Source: Deltaproteobacteria bacterium
Lineage (GTDB): Bacteria > Myxococcota_A > Polyangia > HGW-17
Direction of reading: 5' to 3'
Assembly (NCBI GenBank): GCA_016937155.1
Contig: JAFGWM010000080.1
Coordinates: 1-51,994 of the forward strand
Length of the DNA stretch: 51,994 nucleotides
Shown piece by piece: positions 1 through 51,994 of this stretch (position 1 is the first letter of the stretch; every line of letters begins with the position of its first letter). The notes under the pieces were generated by a model that saw nothing but the letters and a program-made list of their open reading frames with translations, was not told where the DNA came from and did not search any database. The translations under genes and the position numbers were made by a program.

Positions 1-191
1 ATCATCCAATATCCCATCATTATTTGTATCCATGCCACTTGATATTCTTACACCACCTTCACTACAGTTTTCCCCGGCAATCTCATCACTCAACTCAACA
101 AGTGATGCCGTGGGAGAAATGCCATCCTTTCCGTCACTTAAACATGAAGAAAAAAGACACCTGCCAGCACCATTCCCATTATTTTTTTCAT
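1..191 (-). pseudogene. Lipoprotein gene start, frameshifted, runs off left edge
   Basis: On the minus strand an ATG at 191-189 follows a good ribosome site (GGAGGT, 203-198) and encodes MKKIMGMVLAGVFFLHV, a signal-peptide-like start, before a stop. One extra base in the run of six A/T pairs at 150-155 would join it to a second frame that stays open to the window edge. The joined product would read ..GVFFSSC then LSDGKDG, a classic lipobox and mature lipoprotein start. The second frame continues with an AGENCSEGG..ISSG.DTNDG pattern seen in large surface lipoproteins of myxobacteria-like bacteria. The break may be a sequencing or assembly indel, a true pseudogene, or a phase-variable switch. 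Only the first 60 or so residues lie in the window. Confidence 0.6.
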
Positions 192-450
192 TGGGTTACC
201 TCCAGTAAAAGAAATTCCCTATTAATTCTGCAATATTTACATAGATATATTTACTTTTAATCACCCTGACAAAAATAATTGAGACTATAAATATTCAAGT
301 ACATGCTGGTCTATTTCAAGTGGAGACTTTGAAAATCGGTGCTTGTGCCCGAAGGATTTTCCCGTTAGAATCTCTTGGAATTATTTTCAGGGATATTTTC
401 CCTTTTCGGACACTTTGATTAAGAACAGTAAAGGTGAGGAAAATCAAAAT

Positions 451-2148
451 ATGAATCCCAAACGTATCGTTATCATCGGCGGAAGTGCTGCTGGTCCTAA
501 AACCGCAGCCCGGGTCCGTCGTCTCGATCCGGAAGCGTATATCACAATCATAGAACGGAATCAGGACATAACAATGGCCTCCTGCGGATATCCTTACTAC
601 ATAGGTGGACTGTTTGATTCACGTGATGCACTTCTGGAAACAGCCACAGGGGTTGTACGAAACACAGGATATTTTAAAAACTACAAGGATATCGATGTTC
701 TTATTAACACTGAAGTGACCCGAATAAATCGCAGGGAGAAGAACCTTGAACTTAGTAATCTCATCACAGGAGAAAACTCTACTTTACCATATGATAAACT
801 TCTTATAGCCACTGGAAGCAAAGCAAAAATTCCACCAATTGAAGGTATTAACCTTCAGGGAATAACACCTCTTAAATTTATAAGTGATGCTGATTACCTC
901 CGGAAGGTCCGGGATAAAAAAGAAGTGAAAAAAGCTGTTATAGTTGGTGGGGGTCTCATTGGACTTGAAACTGCCGAGGCCTTACAGTTATCAGGTATAG
1001 AAGTATCAGTTGTTGAGCTCTCTGAAAGGCTGCTTCCATTTCTTGACCGGGAAGTTGCAAAATTAGTGGAGAAACATTGCCGTTCCAAGGGAGTAAATAT
1101 CCTTCTGGAAAGCGGTATTGAATACTTCATGGGACAAAACAATCAACTGACCGGGGTAAAATTAAACTCCGGTGTAGAACTTTCCTGCGAACTGGCGGTA
1201 ATTGCCATTGGAGTAACTCCAGATTCCACTCTGGCGAAAAATGCAGGGCTCAAAATAGGTGAAACCGGGGGCATAAGAGTAAATAAATTCATGGGGACTT
1301 CCGACCGAAATATCTATGCCGCAGGAGATTGCGTTGAAGTCATAAACTCAGTAAGTGGTGTATGGGACTATTCTCCCAAGGGCGATATGGCGAATCTTCA
1401 GGGACGGGTTGCCGCAGACAACATGATATTCGGTGATACAATACGCTTTCCGGGAACCATCGGTACTGCAATAGGCAAAATTTTTGATTTCTCCGCAGGA
1501 ACAGCAGGCCTGTCGGAAACTGCAGCTGAAGGAGCTGGATTCAATGTGGAAACAGTACTCAATGCAAGTACGGATAAGCCAACATTCATGGGGGCAAAAA
1601 CGCTCATTTCCAAACTCACGGTAGAGAGATCAACTCGTCGAATTTTAGGCTATCAGTGTGTCGGCAAAGGTGATGTATCAAGGCAGATTGCTCAGGGAGC
1701 ACTGGCCATAGCCGGTGAGATGACACTGGAAAATATGATGAGTCTCGATCTTCCCTACGCTCCACCATATTCCCTTGCGGTTGATCACTTCCTCGCTTCA
1801 CTTCACATGATGGATAACAAACTGAAGGGACTTTTCAGGGGTATCAGTAGCCATGAAGTTTACCAGATGCATCTTGACCGCAAAAAAGGTGTTTGTTTCC
1901 TTGATCTTCGCGAAGTTGACGAAGTCGAAACACATCGTCTGGGAATAGGTGAATTATTTATTCCACTCAGCACTTTGCGACGGCGCCTGAGGGATGTTCC
2001 TCCTCAGAAAAATACACTGATAGTATGCTATTGTCTCATGGGACCACGATCGTATGAGGCATCTCTCATTCTCAGGGCTGAAGGATATACCAATGTTAGA
2101 GTGATGGAAGGCGGGATGATGGCCTGGCCCTTCCCTCGTGAAAAATAG
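451..2148 (+). CDS. CoA-disulfide reductase / NADH oxidase-like flavoprotein with C-terminal rhodanese
   Basis: A 565-residue FAD- and NAD(P)H-dependent disulfide reductase. The ATG at 451 is chosen over the in-frame upstream start because it follows GGTGAGGA and puts the FAD motif (IVIIGGSAAG) at the N-terminus. The redox cysteine of the CoA-disulfide reductase/NADH oxidase family is present at about Cys45 in SCGYPYYIGG. A second nucleotide-binding motif (VIVGGGLIGLETAEAL) lies near residue 165, and an ATG..D FAD site (YAAGDC) near 290. The last 100 residues are a rhodanese domain with active-site Cys528 in CLMGPRS. The fusion is a known architecture that reduces CoA disulfides or persulfides. 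The gene lies 242 bp upstream of the microcompartment genes on the same strand, so a role in NADH re-oxidation or CoA redox balance for the BMC is possible but inferred. Confidence 0.85.
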   Translation: MNPKRIVIIGGSAAGPKTAARVRRLDPEAYITIIERNQDITMASCGYPYYIGGLFDSRDALLETATGVVRNTGYFKNYKDIDVLINTEVTRINRREKNLELSNLITGENSTLPYDKLLIATGSKAKIPPIEGINLQGITPLKFISDADYLRKVRDKKEVKKAVIVGGGLIGLETAEALQLSGIEVSVVELSERLLPFLDREVAKLVEKHCRSKGVNILLESGIEYFMGQNNQLTGVKLNSGVELSCELAVIAIGVTPDSTLAKNAGLKIGETGGIRVNKFMGTSDRNIYAAGDCVEVINSVSGVWDYSPKGDMANLQGRVAADNMIFGDTIRFPGTIGTAIGKIFDFSAGTAGLSETAAEGAGFNVETVLNASTDKPTFMGAKTLISKLTVERSTRRILGYQCVGKGDVSRQIAQGALAIAGEMTLENMMSLDLPYAPPYSLAVDHFLASLHMMDNKLKGLFRGISSHEVYQMHLDRKKGVCFLDLREVDEVETHRLGIGELFIPLSTLRRRLRDVPPQKNTLIVCYCLMGPRSYEASLILRAEGYTNVRVMEGGMMAWPFPREK

Positions 2149-2218
2149 AATCTGACTGAATTCATTTTACATAACCAAGTTAAACAATATTCACGATATA
2201 GTCTGCAACATCTTTTGC

Positions 2219-2247
2219 TTGACAAAGAATTACACTCTGGGGATACT
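2219..2247 (+). promoter_or_regulatory. Candidate sigma-70 promoter ahead of the BMC operon
   Basis: A consensus -35 hexamer TTGACA (2219-2224) is followed after 17 bp by GATACT (2242-2247), an acceptable -10. It lies about 145 bp upstream of the pduL-like start, leaving a long leader that contains the repeat cluster at 2326-2356. No experimental support. Confidence 0.45.
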
Positions 2248-2325
2248 CTTCCACGGAAACTGACCTGAGATATTTAAGTATTTTGTGCTTTCTGTCAGTT
2301 TTGGGTTGAACATTTTTGATATTTT

Positions 2326-2356
2326 TCAGGTAAACTCAGGTAATTTCATTTACCTG
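2326..2356. promoter_or_regulatory. Operator-like repeat cluster upstream of pduL
   Basis: TCAGGTAA occurs twice as a direct repeat (2326-2333 and 2336-2343), exactly 10 bp apart. A perfect 8-bp inverted repeat joins CAGGTAAA (2327-2334) to TTTACCTG (2349-2356). A related ACCTGA half-site lies at 2263-2268, just after the candidate -10. One-turn spacing with both orientations suggests a transcription-factor site; an RNA stem in the leader is the alternative. The regulator is unknown and none is encoded in the locus. Confidence 0.45.
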
Positions 2357-2390
2357 CTTAATTCTTCCTGCAAAAGGTATGGAAATTCCA

Positions 2391-3083
2391 ATGTCCGATA
2401 ATGATATTACAGTTCCAGTAGCTCTCTCAGGCAGACATGTCCATCTGTCTCAGGAACATGTTGATGCATTGTTCGGTTCAGGGTATCAACTAAACTGGCT
2501 GAGTGATTTAAGTCAACCTGGTCAGTATGCATGCCGTGAAACTGTTGAGGTAATGGGGCCCAAGCGTTCTTTTTCCAAAGTACGTGTCCTCGGACCTGTT
2601 CGGAAAGAAACTCAGGTTGAACTGTCCACTACTGATGGAGTTATGCTGGGCATTAATTTACCTACTCGCGACAGCGGCGATATAAAGGGTACCCCCGGTG
2701 CTTATCTGATTGGTCCCCGCGGAGCCATAAAAATTCATGAGGGCTGTATTGTAGCCTCCAGACATATTCATACCACTCCTGAGGATGCACAACGTTTAGG
2801 TGTTCATGACAAGCAGAAAGTATGGGTACAAATTGAAGGTGCACGTGGTCTTATTTTCTCTGATGTCTTGATTCGTGTTTCTCCGGATTTCAAAACTGAA
2901 CTTCATCTTGATCTTGATGAAGGCAATGCCGCTTCAATACGAAACGGAGATCAGGGTCGAATCCTGTCGAATATATGCAGTGACCTTTGCCAGTTGAAAC
3001 AGTGTGGTATTTCATCAGATCTCCGACCGGGTGAAAGCCAGCCATTCTGTCAATTCACTTCTTCTGGCTGGAGTATCAGATAA
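2391..3083 (+). CDS. pduL: PduL-type phosphate acyltransferase
   Basis: Converts acyl-CoA plus phosphate to acyl phosphate plus CoA, here probably acetyl-CoA to acetyl-P, regenerating CoA for the aldehyde dehydrogenase. The PduL signature is clear: the metal-binding SGRHVHLS motif at the very start and RHIHTTPEDA with NGD..RI later, two beta-barrel repeats in all. A start at 2391 (MSDND) is preferred because the 2379 ATG sits only one base after AGG; both are possible. The protein lacks the 20-30-residue amphipathic N-terminal encapsulation peptide usual for microcompartment PduL. Instead it carries about 35 extra residues at the C-terminus, rich in Cys and Ser. Its stop is 1 bp before the next start, so the two are translationally linked. 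Confidence 0.9.
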   Translation: MSDNDITVPVALSGRHVHLSQEHVDALFGSGYQLNWLSDLSQPGQYACRETVEVMGPKRSFSKVRVLGPVRKETQVELSTTDGVMLGINLPTRDSGDIKGTPGAYLIGPRGAIKIHEGCIVASRHIHTTPEDAQRLGVHDKQKVWVQIEGARGLIFSDVLIRVSPDFKTELHLDLDEGNAASIRNGDQGRILSNICSDLCQLKQCGISSDLRPGESQPFCQFTSSGWSIR

Positions 3084-3084
3084 C

Positions 3085-3840
3085 ATGCACGATAAGGATT
3101 TCGAGCAGCTCATCCAAACTATTACTGATCTGGTTCTGGCCAAATTACAAAGCATTGAGGATCCGGCAAATCAGGCTCGTACTCTCACGGTGATATGGCC
3201 TGCTGCATCATCGGCGAAAAATAATATAATTGCCGGTATTTCTGCATTTCGTCAGGCTGGTCATAACATACAGTGGCTGATTAAAGACGATATTATGGAT
3301 GAGATAACTCCTCTTGTACCGGATAAAGAAAGATCATGCTGTCATTCCATGTCTTTGGCTCCTGTACAGACCATTCTTGGAGACATTCGTGGAAATGGTG
3401 TGGTTTTAATTGCTGCGGCTAATTTTCATGCTGCCGGACAGATACTGTCCTATAATGATGAAATTCCTTGGATTCATGTTCTTCTTCAAGCTCACCTTGC
3501 CGGACAGCAAGTATTAATATGTGATGATTTATTGTCATCTAGGGGACTGTCAGCACAAAACCCTGTGACTGAAGAAGCTCAGAAACTGAAGCGCCAACTG
3601 GAACACATGGATTTCAAACTGATTGCCTCAGGAGAAGTCAGTGGATATCTTAAAAACCTGACGCTGTCAGTAAATCATGGTTCACAAGGGGAAGGCGGGC
3701 TTTTAACAGAACGTGATGTTGAGGATATGTTCCGTGCAGGTCACAGGGAACTGCGTCTGCACGCAAAAACTCTGGTTACACCGCTTGCACACAGCAAGGC
3801 AGCTGAATTGGGGCTGAATCTTTTGCATATGCAAGTCTGA
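3085..3840 (+). CDS. BMC-associated flavoprotein-like protein with encapsulation peptide and EutQ-like C-terminal motif
   Basis: A 251-residue protein starting at ATG 3085 (MHDKDFEQLIQTITDLVLAKL), an amphipathic helix of the encapsulation-peptide type. Residues 35-190 form an alternating beta/alpha region (TVIWPAA.., VVLIAAANFHA, IPWIHVLLQAHLAGQQVLIC) resembling the flavoprotein (HFCD) fold. The last 45 residues (LTERDVEDMFRAGH..LVTPLAHSKAAELG) match the motif at the N-terminus of EutQ, where it reads roughly ..ANDI..A...G.....ITPEAREVAELLG. The middle region aligns by eye with residues 50-215 of the DERA fusion in the same locus, so the two are probably paralogous cargo domains. An ORF extension to 3004 exists but overlaps pduL and would bury the targeting helix. 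The reaction is unknown; a flavin-binding or scaffolding role is only inferred. Confidence 0.75.
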   Translation: MHDKDFEQLIQTITDLVLAKLQSIEDPANQARTLTVIWPAASSAKNNIIAGISAFRQAGHNIQWLIKDDIMDEITPLVPDKERSCCHSMSLAPVQTILGDIRGNGVVLIAAANFHAAGQILSYNDEIPWIHVLLQAHLAGQQVLICDDLLSSRGLSAQNPVTEEAQKLKRQLEHMDFKLIASGEVSGYLKNLTLSVNHGSQGEGGLLTERDVEDMFRAGHRELRLHAKTLVTPLAHSKAAELGLNLLHMQV

Positions 3841-3849
3841 GGAGAATAA

Positions 3850-4140
3850 ATGCTATTGGCACGAGTCGTCGGAAATGTGGTAAGTACTAGAAAAGCTGAG
3901 GTTATGATTGGGAGTAAACTTCTAATTATTGAACCTGTGGACTTCAAGAAACAAAAGGCTGACGGGAAGCCCCTTGTTGCGGTTGATACTGTAGGGGCTG
4001 GAATTGGTGAAATAGTTCTTGTTGTTCAGGGTTCATCAGCACGTCTCACTGAAACAACAAAGGAGCGGCCTGCTGATGCATCAATCATAGCAATTGTTGA
4101 CTATGTTGAATTCGAAGGGAAACGAACTTTTGCAAAGTAA
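3850..4140 (+). CDS. BMC-P shell pentamer (EutN/CcmL family), copy 1
   Basis: A 96-residue pentameric vertex protein that caps the icosahedral corners of the microcompartment. It shows the family start (MLLARVVGNVVSTRK), the central LLIIEPVD segment, the VAVDTVGAGIGEIVLVVQGSSAR core and the terminal AIVDYVEF strand. GAGGAG overlaps the stop of the preceding gene, giving tight coupling. It is one of three BMC-P genes in the locus, the number typical of SPU-class shells. Sequence differences between the three suggest they are not interchangeable. Confidence 0.95.
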   Translation: MLLARVVGNVVSTRKAEVMIGSKLLIIEPVDFKKQKADGKPLVAVDTVGAGIGEIVLVVQGSSARLTETTKERPADASIIAIVDYVEFEGKRTFAK

Positions 4141-4167
4141 TCGGGAAAGCCCGGGAAGGAATCCCCT

Positions 4168-5652
4168 ATGGCCATTCAGATAGATGAAAATCAGTTAAGT
4201 AAATTAGTTGAAGCTGTGGTTGCACAGATGACCGGAAATAATGGTGTCAACTCCCAGAATAAAATCAATTATGCCCCGGTCATACCATCGACAAACAATA
4301 CAGGGAATTCTGTGGTATCACACAGCAGGTTCTCTGAAGGAATATTTGCAACTGTGGATGAGGCTGTGGCCGCCGCAAAGAAAGCGTATAATGAGTTTTC
4401 TTCAGTACCACTGGAAAAACGCAAGGTGTTCATTAAAGCTATGCGGGAAGCAGCTGTGACCAATGCAGAGATTTTTGCCCAGGAGACGGTTACTGAAAGC
4501 GGTTTCGGTCGTGTTAGTGACAAAATACAGAAGATACTTCTGGCTGCCAACAAAACTCCCGGAACCGAAGATTTGTCTCCCCTGTGTTACACCGGGGATG
4601 ACGGACTTACCCTCGTGGAACCAGCGCCATTTGGTGTAATTGGCTCGATAACACCAGTAACCAATCCAACTCCGACAGTTATCAATAATGGTATTGGTAT
4701 GGTTGCTGCGGGTAATGCTGTAGTATTCAACCCGCATCCTAGTGCGAGGAATGTAAGTAATCATGCAGTGTCAGTTCTGAATCGAGCGATTGCAAAAGCC
4801 GGTGGACCTAAAACTCTTCTTTGCAGTATTGCTTCTCCGACTTTAGAAACTTCTGCGGCACTGATGAAGCATCCTGATATAAGAATTCTGATGGTTACCG
4901 GTGGAGGTGCAGTAGTAAAATCAGCTATGACATCCGGGAAAAGATGCATTGCAGCCGGGCCGGGAAATCCCCCCGTAATCGTTGATGACACAGCTGATGT
5001 GTCCCATGCTGCAAAGTGTATCGTTAATGGTGCGAGTTTTGATAACAACGTATTGTGTACTGCCGAAAAGGAAGTTTTTGTTTTTGACAGCATAGCTGAC
5101 AGCCTTGTATCAGAAATGCAGAAAAATGGTGCATATCTGTTAAATTCCACACAAACAGAAGCAATCACAAAGGTAATGGTAGAACCAGGAGAACCATGGC
5201 CACATCCAAATAAAAAATATGTAGGACATAATGCATCTGAACTGCTGGCTACAATTGGGATTTCCGTTTCCGATTCAGTGAGACTTGTAATCTGTGAAGT
5301 TCCTGATGACAGCCATCCTCTTGTTCAAACTGAAATGCTCATGCCAATCCTCCCCATAGTAAGGGTGCAGGACCTTAATGAAGCCCTTGACAAAGCAAAA
5401 AAAGCTGAACATTTCTTCAGGCACTCGGCCTATATGCATTCTGAAAATGTCAATAACATGTCTCTGGTGGCTCGAGCCATTGAGACCACAATCTTCGTGA
5501 AGAATGCACCTTCCTACGCCGGACTTGGCTTTGGTGGCGAAGGATTTACCACATTGTCTATTGCTGGTCCTACCGGGGAAGGTTTAACCTCAGCCCGCAC
5601 TTTTACAAGACAGCGACGATGTGTACTGGCTGGTGCATTTCGTATTGTGTAG
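4168..5652 (+). CDS. CoA-acylating aldehyde dehydrogenase, encapsulated (PduP/EutE-like)
   Basis: Oxidises an aldehyde, most likely acetaldehyde from DERA, to acyl-CoA with NAD+ and CoA inside the shell. The 494-residue protein begins with an amphipathic helix (IDENQLSKLVEAVVAQM) followed by a Ser/Asn-rich linker to residue 50, the usual encapsulation peptide. The ALDH fold follows with the nucleotide region (PFGVIGSITPVTNPTPTVINN), a GGGAVVKSAM segment and the catalytic Cys297 in NNVLCTAEKEVFV. There is no Glu base at the position used by non-acylating ALDHs, as expected for the acylating clade. Start supported by AAGGAA seven bases upstream. It lies between a BMC-P gene and the PduS-like gene. 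Confidence 0.95.
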   Translation: MAIQIDENQLSKLVEAVVAQMTGNNGVNSQNKINYAPVIPSTNNTGNSVVSHSRFSEGIFATVDEAVAAAKKAYNEFSSVPLEKRKVFIKAMREAAVTNAEIFAQETVTESGFGRVSDKIQKILLAANKTPGTEDLSPLCYTGDDGLTLVEPAPFGVIGSITPVTNPTPTVINNGIGMVAAGNAVVFNPHPSARNVSNHAVSVLNRAIAKAGGPKTLLCSIASPTLETSAALMKHPDIRILMVTGGGAVVKSAMTSGKRCIAAGPGNPPVIVDDTADVSHAAKCIVNGASFDNNVLCTAEKEVFVFDSIADSLVSEMQKNGAYLLNSTQTEAITKVMVEPGEPWPHPNKKYVGHNASELLATIGISVSDSVRLVICEVPDDSHPLVQTEMLMPILPIVRVQDLNEALDKAKKAEHFFRHSAYMHSENVNNMSLVARAIETTIFVKNAPSYAGLGFGGEGFTTLSIAGPTGEGLTSARTFTRQRRCVLAGAFRIV

Positions 5653-5677
5653 TGATTAACTGAACGGAAGAACGTGG

Positions 5678-7030
5678 ATGAAAAAAGTTTCCAGGAATGA
5701 AATCCTCAAACGAATTAGTGACGCTGGTGTCGTAGGTGCCGGTGGAGCAGGTTTTCCAACTCATGTGAAATATGACGCTAAAGTTGAAGTGGTTTTAGCT
5801 AATGGCGCAGAATGTGAACCTCTGATTCGTGTAGATCGACTGACCATGCAGAATCACCCCGGAGAAATAGTGCTAGGTATGCAGTATGCTATGAAGGCAA
5901 CCGGGGCGAAGCGTGGTGTGATAGGTCTGAAAGCCAAATACAAGGATGCGGCTGCAGCACTTGAAGAACAGTTAAAATTACAGAAAGTATCTGACAGCAT
6001 ATCCCTTTTCAGGCTGGATGATTTTTTCCCGGCAGGTGATGAATTTGTGCTGGTCAGTGAGGTTCTGGGAAGAACAATACCTGAATACGGTCTGCCAAAA
6101 GATGTAGGTGTTGTGGTCAGTAATGTATCAACTTTAGTGGATGTATGTCGTGCTGTAGAGGAAAGACAGCCTGTGACCACCAGAAAAGTGACAGTTGCCG
6201 GAGAGGTTAAAAACCCTGCCAGTTTTGAGGTTCCGGTGGGAACGCCTTTTGAACTGCTTATCCGTGCAGCAGGCGATCCGATAATTGCAAACCCCAGACT
6301 TATTGTGGGTGGTCCCATGATGGGCACTCTTTCCCCTGATTTTTCTGGAGTTGTCACGAAAACCACCACCAGTCTTCTGGTACTTCCTGAAAGCAATCCG
6401 GTAATAACGCGCAGAATTACTGACAAAAAACGCCAACTTCATCTGACCCGCAGTGCATGTCTCAAATGCATGCAATGCAGCGAACTGTGTCCCCGTAACG
6501 CTCTCGGTCATAACCTGTATCCTGATCGCATTATGCGCAGTATTGCCGCTGGTGTCACTAATGATCTTCAGGCCTACACCGGAGCTTATCTGTGTTCAGA
6601 ATGTGGTCTGTGCGCAACATTTTCATGTGTAATGAATCTTGATCCTTGTGCAATAAATATTGAACTGAAAAAACTTTTGTGGGATGCAGGCATCAAACGG
6701 CCCACTGTACCAAGAGAAACACAACCAAGGGTCTTTGGCGATCTGAGGCATGTTCCCGCTAAAAGATTGATAGCCAGACTTGGGCTTATTCCATATGACG
6801 GGCCTGCTGTTCTCAATGAGTTTAAAATACCTCTCAAGTCTGTAACCATTCCTTTGGCTCAGCATATCGGTGCGCCCTCACTTCCATGTGTTGGAGCAGG
6901 AGATTCCGTAACCGAAGGACAGATAATAGGCAGCATTCCAGAAGGCAAACTTGGAGCCAACGTTCACAGCAGCGTCACTGGAAGAGTGATGGAAGTATCT
7001 GCTAATGCAGTTACAATTGAATTAATATAA
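5678..7030 (+). CDS. pduS: PduS/RnfC-like NADH-oxidising flavo-iron-sulfur protein
   Basis: A 450-residue member of the PduS/RnfC group. The N-terminus has the glycine-rich GVVGAGGAGFPTHVKY nucleotide/FMN motif and NGAECEPL, followed by an SLBB-type segment near residues 165-210. Two ferredoxin-like clusters follow: CLKCMQC-SELCP (Cys261, 264, 267, 271) and CSECGLC-ATFSC (Cys306, 309, 312, 317). The C-terminal barrel-sandwich-like domain (VGAGDSVTEGQIIGSIPEGKLGANVHSS) ends the protein. In the Pdu system PduS is a cobalamin reductase that partners the Fe-S shell protein PduT. No B12-dependent dehydratase is encoded here, so NADH oxidation with electron transfer through the adjacent PduT-like shell protein is the more likely role; this is an inference. 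Confidence 0.9.
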   Translation: MKKVSRNEILKRISDAGVVGAGGAGFPTHVKYDAKVEVVLANGAECEPLIRVDRLTMQNHPGEIVLGMQYAMKATGAKRGVIGLKAKYKDAAAALEEQLKLQKVSDSISLFRLDDFFPAGDEFVLVSEVLGRTIPEYGLPKDVGVVVSNVSTLVDVCRAVEERQPVTTRKVTVAGEVKNPASFEVPVGTPFELLIRAAGDPIIANPRLIVGGPMMGTLSPDFSGVVTKTTTSLLVLPESNPVITRRITDKKRQLHLTRSACLKCMQCSELCPRNALGHNLYPDRIMRSIAAGVTNDLQAYTGAYLCSECGLCATFSCVMNLDPCAINIELKKLLWDAGIKRPTVPRETQPRVFGDLRHVPAKRLIARLGLIPYDGPAVLNEFKIPLKSVTIPLAQHIGAPSLPCVGAGDSVTEGQIIGSIPEGKLGANVHSSVTGRVMEVSANAVTIELI

Positions 7031-7040
7031 GGAGTCTCAC

Positions 7041-7646
7041 TTGGATAGCATGAATCACCCCGATCCTACCACCGAATCCGCCAGAGTGCGGCAGGTTTAT
7101 CCCCAGGCGGTGGGCTGTGTAGAGACAAGCAGCATTGCCCGTGGCCTTGAGTCAGCAGATGCCATGCTGAAAGCAGCTCAAGTAACCCTTTTGACGGCGA
7201 GCCCCGTGTGTCCGGGGAAATATATAGTACTTGTAGGGGGCCATGTAGCTGAGGTTACAGCTGCTGTATCCGCCGGAGAAGCTGTGGCAGCTGATACTCT
7301 GGTTGACAGACTGGTAATCCCGAATATTCATCCCCAGGTACTGAAAGCATTCACTGCTACAACAGATCCTGGGGACATAAAGGCTTTAGGTATGATTGAA
7401 ACCTTTTCTGTTGCCGCTGCAATTATCGCAGGAGACGAGGCAGTTAAAGCGGCTAATGTGAATCTGCTTGAAATCCGTCTTGCACGCGCCATGGGAGGAA
7501 AGGCTTTCACTCTGCTTACAGGTGAAGTAAGTGCAGTTAGAGCTGCTACCGAGGCAGGAATGCGCGCAGCACGTGCTCAGGGTGTTCTTTTGGGATTCAC
7601 TATCATCCCTTCACCCCATCCGGATCTTATTCCGAGTCTGGTGTAA
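7041..7646 (+). CDS. pduT: Tandem BMC-T shell trimer, PduT-like, with Fe-S-type pore cysteine
   Basis: Two fused BMC domains in 201 residues: AVGCVETSSIARGLESADAMLKAA near residue 24 and ALGMIETFSVAAAIIAGDEAVKAA near 115. Cys57 in SPVCPGKYIVLVGG matches the PduT cysteine (ICPGKF) that holds a [4Fe-4S] cluster on the trimer axis. The start is TTG 7041, with GGAG six bases upstream; the ATG at 7050 has poor spacing. About 20 residues precede the first domain. Its position directly after the pduS-like gene, 10 bp away, supports a PduS-PduT electron conduit across the shell. Confidence 0.93.
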   Translation: MDSMNHPDPTTESARVRQVYPQAVGCVETSSIARGLESADAMLKAAQVTLLTASPVCPGKYIVLVGGHVAEVTAAVSAGEAVAADTLVDRLVIPNIHPQVLKAFTATTDPGDIKALGMIETFSVAAAIIAGDEAVKAANVNLLEIRLARAMGGKAFTLLTGEVSAVRAATEAGMRAARAQGVLLGFTIIPSPHPDLIPSLV

Positions 7647-7648
7647 TT

Positions 7649-7960
7649 ATGAAAATTGCTCGTGTCATTGGCTCAGTGGTAACCACCGTTAAGCTGGACT
7701 GTCTGAATGGGTTTAAATTGTTATGGGTTGAACCTGTTGATGAAAATGGCAATCGGACTGAGCCGGCAATTCTCGCCGTTGATATGGCACAGGCGGGAAC
7801 AGGAAATATCGTGCTTTTGTGTCAGGAGGGAAAAAGTTCCCGACTGGTAATGAACAGTAAGGATGCTCCCGTTGAAGCATTGATAGTCGGTGTGATTGAT
7901 TCAGTTGAATTTTATGACCGCCAGACTTCCCTTTTAAATAAGGATAAGGGGGTACAGTGA
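7649..7960 (+). CDS. BMC-P shell pentamer, copy 2
   Basis: A 103-residue pentamer protein with the family pattern MKIARVIGSVVTTVKLDCLNG.., LLWVEPVD, AVDMAQAGTGNIVLLCQEGKSSR and VGVIDSVEF. It starts 2 bp after the BMC-T stop without a strong ribosome site of its own, so it is probably translationally coupled. Its last four bases (GTGA) overlap the GTG start of the triose-phosphate isomerase gene. Confidence 0.95.
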   Translation: MKIARVIGSVVTTVKLDCLNGFKLLWVEPVDENGNRTEPAILAVDMAQAGTGNIVLLCQEGKSSRLVMNSKDAPVEALIVGVIDSVEFYDRQTSLLNKDKGVQ

Positions 7961-8868
7961 ACGATCTTCGAAAAGTAATAGAACAACTGGTTAGACAGAC
8001 ATTGCTGGAGATGAATCATTCAGAAACAGACCTGAAACCCATGGTTCATGCAGGGACTTCCCTGAACACCGCTCATCATTACGGTAAGAGGCAACCACTG
8101 GTGGCTGCGAACTGGAAGATGAATCAACTGTCGGGAACAGCTCGCTCCTTCATGAGTGATTTTCAGTTGAGGGATCGTAAAAACATACAGACATTAATCT
8201 GCGCGCCACATATTCTGCTGCCGGTTTTAGCCGCAGGAAAAAATCAGCCCGATCTGATGCTTGGTGCCCAGAATTTTTACCCGGAACAATCCGGAGCCTT
8301 CACCGGTGAACACAATCTTGACATGTTGTCTGATGCGGGTGTTCAATCTGTGATTATTGGTCACTCTGAACGCCGCAATCTGTTTGGCGAAGGCGATGAA
8401 CTTCTTGCTAAAAAACTTGCAATGGCGGTGGAGAACAAATTTCTCCCTATATTCTGCATCGGGGAAACTCTAAAAGAGAGACAGGATGGTGCTACCTTCC
8501 GCGTGCTCCGCAACCAGTTGCTGACCGGGTTGTCCAGCCTCAAGAATCCATTACCGAATCCAGAGATGATCGTTGTAGCATACGAACCAATATGGGCAAT
8601 AGGAAGTGGTCTTACAGCAACTGCTGACCAGGCACAGGAGGCAGTTTCCTTTGTTCGTGAAAGACTAGCTGACAGATTCTCGTACTCTTATGCAAACTCT
8701 ATACGTATACTCTATGGCGGTTCGGTTAATGAAAAAAATGCATCAACACTGGCTGCTAAACCAGATATTGACGGATTTCTTGTGGGTAATGCCAGCCTTG
8801 ATGCCAACAAGTTCAGTTCCATTATAGAGCAGACCGCAGCATGTAAACGTAAGGTTTTTGTATCGTGA
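7957..8868 (+). CDS. tpiA: Triose-phosphate isomerase with N-terminal encapsulation peptide
   Basis: Interconverts glyceraldehyde-3-P and dihydroxyacetone-P. The TIM barrel is complete, with catalytic Lys54 (NWKMN), His136 (IIGHSERR), Glu210 (YEPIWAIGSG) and the phosphate-gripping YGGSVN near the end. At 303 residues it is about 50 longer than a housekeeping TIM. The surplus is an N-terminal amphipathic helix (LRKVIEQLVRQTLLEM) plus a His/Thr/Ser linker, like the targeting tags of the aldehyde dehydrogenase and DERA. GTG start overlaps the preceding stop. Retaining this enzyme inside the shell would drain the glyceraldehyde-3-P released by DERA and pull an otherwise unfavourable cleavage forward; that role is inferred. 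Confidence 0.93.
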   Translation: MNDLRKVIEQLVRQTLLEMNHSETDLKPMVHAGTSLNTAHHYGKRQPLVAANWKMNQLSGTARSFMSDFQLRDRKNIQTLICAPHILLPVLAAGKNQPDLMLGAQNFYPEQSGAFTGEHNLDMLSDAGVQSVIIGHSERRNLFGEGDELLAKKLAMAVENKFLPIFCIGETLKERQDGATFRVLRNQLLTGLSSLKNPLPNPEMIVVAYEPIWAIGSGLTATADQAQEAVSFVRERLADRFSYSYANSIRILYGGSVNEKNASTLAAKPDIDGFLVGNASLDANKFSSIIEQTAACKRKVFVS

Positions 8869-8876
8869 GGGATAAC

Positions 8877-9359
8877 ATGAACGAAACTGGAATTAAAATT
8901 TATCTGGGAGCGGATCATGGCGGGTTTGAAATGAAAAACCAGCTCAAAACTCATCTTCTGGAAAAAGGTTACGACGTATCTGATTTCGGCACTCACTCCA
9001 AAGATGCAGTGGATTTCCCCGACTATGCTTTTTTAGTAACTCAGGCTGTTTCGGGTAACCATGCGGGAGGAGGGAGAGCTGTTGGTATTATTATCGACAG
9101 TATTGGTCAGGGTAGCGCAGTGGTCGCAAATAAGGTAAAAGGCATCCGAGCTGTTGTAGCAATGGATGCTTTTTCTGTAAAATCCAGTCGTGAACACACA
9201 AACGCCAATGTGTTATGCCTTGGAGGTGCCTGGCTCGGAATGGGACTGGCCAAAGATCTTGTGGATATATGGCTGAATACCCCATATGCCGGAGGACGTC
9301 ATCAACGGCGACTGGACAAGATTACTCAGATCGAAAACCAGACGATGAGGGTGGTTTGA
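8877..9359 (+). CDS. rpiB: RpiB/LacA-family sugar-phosphate isomerase with altered active site
   Basis: A 160-residue RpiB-fold protein: YLGADHGGFEMKNQLK at the start, SREHTNANVLCLGG near residue 103, and a terminal RHQRRLDKI. ATG 8877 is preferred because GAGGGA lies just upstream; the GTG at 8865 is the alternative. The segment that in classical ribose-5-P isomerase B reads (V/I)CGTGIGMS here reads IIDSIGQGSAVVANK, so the catalytic cysteine position is Asp74. I recall similar Asp-containing variants in other BMC loci, but the substrate is not established. It has no targeting helix. It sits between TIM and the third BMC-P gene. Confidence 0.85.
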   Translation: MNETGIKIYLGADHGGFEMKNQLKTHLLEKGYDVSDFGTHSKDAVDFPDYAFLVTQAVSGNHAGGGRAVGIIIDSIGQGSAVVANKVKGIRAVVAMDAFSVKSSREHTNANVLCLGGAWLGMGLAKDLVDIWLNTPYAGGRHQRRLDKITQIENQTMRVV

Positions 9360-9360
9360 A

Positions 9361-9657
9361 ATGATTATAGGACGTGTCATAGGACAGGTGAATGCCACTG
9401 TTAAGGACGAGAGTCTGACAGGCTATCGAATGTACATTGTACAGGGACTTGATGAGAAGTTACAGCCCAAGGGGAAACCGTTTGTAGCCCTTGACGGAAT
9501 TGCCTGTGCAGGACAGGGAGATATCGTAACCCTCACTACAAAACGTGATGCGGCAATTGCACTGGGGGATATACCTCCCATAGATGCATGTATTATTGGA
9601 TTTCTTGATGTATCAACTGTTTCTGAAAATGGAATTACAAATAATTATAAACAATAA
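9361..9657 (+). CDS. BMC-P shell pentamer, copy 3
   Basis: A 98-residue EutN/CcmL-family vertex protein: MIIGRVIGQVNATVKDESLTG, YIVQGLDEK, VALDGIACAGQGDIVTLTTKRDAA and IIGFLDVS. It is the most divergent of the three copies, with a longer hydrophilic tail. GAGGGTGG lies at the end of the preceding gene. It directly precedes the two BMC-H genes. Confidence 0.95.
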   Translation: MIIGRVIGQVNATVKDESLTGYRMYIVQGLDEKLQPKGKPFVALDGIACAGQGDIVTLTTKRDAAIALGDIPPIDACIIGFLDVSTVSENGITNNYKQ

Positions 9658-9671
9658 TTTAGGAGGTCATT

Positions 9672-9956
9672 ATGAACAATAAAGAAGCATTGGGAATGAT
9701 TGAAACAATGGGTATGGTAGGCGCAGTGGAAGCAGCTGACGCAATGGTGAAGTCAGCCCGTGTGACACTGATTGGAAAAGAGCGTGTCGGTGGTGGCTAT
9801 GTGACGGTTATGGTTCGCGGGGACGTTGGTGCTGTAAAGGCTGCTATTGAAGCAGGTAGTGTTGCCGCTAAAAAAGTGGGTCAACTGGTATCTATGCATG
9901 TTATTCCGCGTCCTGACGATCAGGTGGAAGGTATTCTTCCCAAAATCCCAAAGTAA
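9672..9956 (+). CDS. BMC-H shell hexamer, copy 1
   Basis: A 94-residue canonical hexamer protein that forms the facets: [26 protein letters not shown], then [23 protein letters not shown] and [16 protein letters not shown] perfect AGGAGG ribosome site seven bases upstream suggests high expression. It differs from the second copy at only about nine internal residues. Confidence 0.97.
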
Positions 9957-9992
9957 ATTTTATAATGTTTTGATGGACGCTGATGTTGAAAA

Positions 9993-10007
9993 GGCATATT
10001 ATATGCC
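9993..10007 (+). other. Hairpin between the two BMC-H genes
   Basis: GGCATA, loop TTA, TATGCC: a perfect 6-bp stem in the 92-bp gap between the paired shell genes. There is no U-tract, so it is not a simple terminator. It could act in mRNA processing or set the ratio of the two BMC-H products. Confidence 0.35.
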
Positions 10008-10048
10008 CGACACACGGCGTGGTCGTCAACTATAACTTGGAGGTTATT

Positions 10049-10330
10049 ATGGATTTAAAAGAAGCATTAGGAATGATTGAAACAATGGGTATGGTGGGCG
10101 CTATCGAAGCTGCTGATGCAATGGTGAAATCAGCTAGAGTTACTCTCGTAGGTAAAGAGCTTGTTGGCGGTGGTTATGTGACAGTTATGGTTCGTGGAGA
10201 CGTTGGTGCTGTGAAAGCTGCTATTGAAGCAGGTAGTGTTGCCGCTAAAAAAGTAGGTCAACTGGTATCTGTACATGTTATTCCGCGTCCTGACGATCAG
10301 GTGGAAGGTATTCTTCCTAAGATTGGTTAA
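10049..10330 (+). CDS. BMC-H shell hexamer, copy 2
   Basis: A 93-residue hexamer protein nearly identical to copy 1. The ATG at 10049 (MDLKEALGM) is chosen because TTGGAGGT lies just upstream and it matches the paralogue's start; an ORF extension to 9983 is not supported. The 3' half is almost base-for-base identical to copy 1, while the 5' half carries many synonymous differences, a mosaic that suggests gene conversion. The last gene before the terminator. Confidence 0.97.
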
Positions 10331-10340
10331 AAGTTGAACG

Positions 10341-10376
10341 AAAAAAACGGGGATTATAGTGTAAGCCCCGTTTTTT
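10341..10376 (+). terminator. Rho-independent terminator after the shell genes
   Basis: ACGGGG (10347-10352) pairs with CCCCGT (10366-10371) across a 13-base loop. The stem is flanked by an A-run on the left and six T on the right. It closes the pduL-to-BMC-H unit, so the DERA fusion downstream is read either by read-through or from its own promoter. Confidence 0.85.
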
Positions 10377-10471
10377 CCTTTCCCCGCATGGGGACAAGAA
10401 AAGTAACATGATCTTCATGCATCATTTCATTGAGTTGATGTATGAGTATCGTTTGAACTTAAGGATTCGCA

Positions 10472-11944
10472 ATGGACAACAAAGATTTGGTAGCCATAAT
10501 CACGTCTGAAGTTATGAAAAGGCTTCAACTGGACTCGGTGTCCCAAAAACAAAATATGTCAGTGACACCATCACGAAATTTTCAACAGCCAAATATTGAC
10601 GCAACTGTTCGAAGAAATTCACCCGGTGGAGTGCTGGTAATTCTAACCGGAGCAAACCGGAATACTGATCATGTAGTTAGTCAGGTTGGAAAAATTGCTG
10701 AGTGCACAAATGTTCTTAAAATTGCGTTTTCCGGCTCTGCACAGAATATTATCGGTCTTCCTGCCATCAGACGTGTAGCACCCGGAGCCCAACTTTTTAC
10801 AGATGGTGATGTTTGGAAAATACTGGAAGATGTTGATACTGTCTGTCTTCCGGCCATGTCCCCTAACCTGTTGTCAAAGCTCGTGTATTTTCAGGCTGAT
10901 GCATGGATTCCGATTCTTGCACTTTCCGGCATGACCAAGGGCCTCAGAGTGCTTGGTTGCGCTGACTCCATGCTCCCATACGAAATCAATTCAGACAGGG
11001 TTCCAGCGTCAATAAAGTCAAGACTTGATAATCTGGTCTCAATGGCAACTGAAATGGGTGTTGAATTCTGTCAGGTTGAAGAACTTGTTGATCGTGTTTG
11101 TTCCGGCACTCAACGCATCCCCGGAGCTACATCCCTAATTTCAGGCTGCAATGCACAAAATGGCGGTGAGTGCAATGCATGCGGACTATGTGTTGATTAT
11201 CGTAAGGATGATGTCTCAAAGATGGTTTCTTCCGGAGCCGGGCGTGTGGCATCTGCAGTGGGAACTCCAGTATCACTGGAGCTTGCACCCTATATTGATC
11301 ATACTCTTCTCAAGCCTGATGCAACAGAAGCTCAGATCAGAACCCTTTGTGAAGAAGCACGCCAGTATTCATTTGCTTCTGTCTGCATAAATCCGTCATG
11401 GGTAAGCCTTGCGGCATCAATGCTCAAAGGTAGTGTGGTAAAAGTATGCACCGTTATAGGTTTTCCTCTGGGAGCTACAACCAGCACGTCCAAAGCGATA
11501 GAAACCCGGGATGCCATAGCCAATGGAGCCGATGAAATCGATATGGTTATCAATGTCGGCGCTCTCAAGTCAGGCAATGATGCTCTTGTGAAGGATGATA
11601 TTGAGGCTGTTGTTGCAGCTGCAAAAGGCCGGGCAATTGTTAAAGTTATTCTTGAAACCGCCCTCCTTACCAGAGAAGAAAAAGTCAAGGCATGTCTGCT
11701 GTCGAAAATGGCCGGGGCTGATTTTGTAAAAACATCCACTGGTTTTGTACCTGGGGGAGCAACTGTTGAGGATATCGCTCTAATGCGGGAAACCGTTGGT
11801 CCTGATATGGGAGTCAAGGCTTCCGGTGGAATCAGAGACACAAAAACTGCCAATGACATGGTTGCAGCCGGGGCTACTCGTCTGGGCGCATCTGCCAGTG
11901 TTGCTATTGTCAGCGGTTCTGCAGCTTCCGGTAGCGGATATTGA
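10472..11944 (+). CDS. deoC: Deoxyribose-phosphate aldolase fused to encapsulation helix, flavoprotein-like domain and Cys4 motif
   Basis: Cleaves 2-deoxyribose-5-P to acetaldehyde and glyceraldehyde-3-P. The DERA barrel occupies residues 270-485 with Asp357 (IDMVINVG), Schiff-base Lys420 (VKTSTGF) and Lys449 (VKASGG) all present. The protein is 490 residues, about twice a standard DeoC. Residues 1-20 are an amphipathic targeting helix ([17 protein letters not shown]). Residues 50-215 resemble the flavoprotein-like region of the 3085-3840 protein. A cysteine cluster C-x7-C-x2-C-x2-C (Cys226, 234, 237, 240) precedes the aldolase and could bind Fe-S or zinc. AAGGA precedes the start. It lies 96 bp after a terminator and so may be separately controlled. 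Its product acetaldehyde feeds the aldehyde dehydrogenase. Confidence 0.93.
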
Positions 11945-11947
11945 TTC

Positions 11948-13015
11948 CTACAGATTTTCTTTTACTGTTTCCACAACTTTTTTCAATTGAGTTTCTGAAA
12001 TACCCTCAAAGGTGGGAAGCGTGATCAGGGAGTTTTCAAGGGAAAGTGACACATCAAGGAGCTCATGACCCTCAAATGACCATGCTTTATGTGTATGCGT
12101 ACAAAAACCTGCACTCTTTATTTCTACACCTGAGTCATCACATTTTGAAATAAAATCATTCTTGTTTATTCCATTGAGAAATACAGTAAACGCCTGATAA
12201 AGATGTTCCTTAGATTTCACCGGCAGTTTTATTTCCGGAATATCACCAAGAGCATTAAAATAATATTCTGCCACATCAAGTCGGGACTGAAGCAGTGTTA
12301 CAACTCTTTCCATCTGATTATTTATTAAAACCGCCTGAACTTCAGGAAGTCTCAGATTAAGTCCTTTATGAGAAAATCCCACATGCTGTTCATATCCATG
12401 ATTTCTGTATATTCTGCACTTTTCAGCTAATTCGTCATTATCTGTATAAACCGCACCACCCTCACCTCCTGAAATCAGTTTTCTGGGATGAAATGACCAT
12501 ATTCCTGCTATTCCTGACAGAGGCTGATCACTTCCTAGTGACCATGCACTGTCTTCCAGCAGTATGCTGTCATGTTTAATACATATCTCACTGATAGGAC
12601 GCAGATGCTCAACAAGTCCAAACTGATGAATCTGCACAACGTACATTCGACGTACATCTGATCTTTTTTTACCTAAAAGTTCATCAAGAATTTCAGGTGT
12701 AACAAGATACGAATCTGGATCAACATCTGCAAAAATTACACGCGCTCCAAGCAAAGCTGCAGCATTTGCTGCGCTTGGCCATGTATAGGATGGCACAATA
12801 ACTGCGTCTTCAGTTGAAAGATTCAATGCCTGAAAAAGCACGTAAAGAGCACTTGTACCTGAACTGACAGCGACGACATGCTTTACACCGTGAAAATCAC
12901 CAAGACTTTTTTCGAGACTTTTTATATGTCCGGTGTTGTAGCCATCCAGAAAAGATTTCATGGATGTATAATCTTTTTCATTGAAACGAGTCCGGCTTTG
13001 AGGAATTCGGTCCAT
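11948..13015 (-). CDS. DegT/DnrJ/EryC1/StrS-family PLP aminotransferase
   Basis: A 355-residue sugar aminotransferase-like enzyme. Visible motifs are VAVSSGTSALYVLFQAL (cofactor phosphate cup), VPSYTWPSAANAA, LLEDSAWSLGSD (Asp contacting the pyridine nitrogen) and the Schiff-base Lys in SFHPRKLISGGEGGAV. Such enzymes transaminate nucleotide-linked keto-sugars for surface polysaccharides, or similar cyclitol substrates. The start is supported by GGGAG ten bases upstream. It lies 34 bp downstream of htpG on the same strand and ends 3 bp from the convergent DERA gene. No sugar-nucleotide gene is adjacent, so the substrate is unknown. Confidence 0.88.
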   Translation of the reverse strand: MDRIPQSRTRFNEKDYTSMKSFLDGYNTGHIKSLEKSLGDFHGVKHVVAVSSGTSALYVLFQALNLSTEDAVIVPSYTWPSAANAAALLGARVIFADVDPDSYLVTPEILDELLGKKRSDVRRMYVVQIHQFGLVEHLRPISEICIKHDSILLEDSAWSLGSDQPLSGIAGIWSFHPRKLISGGEGGAVYTDNDELAEKCRIYRNHGYEQHVGFSHKGLNLRLPEVQAVLINNQMERVVTLLQSRLDVAEYYFNALGDIPEIKLPVKSKEHLYQAFTVFLNGINKNDFISKCDDSGVEIKSAGFCTHTHKAWSFEGHELLDVSLSLENSLITLPTFEGISETQLKKVVETVKENL

Positions 13016-13049
13016 AACAAAGGACTCCCGATTTGGATAAAAACAGTTG

Positions 13050-14876
13050 TTAAATTAAAGAAAGGAGAGAACCTGAGCTGATATAAAGCTCATCCAGAGT
13101 CTGAGGATCCATTTTACGATGTGGAAGAGTTGCCATCTGATAAATATGTTTTACAACCAATCCCATCTGCTCTGAATCCAGTGGATTTTCACTGCCGGCA
13201 AGCATTCTTTTAACCAGTGTATGATTCATGTTGATAATAGCCTTGTGACCCCAGAGTTGATCCCCTGTTCCCACGGTATGAGATGTCATTTCTCTGAAGC
13301 GCCTCTCGAGTTCAGGAAATACAAGGACCAGAGGGATCTCATCAGTCTTAAGATATGCTGCTTCAAATTCAACCTCACTGAGGACTTCCTTGAAAGTTTC
13401 AACAATTTCTTCAGAAGGTTTTTTCCCGTTCTCATCTTCCTTTTCCTCAACATCATCCTTCACAACATCACTTAATTCACTGTCAATACGCTTGAAATCA
13501 ATTTTGTTTTCAGCTTTTTTCAATTCAGTATGGTAAAAGAAATGACTGTCAACAGGTGGAGTTCCGTTAATTACTGTTTTCCCGGATTTTTCATACAGCC
13601 TCGAAAGAGAACCAATGGTTTCACCAGGAACCGCATAAAATACAGTGTGCTGGGTTTCCTTGTCCTCCCTCCATTCATCCCCATAGGTTTTCTTCAGCAG
13701 TTCCTCAAGGGAGGTCATTTTTCCATCGGATGTTTCAAAAACAATCCCCTCTTCCACCCTCTGGGCAAATTTATCATCCCTGAGGGCAGCAATTTTAATG
13801 AAGGGATTTATCCTCTTCCACATTTCGGTATATTTTTCTTCATCTTCTGTCCGCAGTTCCACAAGCCTGTCCGCAATCTTTCTCATAATGAATGAGGAAA
13901 TTTTCCTTACCCTGGCATCCGACTGCAGAAAACTTCTGGACACATTCAATGGAATATCTGGAGAATCAAGAAATCCCCTTACATAGTTCAGAGTCTCCGG
14001 TAACAGAGCGTTCATTTCACTTGAGACAAAAACCCGGTTACAATAGAGATTCAACTTATCAGATTTTATTTCTTCCGGTCTGTCCATTGAAGGGAAATAT
14101 AATATTCCCTGAAGATTGAAGGGATAATCGGCATTTATATGAACCCAGAACTCAGGATCCCGCTCCATAGGATAGTTTTTCTTGTAAAATTCAATGTAGT
14201 CCTCATCCTTGAGTTCACTGACAGCAGTTGTCCAGATTGGCTCAGACGGATTGATTCTTTCGCTTCCCAGATAGATGGAGAACGGCATATATGAGCAGAA
14301 TTTCTTAAGGATTTCGTTCAGGCGGATCCTGTCAAGATATTCCTTTTCCTCATCCAGCAGACTGAGAATTATACGGGTTCCTCTTTCTTCTTTCTCAATT
14401 TCTTCAATTTCATATTCAGGGCTTCCATCACATACCCACCTTACTGCAGGTGTATTATCTGCCCATGATTTACTCTCAATAGCAACCTTTTCGGAAACCA
14501 TAAATGCACTGTAAAAACCAAGACCGAAATGGCCAATAATTCCGCCATCATTAGCCTGATACAGCTTGATGAATTCTTCGGCTCCGCTAAAGGCTATCTG
14601 AGCTATGTATTTCTTCACTTCCTCGGCAGTCATACCGAGCCCATTGTCTTCAATTGTTAATGTCTTTTTTTCTTCATCAAAATTAACATCAACTCTGAAT
14701 TCTTCATCTGGCATATCGAGCCTGCCTTCATTAGCCAGAATTCGAAGTTTAGTAATTGCGTCTATACCATTGGAAACCAGCTCACGAAGAAAGATATCCT
14801 TTTCTGAATAGAGCCATTTTTTGATTATAGGAAATATGTTCTGTGCGTCTATTCTGATTTGTCCTTTTTCAGTCAT
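13050..14876 (-). CDS. htpG: Molecular chaperone HtpG (Hsp90)
   Basis: ATP-dependent cytosolic chaperone of 608 residues. The N-terminal GHKL ATPase has FLRELVSNGIDAITKL, the IEDNGLGM motif and GHFGLGFYSAFMV. The middle domain has RGFLDSPDIPLNVSRSFLQ, and the C-terminal dimerisation region ends HIYQMATLPHRKMDP. The sequence GIDAI in place of the more common SDA triad is a small variation also seen in some other lineages. GGGAGG lies seven bases before the ATG. It is probably cotranscribed with the aminotransferase downstream. Confidence 0.96.
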   Translation of the reverse strand: MTEKGQIRIDAQNIFPIIKKWLYSEKDIFLRELVSNGIDAITKLRILANEGRLDMPDEEFRVDVNFDEEKKTLTIEDNGLGMTAEEVKKYIAQIAFSGAEEFIKLYQANDGGIIGHFGLGFYSAFMVSEKVAIESKSWADNTPAVRWVCDGSPEYEIEEIEKEERGTRIILSLLDEEKEYLDRIRLNEILKKFCSYMPFSIYLGSERINPSEPIWTTAVSELKDEDYIEFYKKNYPMERDPEFWVHINADYPFNLQGILYFPSMDRPEEIKSDKLNLYCNRVFVSSEMNALLPETLNYVRGFLDSPDIPLNVSRSFLQSDARVRKISSFIMRKIADRLVELRTEDEEKYTEMWKRINPFIKIAALRDDKFAQRVEEGIVFETSDGKMTSLEELLKKTYGDEWREDKETQHTVFYAVPGETIGSLSRLYEKSGKTVINGTPPVDSHFFYHTELKKAENKIDFKRIDSELSDVVKDDVEEKEDENGKKPSEEIVETFKEVLSEVEFEAAYLKTDEIPLVLVFPELERRFREMTSHTVGTGDQLWGHKAIINMNHTLVKRMLAGSENPLDSEQMGLVVKHIYQMATLPHRKMDPQTLDELYISSGSLLSLI

Positions 14877-15047
14877 TATTTACCTCCCAAACTGAATACC
14901 GCAAAAACATAATACCTGTTTTCAACTAGTAAACCCCTTATTGTTTATATTGATTAAAATTCCTAATATTTCATGAAAACCAGACTGGATAGCGGTCAGT
15001 AATAAAAAAATCAAGCATTCAATCAGCAGTATTCAGTTTTACTGAAG

Positions 15048-15965
15048 TCAGCCTCTCACCTGATTACGACCATTTCTTTTTGCTTCATAAAGCATAAGAT
15101 CCGCGCTGCTTATAAAATCCTCGGAGCGCATCATTGTATTGCGATCAAAAAGAGAAACGCCTATGGAAATAGTTATGGGAATTATCTGATTTTCAAATAT
15201 AAACCTTGTATTCTGCACAACATTTCTGATTTTCTCCGCAAATACAATGGCATTCTGAAGTGAAATCTCAGGAAGAATGATACTGAATTCCTCACCACCA
15301 TAACGGGCAAAAATATCTTCACGCCTTATTTTACCCTTAATAGTGGCAGCAAGCTTACGAAGCACAAAATCACCTGCGAGGTGTCCATAGGTATCATTCA
15401 CCCTCTTAAAATGGTCGATATCAAACATAATAAGGGACAAATCTCTACTGTAGCGCGTGCTCCTGCTGAGTTCTCTGTCCAGAGCTTCAGTGTAGTATCT
15501 TTTGTTGAAAACCTGAGTGAGTCCATCCACAGTTGTGAGCTTATAAATTTCCTCGTAGTAGGAGTTTTCGACATTTGAACCTGTGAGGAATTTCATTCTC
15601 ACAGCACCTAGATAAAGGAATGATCCATCCTCAATAGGCTGAGGAGGACCCTTTACAGGATTATCATTTATGGAAGTACCGTTTGTTGAATTGAGATCCT
15701 GAACCATTGCACGATCCGTAAGGATTATTTTACAGTGTTTCCTACTTACACTGTCTTCATCAAGTACAATCTCGCATGCGTTACTTCTGCCAATGTAAGA
15801 CTCCCCAGGATTGAGTTCAAACTTCTTGCCAATATCTGCACCGTCAGGACGATAGATAAGCACAAGTGCTGCAGGCTGCCTTTCTGCAGCAGGCTGCATA
15901 ACATTCTTGAAATCAGGAACCTTTATTACTCTGGTACTTTCATTGAAAGGATCATTATCCGACAT
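15048..15965 (-). CDS. FHA-GGDEF diguanylate cyclase
   Basis: A 305-residue signalling protein. Residues 35-130 form a forkhead-associated domain that binds phosphothreonine (YIGRSNACEIVLDEDSVSRKHCKI.., VQDLNSTNGTSIN). Residues 145-305 form a GGDEF domain with the active GGEEF loop and DIDHFKRVNDTYGH. The RRED sequence five residues upstream of GGEEF is an RxxD inhibitory site, so c-di-GMP feedback inhibition is likely. ATG 15965 (MSDND) follows GGAG; the longer in-frame start at 16028 lacks one. The Ser/Thr kinase at 35067-37463 is one candidate upstream phosphorylator, which is speculation. Confidence 0.93.
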   Translation of the reverse strand: MSDNDPFNESTRVIKVPDFKNVMQPAAERQPAALVLIYRPDGADIGKKFELNPGESYIGRSNACEIVLDEDSVSRKHCKIILTDRAMVQDLNSTNGTSINDNPVKGPPQPIEDGSFLYLGAVRMKFLTGSNVENSYYEEIYKLTTVDGLTQVFNKRYYTEALDRELSRSTRYSRDLSLIMFDIDHFKRVNDTYGHLAGDFVLRKLAATIKGKIRREDIFARYGGEEFSIILPEISLQNAIVFAEKIRNVVQNTRFIFENQIIPITISIGVSLFDRNTMMRSEDFISSADLMLYEAKRNGRNQVRG

Positions 15966-16156
15966 GGTTCTCCATTCCTGCAACAATACCTGAATGCGAT
16001 CCCACATCAGGTATGTGGTGTTTAACATAATTTTTTCAAAAATGGAAATTTATCACCACTTGGAAAGAAAAAAAAATGGTCTATTATTCAAACATAAGAC
16101 CGGTGAAGTGAGACTGGGTCATTTTACCCCGCATGGTTCTTAAATTATGGTGATTA

Positions 16157-17329
16157 ATGAGCGTTAAAGCACAGATTGTTTTTCTTCTTAAATACTCCAT
16201 CCCACTTGTGATCTCACTGGTGATACAGTTTTTTTTAGTAAAAATATTTCTTAAAAAATTTCCATTCAGATCTTTTCAGGGGAAGCTCATTCTTGTTGCA
16301 GCATTAATATTTAACCTTTTATTTCTATTTATTTTTGCTGATTATATTCTGGGACTGACTCTTCCTGAAGACGTCTATCTGTATGTATTTGTGCCAGCAG
16401 TTGGGTATCAACTTGTTACAGGGCTTGGTGTTGTGTTTTATTTCCTGTCAAACATGTTTTCAGTTCTACAACCTCTTTTACGAGCGGATAAAAAAACAGA
16501 TTCCCTGCAAAATGCTGAAAGACGGGCCATTTTAGCCGGAGGAATTATATCTGCTGTAAGTACCGCTTTTTTCATAAGGGGTATTTTCAATGCAAGGGAT
16601 AATTACAGAATAAAAAGGGTGATAATTCATGTGTCCGGGTTAAAAAACTCTTTCACTGCAGCTCAAATAACCGATATACATGCCGGCTGGTTTTTTGGAA
16701 AAAAGAAAATCAGGGAACTCAGAAATGTAATTTCAGATCTCAATGCTGATCTGATATTTTTTACCGGTGACCAGCTCCATGGAAGTCACAAGGATTTTGT
16801 TTATCAACTTCGGGATGGTCTCGAAGGAATTTCCAGCCGATATGGAGTCTACCAGGTTTCCGGCAATCATGACCACCGCCTGGGAAAGGAAATTCTCTTT
16901 AGTGAACTTAGAAAAATTGGCATTACTTCTCTGGATAATGAAGTGAAAACATTAAGTATCAAAGGAGATAAGATTCAAATCGCAGGGATTGATGATATTT
17001 TCTACAAGGGTAATATTGAAACTGTACTTTCGCGCCTTGAACCATCGATCCCATCAATCCTGCTTTCCCACAGACCTGAAATACTTGATCATCCCGATGT
17101 GAATAACTTTGATGCTGTTTTAGCAGGACACACTCATGGTGGACAGATCTGCATCGCCGGAAAATGCGCTTCTGATTATGACAGCGGATACCGTTACGGC
17201 ATTTACAAACGCGGGAAAACAACCATGTTTATCAGCAGTGGAGCTGGTGTTACTGGACCACCTTTGAGATTTGGGAGCAAACCTGAAATTGCATTGATTA
17301 CATTCACAGGAGAAACCATTGACAGTTGA
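16157..17329 (+). CDS. Membrane-anchored metallophosphoesterase
   Basis: A 390-residue protein with four hydrophobic segments in the first 145 residues, then a calcineurin-like phosphoesterase (YkuE/YaeI-like). Metal ligands are visible in ITDIHAGW, FTGDQLHG, SGNHDHR, LLSHRPEIL and GHTHGGQI. In related proteins the domain acts on phospholipid or lipid-A precursor phosphates or nucleotides; no substrate can be assigned here. It overlaps the start of tilS by 11 bp. Confidence 0.9.
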   Translation: MSVKAQIVFLLKYSIPLVISLVIQFFLVKIFLKKFPFRSFQGKLILVAALIFNLLFLFIFADYILGLTLPEDVYLYVFVPAVGYQLVTGLGVVFYFLSNMFSVLQPLLRADKKTDSLQNAERRAILAGGIISAVSTAFFIRGIFNARDNYRIKRVIIHVSGLKNSFTAAQITDIHAGWFFGKKKIRELRNVISDLNADLIFFTGDQLHGSHKDFVYQLRDGLEGISSRYGVYQVSGNHDHRLGKEILFSELRKIGITSLDNEVKTLSIKGDKIQIAGIDDIFYKGNIETVLSRLEPSIPSILLSHRPEILDHPDVNNFDAVLAGHTHGGQICIAGKCASDYDSGYRYGIYKRGKTTMFISSGAGVTGPPLRFGSKPEIALITFTGETIDS

Positions 17330-18638
17330 TATTGTAAACACTCTTGAGTTGGAACTTAAAAATATTTCCGCTGATGAAAAAACAGGGTTTCTTTTGGGAT
17401 GCAGTGGAGGAGCTGACTCCACCGCACTTTTACACGCGTTTTGCAGCCTGATACATCTTAATTTACACTTTGAGGTATGCACTGTTAATCACGGCATTCG
17501 AGAAGAAGGTGCAAAAGATGCACAATTCGTTGAAAAAATATGTGCCGGTTATGGTATCAGATGCCACACCGTAAACGGTGATCTGGGAGTTGAATCCAGT
17601 GAAGACAAGGCGAGGGAATTCAGACATTCATCCTTCCAAGCCATTCTGGAAAAAGAAAAACTTGATTACATTGTGCTTGCTCACAACAGTGATGATCAGG
17701 CTGAGACAATACTTATGCGAATAATCAGAGGAACCGGAATAAGGGGACTGAAGGGTATGGGAAAACTGGATGGAAATATTTTCAGGCCTTTTCTCGGTAT
17801 TTCAAGGGATGAGATCCTGTTCTGGCTCATGGGAAATTCCCACATGTGGCATGAGGATATAACAAATCAGAAGGATATTTATTTTCGAAATCGGGTCAGA
17901 AATACCCTGTTTCCACTTATGGAGAAAGAAAACAGCGGTATAAAAACAGCACTTATAAACCTGGGTAAGGCATCGAAGGAATCAGAGGAAATCATAAACG
18001 GTGTATTGTATAACCTGATTGAAAACGCCATTAATCTTCCATGGGGGGTGTGTATCAGACACTCGGAGCTCTTATCCTGTACCCCGGCGCTGATTAATGA
18101 ATTTGTGAGAGAGAAATGGCGTGAGTTTACAGCATCCGGAGAACTTTCAAGACAATCAGTGGAATCATGCACAGAATCAATTCTTCAGAAGAAATCCTTT
18201 TCAAATGAATTTCTTCCTGGAGGAGTCAGAATTTCATGGTTAGGTAAATTTGTTTATATTGGAAATGAAATACCAGATGGTTCAATGGATTCGGTTATAA
18301 TTGGATCCCCTGAAGTTATTGTTAAAACTCCATTCAGAGGTTCTTTTTATCTTGAGGAAAATCCCCATGGGGAAATTTCCGTTTCCAGTTTTCCCATCAC
18401 TGTGCGAACCAGAAAACCGGGAGATCATATTAAGAGAATGCACATGGGTATGGTAAGCCTTAAAAGCATTTATGCATCCTATCCAGTCAAAATGAGAGAC
18501 AGTCTTCTGATATTCGAGGAACCCGAAGGGAAAATAATCTGGGCGGAAGGAGCGGGAAAAGCATTTGGAGTTGAAGGGACGTCATACAGTATCAACTGGA
18601 TAGATTCTGTTTATGATCCCGAGTTTTTTCGAATGTAG
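17319..18638 (+). CDS. tilS: tRNA(Ile)-lysidine synthase TilS
   Basis: Converts cytidine 34 of tRNA-Ile(CAU) to lysidine, using ATP. The PP-loop SGGADS is in LLGCSGGADSTALLHAF near residue 30, followed by AHNSDDQAETILMRIIRGTGIRGLKGM. The C-terminal substrate-binding domain contains TVRTRKPGDHI. The TTG start is preceded by AGGAGA with good spacing. The protein is 439 residues, a normal length. Its 3' end overlaps the convergent prkA gene by 28 bp. Confidence 0.94.
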   Translation: MTVDIVNTLELELKNISADEKTGFLLGCSGGADSTALLHAFCSLIHLNLHFEVCTVNHGIREEGAKDAQFVEKICAGYGIRCHTVNGDLGVESSEDKAREFRHSSFQAILEKEKLDYIVLAHNSDDQAETILMRIIRGTGIRGLKGMGKLDGNIFRPFLGISRDEILFWLMGNSHMWHEDITNQKDIYFRNRVRNTLFPLMEKENSGIKTALINLGKASKESEEIINGVLYNLIENAINLPWGVCIRHSELLSCTPALINEFVREKWREFTASGELSRQSVESCTESILQKKSFSNEFLPGGVRISWLGKFVYIGNEIPDGSMDSVIIGSPEVIVKTPFRGSFYLEENPHGEISVSSFPITVRTRKPGDHIKRMHMGMVSLKSIYASYPVKMRDSLLIFEEPEGKIIWAEGAGKAFGVEGTSYSINWIDSVYDPEFFRM

Positions 18639-20803
18639 TACTCAACTGCTTCCAGCATGGATTCTGTCGAATAACCTTTCTGCTTCATAGCTGAAGTAAA
18701 CTGTTCGACTGTCTCCTTTAAATCTGAATCCTTAAGGTTTGTACCCTCACCATGATAAGTAATAATCAGTTCCAGAATCCTGATGAGTTGCTGCTTCCTT
18801 GTTGAGAGATTCTTCTGATTTATCCTGTTCAACTCAGGAGAGAAAATCTTCAGATAATCAGGATTATCATTGGGAAAATCAATCTTATAGGCTCCTATCC
18901 TTGAAATACAGTTTGAACGGAATTCATGAACGTCTTCTTTAATATCCAGTTCTTCCTCAAATTCCGCCATCATCTTTTCACTTGCTTCATGATATGCCCC
19001 TGTGACTTCATCCTTGATTTTTTCACCTTTGACATAGTGTATTACCATATTGATATACCCGCTAAGCCGCTCCATCATTTTTTCAGATTTAATCAAACCG
19101 GCACTTGACCACAGATCAGAACTCACCAGTTCCTCCCAGTGTTTCCGTGCAAACTCCAGAATTGCATCGGAATCGTGATATCCACCTTCCTGAGCTGGAT
19201 AGTTTAAAAATTCATGTGTGTTTTTATCCTTGTATAATTTTTCAATCTCAGTAAACACACTCAATACACTTACAAAAGATAGTTCATATCTGGTCATTGC
19301 TCTAAGAAGAATACTTCTTACCAGCCGAGGACTAGCTCCGATACCACCTTCATATATGATATTACTAAGCATTTGAAACTTAAGTTCAGGAAGTACAGCC
19401 TTGACCTGCTGAGCTGTTTTTGTATGATATCTGGCAGGAAGTTCATTATTTCCATAAAGTTTAGCTTTTTCATACACAGTGAGTTCACTGAGAATACTAC
19501 CGATATCCGGATCATCATACTGAGGTTTCACCAGCCTGGACATAACGGCCCAGATACTTACAGTTTCAAGAACATGAGGCGCTATTTCAGATTCTTCCCC
19601 ACGGGAAGTTAAAAATCTATCCTGAATATTTTTTTCCTGATTATAATCCAAAAGATAAGGCATTTTAATAAATTCACTGCGCCCTTCAAAACTGGAAAAA
19701 TCACTTGTTTCAGTAAATGCCAGCAACTGTCTGTCGTTTACAGTTGCACTAAAACAGATATCAAACTGCAGTATTGTCATTTCAAGATTAAGAAAACCCT
19801 CTTCCAGAGTGTTTATAAGATATTTGAATCCCTCGAGTGGTTTCTTAAAAAGATCTGCAAATTCAATCAGCCCTCTGTTTGCATCCACCAAATCTCCATA
19901 ATAACGATAAAGCTCCTGATTCTGAAGCGCAGGAGGCAGGGATCCCAGAGAATGATCACTTGTCAACTGTCTTATATGGGCATCCGCAGCCATTTTAGGT
20001 TCAGAGGTGATTATTCCTCTGCGGTACCTTCTGGAAAGAAAATACCTTTCAACCTGTACGTATTTAAAAACTTCAGAAATCCCTGTGGAGGAAGACATGA
20101 ACAGAGCATCAAATATCTGTTTGTTACGGGGATTCAAATCACTTCTCAGAAGCCACTCAGGAACTCTCTTCCCATCGGTATAATCCAGAAGTATCTCTTC
20201 ACGTTTTTCCTGAGGAATAAGATAGAGCGGGTGGTCTTTCATTTCATCAGGCAGGAGTGCGTCTATGGCGTTCCCATCAAGGTGCGCATAACTGTCCATT
20301 GTGTTTGCAGAAGAAGAATTTCCCTTACCAAATCCTATTCCTTTGGGGACAATGCTCGCGGCCGGGAATATCCAGTTAAATTTAAAAACCGCACCTTCAT
20401 CCGTACGGGAATATGCCTCCAACCCTCTTGAAAGAAGTCTGAAAAATGTGGATTTGGCACTGCCATTGGGTCCGTGAAGAATAAAAATCTTTGGAGCTCT
20501 TGCCATGGTTCCCTGACTTTCCAGAAAACTGTAAAAGGCGTTCTGGGCTTCTTCCTGTCCAATCAGAGGATCCCGTCCCTCGTCAAATGGAGCATCAAAC
20601 ATATTAAAACGGCGGATTTTTTCGCCATTCACAGTAATCATCTCAGAGCCGAAATAATCCAGACAGTCTCTGATATATTCCAGAGTTCCCCTCATGTTAC
20701 GACCGGGATTTTCACGTACCAACTGGAGATATTCATCAAACGAATAAACATTTCTGCTAAATGCAGTATCAAGCTTCTTTCTGAAATCAGTATTAGTTTC
20801 CAT
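18611..20803 (-). CDS. prkA: PrkA-family AAA+ serine protein kinase / protease
   Basis: A 730-residue PrkA. The N-terminal AAA domain carries a Walker A in FILHGPNGSAKSTFFRLL near residue 105, preceded by DPLIGQEEA. The remainder shows the PrkA core (RPGIVEF-like GLIEFADLFKKPLEGFKYLI, YEVSFVS-like region and helical C-terminus). ATG 20803 is preferred over a TTG at 20866, because GGGGAG lies upstream. PrkA proteins respond to starvation or stress and are often linked to YeaH/SpoVR partners; neither partner is in the window. Converges on tilS with a 28-bp antisense overlap. Confidence 0.9.
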   Translation of the reverse strand: METNTDFRKKLDTAFSRNVYSFDEYLQLVRENPGRNMRGTLEYIRDCLDYFGSEMITVNGEKIRRFNMFDAPFDEGRDPLIGQEEAQNAFYSFLESQGTMARAPKIFILHGPNGSAKSTFFRLLSRGLEAYSRTDEGAVFKFNWIFPAASIVPKGIGFGKGNSSSANTMDSYAHLDGNAIDALLPDEMKDHPLYLIPQEKREEILLDYTDGKRVPEWLLRSDLNPRNKQIFDALFMSSSTGISEVFKYVQVERYFLSRRYRRGIITSEPKMAADAHIRQLTSDHSLGSLPPALQNQELYRYYGDLVDANRGLIEFADLFKKPLEGFKYLINTLEEGFLNLEMTILQFDICFSATVNDRQLLAFTETSDFSSFEGRSEFIKMPYLLDYNQEKNIQDRFLTSRGEESEIAPHVLETVSIWAVMSRLVKPQYDDPDIGSILSELTVYEKAKLYGNNELPARYHTKTAQQVKAVLPELKFQMLSNIIYEGGIGASPRLVRSILLRAMTRYELSFVSVLSVFTEIEKLYKDKNTHEFLNYPAQEGGYHDSDAILEFARKHWEELVSSDLWSSAGLIKSEKMMERLSGYINMVIHYVKGEKIKDEVTGAYHEASEKMMAEFEEELDIKEDVHEFRSNCISRIGAYKIDFPNDNPDYLKIFSPELNRINQKNLSTRKQQLIRILELIITYHGEGTNLKDSDLKETVEQFTSAMKQKGYSTESMLEAVEYYIRKNSGS

Positions 20804-20932
20804 AACTACAAATCTCCCCGGCGTTTCACATGAAACGACACTGGTTACGAAATAAATATTTTCCAAATCTATACACTGAGAGTTTAGTACACTTGGGGGG
20901 ATTTTTAAAATATTAAATACCTGAGAAAAGAA

Positions 20933-22036
20933 TCAGTCCAGAATTGCATATTTTTCTACCACTGATTGAAGTTCTGTTATGAAAACATCAATCTCATCTT
21001 TCGTATTCATCACACTTACGGCCACCCGGACATAACCTCTGTCCATTCGTGCACCGACAGATTTAAGAGATCTCGACAGCCCCCCTTTGGAACTTCCACA
21101 TGCACTTGACCACGAAATAGCTATATTTTTCATGTCCATAGCTCTTGCGATTATCTCCCCCCTCAGACCAGGAAGAGATATACTGAAAATCCAGGGTACT
21201 CTGTTGTCTTTACTTACTGTGAATTCCAAATCCTTCACTTTTCCAAGTTTTTCCGATGTATAACTGCACAGTTCCAAAAATTCGTCGTTACGGCGTCTTA
21301 GGGTTAGTTCAAGAGCCCTGACTGTGGCCGCCGCTCCATGCAGATTTATCGTGCCACTTATTAAAGTCTGCTGCTCTCCACCCTTTACAAAAAAGGATTT
21401 CACTGAATTTTTTCTGCATATAAGTATTCCACTACCCACCGGTCCATGAAATTTATGAGCACTCATGGTTATGAAATCAATATTTTCAATTGATTGAGGC
21501 CAGGTCATATATGAAATTCCCTGAGAAGCATCAACATGAAAACGGCTTGAAGGACTCAATAAACTGATTAATTCCGCAGCTTTCTCTACATTCTGTCGAC
21601 ATCCAAGCTCATTACTGACAAGCATTAGCGAGACAAGATCGACTTTTTCCTCCTTTAAAACATTGGCGAGCTCATCAAGATCATACAAACCTTCCCTGTT
21701 GCATTTAATCACACTGTTTTTTGGAAGTTCAGTAACCGGTTTGTAAATGCTGGGATGTTCCAGAATTCCACAAACAGTAATTCCTTCATCTGAAGAAATC
21801 TCTGAAACAACAGCGTTGTTTCCCACTGAGCCAGAAGCGAAAATAACTTCATGTGTGTCCCCAATGGAAAGAAGTTTTTTTACTTTTTCCCTGAGTTCAG
21901 TAAATCTTGCCGCTGCCTTTTTGCCCATTTGGTGAGAACTGGATGGATTTCCAGGGAAATTCTCGATGGAATCAGTATATTCACTCACCACCTCTTTAAA
22001 AATCTCAGTTGTTGCTGCGTTATCAAGATAGATCAT
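20933..22036 (-). CDS. Cysteine desulfurase (NifS/IscS-like, class V aminotransferase)
   Basis: A 367-residue PLP enzyme that moves sulfur from cysteine to a protein persulfide. It begins MIYLDNAATTEI, with the PLP Lys in SAHKFHGPVGSG and the catalytic Cys in SSACGSSKGG followed by a short loop. HVDASQGI is also conserved. Its start overlaps the lnt stop by 4 bp (ATGA), so it is translated with lnt. No iscU or other cluster-assembly gene is adjacent; tRNA thiolation is a possible alternative use. Confidence 0.92.
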   Translation of the reverse strand: MIYLDNAATTEIFKEVVSEYTDSIENFPGNPSSSHQMGKKAAARFTELREKVKKLLSIGDTHEVIFASGSVGNNAVVSEISSDEGITVCGILEHPSIYKPVTELPKNSVIKCNREGLYDLDELANVLKEEKVDLVSLMLVSNELGCRQNVEKAAELISLLSPSSRFHVDASQGISYMTWPQSIENIDFITMSAHKFHGPVGSGILICRKNSVKSFFVKGGEQQTLISGTINLHGAAATVRALELTLRRRNDEFLELCSYTSEKLGKVKDLEFTVSKDNRVPWIFSISLPGLRGEIIARAMDMKNIAISWSSACGSSKGGLSRSLKSVGARMDRGYVRVAVSVMNTKDEIDVFITELQSVVEKYAILD

Positions 22037-23862
22037 TTTCGTGATTTCTTTCGTTTCCTCTTTTGAGAACTATTTGTGGTTTTAATGCTGTCCTTATTAA
22101 TTTCCGACGTATTTACTGAAATTTCCGGGCTTTTTTCAGATTTTTTCCTGAACAGTTTTAAGATACTGTCTCTCTTCTTTTTCAAAATTACGCCCGAAAC
22201 GAAAAGTAGTGAAAGCACTGAAAAAAGATTTCCAAATGTGGTGAAAAAAGTACTACGATGTTCCATAACGGGAACCTTGTCGTAAACAATGTATCCTGAA
22301 GGCCACCCTGTCAGTTTCCATACACCCTTTCGCTGATTCTCCAGTTTAAAAGTATTGAGTTCCTTGAGAAATTTGCCGCCTCCAACGCGGGGTTGAGGAT
22401 CACTTATCGGGTCTCCTGAAGGCACATGAACGCCTACTTTTCCAGCAGCACTTACAAATGCACTTATACCAATATTCACATTTCTTATCATGGGAAGTCT
22501 GGTTTCCACAGTCCTGAAAATAGCAAGGGCAAAATGCTGAAACGGCTCCTGTGTTGCACCAAACCAGGCATCATTTGTAATATTGACAAGTATATTAGGT
22601 TTGTGCTTCTTAAGCCTGTTTGAATATTCAGGAAGGATATCCTCATAACAAATCATGGGGCCAAGCTTTACACTGATTTCTGAATTCCCTGTTTTAACAT
22701 TTCCCAGTACCAGATTTTCAACACTGGTACCTCTACTCATGTTACTCATCCGATGAGCCTTAAAAAAATCATGTAAAAAAGGCATATAATCATAAAACGG
22801 AATATATTCACCGAACATCAGGAGCCAATTCTTATCATAACGGTGGGTTATTTTTCCTTCTCTGTCCATGAGTATTGCACTGTTGTACACTTTTTTGTCG
22901 TCACCCTTACCGGAAGTTGTGGCTACACCCATAAAAATTGGTGTTGTGAATCCTCTCCTTATTTTTCTCATATCATAACGCCCCGGAGGATCTGAAAAAT
23001 CCCCGGTAGCATCACGGGAAATATGATAGGGATAACTGCTTTCCGACCAGACAATAAGATCCAGTTTGTCTATTTCACCTTTTTTCTGAAGATTTTCAGT
23101 TTCCGAGCTCAGTTTCTGATGAACAAGAAGCTGTTTTTGCGCAAAATATCTTTCTCCCGGAGGGTGAATACCCATCATCGGTTGAATCATTGCAACTCCT
23201 ATAACAGGTGATTTTTTCTCAAGCTTCTCAATGTCAGATATTCGCCAGTGCGACCACCCAAGAACTGCCAGAATAATAACCAGGGGAAGTACAATATGGT
23301 ATTCAAATTTCCTTGTTCTGAAAAGGACATAAAGATTAAAGATAAGACCACTGGACATCAGAATAAGAGAACTGACACCTATTGGACCTGTAAATTCCGC
23401 AATCTGTATTGAATGAGGCACATATGCCTGAGTTATTGCAAAATACCATGGAAATATTAGAGGAAAAACATATTCAACACTGGCTGCCACAAGAGCGCTG
23501 CTGAGCCACACCGGAATTCGTGTGTTATCCCGAAACCAGGTGAAAAGAAGTGCGAACAGTCCAAATATAATACCCTGATAAAGGTTATAAAGTGCACATA
23601 TAGGAAATGCCACTATCCAGGGAAGGGAGCCAAATTTTACAATTAGATCTGTAATCCATGGAAAACCACCCATCATCGCAACGAAACCACCGGCAAGACC
23701 AATAAAAAAGGCCTCTTTTCCTTTCCTGCCTCTGAGTGCGAAAAACATTGGAACCATTGCAAACCAGCCGGCCCACCAGAAAGGATATGGTGGACATGCA
23801 AGAAACCATATTGCGCCACTGAGAGCAGATAGCACATAAGGAACAAGTTTTCTGTAGTTCAT
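22033..23862 (-). CDS. lnt: Apolipoprotein N-acyltransferase Lnt
   Basis: Adds the third acyl chain to lipoproteins in the inner membrane. The first 190 residues are a multi-pass membrane region. The nitrilase domain follows, with the catalytic Glu in VWSESSYP, Lys in YDKNWLLMFGEYIPF and Cys in GPMICYEDI. The C-terminus has one more membrane segment and an unusual tail of about 60 residues that is Lys/Ser/Asn-rich and ends RKRKKSRK. AAGGA precedes the start. The enzyme implies a Gram-negative lipoprotein pathway, matching several lipobox proteins in the window. Confidence 0.94.
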   Translation of the reverse strand: MNYRKLVPYVLSALSGAIWFLACPPYPFWWAGWFAMVPMFFALRGRKGKEAFFIGLAGGFVAMMGGFPWITDLIVKFGSLPWIVAFPICALYNLYQGIIFGLFALLFTWFRDNTRIPVWLSSALVAASVEYVFPLIFPWYFAITQAYVPHSIQIAEFTGPIGVSSLILMSSGLIFNLYVLFRTRKFEYHIVLPLVIILAVLGWSHWRISDIEKLEKKSPVIGVAMIQPMMGIHPPGERYFAQKQLLVHQKLSSETENLQKKGEIDKLDLIVWSESSYPYHISRDATGDFSDPPGRYDMRKIRRGFTTPIFMGVATTSGKGDDKKVYNSAILMDREGKITHRYDKNWLLMFGEYIPFYDYMPFLHDFFKAHRMSNMSRGTSVENLVLGNVKTGNSEISVKLGPMICYEDILPEYSNRLKKHKPNILVNITNDAWFGATQEPFQHFALAIFRTVETRLPMIRNVNIGISAFVSAAGKVGVHVPSGDPISDPQPRVGGGKFLKELNTFKLENQRKGVWKLTGWPSGYIVYDKVPVMEHRSTFFTTFGNLFSVLSLLFVSGVILKKKRDSILKLFRKKSEKSPEISVNTSEINKDSIKTTNSSQKRKRKKSRK

Positions 23863-23900
23863 AGTCTTATCCTTTTTTGCATAAGAATATTGTTTTAACA

Positions 23901-23912
23901 GGTAATATTACC
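23901..23912. promoter_or_regulatory. Palindrome GGTAATATTACC near lnt promoter
   Basis: A perfect 12-bp palindrome about 40 bp upstream of the lnt start. It could be a repressor or activator site for lnt; chance occurrence in AT-rich DNA cannot be excluded. Confidence 0.3.
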
Positions 23913-24038
23913 CGAAGGGGGAATCTATCAGGGACAATGAGTTTGACAAGGAAAATTCCCGACACAAAAATTACTATAAATAATTTCAGTCAGAACACTC
24001 ACTAACTGACCCTTAATAATTTCATATAAAATAAATTA

Positions 24039-24068
24039 TTTACAACTGTTGAGCTGTTAATCTATACT
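24039..24068 (+). promoter_or_regulatory. Candidate promoter for the ECF sigma operon
   Basis: TTTACA (24039-24044), 18 bp, TATACT (24063-24068), about 100 bp upstream of the sigma gene. It fits a sigma-70 type site; no autoregulatory ECF-type AAC motif was recognised. Confidence 0.35.
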
Positions 24069-24170
24069 CCGTTCGGCAGAATTCTGGAGTTTTAAGATTA
24101 TTTTTTTATTATTAATGTTTCCAGAGGCAACTCTACCTGAATTTATTGGTCATTAAAGGAAGCAGGTGTT

Positions 24171-24701
24171 ATGGGTCGTCCATTTGAAGAACTTGAAAAA
24201 CTGTATATTGAAAATAAAGACATGGTTTACAGAGTGTGTCTTAGATTCAGTTACGGCGATTCAGAATGGGCTTCAGACAGGATGCAGGAGGTTTTCCTTA
24301 AACTGGCTGATAAGTGGCATGATTTGCCTGATATTAATCATCCAAAGTCATTTATCTACAGGACAACGTTCAACCTCTGCGTCAATAACATCAAGAGAAA
24401 GAAGAATCTCCTGAAACTTTTTGCGAAATTCTTCAACTCAGATGTTATAGATTCTGTATCCGGAGAAGATTACATACCACCTGATAAAAGTGCAGAGGAC
24501 AACGAAATGCTTAAACAACTGGATAAGGCACTTTCGGTCCTGGACGAAAAACAGAGGATGGCGGTAATCATGTATTATTTTGAAGATGTAGAAATTCCGG
24601 AAATTGCCAGAATTCTTGGGATAAACAAGGGAACCGTCTCCCGCCGGCTAAAATCCGCCAGAGAAAAACTGGCCAGAGAACTCGGGAAGGATCTTGACTG
24701 A
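24171..24701 (+). CDS. ECF-type RNA polymerase sigma factor
   Basis: A 176-residue sigma-70 family member with region 2 (ENKDMVYRVCLRFSYGDSEWASDRMQEVFLKL, and FIYRTTFNLCVN) and region 4 (LDEKQRMAVIMYYFEDVEIPEIARILGINKGTVSRRLKSAREKL, a helix-turn-helix). GGAAGCAGG lies just upstream. The stop overlaps the start of the FecR-like gene by one base (TGATG), the usual sigma/anti-sigma arrangement. Target promoters are unknown. Confidence 0.93.
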   Translation: MGRPFEELEKLYIENKDMVYRVCLRFSYGDSEWASDRMQEVFLKLADKWHDLPDINHPKSFIYRTTFNLCVNNIKRKKNLLKLFAKFFNSDVIDSVSGEDYIPPDKSAEDNEMLKQLDKALSVLDEKQRMAVIMYYFEDVEIPEIARILGINKGTVSRRLKSAREKLARELGKDLD

Positions 24702-25663
24702 TGTCTGATTTATCTAAGGACCCGGCGTTACAGTCTGAGAAAAAACAGCATTTATCAACAAAGGCTCCCGATATTGATGCAAAACTTCTGCTGATGATGA
24801 GAGCAAGATATAATGACAGACTGAAAACTTCATCCCGGATTTCATTGATTCCCGTATTCGCTTCTCTTTCACTTGTTATTTTTATCACCGGAGCTTTTTA
24901 TTTTTATACAATCCGTAAAACAGAAGATATTTCAATAAGTAAAATTACTCCTTTCAGGCTGACAGGAATAATGTCATTTAAGACAGAAAAGAAAAATATA
25001 TCCCCCAAAGATACCGGAAATAATACTGTCATTGTGAAAAACTCCACTCCTGTAATAAAAAAAGCTGTTTTCCCGAAAGGCGATCATGCTCTTGAAGCGG
25101 GTATCAGAATAAGCGTTAACAATGAATCTTCCGTCAGTTATTCAGGCAACAAAGTTACTGTACATAAAGGTGATTTGGTTTTTCATGTAACTGAGAGAAA
25201 AAAAGGGGAAAATCTTATAGTTCATTCAGGGAATATTTTGATTACTGTCAAGGGAACAGTATTCAGGGTTATAAAAACAGATAAAATTTCAAAAGTATTC
25301 TTAATGAAGGGTTCAGTAGAAGTCACTGATGGTAAGACAAAAAAACTTCTGCTCCCTGGAGAATCATTCCCGGATGTATCCAGAAAGCTTTACACTCTCA
25401 AACAGGTTCACAGAAAACTTTCAAGTCTGAGAGCACTAAGCCGTCATGCTGAAGCAGCAGCTTATCTGAGAAAAGTCATAAGTCGAATCACGCCCCCCGA
25501 TAGTCCGGAATCGCTGTTTATCGATCTTGCTTCCATTGAGGGAGCCCATTTGAAAAACTGGAATCTGGCTTGTTCCACGCTGAAAAAATATCGAAAAAGA
25601 TACCCCAAGGGTTCATCAAAGCTCGCTGCAGATATGCTGTGGAACCGTTACAGGTGTAACTGA
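24701..25663 (+). CDS. FecR-like membrane protein, probable regulator of the adjacent sigma factor
   Basis: A 320-residue protein with a cytoplasmic N-terminus of about 45 residues, one membrane segment (ISLIPVFASLSLVIFITGAFYFY) and a periplasmic FecR domain near residues 140-230 (HKGDLVFHVTERKKGENLIVHSGNILITVKGTVFRVI..KVFLMKGSVEV). The C-terminal 80 residues look like a short helical, TPR-like tail. FecR proteins sense a periplasmic signal and hold or activate an ECF sigma; no TonB receptor gene is nearby, unlike classical iron systems. Confidence 0.8.
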   Translation: MSDLSKDPALQSEKKQHLSTKAPDIDAKLLLMMRARYNDRLKTSSRISLIPVFASLSLVIFITGAFYFYTIRKTEDISISKITPFRLTGIMSFKTEKKNISPKDTGNNTVIVKNSTPVIKKAVFPKGDHALEAGIRISVNNESSVSYSGNKVTVHKGDLVFHVTERKKGENLIVHSGNILITVKGTVFRVIKTDKISKVFLMKGSVEVTDGKTKKLLLPGESFPDVSRKLYTLKQVHRKLSSLRALSRHAEAAAYLRKVISRITPPDSPESLFIDLASIEGAHLKNWNLACSTLKKYRKRYPKGSSKLAADMLWNRYRCN

Positions 25664-25804
25664 GATCTCTGTGTATATTTTTCAAAACACCAAGTGTTTC
25701 AATATTATACCTATCTGGTAAGTTTCAACATCAGTTATCGTTAAAAATAATATTTTTATTTCCGAGAATTATACTGTGAGGAATACAGTTCAGGAGATTT
25801 ATAA

Positions 25805-27244
25805 ATGAAATTACTTTTCATAAACCCGGTAATAAGGCTTTCAGACAAACCAAGACACATTCCCCATGGTCTTGCAATTATAGCAAATATTATTCGAAGA
25901 GAATTTCCTGAAATATCAATAGATTTTCTGGATCTAAATGCACTCAGACCATCTCACAGTAAAATTATTGAGTTTATTCTACACTCAAAACCGGATGTTG
26001 TAATGACCGGTGGTCTTATTCCAGTGTATTCACAATTAATAACTCTGAGTCATGAAATTAAAAGTCTACTGCCTGAGTGCATTATTATTGCCGGAGGAAG
26101 TGCGGCTATGAGCATTCCGGAGCTGTTGCTGTCCCGAAGCAGCGTAGATATTGTCGCAATGGGAGAGGGAGAAATAATAGCGCCGGAAATAATCCGGGAA
26201 CTGCTCGAAAATCCACAAACCAGAAATTTCACCACATCAGGAATCGCCTATATTAAAGATGGTGTCTACACAGAGAATCCCGGTAATCCACTGATAACTG
26301 ATATGGATTCCGAAAGCGCTCTACCCGCATGGGATCTTCTTCCGATGGATGTCTATCTATCAAACCCTATCGTGGGCGTGGGAAGAGATATTGATTTTAT
26401 TTCCAGTAGAGGATGCCCTTATCGATGCACTTTCTGCTACCAACCCTGGGGAAGAGCTTTCAGAGCACACAGTGCAGCCTACATCGCAGATGCTGTTATG
26501 AAACTGAAAAAAGAGTATTCAATTGATTTTGTTTCATTTCAGGATGATGAGTTCATGGTTTCCAGAAAGCGGGTTGTTGAATTCTGCGAACTACACAATA
26601 AACACTTCCCTGATTTGAGATGGTCATGCACAGGAAGAGTTAATCTCGTCAATGATGATATTGTCAAACTTATGGTTGAGAGTGGCTGTACAAGTATTTC
26701 TTATGGTTTTGAATCCGGGTCTCCCCGAATACTTCATGAAATGAATAAAAATGCCACTCTTGATCAAATGTCAAACGCACTGGAAATAAACAGGAAAGCA
26801 CTACTTCCTGTTCCTGTCTCATTTATAATTGGCATGCCCGGTGAAACCATGGAGAGCTGTGATGAAACGCTCTCCTTTGCACTTGAAAACAACATCAAAC
26901 TGGATTCTCTGATGTTTGCAACTCCATATCCCGGAACCCAGCTCTTTGATGATGCTCTTAAAAGTGGGCTTATCTCAAAAGAAAAACTCCACGATTTTGT
27001 TATGAATCTGGGTGATGCCAGAGATTTCGTCATTAACCTGACCAGCCATTTTACAGATGAAGAACTGATTAACAAACGTTCGGAAATGATGAAAATTGCA
27101 GAGGAAAATTATAAAACACCAACGTTTGAACAAATTAAAGACAACATCAGGAAACTGTATGGTCCTCTTGCAACTCACTTCTTTGATGTATCAGATGATG
27201 ATGCTGAGCATCGCGCAAAACATGGAAGCATTGGAATGTTTTAG
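25805..27244 (+). CDS. B12-binding domain radical SAM protein
   Basis: A 479-residue enzyme. Residues 1-140 form a cobalamin-binding-like domain (LFINPVIRLSDKPRHIPHGLAIIANII, GGSAAMSIPELLL). The radical SAM cluster CPYRCTFC lies near residue 204, with SYGFESGSPRILHEMNKN downstream. Family members methylate unactivated carbons or build lipid and peptide natural products. AGGAG lies eight bases upstream. The CMP-sugar synthetase starts 8 bp after its stop, so the pair probably modifies a surface glycan; that link is inferred from position. Confidence 0.88.
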   Translation: MKLLFINPVIRLSDKPRHIPHGLAIIANIIRREFPEISIDFLDLNALRPSHSKIIEFILHSKPDVVMTGGLIPVYSQLITLSHEIKSLLPECIIIAGGSAAMSIPELLLSRSSVDIVAMGEGEIIAPEIIRELLENPQTRNFTTSGIAYIKDGVYTENPGNPLITDMDSESALPAWDLLPMDVYLSNPIVGVGRDIDFISSRGCPYRCTFCYQPWGRAFRAHSAAYIADAVMKLKKEYSIDFVSFQDDEFMVSRKRVVEFCELHNKHFPDLRWSCTGRVNLVNDDIVKLMVESGCTSISYGFESGSPRILHEMNKNATLDQMSNALEINRKALLPVPVSFIIGMPGETMESCDETLSFALENNIKLDSLMFATPYPGTQLFDDALKSGLISKEKLHDFVMNLGDARDFVINLTSHFTDEELINKRSEMMKIAEENYKTPTFEQIKDNIRKLYGPLATHFFDVSDDDAEHRAKHGSIGMF

Positions 27245-27252
27245 GTGACATC

Positions 27253-27981
27253 ATGAAAAAAGCATTAAATGTAATTATCGCCAGAAAAGGCAGTAAAGGA
27301 CTCCCCTCCAAATGTATGCTGGATGTTCAGGGCAAAAGTGTACTTGAACATGTAATTATATGGAGCACAGGACTGCAGTTCAAAGATATTGAAATAACAA
27401 CCTGTGTATCCACTGATATTGACGATATTTCTGAAATCTGTCGAAAACACGACGCAATACATGTTGAAAGAGACCCGTTTCTGGCAACGGACAAAGTCAG
27501 AGTTGAAGATGTAATACTGGATGCTGTATCAAAAACAGTTCCCGATGCTGATTATATATCCCTCCTGTATGGCAATGTCCCCATAAGATATCCTGAATTA
27601 TTCAATGGACCTCTCGAATTTCTTGAAGATAATCCGGAGACAGATGGAATACTTACATTTCAGAATGTTGAAAAATTCAATCCATCGTGGATGACTGAAC
27701 TGATAAGTGAAGGACACCTACCTGACTCCTGGGTTGAATCAGCATTCAGAAGACAGGATTTGAAGCAGTATATGATTCATGACGGTCATACTATTTTGTT
27801 TCGCGGGGCTTATTTCAAACAGTTTATGCTTAATGGTCATAGAACCGGCAAAATGTATGAACAGTTTGGCATGAAACTTTACCCATGGCTTCATGATCTA
27901 CTTGTGATAGATATAGATACTGCAAGAGATTATTATCTTGTCAAGGCGCTGTTTGACGGTGGATATGTCAAATCTCTTTGA
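27253..27981 (+). CDS. CMP-sialic-acid-synthetase-like cytidylyltransferase
   Basis: A 242-residue nucleotidyltransferase of the NeuA/KdsB type. The CTP-binding start reads VIIARKGSKGLPSKCM; the family usually has ARxGSKG(L/I)xxKN, so the basic loop is kept. DYISLLYGNVPIRYPELF replaces the usual LLQPTSPLR segment, and VIDIDTARDY is retained near the end. It would activate a nonulosonic or related acid as a CMP-sugar. No synthase such as NeuB follows, so the sugar is unknown. Confidence 0.82.
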   Translation: MKKALNVIIARKGSKGLPSKCMLDVQGKSVLEHVIIWSTGLQFKDIEITTCVSTDIDDISEICRKHDAIHVERDPFLATDKVRVEDVILDAVSKTVPDADYISLLYGNVPIRYPELFNGPLEFLEDNPETDGILTFQNVEKFNPSWMTELISEGHLPDSWVESAFRRQDLKQYMIHDGHTILFRGAYFKQFMLNGHRTGKMYEQFGMKLYPWLHDLLVIDIDTARDYYLVKALFDGGYVKSL

Positions 27982-28070
27982 TTAAACATAATAAATTTGC
28001 CTGAATTGCACACTTCACATCTGTCTGTATTACATATTTATTCCTTGCGAAAAACTGAAAATAATTTACT

Positions 28071-29729
28071 ATGCATCTCATGTTTAAATCCGTATGGTAC
28101 ATATTATTTGCAGTCACAGTTGCGTCATTTTTCATCACTTCATGTCAGAATGATGGTCTGCTCAGTATTAAGATAGATATTGCATCACAGAATAATTCGT
28201 TCAATCCCCTGATTGATCCTTCCTTATCCTATCTGAACCTGACAATTCATAACAACTCAGAAGTCAATGAATACACCGCAACATTCAGAAAAAATGAAAA
28301 AATTAATCTGGGGGATGTTCCTGTAGGAGACTTCGATAGAATTACTATTAGCGGACATAATGTTTCAGGCACCATTATTGGGTATGGAGATATGAATTTC
28401 AGTGGAAAAATAAGTGCTGAAACTGAAACAAATGTGACAATTCCTTTCAGATATCCCCTTGTATATCTTTCCGGCGCACGGCTCATGCATATGTTTCATC
28501 CTTATCTGGCATCGGATCTCGGGGCATTCACTCCAATTGCTGTTGCAAACTCGGGTGAAATTTCAACTGCAGTTGCGACCAGTCCCGACGGTATAACCGT
28601 AATGGGTGCATCTTTCAATGAAACTGAAATGACTTCATCTATATGGATTTCCTTTACTGTCAACAATGTGAAAAAACTTGAAGTTTCCCTGGATAATACA
28701 AGTCCTATCACCTCGATTACATTTTCTCCTGATGGAAGCAGTGCAGCTCTGGTATCCACTGAAGATAACAGTGTGAAGTTTATCAATGTTTCCGATTTTA
28801 TCGCATCATCAAATCGGGAGTCCACCATTTATGACTTCCCGGTTGATTCTCCTGTTCAGGTTTCCTATCTCGGCAACAATAGAGCTGCGATACTCAAAAG
28901 CACGAAATTCCAGCATCTCAGTTGCGATGAAGAGCTATCAAGTTCTTTACAGTTCATTGATATTTCATCTGATTTCAATTCTGAATCTGGGATTTCAGAT
29001 GCAGGCGCTACTGATATTCCAGGGTATGCCAGTTCAATCGCTTCCAACCCGGAAGATGGAGCCCTTTTTATTTCGCATCCATGCGATTCTTCTATAACTC
29101 AGGTGACTCCTGGAACTCAGTTTATATCGCCAATGCTTAGCGCATCAAATATTTCCCCCTGTCTGAGGCCGGTAAATCTGGCTGTAGCAGGAAATATCCT
29201 ATACACCACATGTTATACTCAGGCTGATACAGTGAGTTTAACATGGTCACCAGCAAAGCTTGTAATTCAACGCTTCGACCTTAGTACTGAGAATTTCACT
29301 TCAAAAAAACTGGTTGTTGACTACCCTAAGGAAGCTTTTGTTGCACCAACCACTGAGATTCATCAGGCCAGCTCCCTTGAGATTCTTCAGGCTCCAGAAA
29401 TGGTGCTTCCCAAAGATATATCCATAACAGTGAAATCCGGAAGAATAGTTCTTCTGGCTGAGGCTTATTTTTACATCAGAGAAATAAAGATAAGTACCAT
29501 AACAGGGATTTATGAATTCAGGCGGAAAAGTCAAAGCCTGATTTTTATTGATGGTGAGAATGAAAGTATAACAAACAGGTTCAGAGCTGCATGCTACAGT
29601 ACATCTTCAGAGGAAGATCAGACTATACCGGAGCTTGATGGATCATACTGTCTTGATATGGTCAATGTTTTTAAACCCAATGTGGAATTTATTCCATCCA
29701 CTGTAACATCCCTTTATGGTTTCAAATGA
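28071..29729 (+). CDS. Lipoprotein with beta-propeller-like repeats
   Basis: A 552-residue exported lipoprotein with a signal peptide and lipobox FITSC near residue 25. The N-terminal 120 residues look like a beta-sandwich (LSIKIDIASQ.., LNLTIHNNS, VTIPFRYPLVYLSG). The rest has YVTN/WD-like blades (AVATSPDGITVMGAS, SITFSPDGSSAALVST, SSIASNPEDGALFIS). Eight or so cysteines are scattered through it. Its stop overlaps the next gene's start by 4 bp (ATGA). Surface binding or a structural role is plausible; no function can be assigned. Confidence 0.75.
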   Translation: MHLMFKSVWYILFAVTVASFFITSCQNDGLLSIKIDIASQNNSFNPLIDPSLSYLNLTIHNNSEVNEYTATFRKNEKINLGDVPVGDFDRITISGHNVSGTIIGYGDMNFSGKISAETETNVTIPFRYPLVYLSGARLMHMFHPYLASDLGAFTPIAVANSGEISTAVATSPDGITVMGASFNETEMTSSIWISFTVNNVKKLEVSLDNTSPITSITFSPDGSSAALVSTEDNSVKFINVSDFIASSNRESTIYDFPVDSPVQVSYLGNNRAAILKSTKFQHLSCDEELSSSLQFIDISSDFNSESGISDAGATDIPGYASSIASNPEDGALFISHPCDSSITQVTPGTQFISPMLSASNISPCLRPVNLAVAGNILYTTCYTQADTVSLTWSPAKLVIQRFDLSTENFTSKKLVVDYPKEAFVAPTTEIHQASSLEILQAPEMVLPKDISITVKSGRIVLLAEAYFYIREIKISTITGIYEFRRKSQSLIFIDGENESITNRFRAACYSTSSEEDQTIPELDGSYCLDMVNVFKPNVEFIPSTVTSLYGFK

Positions 29730-30541
29730 ACTCCTTAATTCTATTTATTTATATATTCCAGTCTGCTTTTGTATCCACTACACCCAAAAGTGTTGCAATT
29801 TTTGAGTATCGTGCAGGAGTGAGCGAACAGAGTGATCTCAGTGCACGGGTTGCTTCTCTCATCCAGGATAAGACCAATCTGAAAGCGGTATCACTTAGAG
29901 ATGCGAGAAGAAAACTCGGTACAACCCTGGATGCCAGAATTGCTGCATGTAAGGACAACACTTCATGTTATTCAGCCCTTGGTAAGAAACTCAAAGTAGA
30001 TGAAATAATACTGATTGGCATGACTGAATTAGGAACAGTACTGATAAATTTCAGTAGAATAATAGTCAGGACTTCCAAAATTCAGGGAACATCAGATCTG
30101 GATGTCGCTATGGGGGGAAGAATCACCAAACTACAGATTTTTAGAATCCTGACTAAATTATTCCCTAAAAATTATTTTAAAAGAACAGGAACACTCATTG
30201 TATCCTCAAAAGTCAAAGGGGCTACAATATCCATTTCCGGGAAGAAAGCTGGAGTAACACCTGCACCTCCATTTAAACTTCCGGCACCCAAAAGATATCC
30301 CATTGAAGTCATAAAGAAAGGTTATCTACCCTTTAAAGCTACAATTGATCTCATTCCCAGAAGTACGATGAAACTCGATGCGCAACTCTCACCGATCGTT
30401 ATTTCCTCCCCCAAACAGCAGTGGTACCAGAAATGGTGGGTATGGACAATTGCATCGGGGGTAATCATCTCTGCTGCTGCAACAACCTACTTCTTTATGC
30501 AGAAACCGGATTCTGTAGGTGTCGAGCTACAGACATATTGA
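29726..30541 (+). CDS. Exported PEGA-domain protein with C-terminal membrane segment
   Basis: A 271-residue protein with a hydrophobic N-terminus (NSLILFIYIFQSAFVST). Residues 20-145 resemble a TolB-N/CsgG-like alpha-beta domain (SVAIFEYRAG.., LKVDEIILIGMTELG). A PEGA domain follows near 155-215 (GTLIVSSKVKGATISISGKKAGVTPAPPFKLP..YPIEVIKKGY). A C-terminal membrane helix (WVWTIASGVIISAAATTYFFM) ends the protein. It is coupled to the lipoprotein by a 4-bp overlap. PEGA domains are common in envelope proteins of myxobacteria and their relatives. Confidence 0.8.
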   Translation: MNSLILFIYIFQSAFVSTTPKSVAIFEYRAGVSEQSDLSARVASLIQDKTNLKAVSLRDARRKLGTTLDARIAACKDNTSCYSALGKKLKVDEIILIGMTELGTVLINFSRIIVRTSKIQGTSDLDVAMGGRITKLQIFRILTKLFPKNYFKRTGTLIVSSKVKGATISISGKKAGVTPAPPFKLPAPKRYPIEVIKKGYLPFKATIDLIPRSTMKLDAQLSPIVISSPKQQWYQKWWVWTIASGVIISAAATTYFFMQKPDSVGVELQTY

Positions 30542-30542
30542 G

Positions 30543-31442
30543 TTAAATAAAAAAGGCGATACTTCCTACAGACATTGTCAGAAACTGCCAGAGAATCACA
30601 CCACCCTGCAATGCAGTAATTTTTTTATTTTTTATTACTTTTTTATATATTTTCAAAAGCAGAAACAATCCAAAGACTAGAGAACCTATTGAAATAATAC
30701 CAGCCCATTTGTTCATCGAACCGGCAAACCATATATAAATCTGAAAAAAAGAAGCCGTGAGCATACATGCTGCTGCAATAAATGGAATATATTTTCGCCC
30801 CAGTAACACTGCAATATTCTTTTTGCCACTTAATAAATCTGATTCATAATCAGGAATTTCATTCACAAGCAGAATAATAACCACAGTCATACCACCGGGT
30901 ATTCCCAAAATAAGCCATTGAAATGACAATTCTCCTGTGTAAACGTACATCACCCCCAATCCCAGTAAAGGACCAAACCCCATAAAAATTATAAACTCTC
31001 CTATTCCTTTGCTCTGCAAACCATTGCCCCAGAAACTGTAAAAAATTCCGGCTAACAACCCCAATACTCCTGGCACAATAACCAGAGGCCTTCTGTAGGC
31101 AAAGATGACAATTATTCCCGAAACAACAGCCATACTAAAGAAAACCAGGGAAAAATAAGCAAAATGATGTTTCTCCAGTTTTAATCCGGGCGTATTCCTG
31201 CTGCCACCGTTAAACGGAGACGCATTCAAATTGATACGGTCTGAACGATCCCAGTCACTAAAGTCATTCAGAGTATTTGCTCCAAGATGTAAAAAAGCAG
31301 TACCCAGGAATACAAACAATGCCTGAAAGAAATCAGGAACATATCCATTGGCCCCACTGTAACATGTTAAGAATAAAACATTTACCATAGTGGCAGAAAG
31401 AAACGGAGCTCTTGCAGCCACCAGGACTTCGGTTATCCTCAT
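30543..31442 (-). CDS. UbiA/MenA-family prenyltransferase
   Basis: A 299-residue multi-pass membrane enzyme that moves a polyprenyl chain to an aromatic or other acceptor. The first Mg-diphosphate motif is NTLNDFSDWDRSD near residue 58, the second NEIPDYESDLLSGKK near 193, and NPFNGGSR-like SPFNGGSRN resembles MenA. Its start overlaps the stop of the polyprenyl synthetase by 4 bp. Together they could make and attach a quinone side chain, but no other quinone gene lies nearby. Ends 1 bp from the convergent PEGA gene. Confidence 0.9.
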   Translation of the reverse strand: MRITEVLVAARAPFLSATMVNVLFLTCYSGANGYVPDFFQALFVFLGTAFLHLGANTLNDFSDWDRSDRINLNASPFNGGSRNTPGLKLEKHHFAYFSLVFFSMAVVSGIIVIFAYRRPLVIVPGVLGLLAGIFYSFWGNGLQSKGIGEFIIFMGFGPLLGLGVMYVYTGELSFQWLILGIPGGMTVVIILLVNEIPDYESDLLSGKKNIAVLLGRKYIPFIAAACMLTASFFQIYIWFAGSMNKWAGIISIGSLVFGLFLLLKIYKKVIKNKKITALQGGVILWQFLTMSVGSIAFFI

Positions 31443-32341
31443 GCAACCGCTCCATGATTCACTATGAAAGAAATAAAATCATTTGAGATACTTCTCAGGC
31501 TCAAAGGTAACTCTTCTGTTTGTTCCTGTACCTGAAAAATCTCAGCCCTGATGAAATCAACAACCTTTTCGATTCCCTTAGTAACTGAATTATCATCATT
31601 AAATGGATACTCCATTCTGTAGTCTCCAAAAACTCTTATAAAGTTGCATCGCTCCATGGATAAGTCGCTGAATTTCTTTCTTCCACTCTTGAATCCCTTT
31701 AAATCCAGAAGATCATCAAAAATCTGAAATATAATTCCAAGCTTCTCAAAAACCCTCTCGGAAATAATTCTTTTCTCAGGTTCAACTTCAGAAAGTATAA
31801 GTGGAAGAGAAACACTGAGTTTAAAAAGCGCTCCTGTTTTCAATTCAGCGCATTCCATATATTCATCCCTGCTCAGAAGATTATTGCCCTTGAGTTTCAA
31901 ATCCAGCATCTGGCCGTGAATCATCCTTTTAATACATGTAACACACTGTTCACACATCTGAACTTTTTTCCCTGACTCGGTATCTAAATCAAGAAGTAAA
32001 TTTATTCCTGAGGAAAGCAGATAGTTTCCAATATTCATTGCCTGATTTTTTCCATTTTTTACCCAACAACTGGGATGATTCCGCCTAACGGTATCTTCAT
32101 CATGAATGTCATCAAGGACCAGAGAAGCACTATGTATCATATGAATTACTGCACTGCATATAACAGCATTTTCAGAATGTTCTCCTGCTTCAAGACAGAT
32201 AAAACTTCTGATCATTTTACCTTCGGAAAAACTATATCCCGGAACCCACAGGTCGGTATCCTTAAATCCGGAAATTCCACTGTATTTTTCCACTAACCGA
32301 TCTATCTTTTGCTCAGTTTCTTTACTCAGACTAAAAAACAA
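31439..32341 (-). CDS. Polyprenyl diphosphate synthase-like protein
   Basis: A 300-residue trans-prenyltransferase-like protein. The first aspartate-rich motif is LVLDDIHDEDTVRR near residue 73, the second FDDLLDLKG near 213. The segment after the second motif, usually GKPxGxDxxxGKxTxP, is degenerate here (FKSGRKKFSDL), so activity or chain length may be unusual. The start is TTG after GGAGGAAA. It forms an overlapping pair with the UbiA-like gene. Confidence 0.85.
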   Translation of the reverse strand: MFFSLSKETEQKIDRLVEKYSGISGFKDTDLWVPGYSFSEGKMIRSFICLEAGEHSENAVICSAVIHMIHSASLVLDDIHDEDTVRRNHPSCWVKNGKNQAMNIGNYLLSSGINLLLDLDTESGKKVQMCEQCVTCIKRMIHGQMLDLKLKGNNLLSRDEYMECAELKTGALFKLSVSLPLILSEVEPEKRIISERVFEKLGIIFQIFDDLLDLKGFKSGRKKFSDLSMERCNFIRVFGDYRMEYPFNDDNSVTKGIEKVVDFIRAEIFQVQEQTEELPLSLRSISNDFISFIVNHGAVA

Positions 32342-32400
32342 ATTTCCTCCACTGCAAAAAAGAGATTTCGAATTAATTAATCATCTTAATTGCCGAAATA

Positions 32401-32427
32401 ATGGTAGTGTAACCATACACTCATGGT
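32401..32427. promoter_or_regulatory. Nested inverted repeats between divergent genes
   Basis: AGTGTA (32406-32411) pairs with TACACT (32416-32421), and ATGGT (32401-32405, 32423-32427) brackets and complements the central ACCAT. The cluster lies in the 113-bp divergent gap between the prenyl synthase and the sugar-nucleotide gene. It resembles an operator. Confidence 0.35.
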
Positions 32428-32454
32428 TTGTATTCCTTTAAAAGGAGATGGTCA

Positions 32455-33657
32455 ATGGGTCCGGGAACAATTGAAAGTATTTTGGGTCGTGAAAACAGCA
32501 TTTTCGATGATGATATTGCTAATCATAACGGTATGTTGTCACAAAACATCACAGGAAAAAAAATTCTTGTAATCGGTGGCGGAGGCACAATAGGAAGTGC
32601 TTTCATTAGAGAACTGATAAACTGGTCTCCGGATAAAATGGTTGTTGTTGACCCCAGTGAAAACAGTCTTGTTGAAGTGGTCAGGGATATCAGATCAGGA
32701 GGCGGATTTCAAGGAACGCTACGAACACTTTCAATTCCTCTTGGTTCCAGAGAATTTGAAGTATGGATTAACCAGGTGGAACCCTTTGATTATATAGCTA
32801 ATTTCAGTGCACTGAAGCATGTAAGAAGTGAACGGGATCCATGGACATTAATGAGAATGATTAGGACAAACGTCATCAACGTTGCTAACATTTTGGATTT
32901 CATTGCTGACAAATGGCCAGCTTGCAGGTTTTACAGTGTTTCAACCGACAAAGCAGCAAATCCTGCAAACCTAATGGGAGCCACAAAGAATCTTATGGAA
33001 AGTGTAATGGTCGCTGCCTGTAAAAATATCCATATTACAAGCTCCAGATTTGCAAATGTCGCATTTTCCGATGGAAGCCTACCATACGGTTTTCTCAAAA
33101 GACTGGAAAAAAAACAGCCATTAAGCGCTCCTAATGATATAAGAAGGTATTTTCTGACTCCCAAGGAAGGAGGACAGCTGTGTCTACTCAGTTGTTTCAC
33201 TGGAGAATCCGGCGATATTTTTTTTCCGGATCTTGATCGCCAATCGGGGGAAATGACTTTTGATGAGATTGCCAGAGCTCTTCTAAAAATTCAAGGTTAC
33301 AGTACTGCGGAATTTAACTCGGAGGAGGAGGCCAGAGCATTTATTCCTGGAACCGATGGCAAATGGCCCTGCTATTTTTCTCATTCCAACACCACAGGAG
33401 AAAAAGATTTTGAGGAGTTTTATACCTCACAGGAGGAACCTTTCATCCATAGTGGAGGATTCAATAAAGTAAAAATTATAAAAAAATCTCCCCCTGATAT
33501 ACTTCAGTTGAAAAATATTTCGGATACAGTTACTGCTCTGTCTGAATTATTGCGTACAAACAGTTGGAACACAGAGAATTTAGTTGATATTATTAAAAAA
33601 TCAGTAGCAGGCTTCAATCATATTATTAAAAGCAAAAACCTGGATGAAAAGATGTAA
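32455..33657 (+). CDS. NAD-dependent sugar-nucleotide dehydratase/epimerase (CapD/FlaA1-like)
   Basis: A 400-residue short-chain dehydrogenase of the UDP-GlcNAc 4,6-dehydratase/epimerase group. The NAD motif is VIGGGGTIGSAFIREL near residue 43. The catalytic region reads FYSVSTDKAANPANLMGATKNLMESVM, close to the family's STDKAxNPxNxMGATKR but with Lys-Asn at the end. RYFLTPKEGGQL follows. AGGAG lies seven bases before ATG 32455. The C-terminal 130 residues are longer than the core and of unknown function. A role in polysaccharide precursor synthesis is likely. Confidence 0.88.
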   Translation: MGPGTIESILGRENSIFDDDIANHNGMLSQNITGKKILVIGGGGTIGSAFIRELINWSPDKMVVVDPSENSLVEVVRDIRSGGGFQGTLRTLSIPLGSREFEVWINQVEPFDYIANFSALKHVRSERDPWTLMRMIRTNVINVANILDFIADKWPACRFYSVSTDKAANPANLMGATKNLMESVMVAACKNIHITSSRFANVAFSDGSLPYGFLKRLEKKQPLSAPNDIRRYFLTPKEGGQLCLLSCFTGESGDIFFPDLDRQSGEMTFDEIARALLKIQGYSTAEFNSEEEARAFIPGTDGKWPCYFSHSNTTGEKDFEEFYTSQEEPFIHSGGFNKVKIIKKSPPDILQLKNISDTVTALSELLRTNSWNTENLVDIIKKSVAGFNHIIKSKNLDEKM

Positions 33658-33671
33658 CTACTTTTCAGATT

Positions 33672-35057
33672 TTAAGCATCTCCATTTTTCACACTGTAAT
33701 ACATACTTTTGAACGCGGATACAGAATCCTTATGACTGACCACAGGACTTGGGTAACCATTTCCTATTTCCAGTTTTTCAAAATTGTGAATCCTGTAAGG
33801 TGTTGAGTCCCTTAATTCAGGAACCCACTTTTTAATATACTCACAATCGGGATCAAACTTTTTCTGCTGAGTCTGAGGATTGAATATCCTGAACCATGGC
33901 TGGGCATCGCAACCTGTTGAAGCACACCACTGCCAGTTTCCGTTATTTAATGCAGGATCGTAGTCAACAAGTTTTGATGCAAAGTATTTCTCACCAAGTC
34001 TCCAGTCCTGATGAAGATCCTTTACAAGAAAGGATGCTGTAATCATCCTGACTCTTGAGTGCATGAAACCAGTACTGTTAAGTTCCCTCATACCTGCATC
34101 CACAATTGGATATCCAGTTTTACCATTGCACCAGGCGTCAAAAAGATTACTGTTATCCAACCATTTTAATGCATCCAGCCTTTTGTGAAAGGCCCCTCCC
34201 AGAACGTGGGGAAAAAAGTACATAATGCTATAAAAAAAATCGCGCCATGCCAGTTGTCTTATGAGTGATTCACCATCGGTTCCGATTCCTGAAAATGTCG
34301 CAATGGCTTCATGAACCCCAACTGTTCCGAATTTCAAATGCGAACTTAGTTTTGTTGTAGAATCAAGAGCGGGAAAATCCCTGAACCGATAAAAACCCTT
34401 TTCAAAATCTTCCGTCTTTTTAAGAATATTAAGCCCATTTTTCCTCCCTCCCCACTCCTGTTTGTCAATTCCAGTGCCACAAAGAGACTGCTTCAACATG
34501 GAAATGTCATCATCGCTCATTTCATTTTCAACCGGAGGAATATAACCGTCAAAATTATTAATTTCCTGAATTATTTGATTAGAGTATTTCCTTACCCAGT
34601 TACGATAAAATGCTGAAAATACCTGATATGGAGTACCATTATTTTTTACTGTTAATTCAGGAGATACTCCTGAAATGCTGTCGTAACAGTTATACTCACA
34701 AAGATTTAACCTGCATACTTCCCTTATACGTTCTTCACGTTCACGTGAGAATGGGGTAAAATCCCTGTTTTCAAAAACTGATGTTACCCCAATGCTTTTT
34801 ATCAGTTTCCGGAGAATATCCTGAGTATCTCCACGGAACATTAAAAGGCGTCCACCCTTTTGTGAAATCTCTGCCTTTAAGTCATCCAAGGAGCTCAGCA
34901 TGAATTTAAAAGCGGGAACACTGAAATATGGATTTTTTTCAATCTGGATGTTGTCAAAAATAAAAACGAAAACTGTTTTCCGCCCAGTTTTTGCTGCTGC
35001 AGAAACTGCAGCATTATTCTGAATTCGCAAATCCCTGTGAAAAAGCATCAGGTTCAT
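33672..35057 (-). CDS. phrB: Deoxyribodipyrimidine photolyase
   Basis: A 461-residue light-dependent DNA repair enzyme of the cryptochrome/photolyase family. The N-terminal alpha/beta domain (LMLFHRDLRIQNNAAVSAA) is followed by the helical FAD domain with GKTGYPIVDAGMRELNSTGFMHSRVRMITASFL and YDPALNNGNWQWCASTGCDAQPWFRIFNP. It fits class I CPD photolyase. ATG 35057 with AGGTGG is preferred to the GTG nine bases earlier. The gene directly follows the kinase gene. It implies at least occasional light exposure. Confidence 0.93.
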   Translation of the reverse strand: MNLMLFHRDLRIQNNAAVSAAAKTGRKTVFVFIFDNIQIEKNPYFSVPAFKFMLSSLDDLKAEISQKGGRLLMFRGDTQDILRKLIKSIGVTSVFENRDFTPFSREREERIREVCRLNLCEYNCYDSISGVSPELTVKNNGTPYQVFSAFYRNWVRKYSNQIIQEINNFDGYIPPVENEMSDDDISMLKQSLCGTGIDKQEWGGRKNGLNILKKTEDFEKGFYRFRDFPALDSTTKLSSHLKFGTVGVHEAIATFSGIGTDGESLIRQLAWRDFFYSIMYFFPHVLGGAFHKRLDALKWLDNSNLFDAWCNGKTGYPIVDAGMRELNSTGFMHSRVRMITASFLVKDLHQDWRLGEKYFASKLVDYDPALNNGNWQWCASTGCDAQPWFRIFNPQTQQKKFDPDCEYIKKWVPELRDSTPYRIHNFEKLEIGNGYPSPVVSHKDSVSAFKSMYYSVKNGDA

Positions 35058-35066
35058 TTTTTCCAC

Positions 35067-37463
35067 CTATTTAATTTTTTGACACTTATCAGATTTAACA
35101 GTCAGATTTTTGTTTTTCTTTAGTTTTTCTATAGTTTCACAAAAGAGAGAATTTTTCCGAACACCTAAAAATAAAGAGTGAGAAATCTTTTCAAAGGGAA
35201 CTAGGCCCCTATCCGACAATGAGGTTTTTGTCACTATCAACCGTCTCAGAGACCTGACCCGGGAGAGTGCCGCCAGTGTTTCATCTCCAAGTCCGGTATA
35301 CTCTGCGCTTAAAAGCTTCAGATTCATCCTGCCTAAAAATGGAGCGCTCTTATCAGTTATTTTAGTTGAATAAAGATAAATTACACTGATGTTTTCATTT
35401 TTAGATAGATATTCTATACACCTATCTGATATTTTGGTTCCCCCCAGAGAAAGCATTTCAAGTTTTCTGAAATTTGAAATATGTTCACAATGAATGTCTG
35501 TTACAGAGGTCTTACTAAGACTCAATGCCTTCAATGAGAGCATTTTTCCTAAAACCTTCAGGTCAGATCCAGCTATCCTTGTTTTAATGAGGTATAACTC
35601 CCTGAGATTTTTTAAATTTGCAAGATGAATAAGTGCTGCATCAGTAATTCTGGTTTTATCCAGAGAAAGATAGCGCAAAGATACTATACCGGATATCGCA
35701 GCAGCCCCCATATTGGTAATAGGATTTCCTCTAAGATAGAGTGCTCTGATTCCTGTATTTCTTGAAATAAGAGCAAGATGCCTGTCTGTCACTTTTGAAG
35801 ATTCAAAAGATAGGCTGAGTGGAGTTTTTGATTCACCAATAGCTGTTGCAATTTTTTCATTCATTGCAACTTCTCCAGTAATACCACTTAAATTGGGATA
35901 CCTGAGCACTTCAGGAAGTAACTCTACGGATAAAGAGTTTCTCAACTTGAGATGGATATAACCAGGTGCCTTGTTTATACATGTATAATCCTTTAGTGAA
36001 TGCCCCCAGATAAGAGCCGGATATTTTAAATTTCTGAGTATTCTTTTTCCGTCATCATTATTACACAAAATACCCGCAGGATCATTTATGGTGCTTATAG
36101 AAGCCAGAAGCTTATCCGGAACAGTCTTGATATTTTTGGATGTAACCGTCAGGGCCATTGGTTTATCTTCAAAATATAGAATATTGCCAGAAACTTTACC
36201 ATACATAATCAATGACTTAACTAACATCTCATTCCCAGTGTCGAGCACTGGAAAATAATGGCCTGATGAATAGATATATCGTAAATTGTAAAAAGGCAGA
36301 TTCCCCAGCAGATCCGCAGGTAACAGTTTCACCTCACTGACTTTGATTTCAGGACTACTACCTGATAGAAGGTTTTTATGCTGAATATTTCGATGTATCA
36401 AAAATGATAAAACAACCAGTACCAGCAGAAGAACACCAGAAATTCCCAAAAGTATTCGACGGTGTCCCCCTGCGACTTTTCGTCCATCAGCAACGTCTTT
36501 CATGGGTAATGGCAAATTATCCTCAGTCCTCTCAAGCCAGTCTTTATGTGGATCATTTCGGGTGACCGGGTTGTCAGTTCCGGGAATCAAAGGGGATACA
36601 GGATTATTGGCAGCAGCATAAAATTCACTGAAAAATTCCCCGGCGGATTTGTATCTCTCAGATGGCTCCTTTTTCAAACAGGTTTCCACAATATCACTTA
36701 TCCCGGCTGGTAAACCAGCAACAAAAGAATCAAGTGTGGGATGAGTTCCATATACTATTTTCCGGATAAGATCTTCAACTCCATTATCATCGACGTACGG
36801 AAGTCTGCCGCTGAGCATCTGGTAAACTATAACACCTAGACTGTAAATATCTGCCTGTGGCCCCACATCGGACTCACCACGAGCCTGTTCAGGCGCCATA
36901 TATGCAGGAGTACCCATGACAACACCACGTGTTGTGGACTCATTTGCTGACTCATCTCCCTGCTGAAGCTTTGCAATTCCAAAATCAAGTATTTTAAGTT
37001 CCAGATGATTATCTTCATGATTTATTAGGATATTACCCGGTTTTAAATCCCTGTGTACTATATTTTTTGAATGTACAGCATCAAGAGCCTTAGAAATCAA
37101 TCTGGTTAATTCGATTATTTCAGAGATTTCAATCATTACTTCTCTATAAATCATATCTCTGAGTTCTTCACCATTAACCAGCTCCATGACGTAAAAGAAT
37201 CTACCATCCTTCAATTTTCCGAAATCAAATATCTGTATAATATTAGGGTGTTTTATCCTATTTACCGCTTTGGCTTCATCAATAAATCTCTTAACAACTT
37301 TCCCGTTTTGAGAAAACTCTGAACTTAATACTTTGATCGCCACTTCCTTCTCAATGGTGGGATGAACACCTCTGTATATGGTTCCATATGAGCCATCCCC
37401 CTTTATCTCAAGGATTTTATATGAACCGATATAACCTCCGATTAAAGTATCATCATTTTTCAT
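35067..37463 (-). CDS. Transmembrane Ser/Thr protein kinase with leucine-rich repeats
   Basis: A 798-residue eukaryotic-like kinase. The cytoplasmic domain (residues 12-280) has the P-loop GDGSYGTIYRG, VAIKVL Lys, HRDLKPGNIL catalytic loop, DFG, and APEQARG. A basic linker leads to one membrane helix (ILLGISGVLLLVLVVLSFLI) near 345. The periplasmic part contains about eight leucine-rich repeats of about 24 residues between roughly 555 and 760. It probably senses an envelope ligand and phosphorylates cytoplasmic partners. The photolyase follows after 9 bp, which may be only a shared transcript. Confidence 0.93.
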   Translation of the reverse strand: MKNDDTLIGGYIGSYKILEIKGDGSYGTIYRGVHPTIEKEVAIKVLSSEFSQNGKVVKRFIDEAKAVNRIKHPNIIQIFDFGKLKDGRFFYVMELVNGEELRDMIYREVMIEISEIIELTRLISKALDAVHSKNIVHRDLKPGNILINHEDNHLELKILDFGIAKLQQGDESANESTTRGVVMGTPAYMAPEQARGESDVGPQADIYSLGVIVYQMLSGRLPYVDDNGVEDLIRKIVYGTHPTLDSFVAGLPAGISDIVETCLKKEPSERYKSAGEFFSEFYAAANNPVSPLIPGTDNPVTRNDPHKDWLERTEDNLPLPMKDVADGRKVAGGHRRILLGISGVLLLVLVVLSFLIHRNIQHKNLLSGSSPEIKVSEVKLLPADLLGNLPFYNLRYIYSSGHYFPVLDTGNEMLVKSLIMYGKVSGNILYFEDKPMALTVTSKNIKTVPDKLLASISTINDPAGILCNNDDGKRILRNLKYPALIWGHSLKDYTCINKAPGYIHLKLRNSLSVELLPEVLRYPNLSGITGEVAMNEKIATAIGESKTPLSLSFESSKVTDRHLALISRNTGIRALYLRGNPITNMGAAAISGIVSLRYLSLDKTRITDAALIHLANLKNLRELYLIKTRIAGSDLKVLGKMLSLKALSLSKTSVTDIHCEHISNFRKLEMLSLGGTKISDRCIEYLSKNENISVIYLYSTKITDKSAPFLGRMNLKLLSAEYTGLGDETLAALSRVRSLRRLIVTKTSLSDRGLVPFEKISHSLFLGVRKNSLFCETIEKLKKNKNLTVKSDKCQKIK

Positions 37464-37529
37464 AGAACGATTTAACCTGAATTGTATGAGGAAATCAATA
37501 ATGATTGATATATTGCCAGAAAAAAGAAA

Positions 37530-38036
37530 CTACTGTGCGGCAGGCGGGGGAGGATTATCATTTTCGGAAACTTCCGGCTCATCCTCTTTTTTCTGCATTA
37601 CCCAAAAAATACCAACTCCCGCAAGAATAAGTAGAATAAACCCAATGATAAGTTTTCCACCCATTTTATCCCAGAAAGGCAACGAAGGGGCCTTTGAGAG
37701 ATTAATGCCCTCTTTCTCAATATTAGCTATAACATCGGGAGGAAGAATAAGATATTTATCATCTCTTCCGATGTAGCCAACGTATTCACCACTGTAGTTC
37801 CATAGTGGAAGGAAAACAACTGTGATCTGTTTAATTTTGTAGCCCAGATCCACGTATCCGTATTGCGGGTGTTTGAATTCATCCTTGTCAGGAAGATCCT
37901 TAACCTTTACTATTTTTTCACCACCGATGGATACAAAACCCCTTTTACGAGCCTGTGCGTCCCCGGAAGAAAGAAGTAATATGTATGCTCCCGCAAGAAG
38001 CATAACTGACAAAGTAATAATCCCGGATTTCCTCAT
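37530..38036 (-). CDS. Exported single-pass membrane protein of unknown function
   Basis: A 168-residue protein with a signal peptide (SGIITLSVMLLAGAYILLLSSGDAQA) and a second membrane segment near residue 130 (LIIGFILLILAGVGIFWVM), then an acidic, Pro-rich tail. The middle is a small, Tyr- and Lys-rich domain. GAGGAGG precedes the start. It sits just upstream of the kinase gene on the same strand. No family recognised. Confidence 0.7.
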   Translation of the reverse strand: MRKSGIITLSVMLLAGAYILLLSSGDAQARKRGFVSIGGEKIVKVKDLPDKDEFKHPQYGYVDLGYKIKQITVVFLPLWNYSGEYVGYIGRDDKYLILPPDVIANIEKEGINLSKAPSLPFWDKMGGKLIIGFILLILAGVGIFWVMQKKEDEPEVSENDNPPPPAAQ

Positions 38037-38165
38037 ATTTTTCCTCCTCTAGTTAATTGCTCTGGAATGAGCAGGAATAAGTTTGTAGGATATGTACTAA
38101 AAAGTCAATCAGTTATGTCAATTTTTTTCAATTGGTAAAAAAATAACATTCAGAAAGCACTTTCT

Positions 38166-39560
38166 TTATTGTGTCTGAGTGAATACCTCTGCTGAAAGTC
38201 TATCTGGAATGACATTTCTAAACAATATCAGTGCAATAAATAGAGTTACAAGTTCAGTAAAGGGAATCGCAATAAATATTCCCTTATTTCCAAATACAAT
38301 TGGAAGAGAGAGGATAAAAAAGGCAGGTAAGACAAGACTTCTTAACACAGCTATAGCAGCACTCCTGTAAATTTTCTGAAGTGACGTAAAATATACGGTA
38401 AAGATGATATTCATTCCACTCAGAATAAATGCAGGCCAGTAGTAGGTTAAAAATTCTTTACTGATTTTAAGCACATCACTTTCTCTATTTAAAAACACTC
38501 TGGTTATAACTTCTGGAAAAAGAACCACTAAACAGGTGATGGCAATTCCAGTTACCAGTGCCGAAATAAATCCGTATAAAAGAAAACTTTTTATTCGTTT
38601 ATTTTTACCTGCACCATAATTTATAGAAAGAAGAGGCTGTAAGGAATCACTGATTCCATATGTTATCATAAGGCCTGTCCATGTGATGTAAGTGACAATT
38701 CCGTATGAAGCCACACCGGAAGTCCCGTAAGCGTCCAGCATTACTGTATTAAATATCCATGTGGTAACACCTGCGCTGATTTCATTGGTGAACTCACTTA
38801 CACCATTTGCAATTGACCTGAAAAACCCGATGCTGAAAACATTATTTATCTCCAGCCGAAAAGAATGAACCGTTTTGTGGAAATAATTCAGGTAAAAGAC
38901 CAATGAAGCTAAGGTTGAAAGACCAGTACCGATAGCAGCTCCTTTAATACCCATACCAAGTTTTGCAATGAATATAAAGTCCAGAAAAACATTCAGCATG
39001 GCCGCTGCAGACATTGCCACAGTTGCCTGAACCACCCCGCCTGAAAGTCTTACATAAAACATGAAATATATGGATGTAAGAAAAAGAGGAATGAAAAATG
39101 TAAGATACCTGATGTACTCCTGAAGACCACTGGCCGTATCAGATTTTCCCCCAAGAAGTTCGCTTAATTTTTCAGGAAAAAGATTCACTAAAACAATGGA
39201 AAGCACAGAGAACAGAAAAACGGCAAGCAACCCCCCAGTGAAAATGCGGTTGGCATCAACATCCTTGCCCTCTCCTCTCAATTTCCCTGCTGTAACACTG
39301 GTACCTATACTTATCATCAATCCGATACCAAAGATGAAAGAAAAATATGGGAGAGATAGATTCATACTGGCTAAAGCCTTTTCACCCACGAATTTTCCAA
39401 TGAATACAGCATCCACAACACTGGCACTGCTTACTGCGATCATTCCGATAACAGTTAAAATACTGTATCTGAAAAACAACCATCCGGTGGGCTTTTCAAT
39501 GGAATCCCTTGTCAATTCGTTAACAGAAGTCAAACTATCTTTCCCAGTAGGCTTCTTCAA
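38166..39560 (-). CDS. MATE-family efflux transporter
   Basis: A 464-residue, about 12-helix multidrug/toxin extrusion protein. The N-terminal SVVDAVFIGKFVGEKALASMNLSLPYFSF and ISIGTSVTAGKLRGEGK are typical, as is SDSLQPLLSINYGAG near the middle. The start is TTG inside the end of the gsk-like gene; a second TTG at 39533 is equally possible. The 26-bp overlap suggests coupled translation, and a nucleoside or base substrate is a speculative link. Confidence 0.9.
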   Translation of the reverse strand: MKKPTGKDSLTSVNELTRDSIEKPTGWLFFRYSILTVIGMIAVSSASVVDAVFIGKFVGEKALASMNLSLPYFSFIFGIGLMISIGTSVTAGKLRGEGKDVDANRIFTGGLLAVFLFSVLSIVLVNLFPEKLSELLGGKSDTASGLQEYIRYLTFFIPLFLTSIYFMFYVRLSGGVVQATVAMSAAAMLNVFLDFIFIAKLGMGIKGAAIGTGLSTLASLVFYLNYFHKTVHSFRLEINNVFSIGFFRSIANGVSEFTNEISAGVTTWIFNTVMLDAYGTSGVASYGIVTYITWTGLMITYGISDSLQPLLSINYGAGKNKRIKSFLLYGFISALVTGIAITCLVVLFPEVITRVFLNRESDVLKISKEFLTYYWPAFILSGMNIIFTVYFTSLQKIYRSAAIAVLRSLVLPAFFILSLPIVFGNKGIFIAIPFTELVTLFIALILFRNVIPDRLSAEVFTQTQ

Positions 39561-40836
39561 GTGAATCTTCCCGCTCCGGCATAGCCCTCATCAATCGTGG
39601 AGAATGCTGAGCAAGAACTTCGTAACTAACCCGATTGGCATATTTGCAGACCTGAGAAAAAGATGAGTATGTCAGAAATTCATAACGATGCTTAGTTGAA
39701 TTGGGAACCAGTTGACGGTGATATCTGTTTGCGCTCATATCATGTAAAAGAGCACTAAGAGCACCATCACCCGCTCCATTAGTGTTCATTATGCGCTCCG
39801 GACCACCCATATAAGGTGCAATGTGTGAATAAACCCTTATTGGATTACTGCAGTCACATTTTCTCACTGGCCTTGAAAACTCATACTGATTGAATTCAGG
39901 TATTGCCCCTGGAAGAAGGGGTAATCTTGTTTTTCTTTTCGCATCATTTTCGGTATATCCGGCAAGATAGAGTCCAGCTGGTCCACTTGTGCATAAAACC
40001 AGGTCAACCCAGTCAAGAGCTCTGTCGCTGGCTAAAAGAGGATCGCTTATTCCGGTAAGAGCATATGCCTCGTCCTCATTCATTGCCACTACTGTCACAT
40101 GTTCCCTCAGAAAGTCCTGCCACCATGAAGCTCTCTCCTCTATAAGAAATCTTGTTCCAAGAGTCAGAACAACAGGTACATTGAATTTTTTTGCATATTC
40201 AATAGCCCGCATGGTTGCTCCGGGAATCTGTTCCTCAGGTTTTGTTCTCAAGAGATATGCCGTTAAAACAAGAGCCCCCGCATGCTCAAATATATGTTCA
40301 GGGATACTCTCAGGTCGCAGGTCATTCATCCTGCCAGGACTGATTGCAAATGAACGCTCTCCTCCTTCGGTAATAAGTGCAAAACAGCGTCCAATTGGTC
40401 CGTCAACACCTTGAAGATAATTGAGATTTACTCTGCTGGATGTATGGCAAAGGTATTTGTATGAATAGGAGCCGATTTTAATGTTCTGGCTCATCACACC
40501 CAAGAGTATGGATTGATTATCCGCAAGGAGGGAGTAATTATGAAGTGTATTGCCTATAGTCCCCCCCGCAAATTCATGACTGACAAAATTATTGTCAAGC
40601 AATTCTGAATGAAGACGTTCTGCATCCTCCTCATCCACAAGGGTCGAACCACCCTTTACGAGATTATATTTTAAAAGAAAATCCTCAGAACAGTTTGCCT
40701 CTATATCAACCAGAGTCTGATCGATACCGATAATATGTACTGGTGTTTCCGAAACTGTCTGGGACTGTATCAGCAGAGGATCTCTATTCGTAACAGGAAA
40801 ATAATGTTTATTTTTTCTTTTTCCGGGAAATTTCAT
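39535..40836 (-). CDS. gsk: Inosine-guanosine kinase
   Basis: A 433-residue PfkB-family nucleoside kinase that makes IMP and GMP from inosine and guanosine. From the first residues (MKFPGKRKNKHYFPV) through GGTIGNTLHNYSLLAD, GVDGPIGRCFALI, the catalytic NTNGAGDGALSALLHD and the end LPEREDSLEEAYWER it follows E. coli Gsk almost position for position, as I recall that sequence. Length matches (434). Such closeness is unexpected in a genome that otherwise does not look gammaproteobacterial and suggests transfer. GGAGTTTAAA precedes the start. Confidence 0.93.
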   Translation of the reverse strand: MKFPGKRKNKHYFPVTNRDPLLIQSQTVSETPVHIIGIDQTLVDIEANCSEDFLLKYNLVKGGSTLVDEEDAERLHSELLDNNFVSHEFAGGTIGNTLHNYSLLADNQSILLGVMSQNIKIGSYSYKYLCHTSSRVNLNYLQGVDGPIGRCFALITEGGERSFAISPGRMNDLRPESIPEHIFEHAGALVLTAYLLRTKPEEQIPGATMRAIEYAKKFNVPVVLTLGTRFLIEERASWWQDFLREHVTVVAMNEDEAYALTGISDPLLASDRALDWVDLVLCTSGPAGLYLAGYTENDAKRKTRLPLLPGAIPEFNQYEFSRPVRKCDCSNPIRVYSHIAPYMGGPERIMNTNGAGDGALSALLHDMSANRYHRQLVPNSTKHRYEFLTYSSFSQVCKYANRVSYEVLAQHSPRLMRAMPEREDSLEEAYWER

Positions 40837-40992
40837 TTTAAACTCCAGTCAGGATCAGAGTTAGAAACTGTCCGACGAAACATAATCGCTCCATCATCGA
40901 CTCTTTTGGACTTTTTTGCTGTGTTTGTCGAGAAGAAATATTATGACAGAAAAATGAATTTCCCGATATCCAATCACAGTATCTGAAGTATA

Positions 40993-41361
40993 TCAGAGCC
41001 CCATCTCATCCTTTATCTGTACAATTACCGATGAAATAACCTTCATCGCCTCAGAAAGACTTGTATGTTTTTTCATTATCAGAACGAGATAATAATCCTC
41101 ATACAGTGTAGTGATAAGAATTTTCTGTTTGGAAGTTTCTATGAGAATTTCCTTGGACGAATTAATTCTGTCATCAAGAATCTGATAGCGAAATAACCGC
41201 CATAAAAGCCCCCATTGTGCTGCATTTATACTTAAATCCATATCATCTATATGACCGAACTGATCAACACTTTCTCCTTCCCAGTCCTGAATAACCGCAC
41301 CAATAGCCCCGGTTACCTCCTCCACAATAGCAGCGAGAAATTCCGTAAATAATGACGACAT
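40993..41361 (-). CDS. Roadblock/LC7-domain protein
   Basis: A small (122-residue) protein resembling MglB-type roadblock regulators: FTEFLAAIVEEVTGAIGAVIQDWEGESVDQFG, then KILITTLYEDYYLVLIMKKHTSLSEAMKVI. Such proteins regulate Ras-like GTPases or polarity systems. The start is uncertain: ATG 41361 fits the domain, while ATG 41394 adds eleven residues. No GTPase gene adjoins. It lies 26 bp after the parvulin-like lipoprotein gene. Confidence 0.75.
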   Translation of the reverse strand: MSSLFTEFLAAIVEEVTGAIGAVIQDWEGESVDQFGHIDDMDLSINAAQWGLLWRLFRYQILDDRINSSKEILIETSKQKILITTLYEDYYLVLIMKKHTSLSEAMKVISSVIVQIKDEMGL

Positions 41362-41420
41362 TAATAATCTTTTCCAGGAAAGATCGATGTGCATAAAAAA
41401 ATCATTTTACCAGTGTCTAC

Positions 41421-42401
41421 TCAATAATTAATGGAATATGTATACTTTGACTTTATCTTGAAAAGCCAATCCTTAAAGTTTTTCCTGAGCCAGTTTTCAC
41501 TCAGTTTATTTCTAAGCTCATCTTTTACTTCATCAAACTGTTTATTGTACTCTTTTATAATTTTTTCCAGATAAACAAAATGAACTCCATACTTTGTTAC
41601 AAATGGCTCAAAAATTTTTCCTTCCTGACCACTGGAAAAAATTTTCTTAATAAATCCGCTATCAAAATCTCTCCCGAACCTGACACGGTTCTCAATTTTC
41701 TTCAGACTGAGGGGAGGAATTGTATTCTCAAACCTGACAGGATAATAACTGTTTTGCAGGTACCAGGCAAGTTGACCGAATTCTTTGTCGTCCTTTACTG
41801 ATGAAGACACTGAAGAGTTCAGCAATATTCTCATGAATGAAAGAACACTTTCCTGCATCATTTCATCCTTAAGACTCTCTTTCGTTACAATCAGTTGTAT
41901 AACTTTTCTCCATTCAGAATGACCAAAATAATATTTTAATTTTCGGAAGTATCTGGATGGTAGATTTTGCTGAATCTCATTATAAACCATCCTGAGTTTG
42001 TCGTCAGGAATTTTATCCGGGCTAAAGTTTTTTTCAAAATCCGACTCAATAAGATAATAGACTGCTGATGATTTATAAAGATCACTTATAATTCTGGAAT
42101 CAAGCTTCTTTGCGGCATCCTGGAAAGCCAGTTCATCATTAATAAGAATTTCCAGTGCAACTGAATATTCAATATTCAACTTTTCTGATAGTTTATAAAC
42201 CTCACTTTTTAGAATATCTCTATCATTTACTTTAGCTGCTATGCTGGCAGAAGAAACCGTGCCTGACCGGGAAAAATTAGGCAATTTCCAGACTGCCAGT
42301 CCACTGACCTTTGGGCGCTGTGAAAATTCAGATTCATTTCCAGAGTTACAACCGCACAGAAATAAAACTAAAAATATCAAAATTTTATGAAAGAAGAGCA
42401 T
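41421..42401 (-). CDS. Parvulin (PpiC/SurA/PrsA)-like lipoprotein
   Basis: A 326-residue lipoprotein with the lipobox FLCGC near residue 18. The N-terminal helical region (VNDRDILKSEVYKLSEKLNIEYSVALEILINDELAFQDA) matches the SurA/PrsA chaperone start. The C-terminal PFVTKYGVHFVYLEKI..DEVKDELRNKL fits a divergent parvulin isomerase. A periplasmic folding role is likely. The start is uncertain: ATG 42401 or TTG 42413. It appears to be in one unit with the roadblock gene. Confidence 0.78.
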   Translation of the reverse strand: MLFFHKILIFLVLFLCGCNSGNESEFSQRPKVSGLAVWKLPNFSRSGTVSSASIAAKVNDRDILKSEVYKLSEKLNIEYSVALEILINDELAFQDAAKKLDSRIISDLYKSSAVYYLIESDFEKNFSPDKIPDDKLRMVYNEIQQNLPSRYFRKLKYYFGHSEWRKVIQLIVTKESLKDEMMQESVLSFMRILLNSSVSSSVKDDKEFGQLAWYLQNSYYPVRFENTIPPLSLKKIENRVRFGRDFDSGFIKKIFSSGQEGKIFEPFVTKYGVHFVYLEKIIKEYNKQFDEVKDELRNKLSENWLRKNFKDWLFKIKSKYTYSINY

Positions 42402-42487
42402 AATGGCAATCAAACGTCCTGAATTTATTCAAGTGTTACTGACACCTGACAACCTAACATATTATAAACCCTTATAATAATATTTTT

Positions 42488-43156
42488 TCAACTTCCGGTA
42501 TTGAACTCAACACAAAGATAACTCAAGGGACATTCTGCACAGGAAGGTTTTTTCGCGCTGCATAACCCTCTGCCGTGGGCAATAAACCTGTGTGACAGAG
42601 AAATCCAAACTGCCTGAGGAAAAAGTGACATTAAATCATTTTCGATTTTTACAGCATTACTTTTGGGGCCTTCGGTTAACCCAAAACGAATTGAAAGCCT
42701 GGCGACATGAGTATCAACAACAATTCCGGAAGGAATGTTGAAACAGTCGTTAAGTACACAATTAGCAGTTTTTCTCGCAACACCGGGCAATTGAAGCAAA
42801 TCCTCCATTGTGGAGGGAACCTCTCCATGATGAACTTGCGTCAAAACTTTTGCCATACCTATAAGATTTTTAGCTTTATTATGATAAAATCCTGTGCTTC
42901 GGATAATACTTTCCAGTTCTAAAGTGTCCGCATCTGCTAGTTCAACCGGGGTGGGATAACGCTCAAACAATGCAGGAGTGACCATGTTAACCCTTTTGTC
43001 AGTACACTGAGCACTTAATATGGTCGCAACAACTTTTTGATAAGGATTTGCGGTGACAAGCTCACTTTCAGTGACAGGATACAGTCTTTCAAGTTCGTCA
43101 GATAAAACTGCCGCCCGTATTTTCCTGTCACTACGCCAGGTAACATTTTTTTTCAT
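42488..43156 (-). CDS. nth: Endonuclease III
   Basis: A 222-residue DNA glycosylase/AP lyase for oxidised pyrimidines. It shows the helix-hairpin-helix LPGVARKTANCVL with catalytic Lys, the Asp in VVDTHVARLS, and the [4Fe-4S] cluster C-x6-C-x2-C-x5-C at the end (CSAKKPSCAECPLSYLC). ATG 43156 follows CGGAG and gives the normal length; the GTG at 43186 adds ten residues. It follows prmC by 61 bp on the same strand. Confidence 0.95.
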   Translation of the reverse strand: MKKNVTWRSDRKIRAAVLSDELERLYPVTESELVTANPYQKVVATILSAQCTDKRVNMVTPALFERYPTPVELADADTLELESIIRSTGFYHNKAKNLIGMAKVLTQVHHGEVPSTMEDLLQLPGVARKTANCVLNDCFNIPSGIVVDTHVARLSIRFGLTEGPKSNAVKIENDLMSLFPQAVWISLSHRFIAHGRGLCSAKKPSCAECPLSYLCVEFNTGS

Positions 43157-43217
43157 TTTCGTACTCCGTAAACCATATCCGACCACAAACGCGTGTATTA
43201 AAAAACCAATTAATAAT

Positions 43218-44069
43218 TTATCTTAACAGTCCCCTGACCACTCTTGGATTTCCTCCCAGATCACTAATTGTAACAATGTCCTTAAATGAATCGGAAAGAA
43301 GCGACGCAACTTTTTCCGTCTGATTGTAAGCACATTCCAGAGCAAGAACGCCGCCATCATTAAGAAAATATGGAGCATGTCCTATAATTTTCCTGATACA
43401 GTCAAGACCATCATCACCTGATCTCAATGCAAGCTCCGGTTCAAAAAGCACATCATCCATAAGAACTTCACCGTTTGGAATGTAAGGTGGATTTGAAACT
43501 ATAATATCAAATTTCCTTCCTTCACAAGAAGAGAACAGATCACTGACTAAAAACTCTATCATGACGTTATTTCTTTTTGCATTTTCAACAGCGGCATCCA
43601 GTGCTGCAGTACTTATATCGACAGCGGTAATGTTTAACTCAGGCTTTGAATTTTTAAGTGAAATAGCTATTGCTCCACTTCCGGTGCCAATATCCAGAAC
43701 AGTCTTTCTTTCTCCACAAATACCAATCACTTCTTCCACAAGAAACTCCGTATCCGGTCTTGGTATCAGAACTCGATGATCAACTGAAAACTCTATTCCA
43801 TAAAATTCTTTTTTCCCGGTTATATATGCAACGGGTTCATGCTTAATCCTTCTTGAAATATATCCCCTTAAAACTTTACGCTCTTCGGAAGTGAGAGGTC
43901 TGTCCATTTCAAGATAAACCCCTACCCTGTCAATATCAAGGGCAAGAGCAATAAGCAACTCTGCATCAAGTCTAGCTGACGGAAGTCCAATCTCAGAAAA
44001 CCTGGTTGAAGTCCACTTAAGAACATCTCTTACAGTCCACCGTTCTTTCTTATCATCAGAATTAACCAT
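43218..44069 (-). CDS. prmC: Release-factor glutamine methyltransferase PrmC
   Basis: Methylates the GGQ glutamine of RF1 and RF2. The 283-residue protein has an N-terminal helical domain, the SAM motif VLDIGTGSGAIAISL near residue 118, and the active-site NPPYIPNGE near 191. AAGG precedes the ATG. In many bacteria it follows prfA; here it precedes nth. Confidence 0.94.
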   Translation of the reverse strand: MVNSDDKKERWTVRDVLKWTSTRFSEIGLPSARLDAELLIALALDIDRVGVYLEMDRPLTSEERKVLRGYISRRIKHEPVAYITGKKEFYGIEFSVDHRVLIPRPDTEFLVEEVIGICGERKTVLDIGTGSGAIAISLKNSKPELNITAVDISTAALDAAVENAKRNNVMIEFLVSDLFSSCEGRKFDIIVSNPPYIPNGEVLMDDVLFEPELALRSGDDGLDCIRKIIGHAPYFLNDGGVLALECAYNQTEKVASLLSDSFKDIVTISDLGGNPRVVRGLLR

Positions 44070-44187
44070 TATAAACCTTGTTTCAGGGTTCTATTTTGAA
44101 TGGAGAAGAAAACCCAGTCGGCACAATACTCAAACTGCAATTTTTAGCAAATACCAATCGAAATTGAATCATAATCGGAGGGTTTTC

Positions 44188-47100
44188 TCAAACATTGGAT
44201 GAAATAAAAAGAGTCATCTCCCGTTTAATTAATTTTATCAGGGAATCAACTTCAGAGGCTTTATCCATCAGCAGATTATTAGAGGCATTCTCGTGTATAC
44301 TGTTCTGAAACTCAGCAACACTTGAATACAGTTCAGTGGCATTGATATTACCCGAGGTTCCCAGGAGTGTATGAAGGCGTTTTCTTATCTCTTTTGTATT
44401 TTCAGATGTTAAAAGAGTTCTGAAAATATTATCATCTTTGTACTCATCTATAAAAAGTTTAAAGACTTCAATCACAACATCAAGGTTGAAGGACAGTTTT
44501 TCATAAAGTTTCTCAAATTCCAGTGAGGAGGGGATATCTTTACAGTCAAGCGAAGTGGATTGTTCTGCCATTGGCACAATAACCCTTTTATCATGGAAAT
44601 ATTTATCGAATATCCTTATAAAATCATCGAAAACAGCAGGCTTTGTAATATAGTCGTTCATCCCACACTTAAGAGCTTTGTCAAGATGATCTCTGGTTGC
44701 ATTTGCAGTCAGTGCCACGATGATAAGCTCTTCATTGAATTTCCTGATTTCCTCAGTAGCCGAGTAACCATCCATGACAGGCATCTGGATATCCATTAGT
44801 ACAAGATCCCATAATTTCCCGCGTGTCATTTCAACTGCTTTTTTGCCATTTTCAGCAGTTTCAACTTCAATTGAAAGTTCACTCAGGATATTTACTGCAA
44901 GTTTTTGATTGATCTCATTATCCTCCACCAAAAGCACTTTCAAACCGGACCACGATAAACCTGTATGATAGTTTTTCAGTAAAGTCTTATTGGCTAAGTA
45001 CTGAATAATCTGAGAAGATTCGTCTCCTTCATCGATATGAAATTTTTCATTTTTAATGCTAAAACTGAATGAACTTCCAGACCCGACCTGACTTTCCACC
45101 TTAATCTCTCCACCCATAAGCTGTACAAGTTTGCTGCTTATCGCAAGCCCCAGACCGGTTCCACCATATTTTCTGGTTATGGATCCATCCTCCTGCACAA
45201 ATGGGGAAAACAGTGAATCGATTTTAGATGGTTCAATTCCATTTCCGGAATCCACAACCTCAAATCTTATCAGTACTGAATTTTCTTCTTCAACTGCATC
45301 ACAACTAAGGGAAACAAATCCACTTGAAGTAAATTTAATTGAATTGCTTATAAGATTCAGAAGAACCTGCTTGATTTTATGAGGATCACCAACTGCAACC
45401 ATATTCTTAAGTGATGACTCAAATGAAAGATTCAATCCTTTTGCTTTTGCAGCAACAGTTGAAATATTAATTACTTCTTCCAGTAGGCCATCAACTACAT
45501 AAGGAATATGTTCAAGAACTGATTTTCCTGATTCAATTCTGGAAAAATCCAGTATTTCGTTAATGATATGCAGCAATGCCCTCGAGGAAATATTAATATT
45601 TTTCACAAATTCTGCCTGTCTGAAATTCAAATTTGTTCGCTGCAGCAAATCTGAAAACCCACTAATGGCGTTCATTGGGGTTCTGATTTCATGGGACATA
45701 TTTGCAAGAAATTCACTTTTGGCCCGTGATGCTGCTTTAGCTGCGTATTCAGCTTCCTTCAGCGGTGTCACATCATGTCCGGTAACAAAGTAGTATTTTA
45801 TCTTCCCTACCGGTCCCCTGACTTCAGATATGATAAACTGAATGGTTTTAGTGCTGCCTGAAATTTCAGTGATATACTCAAACCTGAACTGACCACTCTC
45901 CAGTTTGCTTTTAATCAGTTTTTTCAAAGTTCGGACGATACACACATCAATGATATCATCTTCCTCACAAATATATTCCTTAAAGAATTTTTTTCCTGCA
46001 GCATTTGCCTCACAAAATGAAAGTGTTCTATCAAGAATGAACATCATTTCAGTTCCCTGCGTGAAAATAACATGGAATCTACTTTCACTGTCCCTCAGAG
46101 AGGCATCCATCGCTTCATATTCTGAAATAAACACCTTCATCTGCTTATCCAGATCGCTGAGTCTTATATCACGGGATAGTCCTGTTTTTAAAATATCCTT
46201 TTCTTTTTCCACCTTGTCCCTAATGTTGAACATTTCAGGATCGTAATGTTCCCCTGGATAGGACTCAACGGATTCAGTGTATGAGTTTATCAGGTTCTGT
46301 CTGACACTCATATACGAAGAAACCATAAATACAGTATGTTCTTTAAGTTTATCAGTGAAATCGTTAAAATGCTTAACAAGTTCACCGATTTCACTATCGT
46401 CACTGGTAACGATTTTCACATCAAGTGAACCATCCCTGCTTATTTTCTTTAGACTGTCAGTTACATTTATTATTCCCCATACAATGGGACGAAGAAAAAT
46501 AAAAAGGGTCAGCCCTATTAGAAGTGTAAAGGCAAATCCCCAGAGCAAAATTGATCGTTTGATTTTATCAGCTCTGAGAAATGCCTTACTCTCGGATTTC
46601 ATCATTAAAAGAAACCATCCTGTACCAGGTACATTAGCAAACCCCACAATTTTGGAGTTATGCTTAAAATCACGGAAGCTTCCCTTTTCAATTTTCTTTA
46701 TTACTTTTAGTGAATCTGACCCGATTAGTACATCAATATTCTTAAACTGGAAATCCTTTTCAGGATGGAAAATTATCCGGTTACTTTCATCAATCAGAAC
46801 CGGGACTCCGTTATAATCATCATGAAGTGAACCGAGCACGGTTTTTGTAAAAAATTCAAGATCAATGGGTGAATAAATAACCCCTGTAATCTGTTTTGTA
46901 TTTTTAGGATCACGAACAGGAGATGCGATCGTGAAAAATGGTTTAAAAGTAGCTCTGCTTATCAATACTTTTGATATTGCAGTCTTCCCTTTAATTGCCT
47001 CCTTAAAATATCCTCGATCGCTCAAATTCAAACTGTTGATTTTTTCGGGGAAATTGGAAGAAATAATTAAACCATCCACGTTCAGAAGATTTGCACTCTG

Positions 47101-47418
47101 ATAATAAGGATATGCCCTGACTATATGCCTGAAAAACTCTGATGCATGACTTTCCAGTACTCCATTTCCTTTAGCCTTGCTCTGAACAGGTGGGAGACTC
47201 GCCCAGTATCTTGAATCCATTTTTCTGTTGTTAACCCAGTCGCCAATTCTTCCTGCCAAATGACTGGACTGAGTCTCAAGTCTTTTAGCCAGCAGATACT
47301 TCAGTTCAGAGTGAGCTTCATTTGAAATAAGATAGCTCAAAAGAATAACGCCGCCTCCAATGATGACAAAAATACCAAGAATAAGTTTGAATCGAATACC
47401 TGTCCTGAATTTTTTCAT
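44188..47418 (-). CDS. Hybrid sensor histidine kinase (Cache-HAMP-PAS-HK-REC-HPt)
   Basis: A 1076-residue multi-domain sensor. A membrane helix near residue 12 and another near 290 (LLWGFAFTLLIGLTLFIFL) enclose a periplasmic Cache-type domain (DRGYFKEAIKGKTAISKVLISRATFKPFFTIASPV). HAMP, a coiled linker and a PAS domain follow. The kinase core has the H-box ANMSHEIRTPMNAISGF near 585 and HATPase N and G boxes (NLISNSIKF, GTGLGLAISSKL). A receiver domain has VEDNEINQKL and the Asp in DLVLMDIQMPVMDG. The last 110 residues form an HPt domain with RLHTLLGTSGN. The output partner is not in the window. Confidence 0.95.
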   Translation of the reverse strand: MKKFRTGIRFKLILGIFVIIGGGVILLSYLISNEAHSELKYLLAKRLETQSSHLAGRIGDWVNNRKMDSRYWASLPPVQSKAKGNGVLESHASEFFRHIVRAYPYYQSANLLNVDGLIISSNFPEKINSLNLSDRGYFKEAIKGKTAISKVLISRATFKPFFTIASPVRDPKNTKQITGVIYSPIDLEFFTKTVLGSLHDDYNGVPVLIDESNRIIFHPEKDFQFKNIDVLIGSDSLKVIKKIEKGSFRDFKHNSKIVGFANVPGTGWFLLMMKSESKAFLRADKIKRSILLWGFAFTLLIGLTLFIFLRPIVWGIINVTDSLKKISRDGSLDVKIVTSDDSEIGELVKHFNDFTDKLKEHTVFMVSSYMSVRQNLINSYTESVESYPGEHYDPEMFNIRDKVEKEKDILKTGLSRDIRLSDLDKQMKVFISEYEAMDASLRDSESRFHVIFTQGTEMMFILDRTLSFCEANAAGKKFFKEYICEEDDIIDVCIVRTLKKLIKSKLESGQFRFEYITEISGSTKTIQFIISEVRGPVGKIKYYFVTGHDVTPLKEAEYAAKAASRAKSEFLANMSHEIRTPMNAISGFSDLLQRTNLNFRQAEFVKNINISSRALLHIINEILDFSRIESGKSVLEHIPYVVDGLLEEVINISTVAAKAKGLNLSFESSLKNMVAVGDPHKIKQVLLNLISNSIKFTSSGFVSLSCDAVEEENSVLIRFEVVDSGNGIEPSKIDSLFSPFVQEDGSITRKYGGTGLGLAISSKLVQLMGGEIKVESQVGSGSSFSFSIKNEKFHIDEGDESSQIIQYLANKTLLKNYHTGLSWSGLKVLLVEDNEINQKLAVNILSELSIEVETAENGKKAVEMTRGKLWDLVLMDIQMPVMDGYSATEEIRKFNEELIIVALTANATRDHLDKALKCGMNDYITKPAVFDDFIRIFDKYFHDKRVIVPMAEQSTSLDCKDIPSSLEFEKLYEKLSFNLDVVIEVFKLFIDEYKDDNIFRTLLTSENTKEIRKRLHTLLGTSGNINATELYSSVAEFQNSIHENASNNLLMDKASEVDSLIKLIKREMTLFISSNV

Positions 47419-47730
47419 CCTGGCTAGACTCCCTAAACCTGCGTACCATCTACCATGGTTATTAGAAATATCGGTATCATCAAAGCAAATATGAGGTAAA
47501 GTTTTAATTTTCTCTCCAGCACGTTTTTTGATGGAAACCGTGATTCATTTCTGTTTTTTATATGTTTTTTTTCAATATTATGTTTAAAAACTTTCCGCAG
47601 TTTGATTTTCTGTGAATAATACAATTCATCTGATGTCAATCAGATATGGGTTTTTCCGTGAAAGTTGTTACACTGTATGCAGCTTGATTTTGCAACAACT
47701 TTATTTATGTTTACTTTTAGGAGTCAGGTA

Positions 47731-48327
47731 ATGAAAAAAATCTTATTCATCTTTACAGCATTTGTTTTGTTCTTTACTCAAAATACTTCAGCCCAAACAC
47801 GCAAGATTTATATAAATGGAATGGATCTATCAAAGTATCTGATTACAAATGTCGAGCTTAAAAATGTAACAATAAAATTCGATTCAAAAGGTAACATCTA
47901 TATCTCAGCTCCGGGATATAATCTCAAACCTGGGGAGGCATCCAAGGATGTTCCAAAAGATGCAGACGAAAAACTTGCCACCAGATTTTATCTTGTCACT
48001 TTCCCCAAACCTGTAAAAAGTGTTTCCGGATTTGATGTTGATCTTCTAATAAACGGAAAATTTGTCAAACGAATATATAGCGATAGCGGCCAACTGGTTT
48101 ATGATGTTTCTGAATACATGAAAAAGGGAAAAAACATTATAAGCTTCGTATCTAAAAAGGGGAAAGAAATAAAAGACAAGACTGCAGGCCAGATGAAGCT
48201 GGCTATTGCAAGAGGTTATGAATCCAAAGGAACTTACATAATCAAAGATATAATCTGGCAGATTAAACGGACATCCAAAGATCCGAAGTCATCTTATGTG
48301 GATAAAAAGCAGTACACCGTAAAATAG
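47731..48327 (+). CDS. Exported protein of unknown function
   Basis: A 198-residue protein with a clear signal peptide (KKILFIFTAFVLFFTQNTSAQ). ATG 47731 is supported by AGGAG; the longer frame to 47665 is not. The mature part is Lys-rich and beta-strand-rich (RKIYINGMDLSKYLITNVELKNVTIKFDSKGNIYIS.., VYDVSEYMKKGKNIISFVSKKGKE). It may be a periplasmic binding or surface protein. No family recognised; it stands alone between the histidine kinase and the radical SAM gene. Confidence 0.75.
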   Translation: MKKILFIFTAFVLFFTQNTSAQTRKIYINGMDLSKYLITNVELKNVTIKFDSKGNIYISAPGYNLKPGEASKDVPKDADEKLATRFYLVTFPKPVKSVSGFDVDLLINGKFVKRIYSDSGQLVYDVSEYMKKGKNIISFVSKKGKEIKDKTAGQMKLAIARGYESKGTYIIKDIIWQIKRTSKDPKSSYVDKKQYTVK

Positions 48328-48412
48328 TACTCTGATGGATTTCTCTACATCTCCTTTTATAATCAGCACAAATATGTTTTTACAGTAATTATCAGAAAGT
48401 ATCGGGAAATAT

Positions 48413-50959
48413 ATGCAAAAATACAGACATCCTTATGGAGAATTCCTTACAGAACTTAAACATCCCCTGAGATATCTGGGTGGAGAGCCGGGAAGTGTAA
48501 AAAAAGATTTTAATAAGTTCAGTAAAACAATTGCTCTTGCATTTCCAGAGGTATACGAAATTGGCATGTCTCATCTGGGAATGAAGATCCTTTATAATCT
48601 CGTGAACAGCCATGATGATATGCTAGCTGAGAGGGTTTTTGCACCATGGGTTGATCTGGAGGATAAGCTTAGGGAAGAAAATATTCCACTTGTAAGTCTG
48701 GAAAACAGCAGGCCTCTCAGTGAATTTCTAATGGTAGGTTTCACACTTCAGTACGAGTTGACTTATACCAATATACTTACAATGCTTGATACCGGTGGTA
48801 TCACACTTCTTTCAGAAGAAAGAACAGATACAGAGCCAATAATAATTGCTGGTGGACCATGTTCAACTCATGGGGAACCACTAAGTGACTTCATTGATGC
48901 ATTTGTCCTAGGTGATGGAGAGGACTCAATAATAGAAGTAATGAATATTACTTCCGGAATCAGGGCAAATCATGGAACAAGACTGGATATTCTGAAGGAA
49001 CTTGATAAACTTGATTACTGCTTTGTTCCTCAACTGCACCAAGCTTCTCTGAACAGAGAAACCGGACTGAGAACAGTTGATGAAGACAGAAAATGGACTC
49101 TTGCAAAGGCAAAATCCATTGCGACTTCCGGGGGTGGAGGAGTCGTTCCCCATTTTGCAATATTCTCCAGAGCAGCAATCGAGATTTCAAGAGGCTGCAA
49201 TCAGGGATGCAGATTCTGCCAGGCAGGTTATATATACAGGCCATTTCGGCCTCAATCTCCTGAAATAATTATTGATGAGGTAAAATCTGCTATTTGCGAT
49301 AAGGGGCATGAAGAGATTGGACTTACTGCATTATCAACCCTTGATTATCCGGGTATTGCAGACCTCATGAAGGCAGTGGGTACAGTAGCAAAAGAAAATC
49401 GGGCTTCCATAAGTGCTGCAAGTCTGAGAGCCTACGATGTAGATGATGAAATCCTTAAACAGATGAGAACAGGTCGAGCAGGTTCACTAACGTTTGCACC
49501 TGAAGCTGGAACCCAGAGACTCAGGAACGTAATAAATAAAAATGTTAAGACTGATGATCTGTATAAAACCTTGGAAAAAGTAGTAACATACGGTTGGTCC
49601 AGAATAAAGTTGTACTACATGATGGGGCTCCCTACAGAAACAATCGAAGATCTTGAGGAAATCATCAATCTTAGTATTCAGGTCAGGGAACACTGCAGAC
49701 AGTTCACAAAAAATAGAGTGGAAGTGGTAACAAGTATTTCCAATTTCATCCCCAAGCCTCACACTCCTTTTCAGTGGGAACCCTTTGCCGGATTTAATTC
49801 TCTGGAGAAGAAACGTTTTCATCTCATGGACTATTCCAGAGGGAAAAAAACAACAGTTAAATTTCACAGTAACATGGAAAGTGAACTGGAGGCGCTACTC
49901 TGTCGTGGAGATCGAACTCTCGGAAAAGTCATTCTCTCCGCCTGGAAGAATGGAGCACGATTTGATGGATGGAGAGATTTACGAAAGCTGGATGTATGGA
50001 AAAATTCATTAATTGAACATGGTGTGGATCAGGAAACTTTTCTCGGCAAATTGCCCATGGATCATCCCCTACCCTGGAGCCATATTAATACCGGTGTTTC
50101 CGAAAAGTGGATGAAACTTGAATACAAAAAAGCACTTGAAGAAGTCACAACTGAGCCCTGTCTAATCCCTGAAGGGGATACAGTCACCTGTACAGGATGT
50201 GGAGCGAAATGCAATACTGGAGAGGAATTCACTAAAATTAGGGATATTGAAAATTTCCTTAAGAACTACAACCACACAGATACGGTTCAGGATGAATCCG
50301 CAATGAGAAAAGGGAAGATTATTCTTGAGTATTCAAAACATGGACGTGGAACACTTTTTACTCATCTTGACTTCATAAAACAGTTGCCTTCTATTTTACG
50401 CACTGCCAAAATTCATGCTTCATATAGTGGAGGATTCACACCAAGGCCCAAAGTATCATTCACGCCGGCTCTTAGCTGGGGTATGGAAAGCAACGGAGAA
50501 ATGGTAGAAATAATAGTGGAAAACATTCCAGATAATGATGAGAGGATACTATCAAGACTTAACAGCTCCACAATAGATGGAATAACATTCAAAAGAATTA
50601 TTGATTCAACCGATAAGAAGGCACTTACCAAACGTCTTGTAAGTGCTTTATATTCAATTACTGCTAATATTTCTGATACCTTCAGTAAAGAAAAACTTAT
50701 GCTTCTTGAGACAGACAGTTCACTGCACATAACCAGAGCAAACGGAAAAGAATTTTCACCCTCAGGACAGTTTAATTTTAAGGATATCACCACCACAGAT
50801 AATGAAATATCCATCATTCTTGAAATAAAGTTTCTACAGGGCCTCACTGTTAAAGCATCAGAAATTTGTGATTTAGCTGGAATCGTAAATCCGGTGATCG
50901 TTCGTGAAAAATTCATCCTTTCGTACCCGGCCGAAAGTTCAGCTATCCGTTTGGATTGA
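48413..50959 (+). CDS. B12-binding/radical SAM protein fused to DUF2344 domain
   Basis: An 848-residue protein of the TIGR03960 type with a TIGR03936/DUF2344 C-terminus. Residues 1-220 include the cobalamin-binding-like domain (ALAFPEVYEIGMSHLGMKILYNLVN). The radical SAM cluster CNQGCRFCQAGYIYRP lies near residue 262. A CTGCGAKC-type Cys cluster lies near 605. The last 210 residues (KIILEYSKHGRGTLFTHLDFIKQLPSILRTAKI..GFTPRPKVSFTPALSWG) are the DUF2344 part. In many bacteria this gene precedes ribonuclease E/G and ribosomal-protein genes; here the following region is a gap with repeats. Exact reaction unknown. Confidence 0.92.
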   Translation: MQKYRHPYGEFLTELKHPLRYLGGEPGSVKKDFNKFSKTIALAFPEVYEIGMSHLGMKILYNLVNSHDDMLAERVFAPWVDLEDKLREENIPLVSLENSRPLSEFLMVGFTLQYELTYTNILTMLDTGGITLLSEERTDTEPIIIAGGPCSTHGEPLSDFIDAFVLGDGEDSIIEVMNITSGIRANHGTRLDILKELDKLDYCFVPQLHQASLNRETGLRTVDEDRKWTLAKAKSIATSGGGGVVPHFAIFSRAAIEISRGCNQGCRFCQAGYIYRPFRPQSPEIIIDEVKSAICDKGHEEIGLTALSTLDYPGIADLMKAVGTVAKENRASISAASLRAYDVDDEILKQMRTGRAGSLTFAPEAGTQRLRNVINKNVKTDDLYKTLEKVVTYGWSRIKLYYMMGLPTETIEDLEEIINLSIQVREHCRQFTKNRVEVVTSISNFIPKPHTPFQWEPFAGFNSLEKKRFHLMDYSRGKKTTVKFHSNMESELEALLCRGDRTLGKVILSAWKNGARFDGWRDLRKLDVWKNSLIEHGVDQETFLGKLPMDHPLPWSHINTGVSEKWMKLEYKKALEEVTTEPCLIPEGDTVTCTGCGAKCNTGEEFTKIRDIENFLKNYNHTDTVQDESAMRKGKIILEYSKHGRGTLFTHLDFIKQLPSILRTAKIHASYSGGFTPRPKVSFTPALSWGMESNGEMVEIIVENIPDNDERILSRLNSSTIDGITFKRIIDSTDKKALTKRLVSALYSITANISDTFSKEKLMLLETDSSLHITRANGKEFSPSGQFNFKDITTTDNEISIILEIKFLQGLTVKASEICDLAGIVNPVIVREKFILSYPAESSAIRLD

Positions 50960-51037
50960 GGTGGCATCATCTTTTTTATAATTGATTCTTTGAACTCACA
51001 GTCATATTTAGGCATAGTCTTTTCCTCTAACCCTCTT

Positions 51038-51058
51038 CTTATAAACCATTCTTATAAG
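51038..51058. repeat. Inverted repeat CTTATAA..TTATAAG
   Basis: Two perfect 7-base arms (51038-51044, 51052-51058) separated by seven bases, immediately before the first copy of the direct repeat. Confidence 0.5.
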
Positions 51059-51079
51059 ACGCGACATCTTTTCTGACAC
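51059..51079. repeat. Direct repeat, copy 1 (ACGCGACATCTTT..TGACA)
   Basis: ACGCGACATCTTT followed by TCTGACA. Copy 2 at 51336-51356 has the same 13 bases and then CTTGACA. The copies lie 277 bp apart and may delimit a remnant element. Confidence 0.55.
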
Positions 51080-51189
51080 AGAGGGTTCTCCCTGAACGAT
51101 GGAGCAGACACACAAGAAACTGGGAGCCTGTTTGCGAAGTAAAGCTTAACCCTTCAAACGAAGAAAAATAACAGATGAAGAAAGCTGCG

Positions 51190-51204
51190 TAGTAATGATT
51201 ACTA
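51190..51204. repeat. Perfect 15-base palindrome TAGTAATGATTACTA
   Basis: Seven-base arms TAGTAAT and ATTACTA around a single G, between the two direct repeats. It could be a protein-binding site or part of an element end. Confidence 0.5.
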
Positions 51205-51335
51205 TAACTTACGATAATATGGTAAAGCTACTAGCGCACACGCCAAGCCACCAAGAGCCATCGGGTGAATGCGTTAACACTTTAGACATTTTAAGCTGCC
51301 TTTTGCTTCTGTTCTCTATTTTTTTATTAGGAAAA

Positions 51336-51356
51336 ACGCGACATCTTTCTTGACAT
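51336..51356. repeat. Direct repeat, copy 2
   Basis: Matches the copy at 51059 over ACGCGACATCTTT and TGACA, differing only in a TC/CT swap between them. It follows an A/T-rich stretch and precedes the low-G+C gene. Confidence 0.55.
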
Positions 51357-51417
51357 CTACCATCCCGTGTGTGCATTTTCTTCATTTACACCCTAGCCTC
51401 CAGGGATTAATCGTTGT

Positions 51418-51993
51418 CTAAAAATCATGTGTTATTCTAGATTCTGGTCGCAATTTTACATTTAAAATATTAAGTATCTTAAAATTTTTTGGTACTTTTC
51501 TATTTTTAAAGTAATTATTTATTGTTGATGTTATATACACCATACCATTTCCCCCAAGAATCACGATAAATTCATCATATGTTATTATATCTTTAAATAT
51601 AAATTTTATTTTCTCACGAAATTTTATTTCTCTCCATTTCTTTATATTTTCCCAAAATATATTCGAATATTCATTTCTAATAGTTTTACATTTTATAATA
51701 TCATAATTTCCCTTTGTTACTACTAGACATATTGCATTATCATATTGCAATTTTTTTCTTATTAAGCTTTTATCTTTAATATCTAATTTTTGTTTATCAC
51801 CATTCTGGCATATAATGTAATTATTTTTTATTGTACATAATGATTCATTTGTAATATATTTTAATCCACTGTGTTTGCGTGTGTGTATATTTCCAGTTTC
51901 TTTTTCTATTTCAATAATTTTTTCATCATTATAAATAAAACAATTTTTTCTATTACAATTAAAATTACAATTTGTACAACTAAAATTTCTTAC
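51418..51993 (-). CDS. AT-rich partial gene of unknown function, runs off right edge
   Basis: On the minus strand a frame is open from the window edge to a stop at 51418, giving at least 191 residues; the true start lies outside. The entering segment is Cys-rich (SCTNCNFNCNRKNC). The rest is rich in Lys, Ile, Asn and Tyr, with repeated strand-like units (CTIKNNYIICQ, YDNAICLVVTKGNYDIIKC, YDEFIVILGGNGMVYIT) suggestive of a beta-propeller or similar repeat fold. Codon use is strongly A/T-biased, unlike every other gene in the window, which suggests recent transfer. No family recognised. Confidence 0.55.
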   Translation of the reverse strand, partial: VRNFSCTNCNFNCNRKNCFIYNDEKIIEIEKETGNIHTRKHSGLKYITNESLCTIKNNYIICQNGDKQKLDIKDKSLIRKKLQYDNAICLVVTKGNYDIIKCKTIRNEYSNIFWENIKKWREIKFREKIKFIFKDIITYDEFIVILGGNGMVYITSTINNYFKNRKVPKNFKILNILNVKLRPESRITHDF

Positions 51994-51994
51994 G

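What the first reader, a model, noticed from the sequence alone, without database searches (positions are those of the whole stretch)
5678..7646. Likely electron conduit made of PduS-like protein and PduT-like shell trimer
The genes are adjacent. PduS has two cluster motifs plus an NADH/FMN motif, and the shell trimer has the PduT-type cysteine (Cys57, CPGKY). In a locus without a B12 enzyme this pair would serve redox export instead of cobalamin reduction.
Basis: partly seen in the sequence, partly recalled or inferred. Interest (0 to 1): 0.6.

Follow-up and report, generated by a model that had tools for sequence, protein, structure and literature searches.

The report
PduS–PduT electron conduit in SPU microcompartment
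This myxobacterial relative carries genes for a protein-shelled compartment that probably breaks down DNA sugar, and two neighbouring genes in it probably carry surplus electrons out through the shell; such pairs have been proposed before, but here relatives show that the two genes travel together and that the shell protein has its iron-sulphur cysteine only when its partner is present.

Summary
5678-7030 encodes a PduS-type NADH/FMN/2x[4Fe-4S] protein and 7041-7646 a PduT-type shell trimer with the cluster cysteine (Cys57, CPGKY). They sit in a complete SPU (sugar-phosphate-utilising) microcompartment operon: PduL, unknown protein, BMC-P, AldDH, PduS, BMC-T, BMC-P, TIM, RpiB, BMC-P, two BMC-H, DeoC. 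The host is a Myxococcota bacterium. No ethanolamine lyase or diol dehydratase is found in the genome (about 95% complete), and the locus has no alcohol dehydrogenase. New evidence from Myxococcota relatives: every BMC-T beside a canonical PduS has the cysteine (32 distinct pairs), none of 67 other BMC-Ts does, and 23 of 23 genomes with both kinds obey the rule. In 20 loci the pair stands alone as a two-gene satellite. Its presence is not associated with EutB. The cysteine BMC-Ts fit one clade, so this is one origin with long conservation, not repeated convergence. Best explanation: PduS reoxidises AldDH-made NADH inside and passes electrons through the BMC-T cluster to the cytosol. Direction and cytosolic acceptor are unproven. 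The idea is published for PDU, GRM and EUT compartments, and PduS in SPU loci was noted in 2014: a new member of a known kind.

The parts
343..2148 (+). Pyridine-nucleotide-disulphide oxidoreductase with C-terminal rhodanese domain (CoA-disulphide-reductase-like); co-directional, kept in the same-genus relative, membership of the operon unsure
2379..3083 (+). PduL phosphate acyltransferase (PTAC); would recycle CoA
3079..3840 (+). Unknown protein with encapsulation-peptide-like N-terminus; no Pfam hit; low-confidence Rossmann-like model
3850..4140 (+). BMC-P (EutN/CcmL) pentamer
4168..5652 (+). CoA-acylating aldehyde dehydrogenase (PduP/EutE type) with N-terminal encapsulation-peptide-like helix; expected source of NADH in the lumen
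5678..7030 (+). PduS: NADH/FMN domain, SLBB, two [4Fe-4S] motifs, C-terminal RnfC_N domain; no encapsulation peptide
7041..7646 (+). PduT-like BMC-T shell trimer with cluster cysteine Cys57 (Cys54 if the ATG at 7050 is the start)
7209..7211 (+). Codon (TGT) of Cys57, the PduT Cys38 equivalent, predicted [4Fe-4S] ligand at the pore
7649..7960 (+). BMC-P pentamer (EutN/CcmL type)
7957..8868 (+). Triosephosphate isomerase with encapsulation-peptide-like N-terminus
8865..9359 (+). RpiB ribose-5-phosphate isomerase
9361..9657 (+). BMC-P pentamer (assigned by sequence likeness and by its counterparts in related loci; not scanned against Pfam itself)
9672..9956 (+). BMC-H hexamer
9983..10330 (+). BMC-H hexamer
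10472..11944 (+). DeoC deoxyribose-phosphate aldolase fused to an encapsulation-peptide-like helix, an N-terminal domain and a four-cysteine linker (C226, C234, C237, C240)

Best explanation
The pair is a trans-shell electron conduit of an SPU microcompartment. [quoted passage not shown] AldDH oxidises acetaldehyde to acetyl-CoA and makes NADH, and PduL recycles CoA. No alcohol dehydrogenase is encoded in the locus to recycle NAD+. PduS, docked inside on the BMC-T, oxidises NADH through FMN and its two [4Fe-4S] clusters and hands single electrons to a [4Fe-4S] cluster held by three Cys57 residues on the BMC-T three-fold axis, from which a cytosolic acceptor takes them. Shown here: the genes, the motifs, the linkage of PduS with the cysteine, and the absence of the usual B12 and alcohol-dehydrogenase partners. 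Known for homologues: PduS cofactors and NADH oxidation, PduS-PduT binding, the PduT cluster. Inferred: flow in this organism, its direction and the acceptor.
For: PduS and PduT anatomy and BMC-T fold (model pLDDT 86, TM 0.92-0.93 to 3nwg and 3pac). Locus has AldDH and PduL; Fe-ADH, GRE, PduC and PduO were not detected in it or in 88 related stretches. Cysteine/PduS rule: 32 of 32 canonical pairs against 0 of 67 other BMC-Ts, and 23 of 23 genomes with both. Gene order is PduS then BMC-T on the same strand in every pair measured. In 20 loci the pair stands alone, with no other recurrent neighbour except ribosomal-protein genes; 19 of those 20 genomes have a BMC AldDH elsewhere. No EutB in the genome and no association of the pair with EutB (20/30 against 73/120, p=0.68). 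PduC in none of 379 genomes (control). Strong purifying selection on PduS and BMC-T, pS 0.68-0.80 against pN 0.07-0.17. Published potentials run downhill: NADH -320 mV, PduS flavin -150 mV, PduT cluster +99 mV; PduS co-purifies with PduT (PMC2982820, PMC6325248).
Against: No biochemical data on this protein pair. The cysteine BMC-Ts are consistent with one clade, so the rule is one origin kept for a long time and the Fisher p-value overstates independence. The +99 mV cluster potential is for Citrobacter PduT, and an engineered BMC-T cluster sat at -370 mV, so the direction here cannot be read from sequence. Many Myxococcota BMC loci have AldDH, no alcohol dehydrogenase and no PduS pair, so other ways of handling NADH exist. 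Two Fe-ADHs are encoded elsewhere and could in principle be encapsulated. The cytosolic acceptor is unknown.
Confidence: 0.65

Rival explanations
1. PduS is a corrin reductase here too, supporting a B12-dependent enzyme encoded elsewhere, as proposed for PDU compartments.
For: PduS from Citrobacter binds and reduces cobalamin in vitro (PMC2982820). The genome has an adenosyltransferase away from the locus. 20 of 30 pair-bearing genomes also have EutB.
Against: No EutB or PduC in the genome and no PduO-type gene in the locus. The EutB rate is the same in BMC genomes without the pair (73/120, p=0.68). Corrin reduction does not explain why only PduS-linked BMC-Ts carry a cluster cysteine.
Confidence: 0.08
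2. Electrons flow inward: the pair brings reductant from the cytosol into the lumen, for example to reduce acetaldehyde or to feed a lumenal iron-sulphur site such as the four-cysteine linker of DeoC. Axen 2014 suggested PduS might make alcohol from aldehyde in SPU loci.
For: The DeoC linker has four invariant cysteines. The lumenal or cytosolic side of PduS is not established for this organism. The Axen 2014 proposal is.
Against: Published potentials favour NADH to PduT flow. No reductase for acetaldehyde is encoded in the locus. Nothing shows that the DeoC cysteines bind a redox cluster rather than zinc.
Confidence: 0.12
3. The pair is an evolutionary leftover of a PDU-type ancestor with no present redox role.
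For: Axen 2014 lists this possibility for SPU loci. The BMC-T groups with Salmonella PduT in the tree.
Against: All eight PduS cluster cysteines and Cys57 are invariant among diverged homologues, selection is strongly purifying, and the two genes persist alone as satellites in 20 loci.
Confidence: 0.05
4. The cluster on the BMC-T is mainly structural, or a sensor that opens or closes the pore, and PduS sets its redox state rather than exporting bulk electrons.
For: The cluster would plug the three-fold pore in place of the Ser, Thr, Gln or Glu that other BMC-Ts have there. The published PduT structures leave the function open (own knowledge; the open question is stated in PMC6325248).
Against: No sequence evidence for gating, and the fixed pairing with an NADH-oxidising flavoprotein is more than a sensor needs (inference).
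Confidence: 0.1

Closest known systems
PduS/PduT of the PDU microcompartment (Citrobacter, Salmonella)
   Same: Same gene order, domains, eight cluster cysteines and CPGK cysteine; PduT 40-43% identical.
   Different: No diol dehydratase, PduO, PduQ or PduW in this locus. The NCBIfam PduT equivalog model scores 128.6 against a cut-off of 250.3, so it is PduT-like and not that equivalog.
SPU microcompartment loci, above all the Atribacteria SPU with PduS and TIM (Axen 2014, PMC4207490; Sutter 2021, PMC8217296)
   Same: DeoC, RpiB, AldDH, PduL, TIM, PduS, no alcohol dehydrogenase.
   Different: Myxococcota host. Assignment to one of the seven SPU subtypes was not done.
GRM1b/GRM5 and Bilophila isethionate compartments with PduS/PduT (PMC6325248, PMC8667426)
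   Same: PduS/PduT pair without a B12 enzyme; export proposed. Bilophila also lacks an alcohol dehydrogenase in the cluster.
   Different: The signature enzyme here is an aldolase and not a glycyl radical enzyme, so activation of such an enzyme cannot be the reason for PduS here.
BMC-T of Desulfitobacterium hafniense, 3nwg
   Same: Closest solved structure, 52% identity, carries PVCPGKY.
   Different: No function assigned in the entry.
RnfC of Rnf complexes
   Same: Same set of domains; the genome has a separate true RnfC at C76.
   Different: In RnfC the barrel-sandwich domain is N-terminal; here it is C-terminal, as in PduS. No other Rnf subunits in the locus.

Membership tests
PduS | Complex1_51K, SLBB, Fer4_17, then C-terminal RnfC_N | tested here: met
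PduS | GxGGxGFP motif and two four-cysteine motifs | tested here: met
PduS | NADH oxidation, FMN and two [4Fe-4S] clusters, cobalamin reduction | not testable with these tools
   known only for Citrobacter/Salmonella PduS
PduT (BMC-T with pore cluster) | Two BMC domains, BMC-T fold | tested here: met
PduT (BMC-T with pore cluster) | Cysteine at the Cys38 position | tested here: met
PduT (BMC-T with pore cluster) | NCBIfam TIGR02526 equivalog cut-off | tested here: not met
   128.6 bits against 250.3; called PduT-like
PduT (BMC-T with pore cluster) | [4Fe-4S] cluster at the three-fold axis | not testable with these tools
   monomer model only; needs EPR or a structure
SPU microcompartment | DeoC (PF01791) and RpiB (PF02502) with shell genes | tested here: met
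SPU microcompartment | AldDH related to acetaldehyde-processing types | tested here: inconclusive
   PduP/EutE-type by model; branch on the AldDH tree not determined
PDU microcompartment | B12-dependent diol dehydratase (PduC) | tested here: not met
   absent in the genome; control rings in a pdu plasmid
EUT microcompartment | EutB | tested here: not met
   absent in the genome; E. coli control rings
GRM microcompartment | Glycyl radical enzyme in the locus | tested here: not met
   no PflB-like ORF in the searched stretches; rest of genome not searched
RnfC | N-terminal RnfC_N domain, Rnf operon | tested here: not met
   domain is C-terminal; separate true RnfC in the genome

The most novel reading that the evidence does not exclude
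PduS plus a cysteine BMC-T is a self-contained, cargo-independent redox plug-in: two genes that Myxococcota add, often as a distant satellite, to shells built by another locus (including Haliangium-like shells whose own BMC-T has Ser, Thr, His, Gln or Glu at that place), giving any aldehyde-oxidising compartment an electron outlet without an alcohol dehydrogenase.
Probability: 0.45. Interest if true: 0.6.

Novelty: new member of a known kind. Interest (0 to 1): 0.42.

Why it matters
How metabolosomes without an alcohol dehydrogenase recycle NAD+ is an open question. The rule found here (a cluster cysteine only next to PduS, both genes alone in satellites, no tie to EutB) argues that PduS/PduT is a redox unit and not a B12 accessory, and it names proteins on which this can be tested, including an SPU pair and genomes that hold a cysteine and a non-cysteine BMC-T side by side.

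Tried and rejected
DeoC as a bait for SPU loci across the phylum mostly returned housekeeping DeoC. The one genome-contig scan used patterns from the AldDH N-terminus and found only four close loci, so no survey outside Myxococcota was possible; the ADH/PduS trade-off across all SPU types is untested. The first EutB reference was read in the wrong frame, so the EutB scores are void; corrected. A structure of the unknown protein gave a poor model and no reliable match. The search for a conserved acceptor gene beside satellites gave only overlapping reading frames and ribosomal-protein genes. No RNA family, and no excess of promoter- or terminator-like sites, in the region. dN/dS ratios could mostly not be given because synonymous sites are saturated.

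Full report
Observation. The window is one whole contig (G000:C44) of a 4.1-Mb draft genome, about 95% complete. ORF 5678-7030 has Complex1_51K, SLBB, Fer4_17 and a C-terminal RnfC_N domain, the motif GAGGAGFP and two four-cysteine motifs. ORF 7041-7646 has two BMC domains, is 40-52% identical to PduT and to the D. hafniense BMC-T 3nwg, and carries CPGKY at the PduT Cys38 place. Cys57 counts from a TTG with a well-placed AGGAG; the ATG at 7050 kept in relatives would make it Cys54.

Surroundings. The operon reads PduL, unknown protein, BMC-P, AldDH, PduS, BMC-T, BMC-P, TIM, RpiB, BMC-P, BMC-H, BMC-H, DeoC, and is the same in G303 and, with small changes, in three further named Myxococcota or Deltaproteobacteria MAG loci. 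DeoC plus RpiB plus shell genes marks the SPU type, for which DNA-sugar breakdown is the published proposal (PMC8217296). Axen 2014 already reported PduS in the Atribacteria SPU loci, TIM in one of them, and the missing alcohol dehydrogenase (PMC4207490). AldDH, TIM, DeoC and the unknown protein start with helices like encapsulation peptides; PduS starts directly with its flavin domain (sequence), which fits docking through the shell protein, as shown for PduS and PduT of Citrobacter (PMC2982820).

B12. EutB is absent in the genome, with the E. coli control ringing. PduC is absent in the genome and in all 379 phylum genomes sampled, and the same model rings in a Salmonella pdu plasmid. An adenosyltransferase lies elsewhere. 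Across 150 genomes with BMC AldDH or BMC-T hits, the pair is not associated with EutB: 20 of 30 with the pair against 73 of 120 without, p=0.68. This counts genomes and ignores relatedness.

The PduS/cysteine rule. 80 regions around BMC-T and AldDH hits, four named loci, a few regions fetched earlier and 15 further main loci were annotated with window, Salmonella and E. coli reference proteins. BMC-T rows next to a canonical PduS all have cysteine: 32 rows, of which L045 and L086 are the same contig, so 31 distinct; G203 is added because a PduS fragment lies just beyond its BMC-T at the contig end, giving 32. L113 has cysteine but ends at a contig edge and is unresolved. BMC-Ts without a neighbouring PduS have Ser, Thr, His, Gln, Glu, Asp, Met or Ala and never cysteine: 52 and 15 (the Fisher test was run with 50). 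23 genomes carry both kinds and all follow the rule. The one exception is L140, where a divergent PduS-like protein without the GxGGxGFP motif sits beside a Ser BMC-T. The tree is compatible with a single origin of the cysteine group (one change, support 43/95). The rule is therefore conservation of a linked pair over long divergence and not repeated gain, and the p-value should not be taken at face value.

Satellites. In 20 loci (17 of them on stretches of 11 kb or more) PduS and BMC-T are the only shell-associated genes found, always in that order on one strand; one of them, L103, has an acetate-kinase-like gene about 3 kb away. There is no other recurrent neighbour than ribosomal-protein genes. 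19 of the 20 genomes have a BMC AldDH elsewhere. 12 pairs lie with DeoC-containing or SPU loci, as here. I did not find this two-gene satellite described in the passages of Axen 2014 and Sutter 2021 that I read, and I could not read their supplementary locus tables, so I do not claim it as new.

Mechanism. AldDH needs NAD+, and none of the 89 stretches, the window among them, contains an Fe-ADH; two Fe-ADHs are encoded elsewhere in the genome. PduS of Citrobacter oxidises NADH, holds FMN and two [4Fe-4S] clusters, and binds PduT (PMC2982820). Published potentials (-320, -150, +99 mV) allow flow from NADH to the shell cluster (PMC6325248). Export is therefore the most likely role. Direction and acceptor stay inferred; the genome holds a true RnfC and several NuoF-like flavoproteins that could act downstream, without evidence that they do.

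Selection. Between the window and L045 or L087, synonymous differences are near saturation (0.68-0.80 for PduS and BMC-T) while nonsynonymous differences are 0.07-0.17, so the pair is not decaying.

Verdict. Real, correctly read, sensible interpretation, published idea. Worth a test because relatives supply natural cysteine and non-cysteine BMC-Ts in one cell.

Noticed in passing
window 11147-11191 (DeoC linker, C226/C234/C237/C240): The SPU DeoC has a four-cysteine linker ([15 protein letters not shown]) before the aldolase domain, invariant in five aligned relatives and echoed by other cysteine-rich linkers in more distant Myxococcota DeoC fusions. Zinc or iron-sulphur site; function unknown.
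   Followed up: partly
window 3079-3840: Conserved 251-aa protein with encapsulation-peptide-like start and no Pfam or NCBIfam family; low-confidence Rossmann-like model.
   Followed up: partly
L140 8245-9654 and 9449 onward: Divergent PduS-like protein that keeps the eight cluster cysteines but lacks the GxGGxGFP motif, next to a Ser BMC-T in a main BMC locus; the same genome has a canonical pair elsewhere (L121).
   Followed up: partly
L095, L106, L109, L117 and others: PduS/BMC-T satellites lie next to ribosomal-protein genes in about six genomes.
   Followed up: no
window 343-2148: FAD/NAD-dependent disulphide reductase with a rhodanese domain upstream of PduL, kept in the same-genus relative but not seen upstream in L088.
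   Followed up: partly
G000:C76, C57, C14: Genome encodes a true RnfC and several NuoF-like flavoproteins of about 600-670 aa, suggesting an anaerobic, perhaps electron-bifurcating metabolism.
   Followed up: no
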